Assembly: GCF_004151235.1 (NCBI RefSeq)
Contig: NZ_JUIV01000002.1
Location: 124,001-188,000, forward strand
Direction of reading: 5' to 3'
DNA length: 64,000 bases
Source of the DNA: Flavobacterium anhuiense
GTDB taxonomy: Bacteria; Bacteroidota; Bacteroidia; Flavobacteriales; Flavobacteriaceae
Positions 1 through 64,000 of the stretch are shown piece by piece. The position numbers and the translations under genes are program-made. Numbering within the stretch: position 1 is the stretch's first letter; each line of letters begins with the position of its first letter. The notes under the pieces were generated by a model. It had not been told where the DNA came from. It saw only the letters and a list, made by a program, of their open reading frames with translations, and searched no databases.

Positions 1-1162
1 CTTTTGGTTTTTCGGCTGGAGCTGCAGCTGGCTGAGGTTTTTCTACACTTTTAGAAAACAGTTCTGCATTTTCAAACCATTGGTTGGCCAAAACTGTTCC
101 GTCAGGTTTAAGAAATCCCCATTTTCCTTCGTTTTTTACTCGGGCAACACCACCAATAAATCCTTTATCTTGTTGCGTAAACATGGCGATAATAGCATTT
201 GTTGTTATGCCATATTGAGTTGGAATTACCAATTTTCCAGATTCATTGATAAATCCCCAGTTGCTTTCTTTTACAGGTGCTAAACCGTTTGTGCTGAAAA
301 CTTCGGCATCGTTGTAAGTTGGTTCGATTACAAATTTTCCTTCTGGATTAATGAATCCCCATTTTTTTCCAACCAAAACAGGAGCAAGGTTTTTTGAGAA
401 AGCTTTTCCTTTATCATAAATAGGAAGAATGGCCCAATTTCCTTTTAAATCGATGTATCCTATTTTTCCATTCTTTTTAGCAAAAGTCAAATCTTGAGTT
501 TCAAAATCCCAGATTTTTTCAGCTCCGTCAACTGGAATAAATTTTCCGCCACTTACCAATCCGAAAGTTTTGTCTTTTCTTGCCCAAGTTGTTCCTTTAA
601 AATAATTTCCAACTTCGGCATACACTGGTTCAACCAATTCTTTTCCGTTAGTATCAATAATTCCCCAGTTTTTGTTCAGTTCCACTCTCGCAAAACCATT
701 TTCAAAAGGTTTGATCTGATCGTATTTTGGTTCTAAAACTACAGTCATTTTGTTGTTGATTAGTCCAACTTTATTGTTTTGCCTGATGAACGCAACACCG
801 TTATTAAAATCAAATAATTTTTCTGAAGCAGGTGCTTTTTGAATTTCTCCTTTTGTATTAATGTAAACCCATTCTTTGTCTTTTTGTACAACTGCAATTC
901 CGCTGTTAAAATCTTTAGCATCTTTAAAATCTGCTGGAATTACCCAAGTTCCTTTTGCATCGATAAATCCCCATTTTCCACCATTTTCTACAGCAGCCAA
1001 TCCTTCAGAAAAACTTCTGGCAGATTTGTACTGAGGTTCGATTTTAAAAGATCCATCTTTAGACAGATATCCAATTTTAGAATTTTTTTTAACTAATGCT
1101 AATTCTTGGCTATTAACAAATTGAATGCAACCTAGCAATAAAAAAACAAGTGACTTTTTCAT
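1..1162 (-). CDS. WG-repeat (KWG) protein, partial at left edge
   Basis: An open frame runs from an ATG at 1162 leftward off the window, giving at least 387 residues without a stop. It starts MKKSLVFLLLGC and then QFVNSQ, so it is exported: either a type I signal peptide cut before the Gln, or a lipoprotein attached at Cys12 (LLGC is an imperfect lipobox). The rest is about ten degenerate repeats of roughly 35-40 residues. Each has a core such as KWGFI, NWGII, KIGYI or TFGLV, followed by a K/NG turn and an EP.Y or P.Y strand, the pattern of WG-repeat proteins. The visible C-terminal part becomes Pro/Ala/Lys rich (a linker), so more domain sequence may lie outside the window. It lies 40 bp downstream of the ammonia-lyase stop on the same strand. 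The molecular role of WG-repeat proteins is not established; binding or scaffolding is a guess. Confidence 0.85.
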   Translation of the reverse strand, partial: MKKSLVFLLLGCIQFVNSQELALVKKNSKIGYLSKDGSFKIEPQYKSARSFSEGLAAVENGGKWGFIDAKGTWVIPADFKDAKDFNSGIAVVQKDKEWVYINTKGEIQKAPASEKLFDFNNGVAFIRQNNKVGLINNKMTVVLEPKYDQIKPFENGFARVELNKNWGIIDTNGKELVEPVYAEVGNYFKGTTWARKDKTFGLVSGGKFIPVDGAEKIWDFETQDLTFAKKNGKIGYIDLKGNWAILPIYDKGKAFSKNLAPVLVGKKWGFINPEGKFVIEPTYNDAEVFSTNGLAPVKESNWGFINESGKLVIPTQYGITTNAIIAMFTQQDKGFIGGVARVKNEGKWGFLKPDGTVLANQWFENAELFSKSVEKPQPAAAPAEKPK

Positions 1163-1202
1163 GATTTTAAGATTCAATATTAATACTATGAAGTAAAGAT
1201 TT

Positions 1203-2723
1203 TTAACTGTTGATCAAATAATCTTTTACTTTTTGAACAAAAGGATACATTACTTGATCTTCCTTAAATTCTGGAATTATATTTCTGATATCGTCGTACC
1301 ATTTTTTAGTGGTAGACGAAATTTGATCTTTTTGTTTTAAATAATCAATTGCCTGAACAATCGTAATTAATTCGATAGCCAAAACTTCAAAAGAATTTTC
1401 AATCACTTTTGATGTAATAACTGCAGCATTTGTTCCCATGCTTACAATGTCTTGATTGTCATTGTTGTTCGGGATACTGTGAACGTACATTGGGTTAGAC
1501 AACATTTGGTTTTCAGCAGTTGTTGAAGTCGCTACAAACTGAACGCCCTGCATTCCGAAATTAAATCCTAATGTTCCTAAGTTTACGAATGGAGGCAAAA
1601 TTTCGTTGATTTTTGAATTCAATAAATAATTCAATTGGCGTTCTGCCAGCATCGTTAATTTTGTAATAACGATTTTCAGTTTATCCATTTCTAGCGAAAT
1701 ATAATCTCCATGGAAATTTCCGCCGTGGTAAACGTGTTTGTTTTTAACGTCAATAATTGGATTGTCGTTTGCCGAGTTAAATTCATCTTCCAGAATAGAA
1801 GCAACATTATTGATAGTCTCTAAAACCGGTCCTAAAATTTGAGGAACGCAACGTAATGAATAATATTCTTGAACTTTTTCTTTGAAGATTTCTTCTGTGT
1901 TTTCGCCAGAATATAAATGATCTTCTCTTTTACGGATCAACGTACTGTCCGAAAGATTTTGTCTCATTCTTTCCGCAACTTCCTGCTGACCTTTATGACG
2001 TTTTGTTTGATTTAATTCTTCTGAGAAATGATCGTCGTAAGCTTGAACTAATTCGTTAATTGCGCAAGAAGCTTTTAATGACCAGTCTAATAATTTTTTA
2101 GCATAATGAACATTTACAACTCCAATTCCTGTCATTACAGAAGTTCCGTTGATTAATGCCAAACCTTCTCTAATTTCTACTTGAATTGGTTTCAAACCTT
2201 CAATTTCGAAAACTTCTGCAGTTGAACGTCTTTCACCTTTATAAAAAACTTCGCCTTCGCCAATTAAAACTAAAGCTAAGTGTGATAATTGTACTAAATC
2301 TCCGCTGGCACCAACACCGCCGTGTTCAAAAATTAAAGGTGTAATATCTCGATTGATTAATTCTGCCATTAAATGAATTACAGAAGAATGAACTCCTGAA
2401 TTTCCTAAAGAAAGTGTATTTAATCTTGCCAGAATCGCTGCTTTTGCGCACTCAGCGTTCAAAGGTTTTCCTGTTCCAGAAGAGTGGCTTCTAATTAAAT
2501 TATATTGCAATTGAATTTGATCTGACTCCTTAATTCTGTATTGAGCCATTGGTCCAAATCCTGTATTTACTCCGTAGATTACTTTATTTCCTGAGAATTC
2601 TTTTAAGAAATTAAAACTTTCGTTTACTCGATTTAAAACCACATCGCTTATGGCAACTTTGTTTTTTCCAAAGATTATGGCTTCAAATTCTGCTAAACTT
2701 AGATATTCATTTATTGTATTCAT
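1203..2723 (-). CDS. tal: Aromatic amino acid ammonia-lyase (HAL/PAL/TAL family), probably tyrosine ammonia-lyase
   Basis: Non-oxidative deamination of an aromatic amino acid using the self-made MIO cofactor. The MIO triad Ala-Ser-Gly is at residues 139-141 in GGVGASGDL, the catalytic Tyr is in YGVNTGFGP (Tyr50), and the family region SANDNP is present. The ATG at 2723 gives 506 residues; a TTG one codon earlier is less likely. By motif it would be named histidine ammonia-lyase, since the selectivity position reads Ser79-His80. However, it closely resembles the F. johnsoniae enzyme (FjTAL, also 506 residues) that I recall as a specific tyrosine ammonia-lyase. No hutU, hutI or hutG is nearby, whereas a halogenase-like flavoenzyme is divergent 101 bp away. 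In this genus p-coumarate from tyrosine is thought to prime flexirubin-type aryl-polyene pigment, so the pair probably serves pigment synthesis (inference). Confidence 0.9.
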   Translation of the reverse strand: MNTINEYLSLAEFEAIIFGKNKVAISDVVLNRVNESFNFLKEFSGNKVIYGVNTGFGPMAQYRIKESDQIQLQYNLIRSHSSGTGKPLNAECAKAAILARLNTLSLGNSGVHSSVIHLMAELINRDITPLIFEHGGVGASGDLVQLSHLALVLIGEGEVFYKGERRSTAEVFEIEGLKPIQVEIREGLALINGTSVMTGIGVVNVHYAKKLLDWSLKASCAINELVQAYDDHFSEELNQTKRHKGQQEVAERMRQNLSDSTLIRKREDHLYSGENTEEIFKEKVQEYYSLRCVPQILGPVLETINNVASILEDEFNSANDNPIIDVKNKHVYHGGNFHGDYISLEMDKLKIVITKLTMLAERQLNYLLNSKINEILPPFVNLGTLGFNFGMQGVQFVATSTTAENQMLSNPMYVHSIPNNNDNQDIVSMGTNAAVITSKVIENSFEVLAIELITIVQAIDYLKQKDQISSTTKKWYDDIRNIIPEFKEDQVMYPFVQKVKDYLINS

Positions 2724-2759
2724 CAAATCGATTTTGGTTGCGCTAATTTAATTTTATTT

Positions 2760-2785
2760 ATCAAAATAAATGTAGTTATTTTGAT
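2760..2785. promoter_or_regulatory. Perfect 10-bp inverted repeat in the divergent lyase/halogenase promoter region
   Basis: ATCAAAATAA, a 6-base spacer, then TTATTTTGAT: both arms match exactly. It lies in the 101-bp gap between the ammonia-lyase (start 2723, minus) and the halogenase-like gene (start 2825, plus). A shared operator for both genes is the simplest reading. No canonical TAnnTTTG element could be fixed with confidence for either gene. Confidence 0.5.
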
Positions 2786-2824
2786 GATGGCAAATGTAGG
2801 TTAATTAATGATAATAATTCTAAT

Positions 2825-4075
2825 ATGACAAAGGAGTTTGTTGATGTTTTAGTGATTGGTGCAGGACCGTCCGGATGTGTTTCGGCATCGTATCTTTTTA
2901 AGAACAATGTAAAGGTTAAAGTTGTAGAAAAAACGAAGTTTCCGAGACTTGTTGTTGGCGAAAGCCTTATTCCGCGCGTAATGGATCATTTTGCTGAAGC
3001 AGAATTGTTTGACGCTCTTGATGCAATGAACTTTGAGAAAAAGTTAGGTGCTCGTTTTATTAGAGGAGAAGAAATCTGCAATTTTGATTTTAGTGTAAAA
3101 TTTGGCGAAGGATGGGATTGGACTTGGCAGGTTCCAAGAGCTGATTTTGACAATACAATGGCACAGGAAATTATTCGAAAAGGAATTGATTTGGAATTTG
3201 AAACAGAAGTTTTGGAGGTTTCTTTTGAAGGAAAAAATTCAAAAACTATTGTAAAAGATAAAGACGGAAACCTAAAAGAAATCCACGCTAAATTCATCAT
3301 TGACTCCAGCGGATACGGACGCGTTTTGCCAAGACTTTTAGATCTGGATACGCCATCAAAATTAGATCCGCATTCTTCGATTTTTACTCATGTTAAAGAT
3401 ATTAATAGAGAAGAAGGGGTAGAAGGAACTCAAATTTCGTTTGATATTCTGGAAACCGAAGTTTGGCTTTGGGTAATTCCTTTCTCGAACGGAAATACAA
3501 GTTTGGGTGTTGTTGGCCCAACAGATTTTATCAATTCGCTTTCTGAAAATAAAGATAATGCCGAGGCTCTGCGAAATGCCATTCAGAAATCGGATTATTA
3601 TATTAAAAGATTTGCTGGAACAGAATTCCTATTCGAGCCAGTTAAATTAGAAAACTACTCAAGAGCCGTAAAAAGAATGTACGGCGATGGTTTTGCTTTA
3701 ACAGGAAACAGTTCAGAATTTTTAGATCCAGTTTTCTCATCAGGAGTTGCTTTTGCAACCGAATCTGGAATGTTGGCAGCCAAATTATATTTGAAAGAAT
3801 CACAAGGAATTCCTGTAGATTGGGAAGTTGAATTTACACAATACATGAAACGCGGAATTGCCGTTTTCACCACTTACGTGCAAGAATGGTATACAGGAAA
3901 TCTGCAGACATTATTCTTCCATCAGCCGGAAAATCCAGAAGTAAAAGAAAAAATATGTGCCGTTTTAGCAGGTTATGTGTGGAACGAAGAAAATTCGTTT
4001 GTCAAGAAACATGATCACGTAATAGCTAATATGGCATATTTACTGAATATGCAAAAAGAACAAAGCCCTGAATAA
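2825..4075 (+). CDS. FAD-dependent oxidoreductase, flavin-dependent halogenase-like
   Basis: 416-residue flavoprotein. The N-terminal Rossmann motif GAGPSG (residues 12-17) is followed by an acidic residue ending the second strand (VVEK). VGESLIP near residue 44 matches the GES region of this family. Two features favour a halogenase over a plain hydroxylase: WLWVIP at 214-219 fits the WxWxIP motif of flavin-dependent halogenases, and FEKKLGARF near residue 70 resembles FxxKxGxxF, where Lys73 would be the hypohalous-acid-handling lysine. It is divergent from the ammonia-lyase. Flexirubins can be chlorinated on the aromatic head, so an aromatic tailoring role is plausible. A pigment-cluster dehydrogenase or monooxygenase of the same fold is the main alternative. 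A strong terminator overlaps its stop codon. Confidence 0.8.
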   Translation: MTKEFVDVLVIGAGPSGCVSASYLFKNNVKVKVVEKTKFPRLVVGESLIPRVMDHFAEAELFDALDAMNFEKKLGARFIRGEEICNFDFSVKFGEGWDWTWQVPRADFDNTMAQEIIRKGIDLEFETEVLEVSFEGKNSKTIVKDKDGNLKEIHAKFIIDSSGYGRVLPRLLDLDTPSKLDPHSSIFTHVKDINREEGVEGTQISFDILETEVWLWVIPFSNGNTSLGVVGPTDFINSLSENKDNAEALRNAIQKSDYYIKRFAGTEFLFEPVKLENYSRAVKRMYGDGFALTGNSSEFLDPVFSSGVAFATESGMLAAKLYLKESQGIPVDWEVEFTQYMKRGIAVFTTYVQEWYTGNLQTLFFHQPENPEVKEKICAVLAGYVWNEENSFVKKHDHVIANMAYLLNMQKEQSPE

Positions 4076-4090
4076 TCAGGGCTTTTTTTA
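4062..4090 (+). terminator. Intrinsic terminator after the halogenase-like gene
   Basis: AAGCCCTGA, loop ATAA, TCAGGGCTT, then a T run. The stop codon (4073-4075) lies inside the hairpin loop. Confidence 0.9.
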
Positions 4091-4092
4091 TT

Positions 4093-4270
4093 CATTCCGT
4101 AGGAATGTCTCGTCGGTAGTAGAACGCGAAATTTGAATTGGGATAATACGTTCCGTAGGAACGTTTGATTAATTGATTTGGAATATCATTTCCGTAAATC
4201 AGATGTCCCTACAGGACATAATGCAAAACGACATTTTTTTTCTACCGACCAGATATTCCTACGGAATATT
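4093..4270. repeat. REP-like palindromic repeat locus A
   Basis: Contains CATTCCGTAGGAATG followed by TCTCGTCGGTAG at the left, CGTTCCGTAGGAACGTTTGAT in the middle, and the first unit inverted at the right (CTACCGACC, then TATTCCTACGGAATA). The same arrangement recurs at 61090-61332. No protein gene is credible here; the only open frame runs antisense into the mutarotase gene. Confidence 0.75.
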
Positions 4271-4299
4271 GAATGTTGCTATTAATATGGAATCGGATA

Positions 4300-4635
4300 T
4301 TATAATCCGAAAATCTTATCCATTACAATCCATTTTTGTCCCGGTTTTGCCCATGGTAAAGCTTGCTGGAATTTCCACATTAAAGTTTCCCATTCCTGAA
4401 CTTTTTCGTTTGCTGCATCGGCTTGATCTTTCTTTTCGAAAGTAAAATCAGCATCTGCTTCGATAATCATGAACAATCGATTTCCTGTGCAGTAAATATC
4501 CAAAACTTCAATTCCAGCATCTTGAATGCTTTTTTTAATTTCTGGCCAGACATTTTCATGCAGTTCTTTGTATTCTGCAATTAAATCTGCATCATCTTTT
4601 AGGTCTAACGCCAGATAGAATTTTTGAGTTGCCAT
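4300..4635 (-). CDS. L-rhamnose/L-fucose mutarotase family protein
   Basis: 111 residues, the usual length for the RhaM-type mutarotase family (DUF718 fold). It interconverts the alpha and beta anomers of a deoxysugar. Family features seen: LDLKDD near residue 10, a conserved His in KELHENVWPEI, YCTGNRLFMIIEAD in the middle, and WETLMWKFQ plus KWIVMDKIF at the C-terminus. It is the last gene of a minus-strand operon (dehydratase, SDR, diketo-acid hydrolase, mutarotase), 9 bp after the hydrolase stop. The operon is an oxidative deoxysugar pathway, so the substrate is L-fucose or L-rhamnose; the sequence does not decide which. The stop is followed directly by the REP-like locus, and no clear intrinsic terminator is seen. 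Confidence 0.85.
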   Translation of the reverse strand: MATQKFYLALDLKDDADLIAEYKELHENVWPEIKKSIQDAGIEVLDIYCTGNRLFMIIEADADFTFEKKDQADAANEKVQEWETLMWKFQQALPWAKPGQKWIVMDKIFGL

Positions 4636-4644
4636 AATCTAAAT

Positions 4645-5499
4645 TTATCCTTGGTACGCTACAGCAGTTTGTTTGCTTGTACCTAAACCTTCAATTCCTA
4701 ATTCGATTACGTCGCCCGCTTTAATGTAGATTGGATCTGGTTTGATTCCTAATCCAACTCCTGGAGGCGTTCCTGTACTAATTACATCGCCAGGAAGCAA
4801 TGTCATAAATTGACTTAAATAATGTACTAAAAATGGAATTTTAAAAATCAAATTTGAAGTGTTACTGTTTTGGAACGTTTTTCCGTTTACAGTCAACCAC
4901 ATCTTTAGATTATTTACATCACCCACTTCGTCTGGAGTTGCCATAATTGGCCCAAGAGGAGCGAAGGTGTCAGAACCTTTTCCTTTTGCCCATTGTCCGC
5001 CTCTTTCGATTTGGAATGCTCTTTCGCTGTAATCATTCAAAAGACAATATCCTGCAATGTAATTTGGCGCATCTTCTTCAGAAACGTAGCTTGCTTTTTT
5101 GCCCACGACAAATGCTAGTTCAACTTCCCAGTCTGTTTTTTCGCTGTTTTTTGGGATAATCAAATTATCATTAGGTCCACATAAAGAAGTCGTTGATTTA
5201 AAGAAAATGATTGGTTCTTCTGGAATTGCAGCACCAGTTTCTTCACAGTGATCTACATAATTTAATCCGATGCAGATAATTTTTGACGGACGCGCAACTG
5301 GCGAACCTAAACGAACTGAATCGCTTACTTCTGGAAGAGAGGGATTATTTTTTAAAGCTTCTTCTAATTTTGCTAAACCGTCATTTTCAAAAAAAGCTTC
5401 GTTGTAATCTGTAACGATAGACGAAACATCGTATCTTTTTTCATTTAGTAAAACTCCTGGTTTTTCTTTTCCTTCTTCTCCGAATCTAATAAGTTTCAT
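4645..5499 (-). CDS. Fumarylacetoacetate hydrolase family: probable 2,4-diketo-3-deoxy-L-fuconate/rhamnonate hydrolase
   Basis: 284 residues. The N-terminal cap (MKLIRFGEEGKEKPGV) is followed by the catalytic FAH domain from about residue 70, with IICIGLNYVDHCEETG, PIIFFKSTTSLCGPND, DWEVELAFVVG (Glu ligands for the divalent metal) and ISTGTPPGVGLG. These are typical of FAH hydrolases that cleave 2,4-diketo-3-deoxy sugar acids. In the oxidative fucose and rhamnose pathways this is the last step, giving pyruvate and lactate. It lies between the SDR (87 bp upstream, a gap filled by an inverted repeat) and the mutarotase (9 bp downstream). A generic acylpyruvase activity cannot be excluded from sequence alone. 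Confidence 0.85.
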   Translation of the reverse strand: MKLIRFGEEGKEKPGVLLNEKRYDVSSIVTDYNEAFFENDGLAKLEEALKNNPSLPEVSDSVRLGSPVARPSKIICIGLNYVDHCEETGAAIPEEPIIFFKSTTSLCGPNDNLIIPKNSEKTDWEVELAFVVGKKASYVSEEDAPNYIAGYCLLNDYSERAFQIERGGQWAKGKGSDTFAPLGPIMATPDEVGDVNNLKMWLTVNGKTFQNSNTSNLIFKIPFLVHYLSQFMTLLPGDVISTGTPPGVGLGIKPDPIYIKAGDVIELGIEGLGTSKQTAVAYQG

Positions 5500-5520
5500 A
5501 TTTTAATTTTTAGTTTTTTT

Positions 5521-5570
5521 GCCACGAATTACACGAATTTTCTCGAATTAAAATTTGTGTAATTCGTGGC
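5521..5570. repeat. Inverted repeat of the CACGAATT intergenic family
   Basis: GCCACGAATTACACGAATTT and its near-complement (one mismatch over 21 bases) bracket a short loop, filling the gap between the hydrolase and the SDR. A relative with 19-bp perfect arms lies at 59948-60025. It may form an RNA hairpin inside the operon transcript. Confidence 0.7.
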
Positions 5571-5586
5571 TATATGTTTAAATATT

Positions 5587-6351
5587 TTAGTTGTTCAATT
5601 TGATAAAACCGCCATCAATTGGGTAGTCAGAACCTGTGATGAAAGACGATTCGTCACTGCATAAGAATAAGGCTAAAGTGGCGATTTCTTCTGGTTTTCC
5701 CATACGGCCGATTGGCTGTGATTGAGATAATTTTTCGAAAATTTCTTCTTCTTTTCCAGGATAGTTTTTAGCAATAAATCCATCTACGAAAGGTGTGTGA
5801 ACTCTCGCAGGAGAAATAGAATTACATCTGATTTTATCGTTTAAATAATCTTTAGCAACTGATAAAGTCATCGCCATAACAGCACCTTTTGCAGTAGAAT
5901 AAGCAAAACGATCTGGAATACCAACCCAGCTTGCAATAGAGGCTAAATTCAAAATTACACCTCCGCCAGAATTTCTTAGCGCCGGAATCGAAGCGTGAAG
6001 ACAGTTGTAAACACCTTTTACGTTTACATTCATGATACGGTCAAAATCAGATTCAGAAGTTGTGTCTACTTTTCCAACGTGTGCGATTCCAGCATTGTTT
6101 ACCAGAATATGAATATTTCCGATTTTCTCAAAAGTTGATTTAACTTGTTCGTGATTTGAAACGTCGCAAGCGTGCGCAAAAACAGTTCCTCCAGCAGATT
6201 TGATTTCTTCTACAGTTTCTTTTGCGCTTTCTTCCGTCAATTCTAAAACGTGAACTTCAGCTCCTTGTTTAGCAAATAAAACAGAAATCGCTCTTCCAAT
6301 TCCGCTTCCTCCGCCTGTGATAATTGCTTTTTTATTTTGTAATGAAAACAT
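5587..6351 (-). CDS. SDR family oxidoreductase: probable 2-keto-3-deoxy-L-fuconate/rhamnonate dehydrogenase
   Basis: 254 residues, a classical short-chain dehydrogenase. The nucleotide motif is TGGGSGIG (residues 12-19), followed by NNAG. The catalytic Ser is in NLASIASW and the YxxxK motif in YSTAKG is intact, as is the terminal GSDYPIDGGF. The acidic residue in VHVLELTEES after strand 2 suggests NAD preference. Between a UxaA-type dehydratase (36 bp upstream) and an FAH hydrolase, the expected reaction is oxidation of the 2-keto-3-deoxy acid to the 2,4-diketo acid. Substrate assignment rests on gene context. Confidence 0.85.
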   Translation of the reverse strand: MFSLQNKKAIITGGGSGIGRAISVLFAKQGAEVHVLELTEESAKETVEEIKSAGGTVFAHACDVSNHEQVKSTFEKIGNIHILVNNAGIAHVGKVDTTSESDFDRIMNVNVKGVYNCLHASIPALRNSGGGVILNLASIASWVGIPDRFAYSTAKGAVMAMTLSVAKDYLNDKIRCNSISPARVHTPFVDGFIAKNYPGKEEEIFEKLSQSQPIGRMGKPEEIATLALFLCSDESSFITGSDYPIDGGFIKLNN

Positions 6352-6387
6352 TTATATAATTTTTTTAAGTTGTTTTAATTGAGTCTT

Positions 6388-8043
6388 TTACAAAGATACG
6401 CCGCGTTTCCACGGAATAAAATCGTCTTGGTTTAATTGAACCGCTTTCGGAATAATTTCGCCACTTGCCGCTTTGATGCAGTATTCCAAAATTTCCTCGC
6501 CCATTTCTTCAATAGACTTTTCACCGCTAATGATTGGTCCGCAGTCAATATCGATAATATCTTTCATTCTGGTTGCCAGAACAGAGTTTGTCGCTACTTT
6601 AATTACGGGACAAACTGGGTTTCCTGTCGGTGTTCCTAATCCCGTTGTAAACAAAATTAAAGTTGCCCCAGAAGCCGCTTTTCCAGTTGTCGCTTCTACG
6701 TCATTTCCTGGAGTGCAAACCAAACTTAATCCAGGTTTTGTAACTAATTCGGTATAATCTAAAACATCAACAACAGGTGAAGTTCCTCCTTTTTTTGCCG
6801 CTCCAGCACTTTTGATAGCATCTGTAATTAAACCGTCTTTGATATTTCCCGGAGAAGGATTCATGTGGAAACCAGAACCCACTTTGTGTGCCAATTCATC
6901 ATAAGATTCCATTAAATCGATGAATTTTTTAGCGTTATCTTCGGTAATACATCTGTCAATTAAATTTTGCTCTGCTCCGCATAATTCTGGGAATTCAGCC
7001 AAAAGAATTTTTCCGCCTAAAGCTACAACTAAATCAGAAGTATAACCAACCGCAGGATTTGCAGAAACACCACTGAAACCATCGCTTCCGCCACATTTTA
7101 CACCAATGCATAAATCGCTTAACGGCGCATCAGTTCTTTCATATTTATTGATTTCGATTAAACCTTCAAAAGTTTTTTTGATGGCATTGGTAATCAAAAC
7201 TTCTTCGCTTTCTGTTTGTTGCTGTTCAAAAATAAACAACGGTTTGTCGAACTCTGGATTTTGTCTTTTTACATCGTTTACAAAATCTTGAACTTGTAAA
7301 TGCTGACATCCTAAACTCAAAAGCGTGATTCCGCCCACGTTTGGATGATTCGCGTAAGAAGCCAATAAAGCGCTTAAAGTAGAAGCATCTTGACGAGTTC
7401 CGCCGCAACCGCCTTGGTGATTTAAGAATTTAATTCCGTCTACATTTTCAAAAACACGTTTGTTTTTTGGCGTTGGATTTAATTCAATATTAATATCGTT
7501 TATATCATTTCCGTTCAAATAACCCTGAAGCAATTCGTGCGTAAATTGGTTGTATTTGTCCGTTACAGCATAACCCAATTGTTTGTGCAATGCTTCTTTG
7601 ATGACATCTAAATTTCTATTTTCACAAAAAACGGTTGGAATAAAAAGCCAGTAATTTGCTGTTCCAACGCGTCCGTCTTTTCTTTTATATCCTTTAAAAG
7701 TTCTGTTTTCAAATTTAGAAACGTCAGGTGCATTCCATTCATAAGAAGCATTTCTGTAAGCGTAAGGATCTGCAGCATGTTTAAGGTTTTCGGTCGTCAT
7801 TAAACTTCCTTTTGCCAAGTCATTTTGCACTTTTCCAACCAAAACACCGTACATGTTTACTTCTTCTCCCTGCTTCATATCTTGCATGTAGAATTTATGT
7901 TTGGCTTTGATGAGGTCTTGTAAAACGTAAGTTTCGTTGTCAAAATGAATGGTTTCGCCTTTTTGAAGATCGGTTAAGGCAACCAATACATTATCATCTG
8001 GATGCAGTTTTACAACCAGTTTTTTTGTGTTATTCTCAGACAT
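6388..8043 (-). CDS. UxaA/altronate dehydratase family protein, probable sugar-acid (L-fuconate or L-rhamnonate) dehydratase
   Basis: 551 residues from the ATG at 8043 (MSENNTKKLVVKLHP). An in-frame ATG 54 bp upstream would add a Lys/Asn-rich tail and is less likely. The N-terminal SAF-like domain (to about residue 100, PDDNVLVALTDLQKGETI) is followed by the long GD/AH C-terminal domain with NHQGGCGGTRQD and CIGVKCGGSDGFSGVSANPAVG, as in altronate and galactarate dehydratases. True altronate dehydratase would be expected with uxaB, uxaC and kdgK, none of which is here. The operon instead encodes a KDF-type SDR and an FAH hydrolase, so I infer it supplies the 2-keto-3-deoxy acid in a fucose- or rhamnose-type pathway. 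It is the first gene of its operon, divergent from an AraC regulator. Confidence 0.8.
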   Translation of the reverse strand: MSENNTKKLVVKLHPDDNVLVALTDLQKGETIHFDNETYVLQDLIKAKHKFYMQDMKQGEEVNMYGVLVGKVQNDLAKGSLMTTENLKHAADPYAYRNASYEWNAPDVSKFENRTFKGYKRKDGRVGTANYWLFIPTVFCENRNLDVIKEALHKQLGYAVTDKYNQFTHELLQGYLNGNDINDINIELNPTPKNKRVFENVDGIKFLNHQGGCGGTRQDASTLSALLASYANHPNVGGITLLSLGCQHLQVQDFVNDVKRQNPEFDKPLFIFEQQQTESEEVLITNAIKKTFEGLIEINKYERTDAPLSDLCIGVKCGGSDGFSGVSANPAVGYTSDLVVALGGKILLAEFPELCGAEQNLIDRCITEDNAKKFIDLMESYDELAHKVGSGFHMNPSPGNIKDGLITDAIKSAGAAKKGGTSPVVDVLDYTELVTKPGLSLVCTPGNDVEATTGKAASGATLILFTTGLGTPTGNPVCPVIKVATNSVLATRMKDIIDIDCGPIISGEKSIEEMGEEILEYCIKAASGEIIPKAVQLNQDDFIPWKRGVSL

Positions 8044-8204
8044 TGTGTTGTTGTTTTTTTTTCTTTTTTTGATGTCACTGCTTTCATTTAATAACATTTT
8101 AATCTTCTGATTTTGTATAGAATTCGGGCAGTTAACGAAAAATAAAATTAGCCTTTTTTAGATATTCATCAATAGTCTAATATTATCCGTATCTAATCTT
8201 TAAT

Positions 8205-8212
8205 TATCTTTG
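8205..8212 (+). promoter_or_regulatory. Candidate -7 element of the AraC-family gene
   Basis: TATCTTTG fits TAnnTTTG and ends 4 bp before the ATG at 8217, so transcription would begin at or next to the start codon (leaderless). No TTG is present at the expected -33 distance, so this is tentative. Confidence 0.35.
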
Positions 8213-8216
8213 CAGA

Positions 8217-9113
8217 ATGAAATTGGAACAAACCAAAATAGCGTCTTATCTCAACACGAAAGTTTCGGTGCTCAATCGTATTGAACCATTTTTTCAAGCG
8301 CCGTTCCATTCGCATCCTGAACTGGAATTGGTTTATGTAAAAGAGAGTTACGGAAAACGTATTATCGGAAATTCGGTAATGCCGTTTGAACCTGGCGATA
8401 TGGTCTTTTTAGGATCGGATATTCCGCACGTTTGGTTAAATGACGAAAAATATTATCAGGGAATTGAAGATTTAAGAGCCAATTCGATTGTCGTATATTT
8501 TCATAAAGATATTTTCGGACCGACTTTTTACGAATTAAAAGAAACTCAAAAAATCAACGAGCTTTTTGTTCAGGCTGGAAAAGGCATTTCGATTATCGGA
8601 AAAACCAATAAGCAGATTGCTAAAAAACTGGAGAAATTAGTTTCCAAAAAAGACTTTGAAGTAATTGTTGGGCTTTTTGAAATTTTATCTATCCTTTCAG
8701 AAAGTCAGGATAAAATTTACATTAATGATGAAATTTATTCGTTGATGCAGAAAGATTCGAAAGTAGATCGTCTTTCGGAGGTTTTTCAATATGTAAATAA
8801 AAATTATAAAAAGAATATTTCATTAGAAGAAATTGCCGCTGTTGCGAATATGACACGGACTTCTTTCTGCAGAATGTTTAGAATTAAAACAAAGAAAAAC
8901 TTTGTGGATTATTTGCATGAAATCAGGATTTCGAATGCTTGTAAATTGTTGTTGGAAACAGATAAAAGTATGTCTGAGATTGCGTATGGATGCGGTTATA
9001 AAACGGCTTCAAATTTTAATAAACTCTTTAAAAAAGTTAAGGGAATTACGCCTTCCGATTTTAAAAATAATGCGAAGGTTAGTTTTGCCACTCCCGATAG
9101 CTATCGGGATTAA
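8217..9113 (+). CDS. AraC family transcriptional regulator
   Basis: 298 residues. The N-terminal half is a cupin-like sensing domain (FHSHPELELVYVKE, then FEPGDMVFLGSDIPHVW), the form of sugar-responsive AraC proteins such as RhaR and RhaS. The C-terminal half holds two helix-turn-helix motifs (ISLEEIAAVANMTRTSFCRMF and the terminal MSEIAYGCGYKTASNFNKLFKK with the family G.T..DF ending). It is divergent from the dehydratase-SDR-hydrolase-mutarotase operon, with 173 bp between the start codons, so it is the likely activator of that operon in response to the sugar or a pathway intermediate. A repeat copy follows directly downstream. Confidence 0.9.
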   Translation: MKLEQTKIASYLNTKVSVLNRIEPFFQAPFHSHPELELVYVKESYGKRIIGNSVMPFEPGDMVFLGSDIPHVWLNDEKYYQGIEDLRANSIVVYFHKDIFGPTFYELKETQKINELFVQAGKGISIIGKTNKQIAKKLEKLVSKKDFEVIVGLFEILSILSESQDKIYINDEIYSLMQKDSKVDRLSEVFQYVNKNYKKNISLEEIAAVANMTRTSFCRMFRIKTKKNFVDYLHEIRISNACKLLLETDKSMSEIAYGCGYKTASNFNKLFKKVKGITPSDFKNNAKVSFATPDSYRD

Positions 9114-9142
9114 AGGATTAAAGAGATTTTTAAGTCCAGTTT

Positions 9143-9214
9143 TGTCTGGCTGAGCGAAGTCGAAGCCCACGTCAAATTGGAACGCCCTTCGACTTCGCTC
9201 AGGGGTGACAAACT
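9143..9214. repeat. GAGCGAAGTCGAAG-type repeat, copy 1 (inverted relative to copy 2)
   Basis: A hairpin-forming element: CTGAGCGAAGTCGAAG ... CTTCGACTTCGCTCAG, with the inner text GCCCACGTCAAATTGGAACG. It matches the reverse complement of 10083-10152 with few differences, so two copies in opposite orientation bracket the SDR gene at 9258-10037. Confidence 0.8.
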
Positions 9215-9257
9215 AAAGCAAATCATTTTAATCCTTTTAATCTGTGGCTAAAAAAAA

Positions 9258-10037
9258 TTAAATAGAACGATCTAAATGTGTGTAACCGCCATCAACATAA
9301 ATGATCTGTCCAGTGGTGTGGCTTGATTTTTCCGACAATAAGAAAACCACCATATTCGCGATTTCTTCAGCAGTTGTCATTCGGTTTTCTAAAGGAATAT
9401 TTTTAGTGATTGCAGCCAGTTTTTCTTCTTTATTTTCAAAAGTGTTGATCCAGGTTTCGTAAAGCGGTGTGTAACATTCTGCTACAATTACGGCATTTAC
9501 GCGGATGCGGTATTTTAATAATTCAACCGCCCATTCTCTAGTTAAAGCATTTCTTCCACCGTTTGAAGCGGCATAAGCTGAGGTTCCGCCTTGACCCGTT
9601 TCGGCAGTTTTAGAACCAATGTTTACAATGGCTCCTTTCGATTCTTTCAAATACGGAAGAGCATGCTGTGCCATTAAATAATAATGCACCAAATTTTTGT
9701 GAAGTGAAGCAGCAAAATCTTCATAATTTCCGTTTTCTAATCCAACGCCATCGTTAACGCCAGCATTATTTACAAGTCCGTCAATTCTGCCAAATTTTGC
9801 GATTACGGCTTCAACAGCTTTTTTGCAGTCTTCAGGTTTTGTCAAATCTGCAGCAACTTGGTGCGCTTCTTTTCCAATGGCTTTTAATTCTTCTACGGCT
9901 TTGATGTTATCATTTTCGTTACGTCCAACGATAAACGGAATTGCATTTTCTTCGGCTAAAACCTTAACGATTCCTAAACCGATTCCTTTTGCGCCGCCCG
10001 TAACGATAATGATTTTTTGGGTTAATGATAACTGCAT
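9258..10037 (-). CDS. SDR family oxidoreductase, probable L-fucose dehydrogenase-like
   Basis: 259 residues. The Rossmann motif TGGAKGIG is at residues 13-20, NNAG at 90-93, the catalytic Ser is Ser142 (NIGSKTAE), and the C-terminus has GQIIYVDGGYTHLD. The catalytic YxxxK motif reads Tyr155-Ala-Ala-Ser-Asn159, so the usual Lys is Asn. I confirmed the codon AAC on the minus strand. It is 144 bp downstream of the AraC gene on the opposite strand, outside the dehydratase operon but facing it. A first-step aldose dehydrogenase (sugar to lactone) is what the pathway otherwise lacks, hence the call. The Lys-to-Asn change makes activity uncertain unless it is normal for this subfamily, as I suspect. 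The gene is bracketed by inverted repeat copies. Confidence 0.75.
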   Translation of the reverse strand: MQLSLTQKIIIVTGGAKGIGLGIVKVLAEENAIPFIVGRNENDNIKAVEELKAIGKEAHQVAADLTKPEDCKKAVEAVIAKFGRIDGLVNNAGVNDGVGLENGNYEDFAASLHKNLVHYYLMAQHALPYLKESKGAIVNIGSKTAETGQGGTSAYAASNGGRNALTREWAVELLKYRIRVNAVIVAECYTPLYETWINTFENKEEKLAAITKNIPLENRMTTAEEIANMVVFLLSEKSSHTTGQIIYVDGGYTHLDRSI

Positions 10038-10082
10038 GGTATTTATGTATTATAATTTGAAATTCTTGATTTATGAATGAGA

Positions 10083-10152
10083 TGTCACCCTGAGCGAAGT
10101 CGAAGGGCGCTCCAATTGGACGTGGGCTTCGACTCCGCTCAGCCTGACAAAA
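10083..10152. repeat. GAGCGAAGTCGAAG-type repeat, copy 2
   Basis: CCCTGAGCGAAGTCGAAG ... CTTCGACTCCGCTCAG with the central text CCAATTGGACGTGGG. It is the inverted counterpart of 9143-9214. A shorter relative lies at 27873-27933. Confidence 0.8.
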
Positions 10153-10183
10153 AGTTAATCCTTTTTATCCAATGAATATACTT

Positions 10184-10227
10184 TAAAAAATTTACAGCTG
10201 TTGTTCATGACAAACAACAGCTGTAAA
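10184..10227 (-). terminator. Intrinsic terminator of the symporter gene
   Basis: A perfect 15-bp stem (TTTACAGCTGTTGTT and its complement) with a 7-base loop. On the minus strand it is followed by a T run, 27 bp past the symporter stop. Confidence 0.9.
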
Positions 10228-10254
10228 AATAGAGAGAATAGAACTGATAATTTA

Positions 10255-11943
10255 TTACCAGAACTTAACATAAAGCGCAGCAATAATCAATAGCGTAATA
10301 ACGATTAAGACTGTTGTCTGCGGTTTTACTTTAAACATTTCAGAATCAATTTCGAATGCTTTAGGGTTTACTTTTGGACCAGCAAAACTTATTAAGATCA
10401 TTGCAATCATTGTGAATAAGAATGATAATCCCATACAGATGTGGAACGGAATTTCAAAAGCTCCTTTTCCATTATTGTAAGCTGTGTATAAAAGTGTGTC
10501 GTTTCCAAATAAAGCTGGAGCGTATTCGTTGAATAAAACAGATAATAAGAATCCTAAGATTACACCCACGATTGCCGCTGTTCCAGTAGTTCTTTTCCAG
10601 AACATACCCAAGAAGAACATGGCAAAAACTCCAGGGCTGATGAATCCAGTGTATTTTTGGATGTAGGTAAATCCTCCAACGCCACCAATTCCTAAAACGT
10701 CATTCCATGTAAATAAAACGGCCAAAAGCATAGCAACAAAAACGGCAAGACGACCGATGTTTACCTGCTGTTTTTCGCCAGCATTTTTTTGAATGTATTT
10801 TTTATGAACGTCTAATGTGTAGATTGTAGAAATACTGTTTACTTTTCCTGCCAAAGAAGCTACAATTGCAGCAGTAAGAGCAGCAACTGAAAGTCCTTTT
10901 AATCCGGTTGGAAGGAATGTTAAGATAGCAGAATATGCCTCATCTTTTACTCCACCCTCTAATTGAGGTAAGTGTCCGCTTGTGTATAAAACGTAAGCAG
11001 CAATACCAGGAAGCATTACAATAAGCGGCATTAATAATTTAAGCATACCAGCAAACAAAATTCCTGTACGTGCTGTTTGTAAATCTGCTCCAAGTGCTCT
11101 TTGTGTAATGTATTGATTACATCCCCAGTAGTTTAAGTTAATAATCCAGATACCAGCAGCATAAGATAATAATCCAGGGAAAGTTAAATATTTGTCAATC
11201 TCAAGCTGAGAAGACGTCGCAGTTGGTTTCGGAATAATCATTTTGAAATGTTCGGGAGCCTGCTGCATTAAAACTTTAAAACCGGCAATTGCATTTTGAC
11301 CAACACCAAAAGCTTCCGCAACTGTTGTTAAAGCAATGTAAGAAGTCACCAAACCTCCGATAATTAATACAGCTACCTGTATAACGTCTGTATAGGCTAC
11401 AACCTTCATTCCTCCAAGAGAAATAAACAAAGCAAAAATAGCCAATCCAAGCATAATTACGTGAAGGTATTCTCCACCAGCAAGTTTGTTAATCGCAACT
11501 GCTCCTAAATATAAAATAGAAGTAAGGTTTACAAAAACATATAAAAACAGCCAAAATACTGCCATGATAAGTGCAGTAGATTCGTTGTAACGTGTTTTTA
11601 AGAACTGTGGCATAGTGTAAATCTTGTTTTTAAGATAAACGGGAATAAACCATACAGCCACGATAATTAGGGCAACGGCAGCAAGCCATTCGTAAGCAGC
11701 AACAGCGATTCCTAAGAAGAAACCTTCACCGCTCATTCCGATGAATTGCTCTGCAGAGATGTTAGAAGCAATAAGAGAAGCCCCAATTGCCCACCAAGTT
11801 AAATTTCCTTCAGCCAAAAAGTAAGCTTTAGCATCATGTTCGTCCTGTTTACGTTTGCGATAAACAGTGTAGCCATAGACAGAGACTACGATAAAATAAA
11901 TAATAAAAACCGCATAGTCTGCGAAAGCGAGGTTTTGGTTCAT
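10255..11943 (-). CDS. Sodium/solute symporter (SSS family), vSGLT-like galactose transporter
   Basis: 562 residues with about 14 hydrophobic segments, the size of the SGLT branch. Residues recalled as galactose or sodium-site contacts in Vibrio vSGLT are kept: Gln66 in SAEQFIGMSG, Glu85 in AAYEWLAA, Asn and Tyr in WGCNQYI, Lys in MLKLLMPL and Gln in YIQKYTG. The LNYWGCNQYITQRALG and LPGIAAYV stretches are also typical. It is on the same strand as and downstream of galM-galK-galT, with a 250-bp gap that may hold its own promoter. I therefore infer sodium-driven galactose (or glucose) uptake across the inner membrane. It also lies next to the deoxysugar genes, so a role in fucose uptake is the main alternative. 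Confidence 0.9.
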   Translation of the reverse strand: MNQNLAFADYAVFIIYFIVVSVYGYTVYRKRKQDEHDAKAYFLAEGNLTWWAIGASLIASNISAEQFIGMSGEGFFLGIAVAAYEWLAAVALIIVAVWFIPVYLKNKIYTMPQFLKTRYNESTALIMAVFWLFLYVFVNLTSILYLGAVAINKLAGGEYLHVIMLGLAIFALFISLGGMKVVAYTDVIQVAVLIIGGLVTSYIALTTVAEAFGVGQNAIAGFKVLMQQAPEHFKMIIPKPTATSSQLEIDKYLTFPGLLSYAAGIWIINLNYWGCNQYITQRALGADLQTARTGILFAGMLKLLMPLIVMLPGIAAYVLYTSGHLPQLEGGVKDEAYSAILTFLPTGLKGLSVAALTAAIVASLAGKVNSISTIYTLDVHKKYIQKNAGEKQQVNIGRLAVFVAMLLAVLFTWNDVLGIGGVGGFTYIQKYTGFISPGVFAMFFLGMFWKRTTGTAAIVGVILGFLLSVLFNEYAPALFGNDTLLYTAYNNGKGAFEIPFHICMGLSFLFTMIAMILISFAGPKVNPKAFEIDSEMFKVKPQTTVLIVITLLIIAALYVKFW

Positions 11944-12193
11944 TGTTAGTAGTATTTTAAATAATTATTATAGGTTGTTTGTTTATGTGGTTTAAATTTG
12001 TTTTTATGTTGTTAAATCTTGTTAAAAATGCAAGATGTGTTTTATTTCTGTTATTTTTTTGCGAAAATAAAAGCAGAAGCCAAATGTAAAATAAAAATTT
12101 AGAAATCAATCACTAGTAAATGTGTTTTTTACATTTATTTCATGGTTATTATGTTAAATTTTTATTTTTGGCTTTATTACAATGTGAAAGCTA

Positions 12194-13252
12194 TTACACT
12201 TTTACAGTGCTTTTGTAATGTACATCTGAAAGCTGTCTCAAAATTTCAGCACTTTTTTCAGGTGTAATATCACGTTGCGATTCGCCCAACATTTCGTATC
12301 CAACCATAAATTTCTTTACAGTTGCTGATCTTAACAATGGTGGATAAAAATGCATATGGAAATGCCATTCTGGATGCAGTAAACCGTCTGTTGGCGATTG
12401 GTGAATTCCTGATGAATATGGAAAAGAAGTATTAAATAAATTGTCGTACTTCGTGGTTAACTGCTTTAAGATTTTCGCGAAAGCGGTACTTTCTTCAGCA
12501 GTAAAATTGGTAATTTTGTTTACGGCTCTTTTGCTTACAATCATTGTTTCATAAGGCCAGATTGCCCAAAAAGGAACCAGCGCAACAAAATGATCATTTT
12601 CGATTACGATACGTTCGCCAGCTTTCAATTCAGCTTTCACATAATCCTCCAATAAAGTTCTCTCGTTTTTATCGTAGTATGATTTTAAGCTATTTTGTGT
12701 TTTTTCAACTTGAGTAGGAAGAGAAGATTGAGCCCAAATTTGTCCGTGCGGATGCGGATTACTGCAGCCCATTACACTTCCTTTGTTTTCAAAAATCTGA
12801 ACGTGGTTAATATATTTAATGCTTCCTAAATCGGTATATTCTTTCTGCCAAGTTTTGATGATGTTTTCAATATCGGCAATTTCCATTTCTGGAAGAGTCA
12901 GGTCATGTCTTGGAGAAAAGCAAACTACTCTAGAAATACCCTGTTCTGGTTTTGCCTTAAAAAAAGTATGTTTAATATCATCTTCAAAAATAATTTCGTC
13001 CTGTTTCATGGCCGCAAAATCATTTTCAAAAACAAAACTGTTTTCGTATTGCGGATTATTCATTCCGTTAGCACGAACATTTCCTGGACACAAATAGCAA
13101 GTTGGGTCATATTTAGGAAGTTCTTCTGTCGAAATGGTTTCATTTTGTCCTTGCCAAGGGCGTTTTGCACGATGTGGTGATACTAATACCCATTCGTTGA
13201 TTAATGGATTGAAGCGTCTGTGCGGATCTTCGTTAATGTCAAAATTTTTCAT
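12194..13252 (-). CDS. galT: UDP-glucose--hexose-1-phosphate uridylyltransferase
   Basis: 352 residues, normal GalT length. It transfers UMP from UDP-glucose to galactose-1-phosphate (Leloir pathway, cytoplasm). The active-site motif is NPHPHGQIWA (the His-x-His-x-Gln nucleophile region). The N-terminal structural-metal site is seen in CYLCPGN near residue 53, and the C-terminal domain carries WHFHMHFYPPLLRS. It follows galK by 16 bp in the minus-strand operon galM-galK-galT. No galE is seen in the window. Confidence 0.97.
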   Translation of the reverse strand: MKNFDINEDPHRRFNPLINEWVLVSPHRAKRPWQGQNETISTEELPKYDPTCYLCPGNVRANGMNNPQYENSFVFENDFAAMKQDEIIFEDDIKHTFFKAKPEQGISRVVCFSPRHDLTLPEMEIADIENIIKTWQKEYTDLGSIKYINHVQIFENKGSVMGCSNPHPHGQIWAQSSLPTQVEKTQNSLKSYYDKNERTLLEDYVKAELKAGERIVIENDHFVALVPFWAIWPYETMIVSKRAVNKITNFTAEESTAFAKILKQLTTKYDNLFNTSFPYSSGIHQSPTDGLLHPEWHFHMHFYPPLLRSATVKKFMVGYEMLGESQRDITPEKSAEILRQLSDVHYKSTVKV

Positions 13253-13268
13253 TGTAGTGTGTGTGGTT

Positions 13269-14429
13269 TTAAAGTAGCGTTGTTCCGTTTGATATTTTTA
13301 CATCATAGAATTTTAATTCAATTCCAAATGTATCTAAATAAAGCTTTGAAAACTTACGCTTAACCTCATTTTCATGTCCTTTTTTAACTAAATTAATAGT
13401 GCAGCCGCCAAAACCGCCTCCCATAAGTCGGGAACCGATAATGGCATCGTCTTCTTTTGCTGTATCAACAAGCATGTCTAATTCTTCGCAGCTTACTTCA
13501 TATTCTTGCGACAATCCGTAATGTGTTTCAAAAAGCAATTCTCCTAAAAGTTCAATATTTCCTTGGTCTAAAGCTTTGCAAGCTTTGATAACGCGATTGA
13601 TTTCTTTAACCACAAAATGAACTCTGGCAAAAACTTTTTCAGTCATTTTATCTTTAAGGCTCAAAACCTGTTCTTCTGTAGCATTTCTAAAAGTTTTTAC
13701 TTCTGGAAAATGACTTTTTATAATCGATAAACCTTCTTCACATTCAATTCTTCTGGTATTGTATTCTGATGTAAAGAGCGAATGCTTTACATTAGAATCA
13801 AATAAAATCAAAGAATAGTCTTTAAAGTCGGCATTATGATATTCAAATTCTAAAGTGTTGCAATCTAATTGAATTACTTTATTTTCAAGACCGTGAACAC
13901 TTGAGAATTGATCCATAATTCCGCAGTTGATTCCAACCCAATGCTCTGCTTTTTGTCCTAATAGTGAAATGTCTTTTTTCTCAATTTTTAAATCGAAAAG
14001 AGATTTAATTCCGAAAATCATTCCACACTCTAAAGCTGCCGAAGAAGATAATCCAGAACCAACCGGAATATTACTGCTGAAAACACAATTGAAACCTTCA
14101 AAAGAAAATCCGTTATCTTGCAGTTGTTTAATTACGCCTCGAATGTAATTGGTCCAAACCACATCGCTTAGCTTTACTTCTTGAGTCAAATCGATTTCAA
14201 ACTCTTCGTTTAAATCAATAGCAATTACTTTAGAAGTTTTTGTGTTGTTTTTTTTAAAAGCAAAGCAAATCACTTTGTCAATTGCAGCAGGCAAAACATA
14301 ACCGTCATTGTAATCAATATGCTCTCCAATGATGTTGATTCTGCCAGGAGAAAGTACCGTTTTCTCTGGAGAAGACCCGAAAGATTTCTCAAAAAAAGCA
14401 ACAGTATTTTGTATTAAAATATCATTCAT
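13269..14429 (-). CDS. galK: Galactokinase
   Basis: 386 residues, GHMP kinase fold. It phosphorylates alpha-D-galactose at C1 with ATP. The galactokinase signature is PGRINIIGEHIDYNDGYVLP near residue 27, the ATP loop is PVGSGLSSSAALE, and the third GHMP motif MGGGFGGCTINLV is near the C-terminus. It is the middle gene of galM-galK-galT, 33 bp after galM and 16 bp before galT, so all three are probably co-transcribed. Confidence 0.97.
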   Translation of the reverse strand: MNDILIQNTVAFFEKSFGSSPEKTVLSPGRINIIGEHIDYNDGYVLPAAIDKVICFAFKKNNTKTSKVIAIDLNEEFEIDLTQEVKLSDVVWTNYIRGVIKQLQDNGFSFEGFNCVFSSNIPVGSGLSSSAALECGMIFGIKSLFDLKIEKKDISLLGQKAEHWVGINCGIMDQFSSVHGLENKVIQLDCNTLEFEYHNADFKDYSLILFDSNVKHSLFTSEYNTRRIECEEGLSIIKSHFPEVKTFRNATEEQVLSLKDKMTEKVFARVHFVVKEINRVIKACKALDQGNIELLGELLFETHYGLSQEYEVSCEELDMLVDTAKEDDAIIGSRLMGGGFGGCTINLVKKGHENEVKRKFSKLYLDTFGIELKFYDVKISNGTTLL

Positions 14430-14462
14430 TATAGTTGTGTAATTGGTATATTATATAAATAG

Positions 14463-15515
14463 TTAGTTTAGAGTTTCAAATTTGTAAAGTGTTTTTTGAG
14501 AATATTGTTCTCCTTTTTTGAGAACAGCATTCGGGAAATGAGCATGATTTGGTGCATCCGGAAAATTCTGCGTTTCAAAACAAATTCCGCTTTGAGCATT
14601 GTAATCGACATTTTCTTTTCCTTTTAATTTTCCGAAACAATTTCCGCCTACATATATATGTACACTTGGCTGATCGGTGTAAACATTCATTCTCAATTTA
14701 TTTTTTAAACTGATTAATTGTGCCACAATTTCAGTTTTAGAATTTACCACAAAAGAATTGTCAATTGGAAACGGACAGTTTTTTGCAGTTCTAAAATCAA
14801 AATCATGGTTCGTCAAATCGGTATAATTTCCTGTTGGAATATTATCTGAATTTGTTTCCAGCATTTTAGCCGATTTAATAAACATCTGCTGTTCTAAAAC
14901 ATTTCCGTCATGTCCATCAAGATTAAAATAACTGTGATGTGTCAAATTGATAATGGTATCTTCAGTTGAGGTTGCTCTATATTCTAATTTTAATTCGTTT
15001 TCTTCAGTCAAAGTATACGTTAAATAAACAGTCATTTCGCCAGGAAAATTTTCGTCTAAATGCTCGCTCAATAGCCCAAAAGTAATGGAAGGATTTTCAC
15101 CAGTTTTTGCATCAGTTACATTCCAGACTTTTCTCCCAAACCCCATTTCTCCGCCATGCAGTGAATTGCCGTTATTGTTACTGCCAAGCTGAAATTTTTT
15201 ATCGTCGAGACTGAAAGTAGCATTATGAATTCGTCCAGCATAACGCCCAACCGTTGTTCCAAAATAGGGAGCGCTTGGCAAATTATAAGATTCTAAATAT
15301 GCATTTAAATTATCAAAGCCTAGTACAATATCTGTTGGTTTTCCATCTATTGGAATTTGGATTGAAGTTACAGTTGCTCCATAATTGATAATCTGAACTT
15401 TCATTCCATTTTTATTGATCAGATCAAAAGAATAAATTTCTTCCTTATTGGGCATTAAACCAAACAATTTGCAATTATGAATCTCTTTTAAATGCGATAT
15501 GTGTTTTATTTCCAT
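14463..15515 (-). CDS. galM: Aldose 1-epimerase (galactose mutarotase), cytoplasmic
   Basis: 350 residues from the ATG at 15515 (MEIKHISHLKEIHN). An upstream in-frame ATG at 15554 would add a 13-residue hydrophobic stretch and would lie close to the -7 element, so I prefer 15515. It converts beta- to alpha-D-galactose for GalK. Family motifs: NYGATVTSIQIP, GTTVGRYAGRI, NSLHGGEMGFGRKVW, the catalytic His in NLTHHSYFNLDGH and the catalytic Glu region GICFETQNFPDAPN. It has no convincing signal peptide, unlike the second mutarotase at 23745. First gene of the gal operon, divergent from the GntR regulator. Confidence 0.95.
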   Translation of the reverse strand: MEIKHISHLKEIHNCKLFGLMPNKEEIYSFDLINKNGMKVQIINYGATVTSIQIPIDGKPTDIVLGFDNLNAYLESYNLPSAPYFGTTVGRYAGRIHNATFSLDDKKFQLGSNNNGNSLHGGEMGFGRKVWNVTDAKTGENPSITFGLLSEHLDENFPGEMTVYLTYTLTEENELKLEYRATSTEDTIINLTHHSYFNLDGHDGNVLEQQMFIKSAKMLETNSDNIPTGNYTDLTNHDFDFRTAKNCPFPIDNSFVVNSKTEIVAQLISLKNKLRMNVYTDQPSVHIYVGGNCFGKLKGKENVDYNAQSGICFETQNFPDAPNHAHFPNAVLKKGEQYSQKTLYKFETLN

Positions 15516-15539
15516 GTAATTTTTAACAAAAATGAAATC

Positions 15540-15585
15540 CAAAAGTAGAAACATTTTCTATATTTGCATACCAGTGCCTACCAGT
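15540..15585. promoter_or_regulatory. Divergent gal/gntR control region with paired TACCAGT sites
   Basis: Minus-strand TACTTTTG (15540-15547) fits the -7 element for galM, and plus-strand TATATTTG (15559-15566) fits it for the GntR gene. TACCAGT occurs twice as a direct repeat, at 15569-15575 and 15579-15585, exactly 10 bp (one helical turn) apart. The pair covers the -33 region of the gal promoter and the expected start point of the gntR promoter, a position suited to repression of both. The identity of the bound protein is inferred from the neighbouring regulator. Confidence 0.55.
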
Positions 15586-15622
15586 TTTTAATTATAATAG
15601 TCATAATGACTTTATCTAAAAC

Positions 15623-16615
15623 ATGATTTCAATTCAAAATAACATCGGTCTGCCAAAATATAGGCAGATAATTCTTTCAATCGAAAAAGCAATTGAAGAA
15701 GGGAATTTAATTAAAGGAGATAGGCTTCCATCCGTCAATAAAGTCTGTTTGGCTTTTTCCTTGTCTCGAGACACGGTCTTATTGGCGTATGACGAATTAA
15801 AGAAAAGAGGAATAATTTATGCCATTCCAGGCAAAGGATATTATGTTAAAAGTGTTGAAATCACTATAACTCAGAAGATTTTCTTGCTTTTTGATGAATT
15901 GAATATTTTTAAAGAAGATATTTATAATTCGTTTTTAAAAAACATTGGAAAAAATGTGCAGGTTGATATTTTCTTTCATCATTTTAATGTTCAGGTTTTC
16001 AAAAAACTGATAAATGACAGCAATGGAAATTATACAAAATATATTATCATGCCGACCAACTTAACCGATATTGTCGACTCGATAAAAACCCTACCAGTAA
16101 GCGACGTAATTATCTTGGACCAGACCAATCCAGAGTTAAAAATGTTTCCTGCAATTTACCAGAACCATCAAAAAGATATTTTCGAAGGTTTGATGAAGGG
16201 CAAATCTCGATTGTCAAAATACAAAAAACTGATTTTAATATTTCCAGGTTTTAGGGAGCCTCCCGGAATGAAATTAGGATTTGAGTCGTTTTGCCAGACT
16301 TATGGTTTTGATTATGAGGTGATTTCAGATTTTAGTAACCGATCTATTGCACTAGGAGATTTGTATATCATTCCTCATGATCGTGATCTACTTTTGGTTA
16401 TAGAAAATGCAATGAGCAGAAATTTAAAGTTAGGAGAGGATTTTGGCATTATATCTTATAATGAAACGCCTTTAAAGAAAATCGCAGCAAACGGAATAAC
16501 CACAATTTCAACCAATTTTGAAGTTATGGGAAAAATTTTGGCCGATATGGTTTTAAAAGGAATCAAAGAGCAGATCGAAAATAAATCTGCTCTTATACTA
16601 AGGAATTCTTTATAG
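15623..16615 (+). CDS. GntR family regulator with LacI-like sugar-binding domain
   Basis: 330 residues. The winged helix-turn-helix GntR domain is at residues 1-75 (LPKYRQIILSIEKAIEEGNL, then GDRLPSVNKVCLAFSLSRDTVLLAYDEL). A periplasmic-binding-protein-like effector domain fills the rest (GFREPPGMKLGFESFCQTYGF, ending in ITTISTNFEVMGKILADMVL). This architecture is common in Bacteroidetes sugar-pathway regulators. It is divergent from galM with 107 bp between start codons and shares a paired TACCAGT element with it. Likely role: galactose-responsive control of galMKT and of itself. It is convergent with the Nudix-type regulator, 11 bp apart at the stops. Confidence 0.88.
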   Translation: MISIQNNIGLPKYRQIILSIEKAIEEGNLIKGDRLPSVNKVCLAFSLSRDTVLLAYDELKKRGIIYAIPGKGYYVKSVEITITQKIFLLFDELNIFKEDIYNSFLKNIGKNVQVDIFFHHFNVQVFKKLINDSNGNYTKYIIMPTNLTDIVDSIKTLPVSDVIILDQTNPELKMFPAIYQNHQKDIFEGLMKGKSRLSKYKKLILIFPGFREPPGMKLGFESFCQTYGFDYEVISDFSNRSIALGDLYIIPHDRDLLLVIENAMSRNLKLGEDFGIISYNETPLKKIAANGITTISTNFEVMGKILADMVLKGIKEQIENKSALILRNSL

Positions 16616-16626
16616 GTGAATGCCAA

Positions 16627-17316
16627 TTATAAATTGAGCACAAAGTTGTTAAGCAGTTTTTCTTCGTATTTCTCTTTATTAAAAGTGTATAAATAAGATC
16701 CTTTTCTAGAAGACTGCATGTCTTTTTCATCCAGTTTGTTTAAGATTTCTAAGGAATTTATTTTACTGATGAAATTTCTTTTGTCCAATTCTTTGCTCAA
16801 AATGGCTTCATACAATTCTAAAAGCTGACGCATGGTGAATTTCTCAGGAAGCAATTCAAAACCAATTGGTTTGATGGAAGTTTTGTAGCGAAGTCTCTTA
16901 ATGGCATTTTGGACCATTTCGTTGTGGTCAAAAATTAAGTTTGGCGCGTCATTAATAGGAAACCATTCTGCGTGATAATTTTTAATCAATTCAGTATTGT
17001 GGTTTTCAATATTAATTAAAGCAAAATAAGAAACCGAAATGGTTCTTTCTACCGGGTCACGATCTATTTCGCTGTAAGCATATAACTGCTCCATATAGAT
17101 ATCGTTAAGACCAGTATATGTATTTAAAATTCTGGTTGCAGCAGCATCTAAAACTTCATCACGCTTTAGAAATCCTCCAATCAAGGACCATTTTCCTTTT
17201 TCAGGCTCAAAATCTCTTTGAATTAAAAGGATTTTTAGCCCTTCATTGTCGAATCCAAAAATGATGCAGTCAACCGCCAATAAAACCTTATCGGCAGAAC
17301 TATAACTATCTAACAT
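16627..17316 (-). CDS. araR: Nudix-related transcriptional regulator (NrtR/AraR type), catalytically dead Nudix domain
   Basis: 229 residues. The N-terminal Nudix fold (residues 10-140) has the signature region GGFLKRDEVLDAAATRILNT. It keeps Gly48, Glu54 and Arg62, but the REUxEE segment reads RILNTY at 62-67, so the metal-binding glutamates are gone. The C-terminal part (from about residue 150; FTMRQLLELYEAIL, then RNFISKINSLEIL) is the winged-helix DNA-binding domain of NrtR proteins. A homologue in Bacteroides thetaiotaomicron, AraR, is an arabinose-responsive repressor. This gene is divergent from the GH51-araBDA locus, and matching operator-like sites precede it, GH51 and araB, supporting the AraR role. 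The effector is probably arabinose. Confidence 0.85.
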   Translation of the reverse strand: MLDSYSSADKVLLAVDCIIFGFDNEGLKILLIQRDFEPEKGKWSLIGGFLKRDEVLDAAATRILNTYTGLNDIYMEQLYAYSEIDRDPVERTISVSYFALINIENHNTELIKNYHAEWFPINDAPNLIFDHNEMVQNAIKRLRYKTSIKPIGFELLPEKFTMRQLLELYEAILSKELDKRNFISKINSLEILNKLDEKDMQSSRKGSYLYTFNKEKYEEKLLNNFVLNL

Positions 17317-17372
17317 ATATAATTAATTTGGATGGTAAATATATAAACTTCCTAAAACGTATCATAATTTAT

Positions 17373-17391
17373 TAATGTTGATTTTACACTT
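17373..17391. promoter_or_regulatory. Putative AraR operator 1 (upstream of araR)
   Basis: TAATGT-N7-ACACTT, a degenerate form of AAGTGT-N7-ACACTT (4 of 6 bases in the left arm). It is 57 bp upstream of the regulator start. It agrees with the site at 17756 at 13 of 19 positions. Possible autoregulation. Confidence 0.4.
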
Positions 17392-17755
17392 ATGCTAAAG
17401 TTCAATAAATGAATTATAATAATCAATTTTAAATGAATAATGATGAAACGATTTTTCTGTATTCTTTTTCAGTTCTATATCAAAAATTATTAAAGTCAAA
17501 GGTAGAAACATTTTTAAAAGAGAGTTAATCTCAGTATTATTATTTCGTGTTTTAAAATTAAATTTCTTCAAATTTTGTTACAAATGCCACCGTTCAAAAG
17601 TTTTTTGTCGATTTTTTTTGTTTTTTTAATTTATATATACTAATAAAACCCTTTTTTACACTGATTTTTAAGATCTAATTGCGAAATCCATTTTTTGCAA
17701 CCCGTTGTTTTGATATTTTTATTTTTTTATGTGGCTTTTTTTTATTTAAATTTAC

Positions 17756-17774
17756 AAATGTTAAACAAACACTT
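17756..17774. promoter_or_regulatory. Putative AraR operator 2 (upstream of GH51)
   Basis: AAATGT-N7-ACACTT, one mismatch from a perfect inverted repeat. It is 72 bp upstream of the GH51 start and identical at 15 of 19 positions to the reverse complement of the araB site at 19600. Confidence 0.5.
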
Positions 17775-17846
17775 ATTATTAAAAACCAAAAACATTAGAA
17801 ACAAGAGACATTCTCTATTCTAAACATCAAAAAAACCACAAAAGAC

Positions 17847-19391
17847 ATGAAAAAACTATTACTGATATTGTTTGCTGTATTCTGCATTCAAACCGTATCT
17901 GCACAAAAAGAGCCCACAATTGTTTCAATAAAAAATGATGCTTCGGCGCCAACCATTAATAGAAATATATACGGCCATTTTGCCGAACATTTAGGACGCT
18001 GTATTTACGGCGGTTTTTTTGTTGGAGATACTTCAAAAATTCCAAATACCAATGGAGTTCGAAATGATATTGTAAAAGCATTAAAAGATTTAAAAATTCC
18101 AAATCTACGATGGCCGGGCGGATGTTTTGCCGATACATACCACTGGAAAGATGGAATAGGTCCGAAGGAACAGCGCCCAACAATAGTAAACCAATGGTGG
18201 GGAGGTGTAACGGAAGATAATAGTTTCGGGACTCATGACTTTTTAAATATGTGTGAACTGCTTGGAGCAGAACCGTATTTATCTGGAAATGTCGGAAGCG
18301 GAACAGTTCAGGAATTAGCAGACTGGGTGCAATACACCAATTTCGGAGGAAAAAGCCCAATGAGTGATCTTCGCAAGAAAAACGGAAGAACCGAGCCATG
18401 GAAAGTAAAATACTGGGGAATTGGTAATGAAGCTTGGGGCTGCGGAGGAAATATGACCGCAGATTATTATGCAAACGAATATAAAAAGTTTGCCACTTTT
18501 ATGTCTGATTGGGGCAATACAGGAGGAATTACAAGAATCGCATCAGGGGCAAACAGTTCCGATTATAATTGGACAGAAGTTTTAATGAAGAACATTCCTT
18601 TAAATATGCTTGGCGGTGTTGGTGTTCACCATTATGCTGTAATTGATTGGGCCAAAAAAGGTGCTGATGTTGATTTTACCGAAAAAGAGTATTTCTTAAC
18701 CATGCAGTCGGCTTTAAAAATGGAAGAATTAGTGACAAAACATGCTGCTGTTATGGATAAATACGATCCAGAGAAAAAAGTAGCCATGATTGTTGACGAA
18801 TGGGGCGGCTGGTACGATGTTCAAAAAGGAACAAACCCAGGATTTTTATATCAGCAAAATACCATGAGAGACGCTGTCTTGGCTGGAGCAACATTAAATA
18901 TTTTCAATAATCACGCAGATCGTGTTCGTATGGCAAACTTAGCCCAATGTGTTAATGTGCTCCAAGCGGTAATCTTAACAGACAAAGCAAAAATGATCAC
19001 GACGCCGACCTATCATGTGATGAAAATGTACAGCGTGCATCAGGATGCCAAATTATTGTCAATAGATTTTAAATCGCCTTCTTATGTTTTTGATGGACAA
19101 AGTATTCCAGCGGTTTCAGCTTCAGCTTCAAAAGACCAGAGCGGTTCTGTTCATATTTCGCTGGTAAATATTGACCCAGTAAATAAAAACAAAATAGAAA
19201 TTGATGTAAAAGATCTAGGTGTAAAAGTTTTTTCAGGAAGTGTAATCACTGCTTCAAAACTTCAGGATTATAATTCTTTCGAAAATCCAAATAAAATTGT
19301 TCCAGTTGCTTTTAAAGGTTTTGAAAATAAAAAAGGGAAACTTGAAATAACATTGCCTCCTTACTCTGTATTGGTTTTAGAAGGAAAGTAA
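17847..19391 (+). CDS. Alpha-L-arabinofuranosidase, GH51, exported
   Basis: 514 residues with a clear signal peptide (MKKLLLILFAVFCIQTVSAQ), so it is periplasmic or surface-located. It releases terminal L-arabinofuranose from arabinan or arabinoxylan oligosaccharides. GH51 features: NIYGHFAEHLGRCIYGG near residue 40, LRWPGGCFADTYHWKDG, the acid/base Glu in WGIGNEAWG (about residue 193) and the nucleophile Glu in IVDEWGGWYD (about residue 313). The C-terminal beta-domain is present (HISLVNID, and PPYSVLVLEGK at the end). It heads the arabinose gene set and carries its own operator-like site; a hairpin after its stop suggests a separate unit from araBDA. It supplies free arabinose for the isomerase pathway. 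Confidence 0.94.
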   Translation: MKKLLLILFAVFCIQTVSAQKEPTIVSIKNDASAPTINRNIYGHFAEHLGRCIYGGFFVGDTSKIPNTNGVRNDIVKALKDLKIPNLRWPGGCFADTYHWKDGIGPKEQRPTIVNQWWGGVTEDNSFGTHDFLNMCELLGAEPYLSGNVGSGTVQELADWVQYTNFGGKSPMSDLRKKNGRTEPWKVKYWGIGNEAWGCGGNMTADYYANEYKKFATFMSDWGNTGGITRIASGANSSDYNWTEVLMKNIPLNMLGGVGVHHYAVIDWAKKGADVDFTEKEYFLTMQSALKMEELVTKHAAVMDKYDPEKKVAMIVDEWGGWYDVQKGTNPGFLYQQNTMRDAVLAGATLNIFNNHADRVRMANLAQCVNVLQAVILTDKAKMITTPTYHVMKMYSVHQDAKLLSIDFKSPSYVFDGQSIPAVSASASKDQSGSVHISLVNIDPVNKNKIEIDVKDLGVKVFSGSVITASKLQDYNSFENPNKIVPVAFKGFENKKGKLEITLPPYSVLVLEGK

Positions 19392-19406
19392 TTGATGAAA
19401 AATCTT

Positions 19407-19436
19407 AAAATCCGTTCTGCAAAAAGAGCGGATTTT
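19407..19436 (+). terminator. Hairpin after the GH51 gene
   Basis: AAAATCCG ... CGGATTTT (8-bp stem with further partial pairing inside), 16 bp after the stop. It lacks a long T tail, so termination may be incomplete. Confidence 0.6.
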
Positions 19437-19599
19437 ACAGGTTAAGCAAACAAAATGCAATTTTTAAAATAATTGACTTTTGTTTAAGGATGAAATAATC
19501 GCAATATTATAAATGTGTCATTGATATTTATTTTCTGATTTAGTGCTAAAGTGCTGTTTTAATGCATTTATAGCAAAAATTAATTATGCACTTTCGATT

Positions 19600-19618
19600 A
19601 AGTGTTTTTTGTACACTT
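19600..19618. promoter_or_regulatory. Putative AraR operator 3 overlapping the araB promoter
   Basis: AAGTGT-N7-ACACTT with perfect 6-bp arms. It covers the TTG (19609-19611) that serves as the -33 element of the araB promoter, so binding should block transcription of araB-araD-araA. Confidence 0.6.
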
Positions 19619-19642
19619 ATAAAATATTTATGTCTATATTTG
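19609..19642 (+). promoter_or_regulatory. araBDA promoter
   Basis: TTG at 19609-19611, 23 bp, then TATATTTG at 19635-19642, matching the Bacteroidetes consensus. The expected start is near 19649, leaving a short leader before the araB ATG at 19667. Confidence 0.65.
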
Positions 19643-19666
19643 TCAATATTTTAAAATAAAATACGA

Positions 19667-21358
19667 ATGAAAAATTATGTAATAGGATTGGACTACGGAA
19701 CAGATTCTGTTCGCGCGGTGCTAATTGATACTGAGGATGGGCAGGAGCTGGCATCGAATGTTTCTCATTACAAAAGATGGAAAAACAAGCAATATTGTGA
19801 CGCCTCTATAAACCAATTTCGCCAGCATCCTTTAGATCATATTGAAGGATTGGAAATTACAATTCAGAATGTTGTAAAAGAAAGCAAAGTCGATCCGTCA
19901 TTGATTCGCGGAATCTGTATTGATACAACAGGATCTTCTCCTGTTCCAGTTACAAAAGACGGAACGCCATTAGCCCTGACAAAAGGTTTTGAAGAAAACC
20001 CAAACGCGATGATGGTGTTATGGAAAGATCATACTTCTATAAATGAAGCAAACGAAATTAACGAACTGGCAGTAAGCTGGGGCGGAGAAGATGTTACGAA
20101 ATATGTGGGAGGAATTTATTCATCAGAATGGTTTTGGGCAAAAATCCTTCATATTGCAAGACAAGACGAAGCGGTTAGAAATGCAGCACACACTTGGATG
20201 GAGCACTGCGATTTAATGACCTATTTATTAATTGAAGACAAAGATTTAAAAACCTTAAAAAGAAGCCGTTGCGCAGCAGGACACAAAGCAATGTGGCACA
20301 CTGACTGGAACGGATTGCCGCCAGTTGAATTTTTGGAAAAATTACATCCATATTTAGCACAGCTTCGAGGTAATTTATATGATGAAACTTATACATCAGA
20401 TTTAGTTGCTGGAACACTAAGCAAAGAATGGGCAGACCGTTTAGGGCTTTCAACAGAAACAGTTGTTGCTGTTGGAACTTTCGATGCGCATTCTGGAGCT
20501 GTTGGAGCTAAAATCGAAGAAAATACTTTAGTTCGCGTTATGGGAACTTCAACTTGCGATATCCTAGTTGGTTCTTATGATGAAGTAGGAACAAAAACCG
20601 TTCGCGGAATTTGCGGACAAGTTGACGGTTCTGTTATTCCGGGCTTTATTGGTTTAGAAGCAGGACAATCTGCTTTTGGTGATTTATTGGCTTGGTACAA
20701 AGAATTATTAATGTGGCCGACAGAACATTTATTAAGTTCTTCATCTGTTTTAAATGAGGCTCAAAAAGAACAATTAAGAGAAGAATTCAGCGATAAATTA
20801 ATTGTGGAATTAACAAAAGAAGCAGAGAAAATTCCTGTTTCTGAAAGTCTTCCAATTGCTTTAGACTGGATCAACGGAAGAAGGACTCCAGATGCAAATC
20901 AAGAATTAAAAAGCGCCATTTCAAATCTTTCTTTAGGAACAAAAGCGCCACATATTTTCAAAGCTTTAGTAAACGCAATCTGTTTTGGAGCGAAGAAAAT
21001 CGTAGACCGTTTTGAAGAAGAAGGTGTAAAAATTGACAGCGTTATCGGAATTGGAGGCGTTGCTCGTAAATCTCCTTTCATTATGCAGACTTTGGCTAAC
21101 GTTTTAAACAAGCCAATTAAAATTGCAGCTTCAGATCAAACTCCAGCTTTAGGAGCGGCAATTTACGCAGCCGTTGCAGCCGGAATTTATCCAAACGTAA
21201 TCGAAGCAAGCCAAAAAATCGGAAGTGATTTTGATGGAGAATATTTTCCTCAGACTGATAAAGTGGAAGCGTATCATAAACTGCTTTTAGGGTACGAAAA
21301 ACTAAGTGCTTTTGCAGATCCAACTATTAAAATTTCTCAAAATGAGTTCTCTTTATAA
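19667..21358 (+). CDS. araB: Ribulokinase
   Basis: 563 residues, close to E. coli AraB. An FGGY-type sugar kinase that phosphorylates L-ribulose with ATP. Motifs: GLDYGTDSVRAVLID at the N-terminus (phosphate 1), ICIDTTGSSPVPVT, VGTFDAHSGAVGA, VMGTSTCDILVG, and IGIGGVARKSPFIMQTLANVL with SDQTPALGAAIYAAVA in the C-terminal domain. It overlaps araD by 17 bases and is preceded by the araBDA promoter with an operator-like site. Arabinose isomerase lies third, so the order is araB-araD-araA. Confidence 0.97.
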   Translation: MKNYVIGLDYGTDSVRAVLIDTEDGQELASNVSHYKRWKNKQYCDASINQFRQHPLDHIEGLEITIQNVVKESKVDPSLIRGICIDTTGSSPVPVTKDGTPLALTKGFEENPNAMMVLWKDHTSINEANEINELAVSWGGEDVTKYVGGIYSSEWFWAKILHIARQDEAVRNAAHTWMEHCDLMTYLLIEDKDLKTLKRSRCAAGHKAMWHTDWNGLPPVEFLEKLHPYLAQLRGNLYDETYTSDLVAGTLSKEWADRLGLSTETVVAVGTFDAHSGAVGAKIEENTLVRVMGTSTCDILVGSYDEVGTKTVRGICGQVDGSVIPGFIGLEAGQSAFGDLLAWYKELLMWPTEHLLSSSSVLNEAQKEQLREEFSDKLIVELTKEAEKIPVSESLPIALDWINGRRTPDANQELKSAISNLSLGTKAPHIFKALVNAICFGAKKIVDRFEEEGVKIDSVIGIGGVARKSPFIMQTLANVLNKPIKIAASDQTPALGAAIYAAVAAGIYPNVIEASQKIGSDFDGEYFPQTDKVEAYHKLLLGYEKLSAFADPTIKISQNEFSL

Positions 21359-22043
21359 AGATTTAAAACAAGAATGCTACGAAGCCAATATGCAGTTAAA
21401 TGCATTGAATTTGGTGGTATACACTTTTGGAAACGTAAGCGCTGTCGACAGAAAAAATGGTGTTTTTGCCATTAAGCCAAGCGGGGTTCCTTACGAAGAT
21501 TTAAAACCTGAAGATATTGTAATTGTCGATTTTGATAATAATGTTATCGAAGGAAATTTGCGTCCGTCGTCTGACACAAAAACGCATGCTTATTTATACA
21601 AACATTGGCCAAATATTGGCGGAGTTGCGCATACTCACGCAACCTATTCTGTGGCTTGGGCGCAATCTCAATTGGATATTCCGATTTTCGGAACAACTCA
21701 TGCCGATCATTTAACGGCTGATATTCCATGTGCACCGCCAATGGCAGATTCTCTAATTGAAGGAAACTACGAGCATAATACCGGAATTCAGATTCTGGAT
21801 TGTTTCAAAGAAAAAAATCTTTCATACGAAGAAGTTGAAATGATTCTAATTGGAAATCATGGTCCGTTTGCTTGGGGAAAAAACGCGGCAAAAGCGGTTT
21901 ACAACAGTAAAGTTTTGGAAGTTGTAGCAGAAATGGCCTACCTGACTTTACAAATCAACCCAAACGCACCAAGATTAAAAGATTCATTAATAAAGAAACA
22001 TTACAATCGTAAACACGGAAAAGATTCGTATTACGGACAATAA
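21342..22043 (+). CDS. araD: L-ribulose-5-phosphate 4-epimerase
   Basis: 233 residues from the ATG at 21342 (MSSLYKDLKQECYEAN), which overlaps the end of araB by 17 bases. An earlier in-frame start at 21306 would place 12 unrelated residues deep inside araB and is rejected. A class II aldolase-fold enzyme that makes D-xylulose-5-phosphate. Seen: GNVSAVDR, AIKPSGVPYEDL, the zinc ligands in HTHATYSVAWAQ and the catalytic loop GNHGPFAWGK. Translational coupling to araB is likely. Confidence 0.97.
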   Translation: MSSLYKDLKQECYEANMQLNALNLVVYTFGNVSAVDRKNGVFAIKPSGVPYEDLKPEDIVIVDFDNNVIEGNLRPSSDTKTHAYLYKHWPNIGGVAHTHATYSVAWAQSQLDIPIFGTTHADHLTADIPCAPPMADSLIEGNYEHNTGIQILDCFKEKNLSYEEVEMILIGNHGPFAWGKNAAKAVYNSKVLEVVAEMAYLTLQINPNAPRLKDSLIKKHYNRKHGKDSYYGQ

Positions 22044-22127
22044 ATAATTTTAGATTTTAGAATGCAGATTTTAGATTTTAGAACCTGCAAACGATTAAAC
22101 AATTCAACAAATAAAAGATTAAACAGC

Positions 22128-23636
22128 ATGATAGATATATCTCAAAAAGAAGTATGGTTTGTAGTAGGAAGCCAAGAATTATATGGTGAAGAAACGCTTA
22201 GAAAAGTAGCGGAACATTCGCAGATTATTGCAAAAGGATTAGATGCTTCGTCTTCAATTCCGGTAAAAGTGGTTTATAAAGATGTGGTGAAATCGCCTTC
22301 ACAAATTTTAGATGTGTGTTTGGCTGCAAACTCAGCTAAAAACTGTATCGGAATTATTGCTTGGATGCACACTTTCTCTCCAGCAAAAATGTGGATTGGC
22401 GGTTTGAACATTTTGAAAAAGCCATTATGCCACTTGCATACACAATATAATGCTGAAATTCCGTGGGGATCTATCGACATGGATTTCATGAACTTGAACC
22501 AATCGGCCCACGGAGATCGTGAATTCGGTTTTATTATGTCAAGATTACGTAAAAAACGTAAAGTAGTAGTTGGACATTGGGAAGATCAAAGAGTTCAAAA
22601 ACAGTTAGGAATCTGGTCAAGAGTTGTCCTTGGATGGGATGAACTTCAAAACTTAAAAGTAGCTCGTATTGGAGATAATATGCGCGAAGTTGCCGTTACA
22701 GAAGGTGATAAAGTTGAAGCTCAAATTCGTTTCGGAATGTCTGTAAACGGATATGATTCTTCAGATGTTACTAAACATATCGAAAAAGTAACAGATAAAG
22801 AATTAAACGATTTATTAGCTGTTTACGAGCAATCATATAACTTAACTGATTCATTAAAAGAAGGCGGAGCACAAAGAAGTTCTTTGGTTGAAGCGGCAAA
22901 AATTGAATTAGGATTAAGAGCTTTCCTTGAAGAAGGAGGTTTTGGAGCTTTCACAGATACATTCGAAAATCTTGGTGCTTGGAAACAATTGCCAGGAATT
23001 GCAACACAGAGATTAATGGCCGATGGTTATGGTTTTGGTGGAGAAGGAGATTGGAAAACGGCAGCAATGGTTAGGGCTTTAAAAGTGATGTGTGTTGGTC
23101 TTGATGGCGGAACTTCTTTCATGGAAGATTACACTTACCACTTCACACCACAAAAATCGTATGTTTTAGGATCTCACATGTTAGAAATCTGTCCATCTAT
23201 TGCTGATGGAAAACCTTCTTGCGAAGTGCATCCTTTAGGAATTGGCGGAAAAGAAGATCCAGCTCGCTTGGTGTTCAATTCTCCTGCTGGTGATGCCATC
23301 AACGTTTCTTTGGTTGATATGGGAACTCGTTTCCGCTTAATTGTAAACGAAGTTGAAGCAGTTAAGCCAATGGCTGAATTACCAAAATTACCTGTTGCAC
23401 GTGTTCTTTGGGATTGTAAACCAAATCTTGAAGTTGCAGCAACAGCTTGGATTTTAGCTGGTGGAGCGCATCATACCGTTTATAGCCAGTCAATCACAAC
23501 TGAATACATGGAAGATTTCGCGGATATTGCGGGAATAGAATTATTGGTTATTGATGAAAAAACTACTGTAAGAGAGTTTAAAGATAAAATTAATGCCAAC
23601 GAAGCATATTACCATTTGTTTCAACACGGCCTTTAA
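22128..23636 (+). CDS. araA: L-arabinose isomerase
   Basis: 502 residues from the ATG at 22128 ([22 protein letters not shown]), matching the usual 500-residue enzyme. An upstream start at 22062 lies in short repetitive text and is rejected. It converts L-arabinose to L-ribulose. Seen: [15 protein letters not shown], the region with [12 protein letters not shown] and [16 protein letters not shown], the metal-site Glu residues in DTFENLG and MEDYTYHF, and His in [10 protein letters not shown]. It ends the araB-araD-araA run, 84 bp after araD. Confidence 0.97.
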
Positions 23637-23744
23637 ATTAGTCAAAAGTCTAATGTCATAAAGTCTTAAAGATTTAGTTACTTTGAGGAATTGACTTTAA
23701 GACTTTCGGCTTTAAGACTTTACTAACTTAAAAAACTATCATTT

Positions 23745-24929
23745 ATGAATGTATTAAAACGTTCCCTTTTTATACTAAGCATGCTAGGTATTGCTATAGT
23801 TACAGTTCAATGCAAAAGCGATAAAAAAATGGATAACACTACAGTTTCTTCAGATAAAAAAGGAGAAGTTACAATTGAAAAATCAGAATACGGAACAACA
23901 GCTAAAGGCGAAAAAGTTGAGAGCTATAAACTGAAAAACCAAAATGGGATGGAGGTTGATATCATCACTTTTGGAGGAAGAATTACCGATTTGAAAGTGC
24001 CAAATAAAGCTGGCGTTTCAGAAAATGTTGTAATCGGATTTAGTTCTTTGGCACAATATGAAAAAGAAAATCCGTTTTTTGGAGCTTTGATCGGAAGATT
24101 CGGAAACAGAATTGCAAAAGGTAAATTTTCATTAGATGGAAAAGAATATCAGTTAGCAATTAACAATGCGCCAAATGCTTTGCACGGTGGTCCGCAAGGA
24201 TTCTTCAATGTAGTTTGGAAAGCAGATGAGGTTAAATCTGGCGAAACAGCTTCTTTAAAATTGTCTTATGTAAGCAAAGATATGGAAGAAGGTTATCCAG
24301 GAAATCTGAAAGTTTTTGTGACTTATACCTTGACAAATGATAATCAATTAGAAGTTTTATACGAAGCAACAACTGATAAGAAAACAGTTGTAAACTTAAC
24401 ACAGCATTCGTATTTCAACCTATCAGGAGATTTCACCAAAACCATTTTAGATCACGAATTGACTTTAAATGCAGATAAATTAGTCCCAGTTGATGCAGAT
24501 TTAATTCCGACAGGAAAATTAGAAGATGTTGCGGGCACTCCTTTCGATTTTAGAACTCCAAAATTAATTGGAAAAGACATTAATGCTAAAAATGACCAGT
24601 TAGAAAAAGGAAAAGGTTATGATCACTGCTGGGTATTGAACAATCCTGAAAAAGGAAAAACAATCATTGCAAAAGTGTATCACGCCGCAAGCGGACGAGT
24701 TATGGAAATGACAACAGACGAACCTGGAATTCAGTTCTATTCTGGAAACTTCCTTGACGGAACGTTGCCAATGCCAAACGGAGGAACTTTTGCACACAGA
24801 ACAGGATTATGTCTAGAAACAGAACATTATCCAGATTCTCCAAACCAGAAAAACTTCCCAACAACGGTTTTAAACCCGGGAGAAAATTATAAAACGAAAA
24901 CTACTTTTAAGTTTTCAGTTAAAAAATAG
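23745..24929 (+). CDS. galM: Aldose 1-epimerase, lipoprotein form
   Basis: 394 residues. Unlike the cytoplasmic GalM at 14463, this one starts with a lipoprotein signal (MNVLKRSLFILSMLGIAIVT, then VQC), with the acylated Cys at residue 23 followed by a Lys/Asp-rich linker. It is therefore expected in the periplasm, tethered to a membrane. The epimerase domain starts near residue 60: TFGGRITDLKVPNK, GALIGRFGNRIAKG, NALHGGPQGFFNVVW, catalytic His in NLTQHSYFNLSGD, catalytic Glu in GLCLETEHYPDSPNQ. Placed 108 bp after araA, it probably speeds anomer exchange of arabinose or other sugars before transport. A strong terminator follows. Confidence 0.93.
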   Translation: MNVLKRSLFILSMLGIAIVTVQCKSDKKMDNTTVSSDKKGEVTIEKSEYGTTAKGEKVESYKLKNQNGMEVDIITFGGRITDLKVPNKAGVSENVVIGFSSLAQYEKENPFFGALIGRFGNRIAKGKFSLDGKEYQLAINNAPNALHGGPQGFFNVVWKADEVKSGETASLKLSYVSKDMEEGYPGNLKVFVTYTLTNDNQLEVLYEATTDKKTVVNLTQHSYFNLSGDFTKTILDHELTLNADKLVPVDADLIPTGKLEDVAGTPFDFRTPKLIGKDINAKNDQLEKGKGYDHCWVLNNPEKGKTIIAKVYHAASGRVMEMTTDEPGIQFYSGNFLDGTLPMPNGGTFAHRTGLCLETEHYPDSPNQKNFPTTVLNPGENYKTKTTFKFSVKK

Positions 24930-24963
24930 TTTTAGAATCTGTTTATTAATTTAGTAATTTTCT

Positions 24964-24999
24964 AAAAACCTCGAAAGTAATTGCTTTCGAGGTTTTTTT
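24964..24999 (+). terminator. Intrinsic terminator ending the arabinose gene set
   Basis: A 14-bp stem (AAAAACCTCGAAAG and its complement) with a 6-base loop, ending in a T run. Confidence 0.95.
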
Positions 25000-25024
25000 G
25001 TTGACACAAAGAATTCATTCATTT

Positions 25025-25126
25025 TTGTCATTTCGACGAAGGAGAAATCTTCGCAAGTAGCTCTACAAAGATTGGAATTGCAGTGTGGAATTTCTCACGA
25101 AGATTTCTCCTTCGTCGAAATGACAA
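25025..25126. repeat. Large inverted repeat with 29-bp perfect arms
   Basis: Arms at 25025-25053 and 25098-25126 are exact complements, beginning TTGTCATTTCGACGAAGG. The loop is 44 bases. It sits between the arabinose terminator and the OsmC gene and looks like a flavobacterial intergenic element. Confidence 0.9.
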
Positions 25127-25192
25127 TATAGTGTTTAAACTTAAAGCCTTAACTGTATTTAATAGTAACTTTGCTATGTTAAAGAAGACAAA

Positions 25193-25648
25193 ATGAAACA
25201 TCTATTCAAAGCGCAGTTAAACTGGACTTCAAAAAAAGAAGAGGCATCCTCAAAAAACTATAGTAAAACCCATAAAATTCAAATTGAAGGAAAACCAGTT
25301 TTAGATGTTTCAGCAGCAAAAGCATTTAAAGGCGATCCAGAATTATACAATCCCGAAGATTTATTGTTGAGCAGTTTAGTTTCCTGCCATATGATGTCAT
25401 ATTTATATGTCTGCTCGCAAAACGGAATAGAAGTTCTTGAATATTCAGACAATGCCGAAGCAACTTTAGAAGTAAATCCAGACGGAAGCGGACGTTTTAT
25501 TGAAGTAAGATTATTTCCAAAAGTAAAAATCTCAAATCCAGACCAAATTGAATTGGCTTTGGAGTTGCATAAGAAAGCGAATCAATTGTGTTTTATTGCT
25601 AATTCATGCAATTTTCCTGTTTTGCATGAGGCGAGTTGTGAGGTTTGA
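25193..25648 (+). CDS. OsmC family peroxiredoxin-like protein
   Basis: 151 residues, OsmC/Ohr fold. Such proteins reduce organic hydroperoxides with a pair of Cys residues. The first Cys is in LVSCHMMSYLYVC and the second in CFIANSCNFPVLHE near the C-terminus, both in their family positions. ALELHKKANQLC is the helix carrying the second site. No signal peptide, so cytoplasmic. It stands alone between an inverted repeat and a tRNA gene on the other strand. Whether the substrate is a peroxide or another electrophile cannot be read from sequence. Confidence 0.88.
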   Translation: MKHLFKAQLNWTSKKEEASSKNYSKTHKIQIEGKPVLDVSAAKAFKGDPELYNPEDLLLSSLVSCHMMSYLYVCSQNGIEVLEYSDNAEATLEVNPDGSGRFIEVRLFPKVKISNPDQIELALELHKKANQLCFIANSCNFPVLHEASCEV

Positions 25649-25741
25649 AACATATAAGTGATATAAGTTCATTCAGTAAAAACTGAATTATACGCAAAGT
25701 TATATTTACTTATATATCTTAATATGGTTAAAAAAAGAGAT

Positions 25742-25774
25742 AAAAAAAACCTCTTCCGTTAAGAAGAGGTTTTT
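25742..25774 (-). terminator. Intrinsic terminator after tRNA-Leu
   Basis: On the minus strand, AACCTCTTC pairs with GAAGAGGTT and is followed by a run of T, directly beyond the tRNA 3' end. Confidence 0.85.
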
Positions 25775-25777
25775 ATG

Positions 25778-25857
25778 TACCCGGAGCCGGAGTCGAACCG
25801 GCACGGTTTCCCACAGGTGTTTGAGACCAGCGCGTCTACCAATTCCGCCATCCGGGC
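25778..25857 (-). tRNA. tRNA-Leu (anticodon CAA)
   Basis: 80 nt on the minus strand. It starts GCCCGGATGGCGGAATTGG and ends in the T-arm GCCGG-TTCGACT-CCGGC and TCCGGGTA. The anticodon loop CTCAAAC gives CAA. The long variable arm fits a class II tRNA. CCA is not encoded. The anticodon stem has one T-T mismatch. Confidence 0.92.
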
Positions 25858-25991
25858 GTAGCAGACGAAAAAATAAATGATAAATCAGTTATTTTAACGC
25901 AATAGAATGAAGTCATAAATGGCGTCATTCCTTTAACACGGTGCAAATGTAAAAAATAATTTTAAACGAACTACTAAAAATACTTAATTTT

Positions 25992-26025
25992 TTGCTTTCA
26001 GTGTCCAATAAATTTTATAAATTTG
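25992..26025 (+). promoter_or_regulatory. prs promoter
   Basis: TTG at 25992-25994, 23 bp, TAAATTTG at 26018-26025. The expected start near 26032 leaves a leader of about 114 nt before prs. Confidence 0.6.
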
Positions 26026-26145
26026 CACCTCGTTAAAACGAAGCACACACAACTAACTACATTCGAGACATTTATGCGCATTCCTCTTTGTTTAAAAAAT
26101 AAAGTCGAATAGTGTGAAAGTAGCGGAATAAAACAACAAATTACA

Positions 26146-27087
26146 ATGTCGCACCTAGAACCAGAAGCTAAAATTTTTGCTTGTTCACAAAGTGTTTATC
26201 TTGCAGAAAAAATTGCAAAAGATTACGGGATTCCGTTAGGAAAAGTAACGATGTCAACGTATAGTGACGGAGAATTTCAGCCGTCTTACGAAGAATCAAT
26301 TAGAGGTTTACGAGTATTTATCGTGTGTTCAACTTTCCCAAGTGCAGATAATCTGATGGAATTGTTGTTAATGATTGATGCGGCAAAACGCGCATCAGCA
26401 AGACATATTACAGCTGTTATGCCTTATTTTGGTTGGGCAAGACAAGACAGAAAAGACAAACCAAGAGTTCCAATTGGAGCTAAATTAGTAGCGAACCTAC
26501 TGACAGCTGCAGGAGCAACAAGAATCATGACAATGGATTTGCACGCAGACCAGATTCAAGGATTCTTCGAAAAACCGGTAGATCATTTATTTGCATCTAC
26601 AATCTTTTTACCATACGTAGAAAGTTTAAATTTAGAAAATCTAACAATTGCATCTCCAGATATGGGAGGTTCAAAAAGAGCATATGCTTACTCTAAGTTT
26701 TTAGAATCAGATGTAGTGATCTGTTACAAACAAAGAAAAGCAGCCAACGTTATCGATACTATGGAGCTAATTGGTGAAGTAAAAGGACGTAACGTAATCT
26801 TAGTAGACGACATGATCGATACAGGAGGAACTTTAGCGAAAGCGGCAGACCTAATGATCGAAAAAGGAGCGCTAAGCGTAAGAGCAATTTGTACACATGC
26901 TATTTTATCAGGCGGTGCGTACGAGAAAATTGAAAACTCAAAACTAACAGAATTAATCGTAACCGATTCTATTCCGTTAAAGAGAGAATCAAAGAAAATA
27001 AAAGTGGTAAGTTGCGCGCCTCTATTTGCTGAGGTAATGCAAATGGTTCACCACAACAATTCCATCAGTGGAAAATTTATAATGTAG
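26146..27087 (+). CDS. prs: Ribose-phosphate pyrophosphokinase
   Basis: 313 residues, standard length. It makes PRPP from ribose-5-phosphate and ATP for purine, pyrimidine, histidine and NAD synthesis. Seen: the flexible and metal loops in YFGWARQDRK and DLHADQIQGFF, the catalytic KRAYAYSKF segment, and the PRPP-binding motif ILVDDMIDTGGTLAKAA. It is followed 75 bp later by the L25 gene, a pairing common in bacteria. Confidence 0.97.
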   Translation: MSHLEPEAKIFACSQSVYLAEKIAKDYGIPLGKVTMSTYSDGEFQPSYEESIRGLRVFIVCSTFPSADNLMELLLMIDAAKRASARHITAVMPYFGWARQDRKDKPRVPIGAKLVANLLTAAGATRIMTMDLHADQIQGFFEKPVDHLFASTIFLPYVESLNLENLTIASPDMGGSKRAYAYSKFLESDVVICYKQRKAANVIDTMELIGEVKGRNVILVDDMIDTGGTLAKAADLMIEKGALSVRAICTHAILSGGAYEKIENSKLTELIVTDSIPLKRESKKIKVVSCAPLFAEVMQMVHHNNSISGKFIM

Positions 27088-27162
27088 TCATTGCGAGGAA
27101 CGAAGCAATCTCACTACATCAAAAATTAGAATATTTATATTAATAACTATATTTTTTTTACA

Positions 27163-27774
27163 ATGAAATCGATTACAATTAAAGGATCAGAAAGAGAAAG
27201 CGTGGGCAAAGTGTCAACTAAAGCCTTACGTAATGCTGGACAGGTACCTTGCGTTTTATACGGAGGAAACCAAGCAGTACATTTCTCAGCAGACGTTACT
27301 GCATTCAAAAACTTGGTTTACACTCCAAACGCTCACACAGTTGTGATCGAACTTGGAAAAGGAAAATCATTCAATGCAATTTTGCAAGATATCCAAGTTC
27401 ACCCAGTATCTGACAAAATTTTACACATTGACTTCTTCCAATTATTTGATGATAAAGAAATCACAATGGAAGTTCCTGTGAAAATCGTTGGTACATCTAA
27501 AGGTGTTCTTGCGGGAGGTGTTTTACGTTTAAACCAACGTAAATTAAAAGTTAAAGCTTTACCAGCAAATCTTCCTGATTTCGTTGAAGCTGACATCACT
27601 CCACTTGAAATGGGTAACAAATTATACGTTACTAAAGTTGGAAAACCAGAGTACAAAATTATGCACCCAGACAACACTGTAGTTTGTCAAGTGAGAATCT
27701 CTCGTGCTGCTATGAAAGCTGCTCAAGAGGCTGCAAAAGCTGCAAAAGCTCCTGCAAAAGGAAAGAAAAAATAA
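27163..27774 (+). CDS. rplY: 50S ribosomal protein L25/general stress protein Ctc
   Basis: 203 residues, the long CTC/TL5 form: an N-terminal L25 domain that binds 5S rRNA ([24 protein letters not shown]), then the beta-rich C-terminal domain ([36 protein letters not shown]) and an Ala/Lys-rich tail ([14 protein letters not shown]). Downstream of prs, with a strong terminator 22 bp after the stop. Confidence 0.96.
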
Positions 27775-27795
27775 TTTTTTTCAAAACTCAATACA

Positions 27796-27830
27796 AAAAG
27801 CCTCAATCTTTCGATTGGGGCTTTTTTTTG
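27796..27830 (+). terminator. Intrinsic terminator after rplY
   Basis: AAGCCTCAATC pairs with GATTGGGGCTT (one G-U pair) and is followed by eight T. Confidence 0.95.
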
Positions 27831-27872
27831 AGGTTCTGAGATGCTAAGGTTCTAAGTTTTTTACTGCGGAAG

Positions 27873-27933
27873 GGCTTCGACTCCGCTCAGCCTGACACGC
27901 TTAATATTTGTCAGGCTGAGCGGAGTCGAAGCC
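27873..27933. repeat. Inverted repeat of the GAGCGGAGTCGAAG family
   Basis: Perfect 25-bp arms (27873-27897 and 27909-27933; arm core GACTCCGCTCAGCCTGACA) with an 11-base loop. Same family as 9143-9214 and 10083-10152. Confidence 0.9.
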
Positions 27934-28271
27934 TTTTAAAAGCAATTATCTAATTACCACATTCTCTAATTTTCTAATTGTTTTTTTAGAAGCAGAAATC
28001 CCTCGTTTTCAGAAGACGTGACATTCCTGCCATCCGCTATATCTTTTCCCTGCTAAAGGAGCAGGAAAAAGGATGCCGCTTCTGTCAGGGCTAGCGAGAA
28101 AATATCTTTTTCATAAGATTTTAACAAGTCTTCTTTCAATGGTGCCTTTTCGAACTCTTTTAAAACTTCAGTTAATAGGGGATGCTTCAATTTTCTTAGC
28201 GACCTTTGCGCAAAACCTTCGCGAACTTTGCGGTTAAATCTCGACCAATAAGTAATTATCTAATTATCCAA
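27934..28271. repeat. Non-coding stretch made of degenerate intergenic repeats
   Basis: Includes a hairpin around 28040-28075 (CTTTTCCCTGCT with AGCAGGAAAAAG) and, at 28197-28237, GCGACCTTTGCGCAAAACC ... AACTTTGCGGTTAAA, the family also found at 56636-56960. No credible reading frame; the frame open upstream of pth crosses the promoter and is rejected. Confidence 0.6.
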
Positions 28272-28302
28272 TTGCCGCATTCTCTAATTAATCTTACTTT
28301 TG
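28272..28302 (+). promoter_or_regulatory. pth promoter
   Basis: TTG at 28272-28274, 20 bp, TACTTTTG at 28295-28302. The start point should fall near 28309, which excludes the upstream ATG at 28308 as a normal start and supports the ATG at 28371. Confidence 0.65.
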
Positions 28303-28370
28303 CAACCATGATAAAATGGATAACAAAAATGTTTTCATCAACATCAAAAGAAGAGAACAAACAAGACAAT

Positions 28371-28937
28371 ATGAAGAAATATTTAATCGTAGGATTAGGA
28401 AATATCGGAGCTGAATACGTAAACACCAGACACAATATCGGATTTAAAGTGCTTGATTTTTTCGCTAAAAAAGAAGCGCTTTCATTCGAAACCGTAAAAT
28501 TGGGCGCATTGGCTGAATATAAATTTAAAGGAAGAACTTTTTTTCTTTTAAAGCCAAACACTTACATGAATCTTAGTGGTAAAGCAGTAAAATACTGGAT
28601 GGATAAGGAAAATATTCCGTTAGAGAACATTCTGGTTATTACAGACGATTTAAACCTTTCATTTGGCACAATCCGCATCAAACCAAAAGGAAGCGATGGC
28701 GGCCACAACGGACTTAAAAATATCAATTTAGTTCTTAATACGCAAAACTATACCCGCTATAGATTTGGTATCAGTGACCAATTTAAAAAAGGACAGCAGG
28801 TAGATTATGTTTTAGGAGAATGGAATGCCGAAGAAGAAGCAAAATTGCCAGAGCGTTTAGAAACTTCTGCTGAAATTATAAAAACTTTCGGAACTGCTGG
28901 TTTAGAAAATACAATGACTACATTTAATGGAAAATAA
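28371..28937 (+). CDS. pth: Aminoacyl-tRNA (peptidyl-tRNA) hydrolase
   Basis: 188 residues from the ATG at 28371 (MKKYLIVGLGNIGAEYVNTR), the family's usual length. An ATG at 28308 would add 21 poorly conserved residues but lies at the predicted transcription start. It frees tRNA from stalled peptidyl-tRNA. Seen: GLGNIG, catalytic His in NTRHNIGF, KPNTYMNLSG, the catalytic Asp in ITDDLNLSFG and the KGSDGGHNGLKNI loop. Single-gene unit; sod follows with its own leader. Confidence 0.95.
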   Translation: MKKYLIVGLGNIGAEYVNTRHNIGFKVLDFFAKKEALSFETVKLGALAEYKFKGRTFFLLKPNTYMNLSGKAVKYWMDKENIPLENILVITDDLNLSFGTIRIKPKGSDGGHNGLKNINLVLNTQNYTRYRFGISDQFKKGQQVDYVLGEWNAEEEAKLPERLETSAEIIKTFGTAGLENTMTTFNGK

Positions 28938-29076
28938 AGATTTTCAGGTGTTTATATTCTAAAAATGTAAATTATCAGTGAATTTAATTCAATTATAACG
29001 AAATAGTATTTTCAATTCCAAAGTTAAATGTCTAAATTTGGAATAAATTATTATAAACCATAAAAATCCTAATACC

Positions 29077-29688
29077 ATGGCTTTTGAATTACCACAATTA
29101 CCTTATGCATACGATGCATTAGAACCACATATTGATGCACGTACAATGGAAATCCATCATACAAAGCACCACAACGCATATACTACAAATCTTAACGCAG
29201 CTATTGCTGGAACAGATTTAGAGGGAAAAACTATCGAAAATATTCTAATCAACTTAGACAAATCTAACGCTGCAGTTCGTAACAATGGTGGAGGTTTCTA
29301 CAACCACAATTTATTCTGGACTGTAATGTCTCCAAACGGAGGAGGTTTGCCAACAGGCGATTTATTAGCTGCAATTGAGTCTTCTTTTGGATCATTTGAA
29401 GAATTTAAAGCAAAATTTGCTAAAGCTGGAGCAACACAATTCGGTTCTGGATGGGCTTGGCTAACAGTTCAAAAAGGTGGAAAATTAGAAGTTGTAGGTA
29501 CTCCAAATCAAGATAATCCATTAATGCCAGAAGTTGCTGGTAACGGTGGAACTCCAATCTTAGGAATGGATGTTTGGGAGCACGCTTACTACTTAAACTA
29601 CCAAAATAGAAGACCAGATTATATTGAAGCTTTCTTCAATGTAATCAACTGGACAGAAGTTGCTAGAAGATTTGCTTTAGAGAAATAA
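29077..29688 (+). CDS. sod: Superoxide dismutase, Fe/Mn family
   Basis: 203 residues, no signal peptide, cytoplasmic. Metal ligands: His27 in EIHHTKHH, His in [11 protein letters not shown], and Asp and His in [13 protein letters not shown]. The combination GGFYNH and PNQDNPLMP resembles manganese-type enzymes more than the iron type, so Mn or cambialistic use is likely; metal choice cannot be proven from sequence. TAAATTTG at 29033-29040 is a probable -7 element. A terminator follows the gene. Confidence 0.96.
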
Positions 29689-29692
29689 GAAA

Positions 29693-29787
29693 ATAGAGCA
29701 TAGAATACAGAAAAAAGACGAGCACCAAATGTTCGTCTTTTTTTTTGTGCTCAATTTTTGGTCTTTATTCTGTATTCTATGCTCTAT
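29693..29787. repeat. 18-bp inverted repeat framing the sod terminator
   Basis: ATAGAGCATAGAATACAG at 29693-29710 and its exact complement at 29770-29787 surround the sod terminator hairpin, so the transcript end could fold into a long nested stem. Confidence 0.8.
29711..29746 (+). terminator. Intrinsic terminator after sod
   Basis: AAAAAAGACGA and TCGTCTTTTTT, loop of 11 bases, followed by more T. Confidence 0.92.
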
Positions 29788-29813
29788 ATTCTATGTTCTA
29801 AAAAAAAGAAAAT

Positions 29814-29883
29814 AAAAAAGGCGGAATTTCTTCCACCTTTTTTGCCCCAAATCTACCATAAACTAACCTACTAATGTTATGGT
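29814..29883 (-). ncRNA. Putative small RNA gene, tandem copy 3 of 3 (in transcription direction)
   Basis: Minus-strand unit of about 70 nt. It begins ACCATAA, loops through CATTAGTAGGTTAGT and closes with TTATGGT. A linker AGATTTGGGGCAAAAAA leads to GGTGGAA-GAAA-TTCCGCC and a T run (an intrinsic terminator). TAAATTTA at 29888-29895 stands where the -7 box stands in the strongest copy. The whole unit recurs at 29996-30065 and 30179-30249. Transcription is inferred. Confidence 0.6.
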
Positions 29884-29995
29884 CCAGTAAATTTATGGCA
29901 GGAATTTTTATAAAGGAAAAATTTCAGATGAAAAGCAATTATATTCGATAAAATACAGTTAACTAATTGTTTTACAGTAAATTACAATATTACAT

Positions 29996-30065
29996 AAAAA
30001 AGGCGGAAGTTACTCCGCCTTTTTTGCCCCAAATCTACCATAAACTAACCTACTAATGTTATGGT
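29996..30065 (-). ncRNA. Putative small RNA gene, tandem copy 2 of 3
   Basis: Same plan as the copy at 29814: hairpin ACCATAA...TTATGGT, linker, terminator GGCGGAG-TAAC-TTCCGCC and T run. The terminator loop and stem differ from the other copies (loop TAAC instead of GAAA), while the linker AGATTTGGGGCAAAAAA is unchanged. TACATTTA (30070-30077) is the -7-like element. Confidence 0.6.
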
Positions 30066-30178
30066 TCAGTAAATGTATGGCAGTTATTTTTGTAACGGAA
30101 AAATTTTAGATGAAAGGTAAGTATATCCGATGAAGAGATATAATTGGCTGTTTATAAATAGTTTGAGTTTATTTCAAT

Positions 30179-30249
30179 AAAAAAGGTGGAATTTCTTCCA
30201 CCCTTTTTGCCCCAAATCTACCATAAACTTAACCTACTAATGTTATGGT
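30179..30249 (-). ncRNA. Putative small RNA gene, tandem copy 1 of 3, with the best promoter
   Basis: 71 nt on the minus strand. Promoter: TTG (plus-strand CAA at 30282-30284), 20 bp, TACTTTTG (30254-30261), then ACCATAA about 5 bp later. The body is the same two-hairpin form, with terminator GGTGGAA-GAAA-TTCCACC and a T run. It starts 101 bp past the purF stop on the same strand. No other terminator lies between, so it may also end the purF transcript. Confidence 0.65.
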
Positions 30250-30349
30250 ATCTCAAAAGTATTGTAGCTTTTCAATTTTACCAAAGAAACAGGATGAACG
30301 GCAAAAAAAACCGATGAAATGCACAATTTAACCTTTTGTTAGTATTTTA

Positions 30350-32248
30350 TTAATAAGCTCGAGCGTCTTTTCCTTCATAAAAATTCATGAAAGCACGATT
30401 TACAACTCTATTTCCACCAGGAGTTGGGTAATCTCCGGTAAAGTACCAATCACCTAAATTTTTAGGACATGCTTTGTGTAAATCTTCTACTGTTTGGAAG
30501 ATGATTTTTACTTCAGCATTGATTTCTGGTGAGCTTAACATTTCTGCAATTTTATCTGAGATTTCTTCGTCACTGAATTGATCGTAGATTGCTGTAACAT
30601 AATTAACAACGTCTTTGTCTGCGAAATTTTCTTGAGCTTTACATTTAGCATAAACTTCGTCTACAATATGGTATAAGTTTCTTTCTTTTAATAAAGCAAG
30701 CGCTGCTCTAAAAGCAACTAAACCTTCTAGCTTTGCCATATCGATTCCGTAACAATCAGGGTAACGGATTTGTGGAGCAGATGAAACGATTACAATACGT
30801 TTTGGTTTTAAACGATCCATCATTTTAATGATGCTCATTTTCAATGTAGTACCACGAACGATACTATCGTCTATAATTACCAAGTTATCCTCTGGTTTGA
30901 TTACACCGTAAGTAACATCGTAGACGTGAGCCACTAAATCGTCACGGCTGCTGTCTTCAGTAATAAAAGTTCTAAGTTTAGCATCTTTAATAGCTACTTT
31001 CTCTGTACGTATTTTTACAGATAAAAGCTCCTGAAGTGTTTCTGCAGTTAATGTATTTCTATTTTCTAGAATATAATTGTTTTTTCTCTGATTTAAGAAA
31101 TCCTGAGCAGCTTCAACTAAACCATAGAATGATGTTTCGGCTGTATTCGGAATATAAGAGAAAACAGTGTTGTCTGTGTCGCTATCAATTGCTTTAAGAA
31201 CAGCAGGTAAAATAAATTTTCCTAAATTTTTACGTTCTTGATAAATTTCAGCATCACTTCCTCTTGAAAAATAGATTCTTTCGAAAGAACAAGCTTTTAA
31301 AGTAGTTGGTTCCAAGATTTGGTTCATGGTAACATTACCATTTTTCTTGATAATTAATGCATTTCCTGGATTGATTTCCTGAACACTTTCAAAAGGAACA
31401 TTGAATACAGTTTGAATAACTGGTCTTTCAGAAGCTACCACAACAACTTCGTCATCTTGGTAATAATAAGCTGGACGAATTCCGGCTGGATCTCTAAAAA
31501 CAAATGCATCACCGTGGCCTAATAAACCAGCCATAGCATAACCTCCGTCTAAATTTTTAGCTGAACGAGCTAATATTTTAGCAATATCCAAGCGTTCCGC
31601 AATTACTGGAGAAGCTTCTCTTTTTGAATAGCCTTCAGCTTTACAATCTTGGTATAGTTGCATTACTTCTTTGTCTAAGAAGTGACCGATTTTTTCCATT
31701 ACTGTAACAGTATCAGCCATTTCTTTTGGGTGTTGCCCTAATTCAACCAAGTTTTCGAAAAGTTCTTTAACATTTGTCATGTTAAAGTTTCCTGCCAAAA
31801 TCAGGTTACGGTGCATCCAGTTGCTTTGACGCAGGAATGGGTGAACGCTTTCGATGCTGTTTTTTCCAAAAGTTCCGTAACGAACGTGACCTAAAAACAA
31901 TTCTCCAACATAAGGAATATTTGCTTTTAGCTCTTTCATGTTGTCTCCCAATTCTGGATGTGCTTTTAACTCCTCGCTGATTCTTTCATTGATTTGTTTA
32001 AAAACATCTTGTATGGGTTGTGCGTGATTAGAGCGAACTCTACTGATGTAGCGCTGCCCTGGATCAACATCAAATTTAATGCTCGCAAAACCAGCACCGT
32101 CTTGTCCGCGGTTGTGCTGTTTTTCCATCATTAAATACATCTTCTGGATTCCGTAGAAAGCAGTTCCGTATTTTTCTTTATAATATTCAAGCGGTTTAAG
32201 TAGTCTAACTAAAGCTATCCCACATTCGTGTTTTAAAGCGTCGCTCAT
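30350..32248 (-). CDS. purF: Amidophosphoribosyltransferase (PurF-type), long form
   Basis: 632 residues, about 130 longer than the E. coli enzyme. First committed step of purine synthesis (PRPP plus glutamine to phosphoribosylamine). The N-terminal glutaminase domain begins after a short propeptide: MSDALKHE, then Cys9 (HECGIALVR), the nucleophile after cleavage. NRGQDGAGFAS and FLGHVRYGTFG follow. The phosphoribosyltransferase domain carries IYFSRGSDAEIYQERKNLG and the PRPP loop VIIDDSIVRGTTL. The C-terminal extension (from about residue 500) is Glu-rich and helical. I see no defect in either active site. The PfkB kinase gene lies upstream on the same strand. Confidence 0.93.
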   Translation of the reverse strand: MSDALKHECGIALVRLLKPLEYYKEKYGTAFYGIQKMYLMMEKQHNRGQDGAGFASIKFDVDPGQRYISRVRSNHAQPIQDVFKQINERISEELKAHPELGDNMKELKANIPYVGELFLGHVRYGTFGKNSIESVHPFLRQSNWMHRNLILAGNFNMTNVKELFENLVELGQHPKEMADTVTVMEKIGHFLDKEVMQLYQDCKAEGYSKREASPVIAERLDIAKILARSAKNLDGGYAMAGLLGHGDAFVFRDPAGIRPAYYYQDDEVVVVASERPVIQTVFNVPFESVQEINPGNALIIKKNGNVTMNQILEPTTLKACSFERIYFSRGSDAEIYQERKNLGKFILPAVLKAIDSDTDNTVFSYIPNTAETSFYGLVEAAQDFLNQRKNNYILENRNTLTAETLQELLSVKIRTEKVAIKDAKLRTFITEDSSRDDLVAHVYDVTYGVIKPEDNLVIIDDSIVRGTTLKMSIIKMMDRLKPKRIVIVSSAPQIRYPDCYGIDMAKLEGLVAFRAALALLKERNLYHIVDEVYAKCKAQENFADKDVVNYVTAIYDQFSDEEISDKIAEMLSSPEINAEVKIIFQTVEDLHKACPKNLGDWYFTGDYPTPGGNRVVNRAFMNFYEGKDARAY

Positions 32249-32294
32249 TGTTTTTTGTTATTTGTGTGTTGTTGTAAGTTGTGTGTGTTCGTAA

Positions 32295-32320
32295 TAAAAA
32301 AGCCCCGTTTTATCGAGGCT
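32295..32320 (-). terminator. Intrinsic terminator after the PfkB-family kinase
   Basis: Minus strand AGCCTCG-ATAAAA-CGGGGCT (one G-U pair) followed by TTTTTT. It lies between the kinase stop (32329) and the purF start (32248), so the two are separate units. Confidence 0.85.
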
Positions 32321-32328
32321 CTTAGGCA

Positions 32329-33252
32329 TTATATTTCTATGTCAAACTGAGTTAACGACTTAAATTGCTGTAATCGAATCGCTACCTCGGCTTTGCTTAA
32401 TGATTCCATTCTTTCAGTTCCAAATTTCTCTACGCAGAACGAAGCTAAATTTGAACCGTAAATAATTGCATTCTTCATGTTGTTAAACGAAATGTTTTCG
32501 CTTTGCGCAATAAATCCAGAGAAACCACCTGCGAAAGTGTCTCCAGCTCCTGTTGGATCAAAAACATCTTCTAATGGTAAAGCTGGTGCAAAGAATACTT
32601 CTCTATTGTGGAATAAAAGTGCTCCGTGTTCTCCTTTTTTGATCACCACATATTTTGGTCCCATATCTTGGATTTTAGCAGCTGCTTTTACTAATGAATA
32701 TTCACCAGAAAGTTGTCTCGCTTCTTCGTCATTGATTGTAATAACATCTACACGTTTGATAACGTCTAATAATTCTGGAAGAGCGCAGTCCATCCAAAAG
32801 TTCATAGTGTCTAAAACTACTAATTTTGGTTTTTTCTCCATTTGGTCTAAAACACTGCTTTGTACTAATGGGTGTAAGTTTCCTAACATCACAACATCAG
32901 CATCTTTGTAGTTTTGAGGAACTTTTGGCTGAAAATCAGCTAAAACGTTCAACTCTGTTACAAGAGTGTCTCTAGAATTTAAATCGTTGTGGTATAAACC
33001 GCTCCAGAAAAAAGTCTTTCCTTCTTTTACAATTTCGATACCAGAGATATCAATATTTTTTGAAGTTAAAAGATCTAAATGTTCTTGAGGGAAATCGTCG
33101 CCAACTACAGAAACAATGGCCGATTGCAAGTTAAAAAATGACGCTGATAATCCGATGTAGGTTGCAGCACCACCTAATATTTTATCTGTTTTTCCAAAAG
33201 GAGTTTCAATCGCGTCGAAAGCAACTGTTCCAACAATCAATAGTTTATTCAT
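32329..33252 (-). CDS. PfkB family carbohydrate/nucleoside kinase
   Basis: 307 residues, ribokinase fold. PfkB signature 1 region LGGAATYIGLSASFF near residue 27. Signature 2 is DPTGAGDTFAGGFSGF near residue 235, with the catalytic Asp in GAGD. KYVVIKKGEHGALLF precedes it. The substrate (ribose, adenosine or fructose-type) cannot be read from the sequence. Its position upstream of purF hints at nucleoside or ribose salvage, but a terminator separates them. Confidence 0.88.
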   Translation of the reverse strand: MNKLLIVGTVAFDAIETPFGKTDKILGGAATYIGLSASFFNLQSAIVSVVGDDFPQEHLDLLTSKNIDISGIEIVKEGKTFFWSGLYHNDLNSRDTLVTELNVLADFQPKVPQNYKDADVVMLGNLHPLVQSSVLDQMEKKPKLVVLDTMNFWMDCALPELLDVIKRVDVITINDEEARQLSGEYSLVKAAAKIQDMGPKYVVIKKGEHGALLFHNREVFFAPALPLEDVFDPTGAGDTFAGGFSGFIAQSENISFNNMKNAIIYGSNLASFCVEKFGTERMESLSKAEVAIRLQQFKSLTQFDIEI

Positions 33253-33473
33253 TTTATGAATTTCGAATTAGGGTGCAAAGATACTTCATAAGTTACAATC
33301 TTGCAACGGTTTAGGTTCTCAAAATTTTCTTAAAAAAATGACAACGATTTCGGAGTAAAACTATTGTAAATGAATGGGTTAAAATTGATTTTTAGTAGTG
33401 ATTATAATAGGTTTTTTGAATTTAAGATGCAAGTTTTTTGAAAATAATTGCGAATAATTTACAAGTTATATTT

Positions 33474-33815
33474 CTATCTTATTTTTTTAAATGAGGAAGA
33501 TTTTCGTTTTCCACTTAAAACGCCAAGAATTGTAATGTGATAATTTTTAACTTTAAATACAATTAACCAAGTTTTATAAGTTGCTTCTCTGTAAATTTTG
33601 GATTTTGTTGGAAGATTTTCACATTCAGAATAAATTAAGGGATTCTCAATAATTTTATTCATTGTTTTGTTTATTCCATTACCAATTTTAATAGCATTTA
33701 AAGGTTGGTGCTTTTCGAAAGCGATATAATCGACAATCTCTTCTAAGTTTTGGAAATAATTCTCGGAAATATCTAACGTATATTGTTTTGTATCTTCTGT
33801 TTTTTTTCTTCCCAT
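33474..33815 (-). CDS. ParE/RelE-superfamily toxin-like protein
   Basis: 113 residues. The segment YTLDISENYFQNLEEIVDYIAFEKHQPLNAIKIGNGIN, read here in two parts around IVDY, is the N-terminal helix pair of ParE toxins. KIYREATYKTWLIVFKVKNYHITILGVLSGKRK is the C-terminal beta-sheet with the typical Y..W..V pattern and terminal basic residues. The first dozen residues (MGRKKTEDTKQ) lie over the end of the upstream antitoxin gene, a 43-base overlap. ParE toxins target gyrase and RelE toxins cleave mRNA; which applies is unknown. Confidence 0.72.
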   Translation of the reverse strand: MGRKKTEDTKQYTLDISENYFQNLEEIVDYIAFEKHQPLNAIKIGNGINKTMNKIIENPLIYSECENLPTKSKIYREATYKTWLIVFKVKNYHITILGVLSGKRKSSSFKKIR

Positions 33816-34027
33816 TTCTCATTAAACTTTTCTAAAGACATTGTTTTGGATTTTTCAGCATTTTCAATCCACTTAACAAAGTCTTCTTTGGACAAATTAC
33901 TTTCAATTTGATCAACTTCATTTTCGAAATCAATCGATACTTTCAATGATTTTCCAACATAGTTTTTTGGAATTTCAAATGAAAGATTGACAATTTTGTC
34001 CTTAGGAGTAATGGTTTTTTGTATCAT
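33773..34027 (-). CDS. Putative antitoxin paired with the ParE/RelE-like toxin
   Basis: 84 residues, rich in Lys and Glu. The N-terminal half is beta-like (TITPKDKIVNLSFEIPKNYVGKSLKVSIDFE) and the C-terminal half helical and charged (NLSKEDFVKWIENAEKSKTMSLEKFNEKWEEKKQ), as in antitoxins whose C-terminus wraps the toxin. It precedes the toxin gene and overlaps it by 43 bases, a common antitoxin-first layout. No named DNA-binding motif is recognised. Confidence 0.65.
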   Translation of the reverse strand: MIQKTITPKDKIVNLSFEIPKNYVGKSLKVSIDFENEVDQIESNLSKEDFVKWIENAEKSKTMSLEKFNEKWEEKKQKIQNNIR

Positions 34028-34165
34028 TTTTCAATCATTTAATGAACCTTACAAAAATACGATAAATAAATTCATCATCAGTGATATAAGTTTTTTTAAC
34101 AATTTTACAAGAAGCACTTCTTGCAAATAATTTTCTAGAAATCTCAATATATGTTGTAGTTAATG

Positions 34166-35029
34166 CTATTGCCTTTTAATCCAAGTGACCGCGTCTTTCA
34201 TAGGTTCTTCAGATTTTGAAAATGCTGTATTGTGTCCTAAATCTGGAAACAATTTATATTCATAAGGTTTTCCTGTGGATTTTAATTTATCTAGATATTC
34301 GATGGATAGTTTCACAGGAACTTGAATATCTTTACCTCCAAAAATCCAGAATCCAGGAATTGACAATTTAGAAAGAACATCGTTAGGATTCGTATCGATA
34401 AACTCATATTTGTCAGGATCATTGAATACATGTTTTCTTGCCTCTTCTTCTGAATGCGTATCCCAGAATTTTTGGTCTTCATTGGTATAAAATTGGAATC
34501 TCAATTGTTCTTTAACTGTTATAAGAGCTCCGCTAAATATGGTCATAAATTTAACTTTCTTATTTTTCTCAGCAGTCAATGGTATTATCCATCCAGCTTG
34601 ACTTCCGCCTATTAAACCGATTGATATTTTAGTATTTGATAAGGATTTAGATAATGTATTTACGGCAGCACTTGCGTCTAAAGACAAAAGAGTTAGATTG
34701 GCGAAATCCACATTGTTCGTTCCTACTTCAGGCCCTGCATACACGCCACCTGATTCTCCAACTCCGCGTTTGTCATACGTCAAAACTGCTATTCCATTGT
34801 TGGCTAGAGTTGTAGCAAAGTCTATCATTCTTTTTTCTTGTCCAGATCCATGAACAATCACAACGGCAGCTTGTATATTGTTTGGTGTAAAAATAGTCCC
34901 AGCGAGTGAAATCCCTTCGCTAACAAATTTTATTTCTTTAGTAGTAAAATTTGATGGAATTGCTGATGCATAATTAGTGACAAACAGCAATAACATTAAG
35001 AGCGAATATAAGGCCGTTTTATTTTTCAT
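34166..35029 (-). CDS. Exported alpha/beta hydrolase
   Basis: 287 residues with a signal peptide (MKNKTALYSLLMLLLFVTNYASA). Alpha/beta hydrolase core: oxyanion-side VIVHGSGQEKR, then VLTYDKRGVGESGG, nucleophile elbow IGGSQAGW (Ser in GGSQAG), acid region FWIFGGKDIQVP and the catalytic His in DLGHNTAFSK. Probably a periplasmic esterase or peptidase-like hydrolase; substrate unknown. It follows the anti-sigma-like gene by 8 bp, so it may be part of the sigma-factor operon and under its control. Confidence 0.85.
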   Translation of the reverse strand: MKNKTALYSLLMLLLFVTNYASAIPSNFTTKEIKFVSEGISLAGTIFTPNNIQAAVVIVHGSGQEKRMIDFATTLANNGIAVLTYDKRGVGESGGVYAGPEVGTNNVDFANLTLLSLDASAAVNTLSKSLSNTKISIGLIGGSQAGWIIPLTAEKNKKVKFMTIFSGALITVKEQLRFQFYTNEDQKFWDTHSEEEARKHVFNDPDKYEFIDTNPNDVLSKLSIPGFWIFGGKDIQVPVKLSIEYLDKLKSTGKPYEYKLFPDLGHNTAFSKSEEPMKDAVTWIKRQ

Positions 35030-35037
35030 TTTTAAAT

Positions 35038-35442
35038 TTATAGTTGATACTTCTTGTCGAAATAATTCTTTAAAATTCCAACCTGAACCAAAATCATAAT
35101 TGGAACAATCAAAATGGCATACAAGATGTTTTTAGAAAAATGAATTCCTGAAAATGCCGTTAATACTCTATCAGAATACAATTTCCCGATTTCATCAATT
35201 TTTAAATCATTATTTGAAACGGAGAATAAAGAAACATAAATCACTAATGCCGCTACAGCCAAGCCAATCGATATCCAAATTGGTTTAGAAATTAATGGTT
35301 TGTATGCTTTGAGTTTTTTCTCTTCTAATACATGAACTTCAGCCATAATTTTAGAAGTAAAATCTATCGATGGCGACTGCAGTTTATCTTCAGCCATCAT
35401 TTTCTCAATAAGTTGTTCTATATTTTTATCGCTCTCTTTCAT
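35038..35442 (-). CDS. Small membrane protein, probable anti-sigma factor partner
   Basis: 134 residues. The N-terminal cytoplasmic part (MKESDKNIEQLIEKMMAEDK, with DFTSKIMAEVHVLEEKK) is followed by a transmembrane helix (PIWISIGLAVAALVIYVSLF, about residues 54-73) and a second one near the C-terminus (ILYAILIVPIMILVQVGIL). No zinc-binding anti-sigma motif is seen. Assignment rests on its position: it overlaps the end of the ECF sigma gene by 17 bases, the usual place for the cognate anti-sigma factor, and many flavobacterial anti-sigma proteins have this small layout. Confidence 0.65.
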   Translation of the reverse strand: MKESDKNIEQLIEKMMAEDKLQSPSIDFTSKIMAEVHVLEEKKLKAYKPLISKPIWISIGLAVAALVIYVSLFSVSNNDLKIDEIGKLYSDRVLTAFSGIHFSKNILYAILIVPIMILVQVGILKNYFDKKYQL

Positions 35443-36013
35443 AACATTCTATTATTTCTGGTTCTAACTGCTGTCTCAAAATTACGGCTAATTTCTGTCG
35501 ACTCCTAAATAATTTCACTTTGGCATTATTGGCCGATATATTCATAATCTTTCCAATTTCTTCTAAATTCTGATCATCAAAATAAAATAAAGTTAAAAGG
35601 AAGTTTTCATCACTTGGTAATAAATTTAAACATTTCTGAATGGTCTGCTTTCGTTCTTTCTCTTCTAATGCGCTCAATGCATTGTCCATTGTTTTGATTA
35701 AATGAGAAGAAAAATCATCTATAGAAATATTCAAATCGTCTTTCTTGTTTTTCTTTAATCGATCCAAACATGTATTGTAAGCAATTTTATAAATCCAAGT
35801 CGAAAATTTAGATTCTCCTTTAAATTTTGTCAACGAACTATAAATTTTTATAAAAGTGTCTTGAGCAACTTCTTCGGCTTCTTCACGGTTTTTCACCATT
35901 TTAAGTGCTAAAGTAAAAATCATATCCTTATAACGATCCACAAGAACGGAAAACGCATTCGTCTCGCCCTGCAGAATTTTATCGATATAATGTTGATCAG
36001 TTAATGTGCTCAT
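35426..36013 (-). CDS. RNA polymerase sigma factor, ECF (sigma-70) family
   Basis: 195 residues from the ATG at 36013 (MSTLTDQHYIDKILQG); a longer frame to 36094 adds hydrophobic, unconserved residues. Region 2: FSVLVDRYKDMIFTLALKMVKNREEAEEVAQDTFIKIY, containing the core-binding helix and promoter-melting segment. Region 4: LLPSDENFLLTLFYFDDQNLEEIGKIMNISANNAKVKLFRSRQKL with the helix-turn-helix for -35 recognition. It is followed, with overlap, by an anti-sigma-like gene and then a hydrolase. It probably controls its own operon. Confidence 0.93.
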   Translation of the reverse strand: MSTLTDQHYIDKILQGETNAFSVLVDRYKDMIFTLALKMVKNREEAEEVAQDTFIKIYSSLTKFKGESKFSTWIYKIAYNTCLDRLKKNKKDDLNISIDDFSSHLIKTMDNALSALEEKERKQTIQKCLNLLPSDENFLLTLFYFDDQNLEEIGKIMNISANNAKVKLFRSRQKLAVILRQQLEPEIIECYERER

Positions 36014-36149
36014 ATTATATAGGACGACAAGTTGTTTGTTTAGGTTACAAGGAATTTGAAAAATAAATTCCAAAAAGCAAATCCCAAATTCCAATCCAAT
36101 AACTATCAGAGTTAAAATTCAAATTATACTTATTATATAATAGTATAAG

Positions 36150-36178
36150 CTTTGTCAAAGTTTAAAACTTTGACAAAG
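36150..36178. repeat. Perfect 14-bp palindrome with a 1-base centre
   Basis: CTTTGTCAAAGTTT, A, then the exact complement, followed by a T run. Between the divergent sigma-factor and DUF6249 genes. It could act as a terminator-like hairpin or an intergenic repeat; no gene ends into it. Confidence 0.8.
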
Positions 36179-36322
36179 TTTTTCAGAATCAAAATTAATT
36201 GATAATCAGTTAGTTTTGGAATTTGGAATTTAAAATTTTAAATTTTTTACCAAAAGTTGTAACCTCATTTTAAAAACCCTCGTCATATGAGGTATATCAA
36301 TCAATTAAAAACATAAAATATC

Positions 36323-36670
36323 ATGGACGAAAAAATTTTAATTCCAATCAGTCTTTTCTTAATGATCTTCGGGATCGTTTATTTAATTTATTCAACAAGA
36401 AACAGAGAGCGTCTGGCTCTAATAGAAAAAGGGGTAGATGCCAGTATCTTTTTGCAAGGAAAGGGAAGTGGAGTTCCAGCTTGGAAAATCTTTGTAGTAA
36501 ATCTAGCATTCTTATTAATAGGAAGCGGTGTTGGAATTTTTCTTGCGCTATTAATCACCACTTATACATCTCTTAATGATGGTGCGGTTTATCCTTCAAT
36601 TATTTTCATAATGGCTGGAATCGGGCTTTTGACAGGATTTAAAACTGCAAAAGACTTAGATAAAGAATAA
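36323..36670 (+). CDS. Small inner-membrane protein, DUF6249-like
   Basis: 115 residues with three hydrophobic segments: residues 4-23 (ILIPISLFLMIFGIVYLIYS), about 55-80 (IFVVNLAFLLIGSGVGIFLALLI) and about 92-108 (SIIFIMAGIGLLTGF). Between the first two lies a short cytoplasmic loop with NRERLALIEKGVD, typical of the DUF6249 family that often sits by ECF sigma factors. It is divergent from the sigma operon with 309 bp between starts. Function unknown. A strong terminator follows. Confidence 0.8.
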   Translation: MDEKILIPISLFLMIFGIVYLIYSTRNRERLALIEKGVDASIFLQGKGSGVPAWKIFVVNLAFLLIGSGVGIFLALLITTYTSLNDGAVYPSIIFIMAGIGLLTGFKTAKDLDKE

Positions 36671-36694
36671 TAGTTAATAATTAGTAATTTTAGT

Positions 36695-36737
36695 ATAACG
36701 TATCGAGAATTTAGGTTTTCGATACGTTATCTTTTTT
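36695..36737 (+). terminator. Intrinsic terminator after the DUF6249-like gene
   Basis: ATAACGTATCGA and its exact complement (12-bp stem), loop of 12 bases, then CTTTTTT. It ends at the 3' end of the convergent rnhA gene. Confidence 0.9.
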
Positions 36738-37215
36738 ATAGCAACTTAGAATCGATGTTTTCGTAATAAGAATCAATCGAAAGTTTAGGCTGCATAGATG
36801 CCATAACAGCCAATTGATCGCAACGCTCATTTTGCGGATGATTATTATGCCCTTTAATCCATTTGAAATCGACTTGGTGTTTGCGGTAAACGACTAAAAA
36901 ACGTTTCCAAAGATCTGCATTTTTTCTTCCTGCAAAGCCTTTTTTCTCCCAGCCAAGCACCCATTTCTTTTCTACAGAATCCACCACATATTTAGAATCT
37001 GATACAACGAGGACTTTCATATTTGGCTTTTTTAGTTTTTCTAAACCCACAATTACAGCCAAAAGCTCCATTCTATTATTAGTAGTAAGGCGGAAACCTT
37101 CGTAGAATTCTTTTTTATGCGGTGTGCCCACCAATTCCATCACGACTCCATAACCGCCATTTCCTGGATTTCCTTTTGCAGCGCCGTCTGTATATATATG
37201 TACTTCGTGATTCAT
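36736..37215 (-). CDS. rnhA: Ribonuclease HI
   Basis: 159 residues, standard length. It cleaves the RNA strand of RNA-DNA hybrids. The four acidic catalytic residues are in IYTDGAAKGNPGNGG (Asp10), TNNRMELLAVI (Glu), VSDSKYVVD (Asp) and NERCDQLAV (Asp), with the His of GHNNHPQNE before the last. The W.KK basic handle is present (KKWVLGWEKKGFAGRKNADLW). Convergent with the DUF6249-like gene. Confidence 0.96.
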   Translation of the reverse strand: MNHEVHIYTDGAAKGNPGNGGYGVVMELVGTPHKKEFYEGFRLTTNNRMELLAVIVGLEKLKKPNMKVLVVSDSKYVVDSVEKKWVLGWEKKGFAGRKNADLWKRFLVVYRKHQVDFKWIKGHNNHPQNERCDQLAVMASMQPKLSIDSYYENIDSKLL

Positions 37216-37229
37216 TTATTTTTTTTGTT

Positions 37230-37357
37230 AACCATATAAGTAATAAAAGTTCATTTAAAGTAGAGACTTATATTTCTAAGGCTTTTAAATTTTAGCGTAT
37301 TTGATTATCTAAATTTTCGAAAGCAATCTTAAATTGCCTTACATTACTTATATGGTT
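37230..37357. repeat. MITE-like element with 15-bp perfect terminal inverted repeats
   Basis: AACCATATAAGTAAT at 37230-37244 and its exact complement at 37343-37357 enclose 98 bp without a reading frame, between rnhA and purN. Related text (CATATAAGTGATATAAGTTCATT) occurs at 25651-25673 after the OsmC gene. Confidence 0.65.
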
Positions 37358-37370
37358 TCAATTTTAAAAT

Positions 37371-37934
37371 CTATTCTTCTAATATTCTATGAATAATCTC
37401 TGGAAAATGTTTTTGTTCCAGTTCATGAATTTTCTCTGCAACCGTTTCTGGAGTGTCTTCGTCTGTTAAAGCTACATTTGCCTGAAAGATAATAGCGCCT
37501 TCGTCGTAGTTTTCGTTAACGTAATGAATAGATATTCCAGTTTCCTTTTCCTTATTGTTTACAATTGCTCTGTGTATGTGCATTCCATACATTCCTTTGC
37601 CTCCATAATTAGGTAAAAGTGCAGGATGAATATTGATTATTTTATTTGGATATTGTTCGATTATGTTTTCTGGGAATTTGAGTAAAAATCCAGCCAAAAC
37701 TATCAAATCTGGGTCGATTTTTTGTATTTTTTGTAGCACTTTTCTTTCCAAAAGTTCGTTTTTTTCGAAGATTTCGACTGGAATTTGGTGATTTTTTGCT
37801 CTTTCAATCACTTTTGCCGAAGCATTATTTGTAAAGACCGAAACGACCTTTGCAATTTCAGTGTTCGAAAAATATTTTATAATGTTCTCTGCGTTAGTTC
37901 CTGATCCTGAGGCAAAAACAATAATTTTTTTCAT
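37371..37934 (-). CDS. purN: Phosphoribosylglycinamide formyltransferase
   Basis: 187 residues from the ATG at 37934 (MKKIIVFASGSGTNAENIIKYF); an upstream frame to 38033 crosses the acpP promoter region and is not used. It transfers formyl from 10-formyl-THF to GAR in purine synthesis. Seen: SGSGTNAENI, the catalytic Asn-His-Asp region INIHPALLPNYGGKGMYG, HRAIVNNKEKETGISIHYVNENYDEGAIIFQ. Divergent from acpP. It stands alone, without other pur genes. Confidence 0.95.
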   Translation of the reverse strand: MKKIIVFASGSGTNAENIIKYFSNTEIAKVVSVFTNNASAKVIERAKNHQIPVEIFEKNELLERKVLQKIQKIDPDLIVLAGFLLKFPENIIEQYPNKIINIHPALLPNYGGKGMYGMHIHRAIVNNKEKETGISIHYVNENYDEGAIIFQANVALTDEDTPETVAEKIHELEQKHFPEIIHRILEE

Positions 37935-38050
37935 AAAGTTGTGTGTTTTGAGAGTGCAAAAAACGGAATAAAAAACGAAAATAAATAGCTTTAAAAGACC
38001 TTTCTTGAAATTAATTTTATAAATTAGTGTCACATTTATAAACTAAATAG

Positions 38051-38079
38051 TTGTTTTAAAATAAAGTTTTTTATTTTTG
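38051..38079 (+). promoter_or_regulatory. acpP promoter
   Basis: TTG at 38051-38053, 18 bp, TATTTTTG at 38072-38079; the start codon is 30 bp further at 38110. Confidence 0.65.
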
Positions 38080-38109
38080 CCAACAAATTAAATTCTAAAA
38101 TTAAAGATT

Positions 38110-38346
38110 ATGTCAGACATTGCATCAAGAGTAAAAGCGATTATCGTAGACAAATTAGGTGTTGACGAAAACGAAGTTGTAACAGAAGCAAGCTTCACTA
38201 ATGATTTAGGAGCTGACTCACTAGACACTGTTGAGCTTATTATGGAATTCGAAAAAGAATTTGATATTCAAATTCCAGACGATCAAGCAGAAAACATTGC
38301 TACTGTTGGTCAAGCTATTTCTTATATCGAAGAAGCAAAAAAATAA
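38110..38346 (+). CDS. acpP: Acyl carrier protein
   Basis: 78 residues, acidic. It carries growing fatty acyl chains on a phosphopantetheine arm attached to Ser37 in [15 protein letters not shown], the invariant DSL site. Helix II ([15 protein letters not shown]) and [17 protein letters not shown] are the usual partner-binding and C-terminal parts. Followed by fabF after a hairpin-containing gap, so acpP is probably made in excess. Confidence 0.98.
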
Positions 38347-38353
38347 TAATACC

Positions 38354-38458
38354 ACACCCGATTTCTAAAAGTACCAATTTTTGAAATTCCAAATTCCAAT
38401 TGGAATTTGATTTTTGATTTTTGAAATTTTTAAGAGTCGGGTGTTATTATTTTTTTTA
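38354..38458 (+). terminator. Long nested hairpin between acpP and fabF
   Basis: ACACCCGA (38354-38361) pairs with TCGGGTGT (38437-38444), followed by TATTATTTTTTTT. Inside lies AATTCCAATTGGAATT. It probably terminates or attenuates, lowering fabF relative to acpP. Confidence 0.7.
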
Positions 38459-38583
38459 AATTTTAAATTTCGATTGATTTTCAATCAAAAAGATATATTT
38501 ATATTGTAATTCCCATGGCTCTTAAGTAACAATAAGTTAAGAAAGCGTGGGTTTTATTTGTTTAAAGTACAAAATACATATTT

Positions 38584-39837
38584 ATGGCATTAAGGCGAGT
38601 TGTTGTAACAGGATTAGGTGCACTTACTCCTATTGGGAATAATATCCAGGAATATTGGAATGCACTTGTGAATGGAGTTAGCGGAGCCGCTCCAATCACA
38701 TATTATGATACCGAGAAACACAAAACGAAATTTGCCTGCGAAGTAAAAAACTTCAATATTGAAGATTACATGGATCGCAAGGAATCTCGTAGATTAGATA
38801 AATTTGCACAATACGCAATTGCTGCCAGTGATGAAGCTATTAAAGATGCTGGAATCACAAATGATAACGTAAACAAACAAAGAGTTGGTGTTATCTGGGG
38901 AGCAGGAATTGGAGGTTTAGAGACTTTCCAAGAAGAAGTATTGTATTACGCAAAAGGTGATGGAACTCCGAAGTTCAACCCTTTCTTTATTCCTAAAATG
39001 ATTGCCGATATTGCTCCTGCACATATTTCTATGCGTAACGGGTATATGGGGCCAAATTATACTACGGTTTCTGCTTGTGCATCTTCTGCAAATGCATTAA
39101 TTGATGCTTTCAACTACATTCGTTTAGGAATGTGCGATGTTATTGTTTCTGGTGGTTCTGAAGCTGCTGTTACAATTGCTGGTATGGGAGGATTTAGTTC
39201 AATGCACGCTTTATCTACAAGAAATGAAAGCCCAGAAACAGCTTCAAGACCTTTTGACGCAACTAGAGATGGTTTCGTATTAGGAGAAGGAGCAGGAGCT
39301 TTGGTTCTTGAGGATTATGAACATGCTAAAGCAAGAGGAGCAAAAATCTACTGTGAAATTGGCGGTGGAGGTATGTCTTCTGACGCTTATCACTTAACTG
39401 CACCACATCCGGAAGGAATTGGAGTTATCGCAGTAATGGAAAACACATTGAGAGATGCCGGAATGACTCCTGATCAGGTAGATCATATCAACACTCACGG
39501 AACTTCTACTCCATTAGGAGACGTTGCTGAGTTAAAGGCAATTAGTGCTGTTTTTGGTGATCATGCTAAAAACATCAACATTAACTCTACAAAATCAATG
39601 ACAGGACACTTGCTTGGTGCTGCTGGAGCGATTGAAGCTATCGCTTCTATCTTGGCAATGCAACACGGAATTGTTCCTCCAACGATTAACCATACAGTTG
39701 TTGATGAAAACATTGACCCATCTTTAAACCTTACTCTAAACAAACCTCAAAAAAGAGAAGTAAATGTTGCTATGAGTAATACATTTGGTTTTGGTGGACA
39801 CAATGCTTGCGTATTGTTTAAAAAACTAGCTGATTAA
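38584..39837 (+). CDS. fabF: 3-oxoacyl-[acyl-carrier-protein] synthase II
   Basis: 417 residues. It extends acyl-ACP with malonyl-ACP. The catalytic triad is Cys165 in TVSACASSAN, His in HINTHGTSTPLGD and His in KSMTGHLLGAAGA. The glycine-rich C-terminus NTFGFGGHNACVLF is intact. It is followed by rnc after 10 bp, the usual acpP-fabF-rnc order. Confidence 0.97.
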   Translation: MALRRVVVTGLGALTPIGNNIQEYWNALVNGVSGAAPITYYDTEKHKTKFACEVKNFNIEDYMDRKESRRLDKFAQYAIAASDEAIKDAGITNDNVNKQRVGVIWGAGIGGLETFQEEVLYYAKGDGTPKFNPFFIPKMIADIAPAHISMRNGYMGPNYTTVSACASSANALIDAFNYIRLGMCDVIVSGGSEAAVTIAGMGGFSSMHALSTRNESPETASRPFDATRDGFVLGEGAGALVLEDYEHAKARGAKIYCEIGGGGMSSDAYHLTAPHPEGIGVIAVMENTLRDAGMTPDQVDHINTHGTSTPLGDVAELKAISAVFGDHAKNININSTKSMTGHLLGAAGAIEAIASILAMQHGIVPPTINHTVVDENIDPSLNLTLNKPQKREVNVAMSNTFGFGGHNACVLFKKLAD

Positions 39838-39847
39838 TTTTCTGTAT

Positions 39848-40588
39848 ATGAATATTATCAAAAAAATATTTTCGAAATCCCGTTCTCAAGAAGACGGGAT
39901 TTTTTTTGACACTATTCAGAAAATTCTTGGTTTTCAGCCTTCTAACATAGATTTTTACAGACGAGCTTTTACACATCGTTCGTCTAATAAATTAGATCAG
40001 AATGGTCATCCTATTAATTATGAACGTTTAGAATTTTTAGGAGATGCCATGTTAAGTGCTGTAATTGCTGCACATTTATTTAATAAAGCCCCAAATGGAG
40101 ACGAGGGTTATTTGACCAAAATGCGTTCAAAAATTGTGAGTCGTGAACATTTGAACGAATTGGGCAAAGACTTAAATTTAGTGCAGTTTGTAGAAAGTAA
40201 AGTGCCGATTCAGCATTTTGGAGAAAATATTCATGGTAATATTTTTGAATCCCTTATAGGAGCTATTTATTTAGACAAAGGCTATACCTTTTGCGAGAAA
40301 TTCATCCAAAAAAGGGTAGTAACGCCTTATGTTGACATTGCGCGACTAGAAGGAAAAGTTATAAGTTATAAAAGTCTTGTTATCGAATGGTGCCAGAAAG
40401 AAAAAAGAGTTTTCCATTATGACATTTTTGAAGATAACGGTATAGATGGCCAGCGTTTATTTGGAGTTAAATTGAGTATCGATGATAAAGTTGTCGCAAG
40501 AGCGCGAGCAACTTCAAAAAAGAAAGCAGAAGAAAAAGCATCGCAGAGAGCTTATTTTGCGTTTCAAGAAAAAATTGACAAGAAATAG
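39848..40588 (+). CDS. rnc: Ribonuclease III
   Basis: 246 residues. It cleaves double-stranded RNA (rRNA precursors, structured mRNAs). The nuclease domain signature is YERLEFLGDAMLSAVIA (Glu and Asp metal ligands), with a second acidic pair in FESLIGAIYLDKG. The double-stranded RNA-binding domain occupies roughly residues 170-240 (SYKSLVIEWCQKEKRVFHY to ATSKKKAEEKASQRAYF). It starts 10 bp after fabF and is probably co-transcribed. Confidence 0.97.
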   Translation: MNIIKKIFSKSRSQEDGIFFDTIQKILGFQPSNIDFYRRAFTHRSSNKLDQNGHPINYERLEFLGDAMLSAVIAAHLFNKAPNGDEGYLTKMRSKIVSREHLNELGKDLNLVQFVESKVPIQHFGENIHGNIFESLIGAIYLDKGYTFCEKFIQKRVVTPYVDIARLEGKVISYKSLVIEWCQKEKRVFHYDIFEDNGIDGQRLFGVKLSIDDKVVARARATSKKKAEEKASQRAYFAFQEKIDKK

Positions 40589-40713
40589 CTGCAAAAATGT
40601 TGTAACTCTCACAAGGCTACATCGTTTTCGTTTATAATTTAACAAAACAAGCATGTCATAACTGTTGATGCTCCGTTTAGAAATAGTATATTTACAACTT
40701 GATTTTTCAAGAC

Positions 40714-41202
40714 ATGGCTATTCATAAATTGGATTTAGACGAATTTGACGAAATTGATTATTATTTAATGGCAATTCATACTTCATTAGAAGATTATAGA
40801 TTAGCCTATTTTATCAATAAAATCCTTCCGATCAACTTAAGTAAGAGCAAAAACGAGATCCATGCTCAGACTAAGGAAGGTGAAGCAAATTTTTCGAGAT
40901 TCTATTATTATGATGAAGAAAAAGCTGTTTCCTGGAATTTAATTCAGAATAAAAATGAAATCATTTCTGTGAGTACAAATGATTTTCAGAATTTGTTTTC
41001 TAATGAAACAAGTGAGGTTTCGACAACAATTCATTTACTTCCTGAATTTAAAAAAGTCGATTTTTTCCTGAAAATTGATAATAGCGAAGAGGCGCTTAAT
41101 TTTTCAGAAATTCAACAAAAATTAAACACAATAGAAAGTATTGCGGCTATTTATGCCGTTGATACAGACAAAATAAAATCAAAAAACAATCTAATTTTTT
41201 AA
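40714..41202 (+). CDS. IPExxxVDY family protein
   Basis: 162 residues from the ATG at 40714 (MAIHKLDLDEFDEIDYYLM); a TTG 15 bp upstream is less likely. It is acidic and lacks signal or membrane segments. The family name motif appears as LPEFKKVDFFLK near residue 115, with the leading Ile as Leu and the Tyr as Phe. In Flavobacteria this family is usually next to pyruvate kinase, as here (pyk starts 5 bp after its stop). Function unknown; a link to pyk is suggested only by conserved neighbourhood. Confidence 0.8.
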   Translation: MAIHKLDLDEFDEIDYYLMAIHTSLEDYRLAYFINKILPINLSKSKNEIHAQTKEGEANFSRFYYYDEEKAVSWNLIQNKNEIISVSTNDFQNLFSNETSEVSTTIHLLPEFKKVDFFLKIDNSEEALNFSEIQQKLNTIESIAAIYAVDTDKIKSKNNLIF

Positions 41203-41207
41203 AAAAA

Positions 41208-42641
41208 ATGCTAACAAACAAGAAAACCAAAATTGTTGCTACACTTGGCCCCGCTTGTAGTACAAGAGAGATCATTAAAGATATGATCGATGCAGGTGTT
41301 AATGTGTTTAGAATCAATTTTTCGCATGCAGATTACGAAGGAGTAAAAGAAAAAATCGATATCATTAGAGGACTAAACGAAGAGTTTGGTTACACGACAG
41401 CAATTTTAGGAGATTTGCAAGGACCAAAACTTAGAGTTGGTGTAATGGAAGAAGGTACAGTTGTACACGATGGAGACGAAATCACTTTTACAACTGCCGA
41501 AGATATTATCGGAACATCAAAAAGAGTGTTCATGAAATATCAGAATTTCCCAAATGATGTTAACCCAGGAGAGCGAATCTTGCTTGATGATGGTAAACTT
41601 ATTTTCGAAATCGTATCTACAGATAAAAAAACTGAGGTTGTTGCTAAAGTTATTCAAGGTGGAGAATTAAAATCTAAAAAAGGGGTTAATCTTCCAAACA
41701 CAAAAATCTCTTTACCAGCTTTAACTGAAAAAGATATCGCTGACGCTATTTTTGCAATCGAGCAAAAAGTTGACTGGATTGCCCTTTCATTCGTGAAAAC
41801 TCCTCGCGATTTACAAGACTTACAAGAATTAATTGCTAAGCATTCAGAATATAAAATTCCAATCGTTGCTAAAATTGAAATGCCAGAAGCTCTTGAGAAT
41901 ATGGATAAAATTGTAGCATATTGCGATGGTTTAATGGTTGCTCGTGGAGATCTTGGTGTTGAGCTTCCTGCTCACGAAGTTCCATTGGTACAAAAAGATT
42001 TGATCAGAAGAGCTAAAACGGCTAGAATTCCTGTTATCGTTGCTACACAAATGATGGAAACAATGATTACAAGTTTAACTCCAACTAGAGCAGAGGTAAA
42101 CGACGTTGCGAACTCAGTAATGGACGGTGCAGATGCTGTAATGTTGTCTGGAGAAACTGCTACAGGAAACTACCCAGTACAAGTTATCCAAAGAATGGCA
42201 CAAATTTGTGAAGCTGTTGAGAACTCACCGCTTATTCAGGTTCCTCAAAATACACCACAAATTAAAACGAAACGTTTTGTTACTAAAACAGTTTGCCACC
42301 AAGCAGCTTTATTGGCTAACGAAATCGAAGCTAAAGCAATCTGTACTTTAACAAACAGTGGTTATACGGCTTTCCAAATTTCGGCTTGGAGACCATCAAC
42401 AGCTCATATTTTAGTATTTACTTCAAACAGAAGAATCTTAACACAATTGAATTTATTATGGGGCGTTAAATCTTTCTACTATGATAATGAAGAAAGTACA
42501 GACGATACTGTAACAGATGTAAATCAAATTGCTATCGATAAAGGTTATGCACAAAAAGGAGATTATTTAATCAACCTTGCTGCAATGCCAATTAAAGATA
42601 AAGGAATGGTTAACACGATGAGAGTTTCTGAAATCGAATAA
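41208..42641 (+). CDS. pyk: Pyruvate kinase
   Basis: 477 residues. It makes pyruvate and ATP from phosphoenolpyruvate and ADP. Seen: KTKIVATLGPACSTRE, FRINFSHADYEG, LGDLQGPKLRVG, the active-site signature IPIVAKIEMPEALENMD with the catalytic Lys, GLMVARGDLGVELP, and the substrate-site TQMMETMITSLTPTRAEVNDVAN. The C-terminal allosteric domain is complete. Coupled to the IPExxxVDY gene upstream, terminator downstream. Confidence 0.97.
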   Translation: MLTNKKTKIVATLGPACSTREIIKDMIDAGVNVFRINFSHADYEGVKEKIDIIRGLNEEFGYTTAILGDLQGPKLRVGVMEEGTVVHDGDEITFTTAEDIIGTSKRVFMKYQNFPNDVNPGERILLDDGKLIFEIVSTDKKTEVVAKVIQGGELKSKKGVNLPNTKISLPALTEKDIADAIFAIEQKVDWIALSFVKTPRDLQDLQELIAKHSEYKIPIVAKIEMPEALENMDKIVAYCDGLMVARGDLGVELPAHEVPLVQKDLIRRAKTARIPVIVATQMMETMITSLTPTRAEVNDVANSVMDGADAVMLSGETATGNYPVQVIQRMAQICEAVENSPLIQVPQNTPQIKTKRFVTKTVCHQAALLANEIEAKAICTLTNSGYTAFQISAWRPSTAHILVFTSNRRILTQLNLLWGVKSFYYDNEESTDDTVTDVNQIAIDKGYAQKGDYLINLAAMPIKDKGMVNTMRVSEIE

Positions 42642-42663
42642 CAATTCTTTAAAAATGAATTTC

Positions 42664-42693
42664 AAAAAAGCCACTTTTTTAAGTGGCTTTTTT
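42664..42693 (+). terminator. Intrinsic terminator after pyk
   Basis: AAAAAAGCCACTT pairs with AAGTGGCTTTTTT around a 4-base loop. Confidence 0.95.
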
Positions 42694-42900
42694 GTTTTTA
42701 AAAAATTTCTTCAAATAGCAATTCAAATTCCTAATTCGATATTTATCTTTTTGTTGTTTTTTTCAAATTGATTTTTTGACCTTTTTATTTCCTTTTGACT
42801 AAGTTCTTAAAATTATTTAATCAAAAACTTTCTTTCCTTATCGAACATTTCTTTTGTGCATTTAATAAAAAAATATAATAGGTATATTTTCTTACTTTTC

Positions 42901-42932
42901 AAAATGTTTCATTTTATAAAATGAAACATTTT
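42901..42932. promoter_or_regulatory. Perfect 32-bp palindrome, operator-like site 1
   Basis: Half-site AAAATGTTTCATTTTA followed by its exact complement. It shares the 22-bp core (half GTTTCATTTTA) with the palindrome centred 50 bp downstream. Confidence 0.75.
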
Positions 42933-42952
42933 ATTGCAAATTCTCAAAATAT

Positions 42953-42980
42953 CTTGTTTCATTTTATAAAATGAAACAAG
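42953..42980. promoter_or_regulatory. Perfect 28-bp palindrome, operator-like site 2
   Basis: Half-site CTTGTTTCATTTTA followed by its exact complement, centred at 42966.5 and 34 bp before the TTG of the predicted promoter. The centre-to-centre distance to site 1 is exactly 50 bp, so both sites face the same side of the helix. Confidence 0.75.
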
Positions 42981-43000
42981 CTCATGTCAAATAAATTCGA

Positions 43001-43028
43001 TTGTTCGCTTATTTATTAGTTAATTTTG
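43001..43028 (+). promoter_or_regulatory. Candidate sulfatase promoter
   Basis: TTG (43001-43003), 17 bp, TAATTTTG (43021-43028). It predicts a start near 43035 and a leader of about 168 nt. The palindromes lie upstream of it, a position more typical of activator than repressor sites. Confidence 0.5.
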
Positions 43029-43202
43029 AGATACTTAAGAAAAAGTTAAAAATGTTTTGTTCCAAATTTTTAAGTAAAAAGAATTTGAAACACATCAAAA
43101 AAATGCAACCTCGATTTTTTTTTAAGCCTTCAATTTTCCCATTAATTTTTTTGGATTTTCAAACTCATATAAATAACAAGGTCATTAACGAATTTTTTTA
43201 TC

Positions 43203-44882
43203 ATGAAACAAGTCAAATTAAAATGCGGATTTTCAAATGCCTTACAGGTATTTGTGTTACTATTTTTTTCTGGGGTTTCTATTATAGCGCAAAGCAAAAA
43301 GCCAAATATTTTGGTGCTTTGGGGTGATGATATTGGAACAACTAATATAAGTGCCTATAGCGATGGACTTATGGGATATACAACTCCTAATATAGACCGT
43401 TTGGCCAATGAAGGATTAAGATTTTTACATTATTATGGAGAACAAAGTTGTACTGCAGGACGTGCCGCTTTTTTGACAGGACAGCACGGTCTTCGTACGG
43501 GTCTTACAAAAGTGGGGTATCCTGGGGCACCAATGGGAATGAGTCAGTTAGATCCTTCAATTGGAGGAATTATGAAAAGCCTTGGCTATGCTACAGGACA
43601 ATTTGGTAAAAATCACGTTGGAGATCGTAATGAAAACTTGCCAACGGTGAATGGATTTGATGAGTTTTTCGGAAATCTGTATCACTTAAATGCAGAAGAA
43701 GAACCAGAATTGCCAGATTATCCTAAAGATCCTGCATATTTGAAAAAATTTGGACCAAGAGGGGTATTAAAATGTACTGCTACAAATGTCGATGATGGGA
43801 CAACTGATCCTCGTTTTGGAAGAGTAGGAAAACAAAAAATCGAAGATACTGGAGCACTTACTAAAAAAAGAATGGAAACTATCGACGATGAAACTTCTGC
43901 AGCTGCTATTGATTATATCAAGAGACAAAATGCTGCAGGCAAACCATTTTTCTGCTGGTTCAATGCTACTCGTATGCACCTTCGCACGCACGTTAGAAAA
44001 GAACATAGAGGAAGATATACTCACGGAGATAGCGAATATATTGACGGTATGATTGAACACGACGAAACTATTGGAAGCATCTTAAAAGCATTAGACGATT
44101 TAGGAATTGCTGATAATACAATTGTAATCTATTCTACAGATAATGGGCCTCATATGAATACATGGCCAGATGGAGCAATGACTCCATTCCGTTCAGAAAA
44201 AAATACTAACTGGGAGGGAGCTTTCCGTGTACCTTGTATTGTTCGTTGGCCAGGGCATATTAAACCAGGAGCTGTTACTAATGAATTAATGAGCCACAAT
44301 GACTGGATTCCAACTTTGGCTTCTATTGCAGGAGAACCAGATATCGTTAATAAACTTTTAAAAGGCTATAATGCTAACGGAAAAACATATAAAGTTCATT
44401 TAGACGGTTATGACCAAAGTAGCTTTTTACTAGGAAAAACAGAAAAAAGTGCTAGAGATAAATTCTTCTATACAGATGATGATGGTCTTTTGGTTGGTTT
44501 AAGAGAAGGTGATTATAAATATGTTTTTGCAGAACAGCGTCTGGCTGGTACACTTGGAGTTTGGGCAGAGCCATTTACGAAACTTCGTTTGCAAAAAATA
44601 TTTAATCTATACCAAGATCCTTTTGAAAGAGCCGATTTTACTTCAAATACCTATTGGGATTGGGTTATGAACCACGTTCAGATGGTATATGGTGCAATAT
44701 ATGATGTGGGCGTATTTGCCGAAACTTTCAAAGAATATCCTCCAAGATCAATACCGCCGAGTTTCTCTGCTTACACTATTATGGAAGAAGCGATGAAAGA
44801 TATTAAAGCACAACAATATATTGAGAAAAATGTTCTTCCTAAGGTAAAAGAAGAAGAGGCACCTTCAAAAAAGAAAAAATAA
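43203..44882 (+). CDS. Exported sulfatase (arylsulfatase family)
   Basis: 559 residues; signal peptide in the first 30 (LQVFVLLFFSGVSIIAQ), so periplasmic. Alkaline-phosphatase-like sulfatase fold: metal pair in VLWGDDIG (Asp42, Asp43), the formylglycine site Cys83-Thr-Ala-Gly-Arg87 (CxAxR form) with downstream LTGQHGLRTG, then IVIYSTDNGPHMNTWPDG and FRSEKNTNWEGAFRVPCIVRWPGH. The C-terminus ends in a Lys/Glu tail. Sulfatases need Cys oxidation by a maturase (FGE or anSME); none is in the window. A polysaccharide or sulfolipid could be the substrate; no SusCD or glycoside hydrolase neighbours support a glycan role. It heads the eight-gene plus-strand group, though a terminator follows it. Confidence 0.9.
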   Translation: MKQVKLKCGFSNALQVFVLLFFSGVSIIAQSKKPNILVLWGDDIGTTNISAYSDGLMGYTTPNIDRLANEGLRFLHYYGEQSCTAGRAAFLTGQHGLRTGLTKVGYPGAPMGMSQLDPSIGGIMKSLGYATGQFGKNHVGDRNENLPTVNGFDEFFGNLYHLNAEEEPELPDYPKDPAYLKKFGPRGVLKCTATNVDDGTTDPRFGRVGKQKIEDTGALTKKRMETIDDETSAAAIDYIKRQNAAGKPFFCWFNATRMHLRTHVRKEHRGRYTHGDSEYIDGMIEHDETIGSILKALDDLGIADNTIVIYSTDNGPHMNTWPDGAMTPFRSEKNTNWEGAFRVPCIVRWPGHIKPGAVTNELMSHNDWIPTLASIAGEPDIVNKLLKGYNANGKTYKVHLDGYDQSSFLLGKTEKSARDKFFYTDDDGLLVGLREGDYKYVFAEQRLAGTLGVWAEPFTKLRLQKIFNLYQDPFERADFTSNTYWDWVMNHVQMVYGAIYDVGVFAETFKEYPPRSIPPSFSAYTIMEEAMKDIKAQQYIEKNVLPKVKEEEAPSKKKK

Positions 44883-44897
44883 ATCATAGATAATTAC

Positions 44898-44930
44898 AAG
44901 AAACAGGACTTTTTACGTCCTGTTTCTTTT
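44898..44930 (+). terminator. Intrinsic terminator after the sulfatase gene
   Basis: AAGAAACAGGAC pairs with GTCCTGTTTCTT around a 7-base loop, then TT. It separates or attenuates the downstream genes. Confidence 0.85.
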
Positions 44931-44948
44931 CACTTAATAGTATTTGTT

Positions 44949-45962
44949 ATGCATAAAAAAATAGTATTAATTCCGATGCTTCTTGTTTTATTTATTTCGT
45001 GTAAAAAATCAGAAGAAAATACAGATGTTAAATCAAAAGACAGTACAGCAACTACTGCAACAAATGGTGATCCATTGCCAAGTTGGAACGACGGAGCTTT
45101 AAAAAGCGATATAATTGCTTATGTAGAAAAAGTAACAAAAGAAGGAAGTCCAGATTTTATTCCAGAAGAATATAGAATTGCGACTTTTGATAATGACGGA
45201 ACTTTATGGGCTGAAAAACCTTATGTACAGGAACTTTTCGCTTTTTATAGAGTACAGAAAATGGTAGAAGCTAAGCCAGAATTAGCCCAAAAACAGCCTT
45301 TTAAAGCAGTAATAGAAAAAGACAAAACTTTCTTTGAAAAAGGAGGAGATAAAGCGCTTATAGAATTGGTGGCAGCAACTCATACCGGAATGACAGAAGA
45401 TGAATTTGAAGCTTCAGTTAATGATTTCTTTAAAGGCGCAAAATATCCTGGTAAAAATGTTCCTGTGAAGCAAATACGCTATCAGCCGCAATTGGAATTG
45501 TTAAACTATTTACGCGCGAACGGATTTAAAACGTACATCGTTACTGGCGGAACAATAGAAGTGGTAAGAGCAATTTCTCAAGATTTTTACGGAATTCCAA
45601 AAGATCAAGTTGTAGGAACTTCTTTTAAATATAAATATGATGCCACTAAAAATGCGGTTCAACGAGAAGCGGCTTTAGATCATTTTAATGATAAAGAAGG
45701 AAAACCTGTCGGCATTCAATTGCACATTGGGCAAAGACCTGTTTTTGCCTGCGGTAACGAAGGCGGAGCAGGAGATATTGCAATGCTAACTTATTCGCAG
45801 GGAAATAAATATCCATCTTTTCAATTGCTTGTAAATCACAATGATTCAATAAGAGAGTATAAATATCAGGAAAAGGATAATGCTTCATTAAATGCAGCTG
45901 CAAAAAATAAATGGCATGTTGTTGATATGCAGAAAGACTGGAAAAAAGTTTTTGCAGAGTAG
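44949..45962 (+). CDS. HAD superfamily hydrolase, lipoprotein
   Basis: 337 residues. Lipoprotein signal with LFISC (Cys18), then a Ser/Thr/Asp-rich linker to about residue 45. HAD motif I is Asp81-Asn-Asp83-Gly-Thr85 (ATFDNDGTLW), motif II lies in TYIVTGGTIEVVR, and the motif IV region is FACGNEGGAGDIAML. It resembles a phosphoserine-phosphatase-like HAD phosphatase exported to the periplasm or outer membrane. Exported HAD phosphatases are uncommon. It begins 66 bp after the sulfatase stop, beyond a terminator. Substrate unknown; pairing with a sulfatase suggests removal of phosphate and sulfate from the same class of molecule (inference). Confidence 0.82.
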   Translation: MHKKIVLIPMLLVLFISCKKSEENTDVKSKDSTATTATNGDPLPSWNDGALKSDIIAYVEKVTKEGSPDFIPEEYRIATFDNDGTLWAEKPYVQELFAFYRVQKMVEAKPELAQKQPFKAVIEKDKTFFEKGGDKALIELVAATHTGMTEDEFEASVNDFFKGAKYPGKNVPVKQIRYQPQLELLNYLRANGFKTYIVTGGTIEVVRAISQDFYGIPKDQVVGTSFKYKYDATKNAVQREAALDHFNDKEGKPVGIQLHIGQRPVFACGNEGGAGDIAMLTYSQGNKYPSFQLLVNHNDSIREYKYQEKDNASLNAAAKNKWHVVDMQKDWKKVFAE

Positions 45963-46025
45963 AGAAAAAGAATTGTTTGCAGATCAAATAGTTGAAGTTT
46001 TTCTAATTAATAAAATTTGAGCCGT

Positions 46026-46829
46026 ATGAAAAATTCTTTTCTAGCAATATTACTGCTATTTGTCACTTTTACAATTTCAGCTCAAGAAGAACCTGCAAAA
46101 CCGGGAAACAGCGCACAGGAACTAGCCGATAAAATGGCAAATCCTGTGGCAAGTTTAATTAGCGTTCCGTTGCAAAACAATCTTACTTATGGAATTGGCG
46201 CTTATAATGGATCAAAATATCAGATCAATATACAGCCTGTTGTTCCGTTCAAGTTAAGTGAAAATCTAAACTTGATTACACGTTATATTCTTCCAGTTGT
46301 AGATCAGCAGGATGTTACGGGAGAAAATACTCATGAGTTTGGTTTAAGCGATGCAACCGTGACAGCGTTTTTCGCTCCTAAAACAAAAGGATTAATCTTA
46401 GGTGTCGGTCCTGCTTTTTTAGTGCCAACGGCAACAGAAAAACTTTTAGGAACAGAAAAATTCGGAATTGGACCCAGTGTTTTGGTAATGCATCAAGGAA
46501 AAGGACTTTCTATTGGTTTTTTAGCCAATCAAATCTGGTCTGTTGCAGGAAATGCAGATAGAGCAGATTTCAATCAGTTCTACACTCAGATATTCCTAAC
46601 ACATAGTTACAAAAGCGGAGCGAGTTTAGGAATTACTTCAGAAATTACTCAAAACTGGCAGGGCAATACAACCCTTATTACAGTTAGCCCGAACGTTGGC
46701 GCAATTACAAAATTAGGAGGTCAGACCATGCAATTTGCTGTTATGCCTTTAATTCCGGTTGTAGGCCATTCAAACATAAGACCAGATTGGGGATTACGAG
46801 CGGTGGTAGCATTTATATTTCCGCAGTAA
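46026..46829 (+). CDS. Outer-membrane porin/transporter-like beta-barrel protein
   Basis: 267 residues from the ATG at 46026 (MKNSFLAILLLFVTFTISAQ signal peptide); an alternative start 9 bp upstream (TTG) is less likely. After a short Ala/Lys linker the sequence alternates hydrophobic and polar residues in strands with aromatic ends (NLTYGIGAYNG, KYQINIQPVVPFKL, NLITRYILPVV, LILGVGPAFLVPTA, ending LRAVVAFIFPQ), as in the small porin-like family often labelled transporter or neuromedin U-like. Location: outer membrane (inference). Between the HAD lipoprotein (63 bp) and DUF2252 (44 bp), likely one transcript with both. Confidence 0.72.
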   Translation: MKNSFLAILLLFVTFTISAQEEPAKPGNSAQELADKMANPVASLISVPLQNNLTYGIGAYNGSKYQINIQPVVPFKLSENLNLITRYILPVVDQQDVTGENTHEFGLSDATVTAFFAPKTKGLILGVGPAFLVPTATEKLLGTEKFGIGPSVLVMHQGKGLSIGFLANQIWSVAGNADRADFNQFYTQIFLTHSYKSGASLGITSEITQNWQGNTTLITVSPNVGAITKLGGQTMQFAVMPLIPVVGHSNIRPDWGLRAVVAFIFPQ

Positions 46830-46873
46830 TTCTGCATAAGAGTTTTAGAAAAAATCATTTTAAATTCTAACAA

Positions 46874-48253
46874 ATGGCTGAAAAACCTTTTGATCCAATT
46901 GCATCAAAAACTGAACGCTATGAAAAAGGAGCTTCAATTAGAAAAAAAGTCCCTTTAGAAAAGCATCAGGAATGGAATTCTTTTAAGAATAGAAAAAATC
47001 CTGTAGACATTTTAATTCAGACCAGTGTGGGAAGAGTTGAAAGTCTGGTACCAATTCGGTATAGCAGAATGATGGAATCGCCTTTTGCATTTTACAGAGG
47101 AGCAGCTGCGATTATGGCTACTGATTTGGCTCATACTTCTGTATCGGGAATAAATTTACAGCTTTGCGGTGATTGCCATTTAATGAATTTTGGCGGATTT
47201 GCAACTCCCGAACGTAAATTGGTTTTTGATATCAATGATTTTGACGAAACGTTTCCAGGACCTTGGGAATGGGACGTAAAGCGACTGGCAGCCAGTTTTG
47301 TTATTGCAGGAAGATGGCGAAAATTTTCCAATAAAAATTGTAAAGAATTTGCTTGGCATGTTGCCGATAGTTACAAACGGCATATGTTGGATTACAGTAA
47401 ATTATCTGCGCTTCAAATTTGGTATGCCGATATTGATTTAGCAGAACTGATTGAATTAGGCCATGATAAAGAACTCAAAGAGTTTGACCAAAAAAGAATT
47501 AAAAAAGCATCTGAATATACCGCTCACGAAAAGGAGTTTGCAAAGATGACTTATTTTGATGGAGCCAGAGCACGTATAAAAGACGAACCGCCTTTGATTT
47601 TTCATCCAAGCGGAGATCTTGAAAAACTGGTTGCCAAAGAAGGTGAAATCATTCATAAAAGATATATAGAATCTCTCTCAGAAGAAAAGCAGATTTTGTT
47701 GAGCAGATATAAACTTCATGATATTGTTATAAAAGTGGTGGGCGTAGGAAGTGTTGGAACTCTTTGCGGAATTAGTTTGCTAATGTCTGCTACGGGCGAG
47801 CCTATTTTTTTACAGTTTAAAGAAGCCAGAAAAAGCGTTCTCGAAGAACATGTAAAAATTAAAGGTAAATATAGCCATCAAGGCGAACGTATTGTAATGG
47901 GGCAAAAACTAATGCAGTCTGCATCTGATATGTTTCTGGGCTGGACAAACGATAGTAAAGATAGATTCTTCTATATCAGACAGCTTAGAGATGCCAAAAT
48001 AAAACCGGTTTTAGAAGTTATGAAACCCAAAAATATGGCAGATTATGCCAAAGCCTGCGGATGGGCGCTTGCAAGAGCTCATGCACGCTCAGGAGATCCG
48101 TCTATGATTTCGGGCTATATTGGAGATACAGACGAATTTGCCGATGCCATTTCTGAGTTTTCGGTTTTGTACGCAGATCAAAATGAATCGGATTACAATA
48201 AAATGCTGGAAGCAATAAAACACGGTAAACTGCCAATAGCTGCCGAAATTTAA
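46874..48253 (+). CDS. DUF2252 family protein
   Basis: 459 residues, no signal peptide, so cytoplasmic. DUF2252 has a kinase-like (aminoglycoside phosphotransferase-related) appearance: FAFYRGAAAIMATDLA near residue 72, GDCHLMNFG (Asp100, His102, Asn105) followed by FDINDFDE (Asp119-Asp124), analogous to the catalytic Asp/Asn and metal Asp of these kinases, and RLAASFVIAGR after them. The role is not established in any organism I know of. Sitting after two exported proteins, it may modify a small molecule taken up by them (speculation). Confidence 0.85.
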   Translation: MAEKPFDPIASKTERYEKGASIRKKVPLEKHQEWNSFKNRKNPVDILIQTSVGRVESLVPIRYSRMMESPFAFYRGAAAIMATDLAHTSVSGINLQLCGDCHLMNFGGFATPERKLVFDINDFDETFPGPWEWDVKRLAASFVIAGRWRKFSNKNCKEFAWHVADSYKRHMLDYSKLSALQIWYADIDLAELIELGHDKELKEFDQKRIKKASEYTAHEKEFAKMTYFDGARARIKDEPPLIFHPSGDLEKLVAKEGEIIHKRYIESLSEEKQILLSRYKLHDIVIKVVGVGSVGTLCGISLLMSATGEPIFLQFKEARKSVLEEHVKIKGKYSHQGERIVMGQKLMQSASDMFLGWTNDSKDRFFYIRQLRDAKIKPVLEVMKPKNMADYAKACGWALARAHARSGDPSMISGYIGDTDEFADAISEFSVLYADQNESDYNKMLEAIKHGKLPIAAEI

Positions 48254-48370
48254 GATGTAGCTGTACAAGGTAAATAGATTAAAAAAACTAAAAATCTTAA
48301 GCAGAAATAAGCCAAATGAACACAAAGTAAGATTTTATTTATTTAATACTGTTAATTAAATAAAATGATT

Positions 48371-48378
48371 TATCTTTG
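48371..48378 (+). promoter_or_regulatory. Candidate -7 element before the DUF4136 gene
   Basis: TATCTTTG fits TAnnTTTG, 147 bp before the start codon; no -33 TTG is found. It would make DUF4136 and later genes a separate unit. Confidence 0.3.
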
Positions 48379-48524
48379 AGAGTGATCTAAGTAATTGTTT
48401 AGTAATGACTTGTGTTGTATAGGTAAATTATTTAGATGTTTCTGCCCCTTCGTTCAAGATTTTTATGATTTTAATACATTCGAGTTAAACTGATTTAATT
48501 ATTAATTTAAATAAATACCACAAC

Positions 48525-49106
48525 ATGAATATTAAAAGAACAAGTCTTCGTATAATCCCAATCTTATTTTTGGGTTTGTTTTACAGCTGCTCTCCAACTG
48601 TAAAAGTTACAACTGATTATGATCATGCTGCGAACTTCAGCGAATACAAAACTTTTGCTGTTTATGACTTAAAAGCACAGCAAGGCCAAGTAAATCAGTT
48701 AAATGTTGATCGTGTTGCAAAAGCAATCCGAAACGAAATGCTCGCAAAAGGTTTTACAGAATCTAGTAATCCAGATTTAAAAGTAAATGCGGTTTCGATA
48801 TTAAAAAACAAAACTCAAGTGACAGCCGATACTAATTTTTATGGCTATGGCGGAATGTACCGTCCATACGGATATTGGGGCGGCGGTGCCATGATGGGTG
48901 GCGGTAGCACAACATTCAATACTTACGATTATGTTGACGGCTCACTGGTAATAGATATCGTATCTACAAAAACCGACAAACTAGTTTGGCAAGGAATCGG
49001 AAATGCTGAAATTGACAGCAAACCAGACAATCCTGAACAATTCATCAATGATGCAATCAAAAAAATATTAGCTGGATTCCCTCCGGGAGCAGCAGTTAAA
49101 AAATAA
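48525..49106 (+). CDS. DUF4136 lipoprotein
   Basis: 193 residues. Lipoprotein signal with LGLFYSC (Cys22). The DUF4136 body follows: KVTTDYDHAANFSEYKTFAVYD near residue 28, RVAKAIRNEMLAKGF, and the C-terminal GSLVIDIVSTKTDKLVWQGIGNAEI. A Gly/Tyr-rich insert lies around residues 105-130 (YGYGGMYRPYGYWGGG). Expected in the outer-membrane inner leaflet or periplasm. Function unknown. It is 271 bp after DUF2252 and 125 bp before the membrane AraC gene. Confidence 0.88.
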   Translation: MNIKRTSLRIIPILFLGLFYSCSPTVKVTTDYDHAANFSEYKTFAVYDLKAQQGQVNQLNVDRVAKAIRNEMLAKGFTESSNPDLKVNAVSILKNKTQVTADTNFYGYGGMYRPYGYWGGGAMMGGGSTTFNTYDYVDGSLVIDIVSTKTDKLVWQGIGNAEIDSKPDNPEQFINDAIKKILAGFPPGAAVKK

Positions 49107-49231
49107 TTGCAATAAATAATTGTACTTGCCCAAATGGCGAGTACAATTATTTACCCTTCTGCATACGCCCCCATCGTATTCTATTTTTAAGATATTAAGA
49201 AAAACATCTCCCACCATTAAGCTTAAAAAAA

Positions 49232-50407
49232 ATGATCGATATATTACTCTCCCTTTTCTTCTTTATAGCCATAATTGCTGGTCTTGCTACTGCTATTATG
49301 GTCTTATTTTCCAAAAAAAATTATTCCAAAAGTTTCTTTTTGGGAATGTTTCTACTGAGTTTGGCGGTAGTAAGTATCTACAATTTTTATCTGTCGGCCA
49401 ATATCTTTAAAGAATTTCCAGATTTATTTATTATTACGAAATCATTTATTTTTCTGGCAGCGCCATGCTCATTCTTATATGTTCGAAACATTTTATCATC
49501 AAATAAAAGTTTCAGAAAATACGATTGGATGCATTTTATCCCTTTCGCTATATACTTTGCTTTAACGCTTTTTGTATATGTTGGAAGTTTTACTAACCTA
49601 AAAATTGTCGATTTTATAGCGGCTAAAATCAAAAACCCATTTTCTATTTTGACTTTGACGATTTGGCTTTTCTATGTCTTTTTTCAAACCATGTTGATTT
49701 TAAACTATGATCTGAAAAAATTTAAAGGAAACCAATTTCATAGAACCAAAGTAATAAATTGGATCAGGGTTTATAACCTTATGATTTTGTTTCTTTTCTC
49801 GGCACTTTTTGTTCATCATTTTTTATCAAGAAAAGTGGGTGCTATAGATTTGTCTTGCTATTTCTTAATTTCTTCTGTCTTGTTTTTTACAGTCGGTTGG
49901 CTGTATTTCAGACCGCAAATTTTTCATGACGAAGAAGAAACATTCGATTTTGTTGTAGACAATACAATGGCGGTAAAAACAAAAGAAACCAAAAATACAC
50001 TTCCAATAACAAACGAATTGACGATAGAAAAAAGAGAAGAATACCTTTTAAAACTAGAACATGTTTTAGTTACTAAAAATCTATTCTTAAAAAAAGATTT
50101 TGTAATCAGAGATTTGGCAGACGAAACAGGAATATCTGTGCATCACTTGTCCAATTTAATTAATTCTGAATTTGGTCTTCATTTTCAGGATTATGTTAAT
50201 CTTAAAAGAATAGAATATTTTAAAGACAAAATAAACGATCCAGAATGGAAAGATTTGTCTTTAGAAGGCATGGCTTGGGGTTCTGGCTTTAAATCTCGAA
50301 CGACATGTTTTAGAGCCTTTATAAAACACACTGGAAAATCTCCTTCAGAATATTTTAAAACCATCCGAATAAATCCTGATCGCACCGGATCGTATTATTT
50401 TAAATAA
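49232..50407 (+). CDS. Membrane-bound AraC family transcriptional regulator
   Basis: 391 residues. The first 240 contain six or seven hydrophobic helices (residues 2-24, 33-52, 68-86, 101-121, 138-158, 180-200, 211-229 approximately), so it is embedded in the inner membrane. The C-terminal cytoplasmic AraC-type domain (about 275-385) has RKKDFVIRDLADETGISVHHLSNLI (first helix-turn-helix, with first part read as KKDF) and LSLEGMAWGSGFKSRTTCFRAF (second), ending TGKSPSEYFKT. Such 7TM-AraC proteins are seen in Bacteroidetes and may sense an envelope or extracellular signal. The nearest gene sets are the porin-like genes downstream and DUF4136 upstream; it may control them and possibly the sulfatase palindromes. 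Confidence 0.87.
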   Translation: MIDILLSLFFFIAIIAGLATAIMVLFSKKNYSKSFFLGMFLLSLAVVSIYNFYLSANIFKEFPDLFIITKSFIFLAAPCSFLYVRNILSSNKSFRKYDWMHFIPFAIYFALTLFVYVGSFTNLKIVDFIAAKIKNPFSILTLTIWLFYVFFQTMLILNYDLKKFKGNQFHRTKVINWIRVYNLMILFLFSALFVHHFLSRKVGAIDLSCYFLISSVLFFTVGWLYFRPQIFHDEEETFDFVVDNTMAVKTKETKNTLPITNELTIEKREEYLLKLEHVLVTKNLFLKKDFVIRDLADETGISVHHLSNLINSEFGLHFQDYVNLKRIEYFKDKINDPEWKDLSLEGMAWGSGFKSRTTCFRAFIKHTGKSPSEYFKTIRINPDRTGSYYFK

Positions 50408-50472
50408 AGATTCTTTTGTATCAAGTGATTATGAGAGGCTATTGTCGCAGTATTAATTCAAAATAATTTGCC

Positions 50473-51438
50473 ATGAAATTAAAGATTAATCATTCGGATA
50501 AAATAATGAAATTGGCTTATGCAGTGTTTCTGTTTTTAATTTCACTTTATGGTAATGCGCAATTAAAAGGTGGGCATATTCTTGGGTCTTCGGGACTGCA
50601 GTCGGGTACACAGGCACCAGAAAAAACGTTGAGTTTGTATGTGCCTGGTTATATCTACACGGCAAATTGTCTGCGAGATGGTGATGGCGATAAAACTGGA
50701 AATCCTGATTTAAATATGTTTTTAACTGGAATTGGAGCCAATTATGTAAGCGATTTTAAAATTCTGGGAGCCAATTATGGCGCTACAGTTTTAGTGGCAT
50801 TTGCATCCAATACAATTCAAGGAAGTTTTATCGATTCTAAGAGCAATTTTGCGTTTACAGATATGCTGGTGCAACCCGTTCAGTTAGGCTGGCATAACAA
50901 GAGAGCCGATTTTGTTTTTAGCTATCAAATGTATCTGCCAACAGGAACATATGAATATGGCGGAAGCAACAACAGCGGACTGGGAATGTTTATGAATGAG
51001 TTTTCGGCAGGAACAACCTTATTCTTTAATGACAAAAAAACATTCCATTTCTCAGCATTGGCTGCTTACGAAATCAACGGTAAAAAGAAAGACACAGACA
51101 TAAAAACGGGAGATATTTTAAGCTTGGAAGGCGGACTCGGAAAAACATTCTATTGTATGAATGCAGAAAAAACAGCGCCAAAAGGAATACTAAACGCTGG
51201 ATTAATTTATTATTTCCAATTTAAAGTATCCGATGATAAAATTCCAGTTGGAACCTTTCTGCTAGAACCAGACAAAGATCATGTTAGTGCGCTTGGCGCC
51301 GAGGTTAATTACCTTCATTTAGGCTGTATGACGCAGGCGGGTTTTAGATGGGTTTCAGAATTGGGTGCCGTAAACAGATTTCAAGGAAATACTTTTTTCA
51401 TTACGCTAGCGCACGTTTTCAGTTTCAAGAAAAAATAG
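50473..51438 (+). CDS. Outer-membrane transporter-like protein (phenol-degradation MetA/SphA-like)
   Basis: 321 residues with a signal peptide (MKLAYAVFLFLISLYGNAQ from the internal ATG at 50506; the 50473 start adds 11 residues). Fits the family of phenol-degradation-type outer-membrane barrels: GGHILGSSGLQSGTQAPEKTLSLYVPGYIY near the start, FVFSYQMYLPTGTYEYGG in the middle, then QAGFRWVSELGAVNRFQGNTFFITLAHVFSFKKK. In proteobacteria related proteins appear in aromatic and lipid uptake clusters. The role here is unproven. It follows the membrane AraC by 65 bp and precedes the BamA/TamA-like barrel by 47 bp. Confidence 0.78.
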   Translation: MKLKINHSDKIMKLAYAVFLFLISLYGNAQLKGGHILGSSGLQSGTQAPEKTLSLYVPGYIYTANCLRDGDGDKTGNPDLNMFLTGIGANYVSDFKILGANYGATVLVAFASNTIQGSFIDSKSNFAFTDMLVQPVQLGWHNKRADFVFSYQMYLPTGTYEYGGSNNSGLGMFMNEFSAGTTLFFNDKKTFHFSALAAYEINGKKKDTDIKTGDILSLEGGLGKTFYCMNAEKTAPKGILNAGLIYYFQFKVSDDKIPVGTFLLEPDKDHVSALGAEVNYLHLGCMTQAGFRWVSELGAVNRFQGNTFFITLAHVFSFKKK

Positions 51439-51485
51439 ACTTAGAATAAGATAAATTTTTAACCGCACTAAAAATTCCGATTCTT

Positions 51486-52646
51486 ATGAAAAACCGAAAA
51501 TCTTCAAGAAGAAACGTCTTATTCTCGCTTTTGATTTTTTTGTTTTGTAATGCTTTAAATGCACAGAAACATCATACCGTTATGAAAGATTCTTTAGACG
51601 GAGCTTTCGATTTAAGTGATTTTCTTATTTACGCCAACGGATTTATAGTTGTGCCCACCATTATTACAGAACCCGCCGTTGGAGGATTTGGAGGAGCCGT
51701 CGCACCGATTTTCTTAAAAAAGCGCCCTCCGGTTGTGGATGAAAACGGTAAAAAACGATTTATAAACCCGGACATTACGGGAGGAATCGGAATGTATACA
51801 GCCAATAAAAGCTGGCTTGCAGGAGCTTTCCGTTCGGCAACATTGGTAAAACCAAAAATATTATATCGTGCTTTTGCGGCTTATGGCGACATGAATTTAT
51901 CATTTTATGCCAATAATTTGCCGAATCATAATGACGAAGAATTTAAGCTCAATTTTAAATCGACCATTTTTTATACGCAATGGCTCAAACAATTTAATAA
52001 TGCAAAATGGAGCGCAGGACCGCAGTACTTATTTTTAAATTCCAAAATAAACCTGCCCGATTTAGATCTTCCGCCGCCATTTGTAGATCCAAAAGATATT
52101 AAAAGCACGATAAGTCAGCTTGGAGCCGCGCTTCAGTTTGACGGACGTGACAACATATTTACGCCAGATAAAGGAATAAGAATCCAAACCGATTTTTTCT
52201 GGTCTGATAAAGCATTGGGGAGCGATTATCAGGCATGGCGTATCAATTTATCGGCAATTGGATATTATCCTTTGGCGAAAACTCTAATTGGCGGACTAAG
52301 GATTGAAGGGGAGCAGGCGTTGGGAAGTCCGCCTTTTTATTTAAAACCAGGAATTAATATGCGAGGAATTCCCGCAGCCAGATATATGGGAAACACCAGT
52401 ATTGTGAGCGAGTTAGAATTTCGATGGGATTTGTATCGAAGATGGAGTCTTATGGGCTACGGAGGTCTTGCAAGCGCTTTTAACGATTGGGATCAGGCTT
52501 TTGCCAAACCTGTAGTTTATAGCTACGGAACAGGCTTTAGATATCTCATAGCCAGAAAATTTAAACTCCGTATGGGAGTAGACGTTGCCAAAGGCCCAGA
52601 AGAATGGGCTTACTATATCGTTTTTGGAAGCAACTGGATGCGATAA
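51486..52646 (+). CDS. BamA/TamA family outer-membrane protein (surface-antigen barrel, no POTRA)
   Basis: 386 residues. Signal peptide MKNRKSSRRNVLFSLLIFLF, then CNALNAQ. The body resembles the C-terminal barrel of the BamA/TamA superfamily (bacterial surface antigen): QFDGRDNIFTPDKGIRIQTDFFW, GGLRIEGEQALGSPPFYLKPG, NMRGIPAARYMG (a variant of the VRGF/Y lock motif), LEFRWDLYRRWSLMGYGG and the aromatic terminus GSNWMR. No POTRA domains precede the barrel, so it is unlikely to be the essential assembly factor. Last gene of the plus-strand group; a terminator follows. Confidence 0.85.
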   Translation: MKNRKSSRRNVLFSLLIFLFCNALNAQKHHTVMKDSLDGAFDLSDFLIYANGFIVVPTIITEPAVGGFGGAVAPIFLKKRPPVVDENGKKRFINPDITGGIGMYTANKSWLAGAFRSATLVKPKILYRAFAAYGDMNLSFYANNLPNHNDEEFKLNFKSTIFYTQWLKQFNNAKWSAGPQYLFLNSKINLPDLDLPPPFVDPKDIKSTISQLGAALQFDGRDNIFTPDKGIRIQTDFFWSDKALGSDYQAWRINLSAIGYYPLAKTLIGGLRIEGEQALGSPPFYLKPGINMRGIPAARYMGNTSIVSELEFRWDLYRRWSLMGYGGLASAFNDWDQAFAKPVVYSYGTGFRYLIARKFKLRMGVDVAKGPEEWAYYIVFGSNWMR

Positions 52647-52688
52647 GTACAAAAACAGAAAAAACTTGTAAGAAGTTGTTTGTAAAAT

Positions 52689-52722
52689 AAAAAACCTCGA
52701 TGCGTCTGTATCGAGGTTTTTT
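52689..52722 (+). terminator. Intrinsic terminator after the BamA/TamA-like gene
   Basis: AAAAAACCTCGAT pairs with ATCGAGGTTTTTT around an 8-base loop. Confidence 0.93.
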
Positions 52723-52859
52723 GTGTTAAATATCTTAATAATCAGACCCATTAAGAAAATATTAACAACTAAACATTACACAAATTGTATAATATTTAAT
52801 TGTTTTGTAACAAATTGGAAACATTTGAGACTAATTTTAGTAAATCTTAAACATAACTT

Positions 52860-54056
52860 ATGAATACATTTTCATTCAAATCAGTGTTTGCCGCTTCAAT
52901 ATTTTTGGCTGGAACTGCAGGCTGTTTTGCGCAAGACATTTTAGTAAATTCACTTAAACTAAATGCAAGCGACAAAAGTAAAGAGAACTTCAAATTTACA
53001 GAAGTAATTAACCTAGGAACAACATCGGTAAAATCTCAAGGATCATCTGGAACTTGCTGGAGCTACTCAACAAACTCATTCTTAGAGTCAGAAATGATTC
53101 GTTTAGGAAAACAGCCTGTTGAGCTTTCTCAAATTTATTCTGCAAGAAATGTGTATGTAGAAAAAGGAATTAACTATGTTCGTATGCACGGAGCAATTAC
53201 GCTTGGAGATGGAGGAGCTCTTCACGATGTAATTAATATGTACAAAAAATACGGAACTGTGCCTAGAGAAGTTTACACAGGATTAAACTACGGAACAGAC
53301 AAAAACAAATTTGCCGAAATGAGCGCTCTTATCGAAGGTGTTTTGGCAGCAGTGGTGAAAAACCCGAACGGAGAATTGACTCCAAACTGGCAAAAAGCAT
53401 ATTCTGCTGTTATTGATTCTTACTTAGGAAAAGTGCCAGAAAACTTTACATACAAAGGAAAAAACTATACGCCACAATCTTTTGCTAAAGAAGTAGTAGG
53501 AATTAACCCAGATGATTACGTAGAAATGTCTTCTTTTACAAATGCGCCTTACTACCAAAAAACAACTATGATGGTGCCAGACAACTGGTCATTGGATCAA
53601 GTTTACAACGTAAAATTGAACGATATGACAGACGTTATCGACAATGCGCTTAAAAAAGGATATACTGTAGCTTGGGCAACAGATGTTAGCGAAAAAAGCT
53701 TTAGCTGGAAAAACGGTGTAGCTTACGTAGCATCTAAAAAATTCGACGATATGACGGCTGAGGAAAAAGCAGACATGTTTAACGGACCAAAAGCTGAACC
53801 AGAAATTACTCCAGAAATGCGTCAGGCAGCGTTTGATAACTACACAACAACAGACGACCACGGAATGCACATTATTGGTCTTGCAAAAGATCAAACTGGA
53901 AAAGAATACTATATCGTAAAAAATTCTTGGGGAGAAACAAACGACTACAAAGGTTTCTTGTTTGTAACTAAGAACTTCGTAAAATATAAAACTACTGCTT
54001 TACTAGTAAACAAAGGAGGAATTCCTGCTGAAATTGCTAAGAAATTAGGGGTTTAA
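52860..54056 (+). CDS. Exported C1 family cysteine peptidase (bleomycin hydrolase/aminopeptidase C type)
   Basis: 398 residues. Signal peptide at 1-25 (AASIFLAGTAGCFAQ). Papain-fold active site: Gln60 and Cys66 in VKSQGSSGTCWSYST, His in DDHGMHIIGLAKD, Asn in VKNSWGETNDYKGF. The spacing (Cys near 66, His near 338, Asn near 359) is that of the bleomycin hydrolase/PepC branch. It is expected in the periplasm, which is unusual for PepC but common in Bacteroidetes. Stand-alone unit with terminators on both sides. Confidence 0.92.
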   Translation: MNTFSFKSVFAASIFLAGTAGCFAQDILVNSLKLNASDKSKENFKFTEVINLGTTSVKSQGSSGTCWSYSTNSFLESEMIRLGKQPVELSQIYSARNVYVEKGINYVRMHGAITLGDGGALHDVINMYKKYGTVPREVYTGLNYGTDKNKFAEMSALIEGVLAAVVKNPNGELTPNWQKAYSAVIDSYLGKVPENFTYKGKNYTPQSFAKEVVGINPDDYVEMSSFTNAPYYQKTTMMVPDNWSLDQVYNVKLNDMTDVIDNALKKGYTVAWATDVSEKSFSWKNGVAYVASKKFDDMTAEEKADMFNGPKAEPEITPEMRQAAFDNYTTTDDHGMHIIGLAKDQTGKEYYIVKNSWGETNDYKGFLFVTKNFVKYKTTALLVNKGGIPAEIAKKLGV

Positions 54057-54081
54057 TTATCCTGAGAGTTTTAAGAAAATA

Positions 54082-54118
54082 GAAAAGCGCCGTAATCTTT
54101 GGATTGTGGCGCTTCTTT
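54082..54118 (+). terminator. Intrinsic terminator after the C1 peptidase
   Basis: AAGCGCC pairs with GGCGCTT, with inner AATC/GATT pairing; followed by CTTT. Confidence 0.8.
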
Positions 54119-54148
54119 AGTTAGATTATATTTTAATTCCATCGAATT

Positions 54149-54742
54149 CTATGGAATTACATTAGGTATCAAATCTTTTAAATAATCTGGCACATAATTT
54201 ATTGATTGAATTTTACCTGATTCAATGGATAATACATAAGAAGGTTGTTCCTTATATGCAGAAGAATCATATAGGTCAACATAATCAAAATGATCGAAGA
54301 ATTTATTGAGATTAGCATATCCATCTTGATAACGCCTTTCAATTTCATTTTCAGGAACAAAATGTCCCCCATTCTCTACACGAATAGCAACTCTTTTCTT
54401 TGCCTCTTGAATTGAATTTAGGCATAGAAAAATAAGTTGTAAGTCATATCCATTATTTTTAAAAATATCAGGCCAGTGAAGAGGAGTTGAATTGAAATTA
54501 GTTTCATAACAAAAACTAGATTTATTGGCAATAGCGGTTTTAATTTGATTTTCCAATTCATTAAATGCTAAGCTGTGAGCCATTTCTTCTCTTACATCTG
54601 AATCAAATAAAGAGTTATAAAATTTTAAAAAATAGAAATCGTAATCAAAAGGAGTAAACTTTTCAGGAGAAAGCACTTTAGAAAAAGTAGATTTTCCAGA
54701 GCCATTGCATCCAGCAATAACTGTTAAAATAGGTTTAGACAT
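54149..54742 (-). CDS. Zeta toxin-like P-loop kinase
   Basis: 197 residues. Walker A loop GCNGSGKST at residues 11-19. FCYETNFNSTPL corresponds to the substrate Glu-Thr region of Zeta/COG4185 kinases, and NGGHFVPENEIERRYQDGYANL is the characteristic VPxxxIxRR element. Zeta toxins phosphorylate UDP-N-acetylglucosamine and block cell-wall synthesis; COG4185 proteins are broader. It is the second gene of a two-gene unit, overlapping a 54-residue upstream gene by 8 bases, and convergent with the C1 peptidase gene. Confidence 0.8.
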   Translation of the reverse strand: MSKPILTVIAGCNGSGKSTFSKVLSPEKFTPFDYDFYFLKFYNSLFDSDVREEMAHSLAFNELENQIKTAIANKSSFCYETNFNSTPLHWPDIFKNNGYDLQLIFLCLNSIQEAKKRVAIRVENGGHFVPENEIERRYQDGYANLNKFFDHFDYVDLYDSSAYKEQPSYVLSIESGKIQSINYVPDYLKDLIPNVIP

Positions 54743-54899
54743 TCTTGAATTGAGGAGCTACTGGAGGATTTTTTTGATTTTTTCCTAAAGCTATATTTCT
54801 TTCATAAACAGCCACTTGCTTCTTTACAGAAGGCATAACTTTACTCATTTGCTTTAAAGCAAATTGCACTCTTTCGGATGTGTTAGAAATATCTTTCAT
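54735..54899 (-). CDS. Small protein overlapping the Zeta-like gene; possible antitoxin
   Basis: 54 residues: starts MKDISNTSERVQFALKQMSK, ends NQKNPPVAPQFKNV. Its stop codon overlaps the Zeta-like start (ATGTCTAA), so translation is probably coupled. The first 35 residues are helical and basic, like small epsilon-type or COG4185-partner antitoxins, but no family is recognised. It is short enough to be missed by gene callers. Confidence 0.6.
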   Translation of the reverse strand: MKDISNTSERVQFALKQMSKVMPSVKKQVAVYERNIALGKNQKNPPVAPQFKNV

Positions 54900-54967
54900 A
54901 ATAATGCAAATTTACAAAAAACAAATGAAAGATTTATATAATGTAAATTTCGAACTGTTTTTTTAGA

Positions 54968-55366
54968 TTATTTCCCTTTCATCAACCTCTCCAAATACTC
55001 TACTTTATCCTTTTCAGCCTGAACCAAACGCTCATAAAGTTCCACAATTTTATCAATTGGGTTGAAAGTGCATTCTATTGCATTTGCATTAAAAATGCTA
55101 TCAGTGATATCGTTGTCATATACATTATTGAAATAATTAACGACGCCTTCATCTGAGAAGCTTTTTATTGAATCAACAGAAACTCCTAAAGCTGTTGCAA
55201 TGACGTTTAGTTTTTCATCGTCAACGGTTTCGCTTCCTTCAATATTAGAAATCGTCTGTTGGCTCATGCCAATAGCAATGGCAAGTGCTTCTTGTTTCAT
55301 TCCTCTAAGCTCACGAATGCGGCTTATGTTTCTTCCGATATGTTTTGGTTTTGTGGCTGTGCTCAT
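54968..55366 (-). CDS. XRE family helix-turn-helix regulator
   Basis: 132 residues. The HTH_3 domain is at about 12-68 (ISRIRELRGMKQEALAIAIG, then MSQQTISNIEGSETVDDEKLNVIATALGVSVDSI). The C-terminal part is acidic with a helical tail (DKIVELYERLVQAEKDKVEYLERLMKGK), likely a coiled-coil dimerisation region. It sits 68 bp upstream of the small Zeta-partner gene on the same strand and may regulate the pair or itself. Related proteins are common orphan regulators in Flavobacterium. Confidence 0.85.
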   Translation of the reverse strand: MSTATKPKHIGRNISRIRELRGMKQEALAIAIGMSQQTISNIEGSETVDDEKLNVIATALGVSVDSIKSFSDEGVVNYFNNVYDNDITDSIFNANAIECTFNPIDKIVELYERLVQAEKDKVEYLERLMKGK

Positions 55367-55542
55367 ACTTCAAAGATATTAAAAATCCTTAAAAATTAAG
55401 ATATTGGTAAAAGACTATCTTTTGTGGTGAATTACCAAATCTAATGTTTTGTTTGGATGTTTTAGATTATTTATTTCGCTGATGTAAAAATACAATTTTT
55501 CGTACAATAATTATTCGTAACCAAAATCATAAAATAAATGCC

Positions 55543-55821
55543 ATGAAAACAGAAAACGAAAGCAATGCCAATGAGAACCAAATAATAGAATCGATAGCGA
55601 GATTGGTATCAGATATTGGTTTCGACGGAGAATATAAAAATCATCCAGAATACTTAACCGAGATTTTTGAGCATCTTCTAGAAACAGAATCAGGAGACAG
55701 CCGCTCCTTACGAATTAAAATGCTAAGCTGCATTAGAACCAGTAAAATGTTGGCAAAAGCATTAGAACCATTTTCAGACGAAGAAGTGCAAAAAGCCTGC
55801 GTTAAAATGATAAAGGCGTAA
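55543..55821 (+). CDS. Hypothetical protein, 92 residues
   Basis: No family recognised. Acidic, helical, no signal or membrane segment. Starts MKTENESNANENQIIESIAR, continues with FDGEYKNHPEYLTEIFEHLLETE and ends KALEPFSDEEVQKACVKMIKA. One or two Cys. Divergent from the XRE regulator; the 55940 gene follows 118 bp later on the same strand. Coding is supported by length, an ATG after a plausible leader and amino-acid composition. Confidence 0.6.
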   Translation: MKTENESNANENQIIESIARLVSDIGFDGEYKNHPEYLTEIFEHLLETESGDSRSLRIKMLSCIRTSKMLAKALEPFSDEEVQKACVKMIKA

Positions 55822-55939
55822 AAAGAAGTACTTTATCGGCTTTCTAAGTAATTCATGGTCAGAATAAAAGCTAACTAAAAGAAAATCAGTATCTTTAATG
55901 TGAGTTTTTTAATAGGAGCATTAATTTTATTCAAAAATC

Positions 55940-56620
55940 ATGAAAAAGTATGAAGCAGTTTTATGTACACTTGCGTTCGTATTTTCTCTCGGCTGTTTTG
56001 CTCAGAGCACAAACAGTGCCTCTGCTTCTTCGGCACCAGGAAAAACGACATTATTGACGGACAGTCTCCCTACAGATGATATGGTTATACAATCGTATTA
56101 TGTTGAGGAAAGAATAAATAAACTTTTTGGAGGTAGAATTATTACTTACCAAGTTTCAAAATTGGACATGGTCGATACTTACGATCTTGGTCCTAACAAT
56201 ACTAGAACCGTAATTCCGAATTACGTAAAAAGAAAACCTAAAGTTGCTCCAAATACAATAGAGACAAAAACGCTTGTTGCAAGTGCGAATGCTTCGGTAA
56301 CGCCTGTTAAGGTAGAAGTTACACCTCCAGCCGCTACAAATACAAAATATGTAACCGTAAATATGGTGGATACTTACGAAAGAGTTATTGATAAAGGTTA
56401 CAAATCTATCGATATGCTAAAAAAAGTAGCCGACCGTTTTTATTTTGAAGGCAATCTAACCGCAGCAGCGGGCTATTACACCCAATTATTTGACCAAGCC
56501 AAAGATTTGGATGTTATATATTATTACAGATACGCCCAGTCCTTAAAAGCAATAAATGAAGATGAAAAAGCAAATACTTTGATGAAAAGGTTTAAGAGCG
56601 AAACTTTGAGTATGAAATAG
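55940..56620 (+). CDS. Exported protein with TPR-like C-terminus, resembling the N-terminal part of flavobacterial OmpA-family proteins
   Basis: 226 residues; signal peptide MKKYEAVLCTLAFVFSLGCFAQ. After a Ser/Ala-rich stretch the middle contains MVDTYDLGPNNTRTVIPNY and later NMVDTYERVIDKGY, an internal partial repeat. The C-terminal 80 residues form helix pairs (MLKKVADRFYFEGNLTAAAGYYTQLFDQA, DVIYYYRYAQSLKAINEDEKANTLM) like the TPR region that opens PorE-like OmpA proteins. There is no PD40, OmpA or peptidoglycan-binding part, so it is either a truncated paralogue or a free-standing adaptor. Confidence 0.7.
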   Translation: MKKYEAVLCTLAFVFSLGCFAQSTNSASASSAPGKTTLLTDSLPTDDMVIQSYYVEERINKLFGGRIITYQVSKLDMVDTYDLGPNNTRTVIPNYVKRKPKVAPNTIETKTLVASANASVTPVKVEVTPPAATNTKYVTVNMVDTYERVIDKGYKSIDMLKKVADRFYFEGNLTAAAGYYTQLFDQAKDLDVIYYYRYAQSLKAINEDEKANTLMKRFKSETLSMK

Positions 56621-57010
56621 GGTTTTCTTTGTGTTTTTTTAACCGCAAAGTTCGCAAAGTTTTTTAACCGCAGAAAACGCTAAGATTTTACGCAAAGTTC
56701 GCTAAGGTTATTTTGAGATAAATCTAAAGATTAAGTTCGCAAAGCTTTATGAAGATAAAGCTCTGCGAGCTTTTTTTATTTTACCTGCAGTTTGTCATCC
56801 TGAGGAACGAAGGATCACACTCGCATATCGACAAAGATTGGCACCCTTTGCGATCTCTTTTATAGATTCCTATTAAGTCTCGAAAAAAAAACTCTTAGCG
56901 ACCTCTGCGTAAATCTTAGCGCACTTTGCGTAAAGACCTTGCGCACTTTGCGGTTAAATAAGCAACTCTAAATATTGGAATTTGGAATTTTAAAACTTTG
57001 GAATTTGAAC
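56621..57010. repeat. Non-coding stretch of CGCAAAG/GCGAACTTTGCGG-type repeats
   Basis: Repeated text such as ACCGCAAAGTTCGCAAAG, TTACGCAAAGTTCGCTAAGG and TTGCGCACTTTGCGGTTAAA, plus TTTGTCATCCTGAGGAACGA. Same family as 28197-28237. No credible reading frame. Confidence 0.75.
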
Positions 57011-57044
57011 AAAAAAAAAGACGATCAAATTTGATCGTCTTTTT
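57011..57044 (-). terminator. Terminator of the tRNA-Asn pair
   Basis: AAAAAGACGATCAAA followed by its exact complement. Six bases past the 3' end of the proximal tRNA-Asn on the minus strand; bidirectional in form. Confidence 0.88.
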
Positions 57045-57049
57045 TTAAG

Positions 57050-57123
57050 CTCCCCCTCTTGGGCTCGAACCAAGGACCCTCTGATTAACAGTCAGATGCT
57101 CTAACCAACTGAGCTAAGGAGGA
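57050..57123 (-). tRNA. tRNA-Asn (GTT), copy 2
   Basis: 74 nt. Starts TCCTCCTTAGCTCAGTTGG, anticodon loop CTGTTAA (GTT), T-arm CTTGG-TTCGAGC-CCAAG, ends AGGGGGAG without encoded CCA. Identical over its length to the copy at 57163. Confidence 0.97.
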
Positions 57124-57162
57124 ATCACCTTAAAAGGTTAATATGCTTGCTAAAAAAAGTTG

Positions 57163-57236
57163 CTCCCCCTCTTGGGCTCGAACCAAGGACCCTCTGATTA
57201 ACAGTCAGATGCTCTAACCAACTGAGCTAAGGAGGA
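57163..57236 (-). tRNA. tRNA-Asn (GTT), copy 1
   Basis: 74 nt, identical to the copy at 57050; separated from it by 39 bp, so the two are probably one transcript. Confidence 0.97.
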
Positions 57237-57319
57237 AAGTGTTGCTCTTTTTAGCGAGTGCAAATATAAAACTATTTTTAGTTTCTCAAAAACATTTTTA
57301 CTCTTTTTTTGACTTTTTT

Positions 57320-58663
57320 TTACTTGCCTACAATGGCTTTGTAAATGTCGTTACCATTAGCAAATAGTAGCAGTGAAATAAGTAAAACAAAACCAACCAT
57401 TTGCGCATTCTCTAGGAATTTATCGCTCGGTTTTTTGCCGCTTACAATTTCATATAATAAAAACATCACATGTCCACCATCAAGAGCCGGAATTGGCAAT
57501 AAATTCATAACTCCAAGCATAATTGACAATAAAGCCGTGATTGACCAGAAAACTTCCCAGCTCCAAGAACTAGGGAAAATGTTGTAAATAGCCGCAAAAC
57601 CACCCACTTGTTTGTAAGCTTTAGTTTCTGGATTAAAAATCATTTTCAATTGTTTTCCGTAACCTACTAATTGATCTTTTCCTTTTTGAAGACCAACTGG
57701 AATAGATTCGAAGAAACCATATTCTTTAGTGCTTATTTTATAGTATCCTAATTTCTCCAATGATTTCATATCCAAACCACCAGCAAAAACACCTAAAGTT
57801 CCTTCTGGAGAAACTTTCACAGTAAGAGGTATTTCTTTTAAATCACGTAAAACAACTGCAGAAATTGATTTTCCTTTATTAGCTAATAAAACAGCCTTTG
57901 CTTCATCAAAATATTTAACTTTTTGTCCGTTAAGAGAAAGAATCAAGTCTTTTGCTTTTAAATTTTGGTTTGGCGATTCTTCTCCAACTTTTCCAATTGC
58001 AAAAGGTCTACGGATGTCGATAAGCATTCCTTTTTCAGTTTTAGAAAGCTGATCCACAAAATCTGTTGGCATTGTAATAGTTTGCTGTTTTCCGTCTCTT
58101 TCGATCAAGATATGTTTAGCCATAATCACATTCATATTCATGTCGCTGTCAAAATTCTCAACAGCTTTTCCATCAATAGAAATAATTTTATCGCCCGTTT
58201 TAAAACCAGCTTTAAGCATAGCAGGATTTTCAATTGTAACACCATCTTTTAAGTCAGCATTTGCAATATAAGTATCTCCGTAAGCAAACGCCATTCCGAT
58301 ATAGATAATAAAAGCCAAGATAAAGTTTACAGTAACACCGCCAAGCATGATAATTAAACGCTGCCAAGCTGGTTTAGTACGAAATTCCCAAGGCTGAGGA
58401 GGCAGAGCCATTTGCTCTTTGTCCATACTTTCGTCAATCATTCCAGAAATTTTCACATAACCACCCAGTGGCAGCCATCCGATACCGTATTCTGTTTCTC
58501 CGATTTTCTTTTTGAAAAGTGAATATTTAACATCAAAAAACAAATAAAATTTTTCGACTCTAGTTTTAAACAATTTAGCAGGGATAAAATGCCCTAATTC
58601 ATGAAGAATAATAAGTAAAGATAAACTCAATAGAAATTGAGACAGTTTGATAACTATATCCAT
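57320..58663 (-). CDS. rseP: RIP metalloprotease RseP (site-2 protease)
   Basis: 447 residues. Intramembrane zinc protease: HELGH at residues 21-25 in the first helix, PDZ-like regions in the middle (VGEESPNQNLKAKDLILSLNG and PAMLKAGFKTGDKIISIDGK), and the third Asp ligand in NLLPIPALDGGHVMFLLYE near the C-terminus. Four hydrophobic segments. It cleaves membrane anti-sigma factors and leftover signal peptides. It could act on the anti-sigma-like protein at 35038 (unproven). Downstream of it on the minus strand lie the tRNA-Asn genes. Confidence 0.95.
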   Translation of the reverse strand: MDIVIKLSQFLLSLSLLIILHELGHFIPAKLFKTRVEKFYLFFDVKYSLFKKKIGETEYGIGWLPLGGYVKISGMIDESMDKEQMALPPQPWEFRTKPAWQRLIIMLGGVTVNFILAFIIYIGMAFAYGDTYIANADLKDGVTIENPAMLKAGFKTGDKIISIDGKAVENFDSDMNMNVIMAKHILIERDGKQQTITMPTDFVDQLSKTEKGMLIDIRRPFAIGKVGEESPNQNLKAKDLILSLNGQKVKYFDEAKAVLLANKGKSISAVVLRDLKEIPLTVKVSPEGTLGVFAGGLDMKSLEKLGYYKISTKEYGFFESIPVGLQKGKDQLVGYGKQLKMIFNPETKAYKQVGGFAAIYNIFPSSWSWEVFWSITALLSIMLGVMNLLPIPALDGGHVMFLLYEIVSGKKPSDKFLENAQMVGFVLLISLLLFANGNDIYKAIVGK

Positions 58664-58864
58664 TTGTTGTTTTTAATTCGTATTTAACGCACAAAAGTAG
58701 CGTTTTCTATTTTAATATAAGTATGCAAGATAGTGTTTAAGATTTTAAATGTTTGTTAATTAATAAACATTTCGATTTCTCGTTTTAACAAGATGCCGTA
58801 ACTTTACTTTTCGAACACTGCCTTACTCAATTGGTAGTATAAAATCATTAAAAGTTACAAGTAT

Positions 58865-59935
58865 ATGGCAACGAAATTATTTTCTCCCTTTACCATAAAA
58901 AATATCACCTTAAAAAATAGAATTGCGATTTCGCCAATGTGCCAGTACTCTGCAATTGACGGCTTTGCAAACGATTGGCATTTGGTTCATTTAGGAAGCC
59001 GTGCCAGCGGAGGTGCCGGACTTATTATTCAAGAAGCCACAGCGGTTTCTCCTGAAGCCAGAATTTCTCCTGCCGATCTAGGAATTTGGAAGGATGAACA
59101 TATCGAAAAACTAAAACAAATCAACTCCTTTATAGTTTCGCAGAATTCGATTCCCGGAATCCAGTTAGCGCACGCAGGAAGAAAAGCAAGTGTTTCGGCT
59201 CCGTGGTTGGGAAACAAAAAATTAGATTTCGCTCAAGGCGGATGGCAGACTGTTGCGCCAAGCGCGATTCCGTATCATGAAAACGAACCGTTTCTTCCAG
59301 AAGCTTTAGATAAAAACGGAATTCAGAAAGTAATCTCCGATTTTAAAACCGCGACAAAAAGAGTGGTTGAAGCAGGATATGAGGTTGTAGAAATTCATGC
59401 GGCTCATGGTTATTTACTGCATCAATTTTTATCTCCTCTTACAAACGTGAGAACAGACGAATATGGAGGAAGTTTCGAAAATAGAATCCGTTTTGCATTA
59501 GAAATTGTAGAAGCAGTCCAATCAGAATGGCCTTCAGATTTGCCATTGTTTGTTAGAATTTCGGCAACAGATTGGGCAGAAAACGGTTGGAATCCAGAAG
59601 AATCTGTACAGCTTTCTAAGATATTAAAAGAAAAAGGAGTAGATTTAATCGATGTTTCATCAGGCGGATTGGTTTCGCATCAGAAAATAACATTAGGGCC
59701 AGGCTATCAAGTCCCTTTTGCAGAAAAAATGAAAGCAGAAGCAGGAATTGCAACAGGAGCAGTCGGATTAATTACAGAAGCCAAACAAGCCGAAGAAATC
59801 TTAAATAAAAACCAAGCCGATTTGATTTTATTCGCCAGAGAATCTTTAAGAAATCCGAACTTGCCTTTAGATTTTGCCGCAACATTAAACGACGATATTC
59901 AATGGCCAAAACAATACGAAAGAGCTAAACTTTAA
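58865..59935 (+). CDS. NADH:flavin oxidoreductase, Old Yellow Enzyme family (YqjM/NamA-like)
   Basis: 356 residues, FMN-binding TIM barrel. YqjM-type features: SPMCQYSAIDGFANDWH (the Cys that tunes the flavin), LGSRASGGAGLIIQEATAVSPEARI, QLAHAGRKAS, the HAAHGYLLHQFLSPLTN active-site His pair and RTDEYGGSFENRIRF. It reduces activated C=C bonds of enones or nitro compounds; the natural substrate is unknown. The Gfo/Idh gene follows after an inverted repeat. Confidence 0.94.
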   Translation: MATKLFSPFTIKNITLKNRIAISPMCQYSAIDGFANDWHLVHLGSRASGGAGLIIQEATAVSPEARISPADLGIWKDEHIEKLKQINSFIVSQNSIPGIQLAHAGRKASVSAPWLGNKKLDFAQGGWQTVAPSAIPYHENEPFLPEALDKNGIQKVISDFKTATKRVVEAGYEVVEIHAAHGYLLHQFLSPLTNVRTDEYGGSFENRIRFALEIVEAVQSEWPSDLPLFVRISATDWAENGWNPEESVQLSKILKEKGVDLIDVSSGGLVSHQKITLGPGYQVPFAEKMKAEAGIATGAVGLITEAKQAEEILNKNQADLILFARESLRNPNLPLDFAATLNDDIQWPKQYERAKL

Positions 59936-59947
59936 ATATTTTTATTA

Positions 59948-60025
59948 GCCACGAATTGCACGAATTTCCACGAATTAAAAATTTTATGCGTACCGCGATT
60001 TGTGTTAATTCGTGCAATTCGTGGC
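59948..60025. repeat. Inverted repeat, CACGAATT family, 19-bp perfect arms
   Basis: GCCACGAATTGCACGAATT at 59948-59966 and its exact complement at 60007-60025. It lies between two same-strand genes and resembles the element at 5521-5570. Confidence 0.85.
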
Positions 60026-60044
60026 AAACAAAAAAACTATACCA

Positions 60045-61088
60045 ATGCAGAAGATAAAAACAGCACTATTATCATACGGAATGTCGGGGAAAGTTTTCCA
60101 TGCTCCGTTTTTAGATATTCACGAAGGATTTGAATTATTAGGTTCTTGGGAAAGAAGTAAAAAATTAATTCAGGGAGATTATCCATACGTAAAAAGCTAC
60201 GCTTCGCTAGACGAATTATTAAGCGATGATGTCGATTTGGTAATTGTAAATACGCCAGTTGGAACGCATTACGAATATGCCAAAAAAGTGCTTTTGGCAG
60301 GAAAACATGCTGTTGTAGAAAAAGCTTTTACAACAACGGCTGCAGAAGCAAAAGAATTGGCAAAAATTGCAAAAGAAAAAGGTTTAAAATTGGCTGTTTT
60401 CCAGAATAGAAGATGGGACAGCGATTTTAAGACCGTAAAAAAAGTAATCGACGGCGGCGTTTTAGGAGATTTAGTTGAAGCCGAATTTCATTTTGACCGT
60501 TATAATCCATTGTTAAGCCCAAAAGCACATAAAGAAACTGCCAATGACGGAGCTGGTGTTTTAAAAGATTTAGGTCCGCATATTATTGATCAGGCTATAA
60601 GTTTGTTCGGTTGTCCGAAAGCTGTTTTTGGAGACATTCGCGTAACGAGAGAAAATTCTGTTGTAGACGATTGGATCGATTTGACTTTGTTTTATTCTAA
60701 TTTTAGAGTCCGTTTAAAAGCAGGTTTTTTTGTGAGAGAAGCCAATCCAGCCTACACACTTCACGGAAAAAAAGGTTCATTTTTAAAACCTCGTGGAGAT
60801 ATGCAGGAAGACGATTTGAAAGTTGGAAAAAAGCCAAACTTAGAATCTTGGGGAACTGAAGACGAAAGTTTGCAGGGACTTTTGCACACCGAAATTGACG
60901 GTAAAATTGTGCGAGAAAAAATCCCGACGCTTCAAGGCAATTATTTCAGTTTCTTTGATGGGGTTTATGATTCGATTGCAAACGATAAAAAAGAACCCGT
61001 TACCGCAGATGAAGGCGTTAAAGTAATGCAGGTTATAGAAGCTGCAATTGCGAGTAATGCACAACAAAAGGTAATAGGCATATCATAA
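60045..61088 (+). CDS. Gfo/Idh/MocA family oxidoreductase
   Basis: 347 residues from the ATG at 60045 (MQKIKTALLSYGMSGKVFHA); an earlier frame start lies in the inverted repeat. N-terminal Rossmann domain (LLSYGMSGKVFHAPFLD, then VIVNTPVGTHYEYAKKVLLAGKHAVVEKAFT with the EKP-like motif as EKA) and a C-terminal substrate domain (LKDLGPHIIDQAISLFG with the catalytic-type His). It oxidises a sugar or inositol-like substrate with NAD(P). EKA instead of EKP is a mild change. The last codons lie in a stretch that recurs downstream within the REP-like locus. Confidence 0.9.
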   Translation: MQKIKTALLSYGMSGKVFHAPFLDIHEGFELLGSWERSKKLIQGDYPYVKSYASLDELLSDDVDLVIVNTPVGTHYEYAKKVLLAGKHAVVEKAFTTTAAEAKELAKIAKEKGLKLAVFQNRRWDSDFKTVKKVIDGGVLGDLVEAEFHFDRYNPLLSPKAHKETANDGAGVLKDLGPHIIDQAISLFGCPKAVFGDIRVTRENSVVDDWIDLTLFYSNFRVRLKAGFFVREANPAYTLHGKKGSFLKPRGDMQEDDLKVGKKPNLESWGTEDESLQGLLHTEIDGKIVREKIPTLQGNYFSFFDGVYDSIANDKKEPVTADEGVKVMQVIEAAIASNAQQKVIGIS

Positions 61089-61089
61089 T

Positions 61090-61332
61090 CATTCCGTAGG
61101 AATGCCTGATCGGTAGCGATGCCCAGCAAAAGGGAATAGGTATACAATAATACATTCCGTAGGAATGTCTCGTTGGTAGAAAAAAATAATATTCGGAGGC
61201 ATTTACGTTCCGTAGGAACGTTTGATTTTGATGCCATTTTTTAATAACCGAATGTATCAAACGTTCCTGTGGAACGTAAAAACATCGACAACGATATTTT
61301 TTTTTCTACCGATGAAATGTTCCTACGGAACA
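61090..61332. repeat. REP-like palindromic repeat locus B
   Basis: CATTCCGTAGGAATG occurs at 61090 and again near 61153, each followed by a GGTAG tail; CGTTCCGTAGGAACGTTTGAT follows, then CGTTCCTGTGGAACG, and the unit ends inverted (CTACCGATGAA, GTTCCTACGGAAC). Same plan as 4093-4270. About 60 bp ending in the first unit, including the Gfo/Idh stop, is repeated with a period of about 62 bp. Confidence 0.8.
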
Positions 61333-61350
61333 ACGAAATGTAAATAGAAC

Positions 61351-61384
61351 GGGGATATCTCAAAAATTGAGAATCCCCTTTTTT
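61351..61384 (+). terminator. Intrinsic terminator after the Gfo/Idh gene
   Basis: GGGGAT-A-TCTCAA, loop AAA, TTGAGA-ATCCCC, then TTTTTT. Confidence 0.92.
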
Positions 61385-61574
61385 GTATATATAAAAAAAT
61401 GAAACAAATTATGATTCTACTAAACCCGAAAAATTGTAATTTTAATAGGCTAAATTCAAATCAAAACCTTTGAATTTATAAACAATAACGTTGTATATTG
61501 TGTATAACCTTAGGCTTTATGCACTTTGACGAGCGTTTTTAGTATTTTTGACAACATTCCAATAAAAATTCAAT

Positions 61575-62795
61575 ATGCTGATAAACATTAATCCATTATC
61601 GCTTTTTCAGACCAAAGCAAAAATCAAGAAAGTATTTAGAGAAGCCAAAGCTTCCTATTTAAATCGCATTCGTTTTGCTGTCGGAATGTTTTATTTCGGA
61701 ATGGGTTTAAGTTTTGCGACATGGGCCAGTAGAATTCCAGATATCAAAACGGCTTTGCATTTAACAGAAGGCGATTTGGGTTCTATACTTTTTGCGCTTC
61801 CGGTAGGACAATTGATTATTATGCCTTTTTCGGGTAAAATGGTTACCAAATTTGGAAGTCATCGCATTCTGATTTTCTCCTTGATAATGTATGTTTTGTG
61901 TCTTATTAATTTAGGTTTGGCGACAACATCGTTACAATTGTCATTAGGGTTATTTTTGTTTGGTGTGTTCGGAAATCTTGCCAATATTGCTGTAAATACG
62001 CAAGGCGTTTATACCGAAGTTTTATTTAAAAAAACAATTATGTCTTCGTTTCACGGAATGTGGAGTTTTGCAGGATTTACAGGTGCTTTGGTAGGTTTAG
62101 GAATGCTGGCTTTAAAATTGAGTCCGCTGCATCATTTTATAATTGTAGCTGGAATCGTTTTATTGATGGTAGCTTTTAACTTTAAATTTTTGGTTAGAGC
62201 CAAAGAAAAAAAGAAACCCAAAGAAGAAGGCAAAAAACTATTTGTAAAACCAGATACGGCTTTGCTTTGGCTAGGCGTTATCGGATTCTGCAGTATGGCG
62301 AGTGAAGGTGTTATGTTTGACTGGAGCGGAGTTTACTTTAAAGATATTGTAAAAGCGCCTGGACCATTGGTGGTTTTAGGTTATACATCTTTTATGATTA
62401 TGATGGCGAGCGGAAGATTCTTAGGCGACGGATTAATCAATAAATTTGGTCGCGAGCGTGTCATGCAGATTAGCGGTGTTATGATTTCGGCTGGACTTTT
62501 TACGGCTGTTTTTCTTCCTTATATCATTCCGTGTACCATTGCTTTTATGTTTGTAGGTTTAGGTGTTGCTACAATTGTTCCTACAGTTTATAGTATTGCA
62601 GGTAAAAACCCGACTGTTCCAGCGGGCGAAGCTTTAACGATTGTTTCTAGCGTAAGTTTCCTTGGTTTCTTAATGGGGCCGCCTGTAATTGGGCACATTG
62701 CACAAAGTTTCGGATTGCAGTTTTCTTTTGCTTTTATCGGAATTTTTGGAGTGCTGATCGCTTTTATGGTTTCTAAAATTAGAACAGAGGCATAA
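61575..62795 (+). CDS. MFS transporter, YbjJ-like
   Basis: 406 residues with about 12 hydrophobic helices. Major facilitator features: FGMGLSFATWASRIPDIK in helix 1, then GQLIIMPFSGKMVTKFGSHR (loop 2-3 motif G...D/K.FG..R). The first 25 residues before helix 1 are basic and hydrophilic. GFCSMASEGVMFDWSGVYFK in the second half is typical of the YbjJ branch (putative drug or metabolite exporters). Substrate unknown. The 190-bp gap before it holds no other recognisable element apart from the preceding terminator. Confidence 0.9.
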   Translation: MLININPLSLFQTKAKIKKVFREAKASYLNRIRFAVGMFYFGMGLSFATWASRIPDIKTALHLTEGDLGSILFALPVGQLIIMPFSGKMVTKFGSHRILIFSLIMYVLCLINLGLATTSLQLSLGLFLFGVFGNLANIAVNTQGVYTEVLFKKTIMSSFHGMWSFAGFTGALVGLGMLALKLSPLHHFIIVAGIVLLMVAFNFKFLVRAKEKKKPKEEGKKLFVKPDTALLWLGVIGFCSMASEGVMFDWSGVYFKDIVKAPGPLVVLGYTSFMIMMASGRFLGDGLINKFGRERVMQISGVMISAGLFTAVFLPYIIPCTIAFMFVGLGVATIVPTVYSIAGKNPTVPAGEALTIVSSVSFLGFLMGPPVIGHIAQSFGLQFSFAFIGIFGVLIAFMVSKIRTEA

Positions 62796-63011
62796 TAAAT
62801 CACCTTTGTAAAATTGCCATTATTTAAATATTCTTTCAATAAATCAAAATAAACTTGAAAGAATTTACTTATAATTAAATAATTTGTTTACTTTTGAATT
62901 TCTAACTTAGACGTTAAAGGTTTAAGATTCTCTTTTTCCAAAAACCAATTTTATCTTTTGAATTAAGGATTATCAATCCTAAGAATATTTAAAAGTTAAT
63001 AATAGGTTTTA

Positions 63012-64000
63012 ATGGTAAAAAATTACGCATTCTTCTTTATTTTTTTGTTCTTCAATTTTGCTTTTGCACAGCAGGAAATAACGGTTACAGGAATTGTTAT
63101 CGATGCCCGAACGCAGAATCCGCTAGAAAATGTAGTGGTGACAATACAAAATACGGCTGTGATGCAGCTTACTTCAAAATCGGGAAAATTTGAACTTCAT
63201 ATATTTCCCAAAAAAGAGCAACTGCTTTTGCTTAGAAGTCAGGGATACAAAGATTTTCTTTTGAAAGTGAAGTCCAACGCTGGACAGAATATCAATCTTG
63301 GAACATTGCAATTAGAGGACGCTTATTCAGATGAGGTTCCTGCTGCATTAATCACTTTATCAGATAGCGATTTCTCAGAAGATAATAGTTCGTCTGAAAT
63401 GACATCTGGACTTTTGCAATCGTCAAGAGATGCTTTTATGCAGGCAGCAGCATTCAATTGGGGACAAGCTAGATTTCGTATGCGTGGTTTAGACAGCGAA
63501 AATGCAATCACGATGCTCAACGGAATGGCAATGAACAAAATCTACGATGGAAGACCGCAATGGAGCAATTGGGGAGGTTTAAACAATGTACTTAGAAATC
63601 AGGAATTTTCAGTTGGAACAGCAGCTTCCAATTACACTTTTGGAGGAGTTTTAGGCACACAGCAGATTTTTACACGCGCTTCTTTGTATAGAAAAGGAGC
63701 GTCGCTCACGTTTTCAGGAAGCAATACTACTTATTTATGGCGAGCAAACGGAACTTATGCGTCAGGAATGAATGCTTCTGGATGGGCTTTTGTGGTTTCA
63801 GCTGGAAAACGCTGGGCTGACGAAGGTTATTTTGAAGGCACAAATTTCGATGCGGATTCTTTTTTTCTTAGTGTTGAAAAGAAATTAAATAAGAGAAATT
63901 CAATCAATTTTACAGGGTTTTATACGCCAAATTCACGAGGAAAAAACTCAGCGAACACTAGTGAAGTCACCGATTTAATGGGCGAAAAATACAATTCGTA
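63012..64000 (+). CDS. TonB-dependent receptor with carboxypeptidase-regulatory-like N-terminus, partial at right edge
   Basis: 329 complete codons, open to the window end. Start ATG at 63012; signal peptide MVKNYAFFFIFLFFNFAFAQ. Then a CarboxypepD_reg-like domain (VTGIVIDARTQNPLENVVVT, then FELHIFPKKEQLLLLRSQGY), a Ser/Asp-rich linker with a DSDFSEDNSSSEM region, and the plug domain (RFRMRGLDSENAITMLNGM, GRPQWSNWGGLNNVLRNQ, FGGVLGTQQIFTRASLYRKGA). The barrel continues past the edge. Outer-membrane uptake of an iron complex, peptide or glycan; no SusD or siderophore gene is visible. Confidence 0.9.
   Translation, partial: MVKNYAFFFIFLFFNFAFAQQEITVTGIVIDARTQNPLENVVVTIQNTAVMQLTSKSGKFELHIFPKKEQLLLLRSQGYKDFLLKVKSNAGQNINLGTLQLEDAYSDEVPAALITLSDSDFSEDNSSSEMTSGLLQSSRDAFMQAAAFNWGQARFRMRGLDSENAITMLNGMAMNKIYDGRPQWSNWGGLNNVLRNQEFSVGTAASNYTFGGVLGTQQIFTRASLYRKGASLTFSGSNTTYLWRANGTYASGMNASGWAFVVSAGKRWADEGYFEGTNFDADSFFLSVEKKLNKRNSINFTGFYTPNSRGKNSANTSEVTDLMGEKYNS

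Follow-up and report, generated by a model that had tools for sequence, protein, structure and literature searches.

The window analyzed here is the whole 64,000-nucleotide stretch of Flavobacterium anhuiense DNA. Between two genes that we take, from their protein sequences, to be purF and sodA, a first-pass annotation had placed three tandem small-RNA-like genes on the minus strand. We located them where it had described them, as units of 70–72 nt at 30249–30178, 30065–29995, and 29883–29813, spaced 182–184 bp apart. The features of the locus are as follows.

30350..32248, minus strand: purF, conserved upstream neighbor on the same strand as the units (synteny by tblastn)
30254..30261, minus strand: −7 box TACTTTTG of copy 1 (sequence)
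30178..30249, minus strand: small RNA copy 1, with hairpin, linker, and terminator (98.6 bits with the covariance model; fold)
30209..30219, minus strand: copy 1 linker AGATTTGGGGC, expected to be single-stranded and to do the pairing (alignment-invariant; unpaired in fold)
30070..30077, minus strand: −7 box TACATTTA of copy 2 (sequence)
29995..30065, minus strand: small RNA copy 2 (91.6 bits with the covariance model; fold)
30026..30036, minus strand: linker of copy 2 (alignment-invariant; unpaired in fold)
29888..29895, minus strand: −7 box TAAATTTA of copy 3 (sequence)
29813..29883, minus strand: small RNA copy 3 (93.3 bits with the covariance model; fold)
29844..29854, minus strand: linker of copy 3 (alignment-invariant; unpaired in fold)
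29077..29688, plus strand: sodA, conserved convergent neighbor (synteny by tblastn)

Each unit consists of a TAnnTTT(G/A) box, 4 nt, a hairpin, an unpaired linker, and a 13-bp terminator hairpin flanked by A/T. Folded alone, every unit forms both hairpins (z −4.8, −4.2, and −4.8), and none of 200 shuffles of each was equally stable. The 5′ end lies inside the hairpin in all three window copies and in six of seven further relatives that were folded; for L026, the remaining one, an alternative fold is nearly equal. The claimed upstream element at a constant distance was borne out, as each box stands 4 nt before its unit, and so was the full promoter of one copy, TTG-N20-TACTTTTG at copy 1. The terminator stems drift by paired changes among the three window copies, again as reported. 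Because Flavobacterium sigma-A promoters place the box at −12 to −5, according to the available portion of PMC9723704, transcription is predicted to start at the hairpin’s first base. A generic terminator scan picked up copy 3, plus the copy 1 stem on the opposite strand, rather than all three. Between copy 3 and sodA lies a 44-nt imperfect inverted repeat (window 29676–29804) that is perhaps a shared terminator.

The units fit no Rfam family: of the four matches to Rfam 15 in the window, a search that includes the suggested Flavo-1 and 6S models, none falls on the units at the gathering score. The best sub-threshold match on them, STnc40, reaches 32.7 bits against a gathering score of 45 and aligns with the terminator, and no FopS hit appears for the units in this search. 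A Flavo-1 element (RF01705; 70.1 bits), distinct from the units, does lie in the window at 28019–28096 on the minus strand, flanked by genes resembling rplY and pth. Elsewhere in the window, a long near-perfect hairpin at 27870–27936 matches microRNA models by chance. We also rejected a coding function, in agreement with the first-pass annotation: among 147 units, GATTT is preceded by one A in 118 and by two in 29, so a reading frame is not kept. We found no description of this RNA in the literature, and its transcript may already stand in published Flavobacterium RNA-seq tables. The available parts of the sources give 85 new RNAs (Rfp1–89) from F. psychrophilum RNA-seq (PMC9723704) and an RNA-seq-based small RNA list for F. 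columnare (PMC5395568).

Conservation, range, and genomic place

A covariance model built from 11 equal-length units (R2) matched 173 of 199 Flavobacteriaceae genomes and 172 of 198 genera (E≤1e-3), three of the 173 genomes weakly (7.4e-7, 2.2e-4, and 4.4e-4). R2 replaced a first model, R1, in which unequal terminator lengths had prevented base pairs from being detected. The genus-wide blastn check that had been proposed, run with the unit, matched 20 of 40 relatives, every one in Flavobacterium. Judged by PurF, the closest named relatives are F. nitrogenifigens and F. tistrianum (97–99%), which places the window in that genus. Searching genome contigs with an 18-base linker pattern returned at least 119 stretches, and the matches listed are mostly named Flavobacteriaceae, such as Maribacter, Zobellia, Kordia, Aquimarina, Muricauda, and Robiginitalea.

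Matches outside the family were few and low-scoring. An order-level search matched 40 of 196 genomes, eight of them outside the family with at most 37 bits; the six of these that were read proved to be terminators without the core (G276 and G323 were left out). At the phylum level 18 of 148 genomes matched, including seven outside the family at 29–32 bits that were left unread. A match in G097 lacks the core and was discarded. Among the matches read, none outside Flavobacteriaceae appears convincing.

Within the family the genomic place is strongly conserved. Of the at least 119 named stretches, four lack a full unit by pattern and two (L093 and L095) carry the candidate sponge RNA described below, leaving 113 loci. 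Among these listed matches purF precedes and sodA follows the array at 84 loci, purF alone is present at 17, and sodA alone at seven. Both are absent at five (L043, L103, L051, L122, and L147), for some because the stretch ends. Arrays hold one to six copies, with six in L050 and G040; G229 has seven model matches in its genome, which were not read individually.

Of 147 excised units, 146 retain the core GTAGGT..GATTTGGGG, which contains the invariant linker GATTTGGGG, and the near-invariant stretch spans ~30 nt with stem and loop included. Of 196 copies, 182 have the promoter box TAnnTTT(G/A), and 152 have it at −12. The compensatory terminator change beside a near-invariant first hairpin and linker, previously noted in the window, extends across 127 distinct relatives: two-sided changes occur at 12 of 13 terminator pairs, while in the 5′ hairpin 4 of 11 pairs show one such change each. 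Terminator stems vary freely yet pair in 99.5% of cells, and in slid controls the paired fraction falls from 97.8% to 60.2% or less; since the alignment had been fitted to the model’s structure, these counts are biased toward it.

These data bear on what kind of element the units are. Since the units lie behind purF and each finishes in a terminator hairpin, they could be tandem terminators or 3′-UTR elements of purF with no function as free RNA. We consider this very improbable: every unit comes with a conserved promoter box and an upstream operator (described below) of its own, the hairpin and linker are kept in sequence and the terminator in shape only, and a further copy, in L161, stands away from purF. 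A mobile or REP-like repeat, which copy number differing between species might suggest, is hardly credible. The first-pass annotation had named random placement without promoter conservation as the mark of such a repeat; the exact linker is confined to the purF–sodA locus within the F. anhuiense genome, 108 of the 113 loci among the matches listed keep purF and/or sodA, and the box is conserved as given above. The comparative data instead support the original reading, in which these are small-RNA genes in tandem and every one carries a promoter box and a terminator of its own.

A predicted LytTR operator and its candidate regulators

Upstream of most copies, at −69/−49, we identified a direct repeat, TGCATTTCATCG-N8-TGCnnTTCATC, with a period of 20. 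This operator, like the family-wide range and the candidate regulator and targets considered below, is new relative to the first-pass annotation. The window holds three predicted instances.

30293..30319, minus strand: putative LytTR operator upstream of copy 1, a period-20 direct repeat (matches the pattern exactly; scores 46.0 with the profile)
30109..30135, minus strand: putative LytTR operator upstream of copy 2 (departs from the pattern at one position; scores 33.9 with the profile)
29927..29953, minus strand: putative LytTR operator upstream of copy 3 (matches the pattern exactly; scores 40.1 with the profile)

Of 196 upstream regions (129 stretches), 126 contain a TTYRTC repeat of period 20 that matches in 11 or more of its 12 letters, and in 112 of these it starts at −69/−70. 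When periods from 10 to 40 were scanned, the next best were 13 (37 regions) and 11 (32), and shuffles gave ~3. An operator profile from 117 sites, TGC(A)(T)TTCATCG-N8-TGCnnTTCATC, scores above 9 in 182 of 196 upstream regions versus 0.14–0.2% of random 150-base stretches of the window – a comparison in which the profile is derived from the very promoters it scores. The operator is absent (score ≤5) in 14 of the 196 copies. The available text of PMC4847170 describes LytTR sites as two 9–11-nt repeats with an 11–13-nt spacer and gives GGCATTTCAT repeats as bound by Escherichia coli YpdB. By that partial description (PMC4847170) the repeat has the layout of a LytTR site, as its half-site includes GCATTTCAT and a period of 20 equals an 11-nt spacer.

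Not all copies share this upstream arrangement. In 7 of the 13 arrays displayed, the last copy has the linker GATTTGGGA(C/T)G, a different conserved promoter, and no operator; the variant last-copy linker reads GATTTGGGACG or GATTTGGGATG in L050, L046, L098, L041, L064, L111, and L144. In the second copies of L022, L029, L057, L070, and L090, a conserved element, CTCATTTGCCTA-CATTCCAATATA, replaces the LytTR-type repeat. Because of these other promoters and upstream elements, arrays may combine several inputs.

Across the F. anhuiense genome the pattern TTTYRTCG-N13-TTYRTC has seven exact sites, two of which are those of small RNA copies 1 and 3. Allowing one mismatch gave 73 sites versus 109 for a reversed control, so most one-mismatch sites are chance. 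One exact site lies 170–200 bp before a REC-LytTR gene that heads a peptide/TPR-kinase cassette, and this gene is alone among the 18 LytTR genes of F. anhuiense in having a 12/12 site at that position. Its orthologs keep the site in 5 of 5 cases found among six genus genomes searched (scores of 28.8–37.2 at those of G008, G010, G004, and G013); G012 has no ortholog. We rejected this protein as regulator of the whole family, because the gene is missing at 1e-30 from 15 of 18 further genomes and its relatives in other genera lack the operator site.

The cassette has features of its own. After its LytTR gene a small exported precursor is encoded (L279:3796-4080, L282:3143-3457, L281:5886-6194, L283:3082-3321, and L238:3037-3435), which in three of these five genomes consists of tandem repeats: four of VDLVGGASAGGNKK, three around DGGGSAGGGRKQD, and five of EIGGRSQVPSF. 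A TPR histidine kinase and then a response regulator come next, and cassettes of other genera mostly have a small lipoprotein-like ORF in the precursor’s position. The precursors had no Pfam match (one scanned) and no NCBIfam match over the cut-off (five scanned). The arrangement looks like a peptide-pheromone system. The receiver of the cassette LytTR protein (L238:3457-4275, alignment A4) has Glu in the genus, and mostly Asn in other genera, at the position of the phospho-accepting Asp; by our reading it would be a pseudo-receiver.

A second LytTR gene is conspicuous in streamlined genomes. This gene is syntenic, adjoining priA in 11 of 11 stretches and rpsF in 10 of 11, and the three of its products that were checked contain both a receiver and a LytTR domain by Pfam. 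Among small genomes that bear the RNA it is present in 9 of 10, broken in G198, and among small genomes without the RNA 5 of 5 encode no LytTR protein at all (Fisher p 0.002, ignoring kinship and genome reduction). Small RNA operators of these small genomes score 30.3 in G082, 28.2 in G146, 23.7 in G117, and 21.4 in G057, and are weak in G190 (9.7), G123 (9.3), and G079 (5.0). In G180 the operator is weak and shifted (13.4), although its LytTR protein is the closest (57%). In G179 the operator is absent and the RNA degenerate while the LytTR gene is intact, G197 has neither operator nor any LytTR gene, and in G198 (L296 and L315) the LytTR gene lies in two frames, the small RNA core has decayed, and the operator is lost. 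The apparent fit between the state of the gene and that of the operator is thus good but not perfect. Overall, the small RNA array is likely activated by a LytTR regulator, and we lean toward the rpsF–priA LytTR protein as that activator.

Candidate targets and a candidate sponge RNA

Candidate targets were sought in 344 kb of the F. anhuiense genome, overlaps included, a sample that is biased because its stretches were chosen by pattern hits. Within it, seven genes start within 420 bp of an operator scoring above 12: the cassette LytTR gene, genes for a CAP-domain lipoprotein, for an exported protein that we presume from its sequence to be LRR-like, and for a laminin-G protein with a weak Por-secretion tail, two genes for further proteins, and a seventh gene that lies in the window at 55832. 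Pairing of the linker with the leader of the CAP-domain lipoprotein (−21.7 kcal/mol) was the best of 223 gene starts, and no shuffle of 500 equaled it. Three of the seven operator-linked leaders ranked within the top 7% of 212 starts, which 9 of 300 shuffled linkers equaled. The mean rank of the seven is unremarkable, 38 of 300 shuffled linkers being as low; a six-leader version that omits the window site gave 2 of 300. Overall, pairing between the linker and operator-linked leaders is suggestive. Near-perfect linker complements elsewhere in the F. anhuiense genome are not at obvious leaders, and we did not retain them as targets. An 18-nt complement in an apparent 3′ UTR (L068) was likewise set aside; it may be chance, since 154 of 1000 shuffles pair as well as its flank does.

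Two stretches outside the arrays may encode an RNA that pairs with the small RNA itself.

L095:7249-7560, Psychroserpens sp. SPM9: candidate sponge, operator-driven stretch with two small RNA-complementary sites
L093:4864-5160, Flavobacteriales bacterium 33_180_T64: candidate sponge, operator-driven stretch with two small RNA-complementary sites

Both come from related species and were fetched with the linker pattern, so one long complement in each is present by selection. Beyond selection, each has an operator on the right strand (35.2 in L095 and 31.5 in L093) and a second complementary site 40–43 nt off, and operator and second site are conserved between the two. Among 18 places with a complement outside the small RNA in all the DNA analyzed, only these two stretches have an operator within 400 bp. 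The L095 stretch contains no frame of 60 aa and folds with z −5.0, ending in a hairpin followed by T’s; this hairpin is evident in the fold but missing from the output of the terminator scan. Cofolding of the candidate sponge with the small RNA of another Psychroserpens record gained about 28–31 kcal/mol. The case for a sponge rests on the operator and second site, because the flanks pair no better than shuffles (242 of 1000 in L095 and 385 of 1000 in L093). We regard these stretches as a candidate sponge RNA for the small RNA family.

Proposed mechanism and known counterparts

Building on the unit, its promoter box, and the operator at a fixed distance, we propose a mechanism for these RNAs. 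Each ~71-nt unit would be transcribed from its own predicted promoter and ended by its own terminator hairpin. A LytTR response regulator, putatively the product of the gene between rpsF and priA, would bind the direct repeat and switch the small RNA on; in Flavobacterium the cassette LytTR gene, with the same operator upstream, would belong to the regulon. The exposed GAUUUGGGG linker would then pair with mRNA leaders and repress surface and secreted proteins that the same regulator activates, forming an incoherent feed-forward loop. Tandem copies would raise dosage, or add inputs where a copy has another promoter. Action by base pairing seems probable, and repression of co-activated surface proteins stands at slightly under even chances. 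As a whole, the reading of a LytTR-controlled, trans-acting small RNA family that pairs with mRNA leaders and has its own predicted promoter, terminator, and operator is the one we favor, with reservations.

Two alternatives concern the partners of the RNA rather than its existence. The RNA could titrate an RNA-binding protein in the manner of a CsrB-like sponge instead of pairing with mRNAs. Near-invariance over ~30 nt exceeds what a pairing seed needs, and multiplication to as many as six copies would multiply binding sites; candidate complementary sites stand beside operators, and no candidate protein was found, leaving this reading unlikely. It is also possible, if somewhat unlikely, that the operator is bound by another LytTR protein or by an unrelated repeat-binding factor. 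The mismatches between LytTR gene and operator in G179, G180, G079, G190, and G123 would fit such a factor, as would the operator-less second promoter type at the last copy of arrays. Against it stand the site preceding LytTR genes in the genus, the RNA-less small genomes devoid of LytTR proteins, and the resemblance of the repeat to the YpdB half-site as given in the available part of PMC4847170. More speculative, and in our judgment improbable, is an extension of the base-pairing mechanism into a signaling hub spanning the family. An ancestral LytTR protein would drive the array, its surface-protein targets, and in some lineages a dedicated sponge; Flavobacterium would have captured the cassette with its tandem-repeat exported peptide precursor and periplasmic-TPR histidine kinase, making the array the output of a peptide-pheromone system and a Bacteroidota counterpart of the Vibrio Qrr circuit.

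Several known systems share parts of this design. The Qrr small RNAs of Vibrio are several near-identical RNAs under a response regulator, expressed from a sigma-54 promoter with LuxO sites, and QrrX is their sponge RNA. The units resemble them in being near-identical small RNAs under a predicted response regulator with a candidate sponge; unlike Qrr, they have a TAnnTTTG-type box and LytTR-type direct repeats, with no quorum signal evident. In the AgrA–RNAIII pair, a LytTR protein drives a regulatory RNA, as is predicted here. The direct repeat with half-site GCATTTCAT is shared with the YpdB sites, as far as PMC4847170 was available. The period of 20 sets the present system apart from both, and its RNA is unrelated to RNAIII. 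Flavo-1 is likewise a small structured flavobacterial RNA of the same window; its sequence and fold differ, and its model matches 28019–28096 only.

Among Bacteroidota, the Bacteroides FopS RNAs are also multicopy paralogs with an intrinsic terminator and a conserved single-stranded seed, in the available text of PMC11697453. The same partial source gives them a single-stranded 5′ stretch and 12–15 copies per genome, whereas the units have a 5′ hairpin, one tandem array, and a LytTR-type operator. The Rfp RNAs of F. psychrophilum are, in the accessible part of PMC9723704, similarly conserved in Flavobacterium, and one of them regulates proteases. Compared by that description, Rfp18 pairs via a third stem-loop, whereas the unit has two (PMC9723704).

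Flavobacterial small RNAs are barely known beyond lists. Here, an RNA gene absent from Rfam 15 is kept across most of Flavobacteriaceae, more strictly than the flanks of its neighbors, and brings with it regulator, operator, target, and sponge candidates that are all testable in laboratory-tractable species. If the proposed mechanism is true, it would give access to how surface and secreted proteins are controlled after transcription, and perhaps to cell–cell signaling, in a bacterial family that ranks among the most abundant in water and soil. Farther along the window, two overlapping small ORFs of 113 and 84 aa (33474–34027, minus strand) presumably represent a pair resembling ParE/RelE-type toxin–antitoxin genes.
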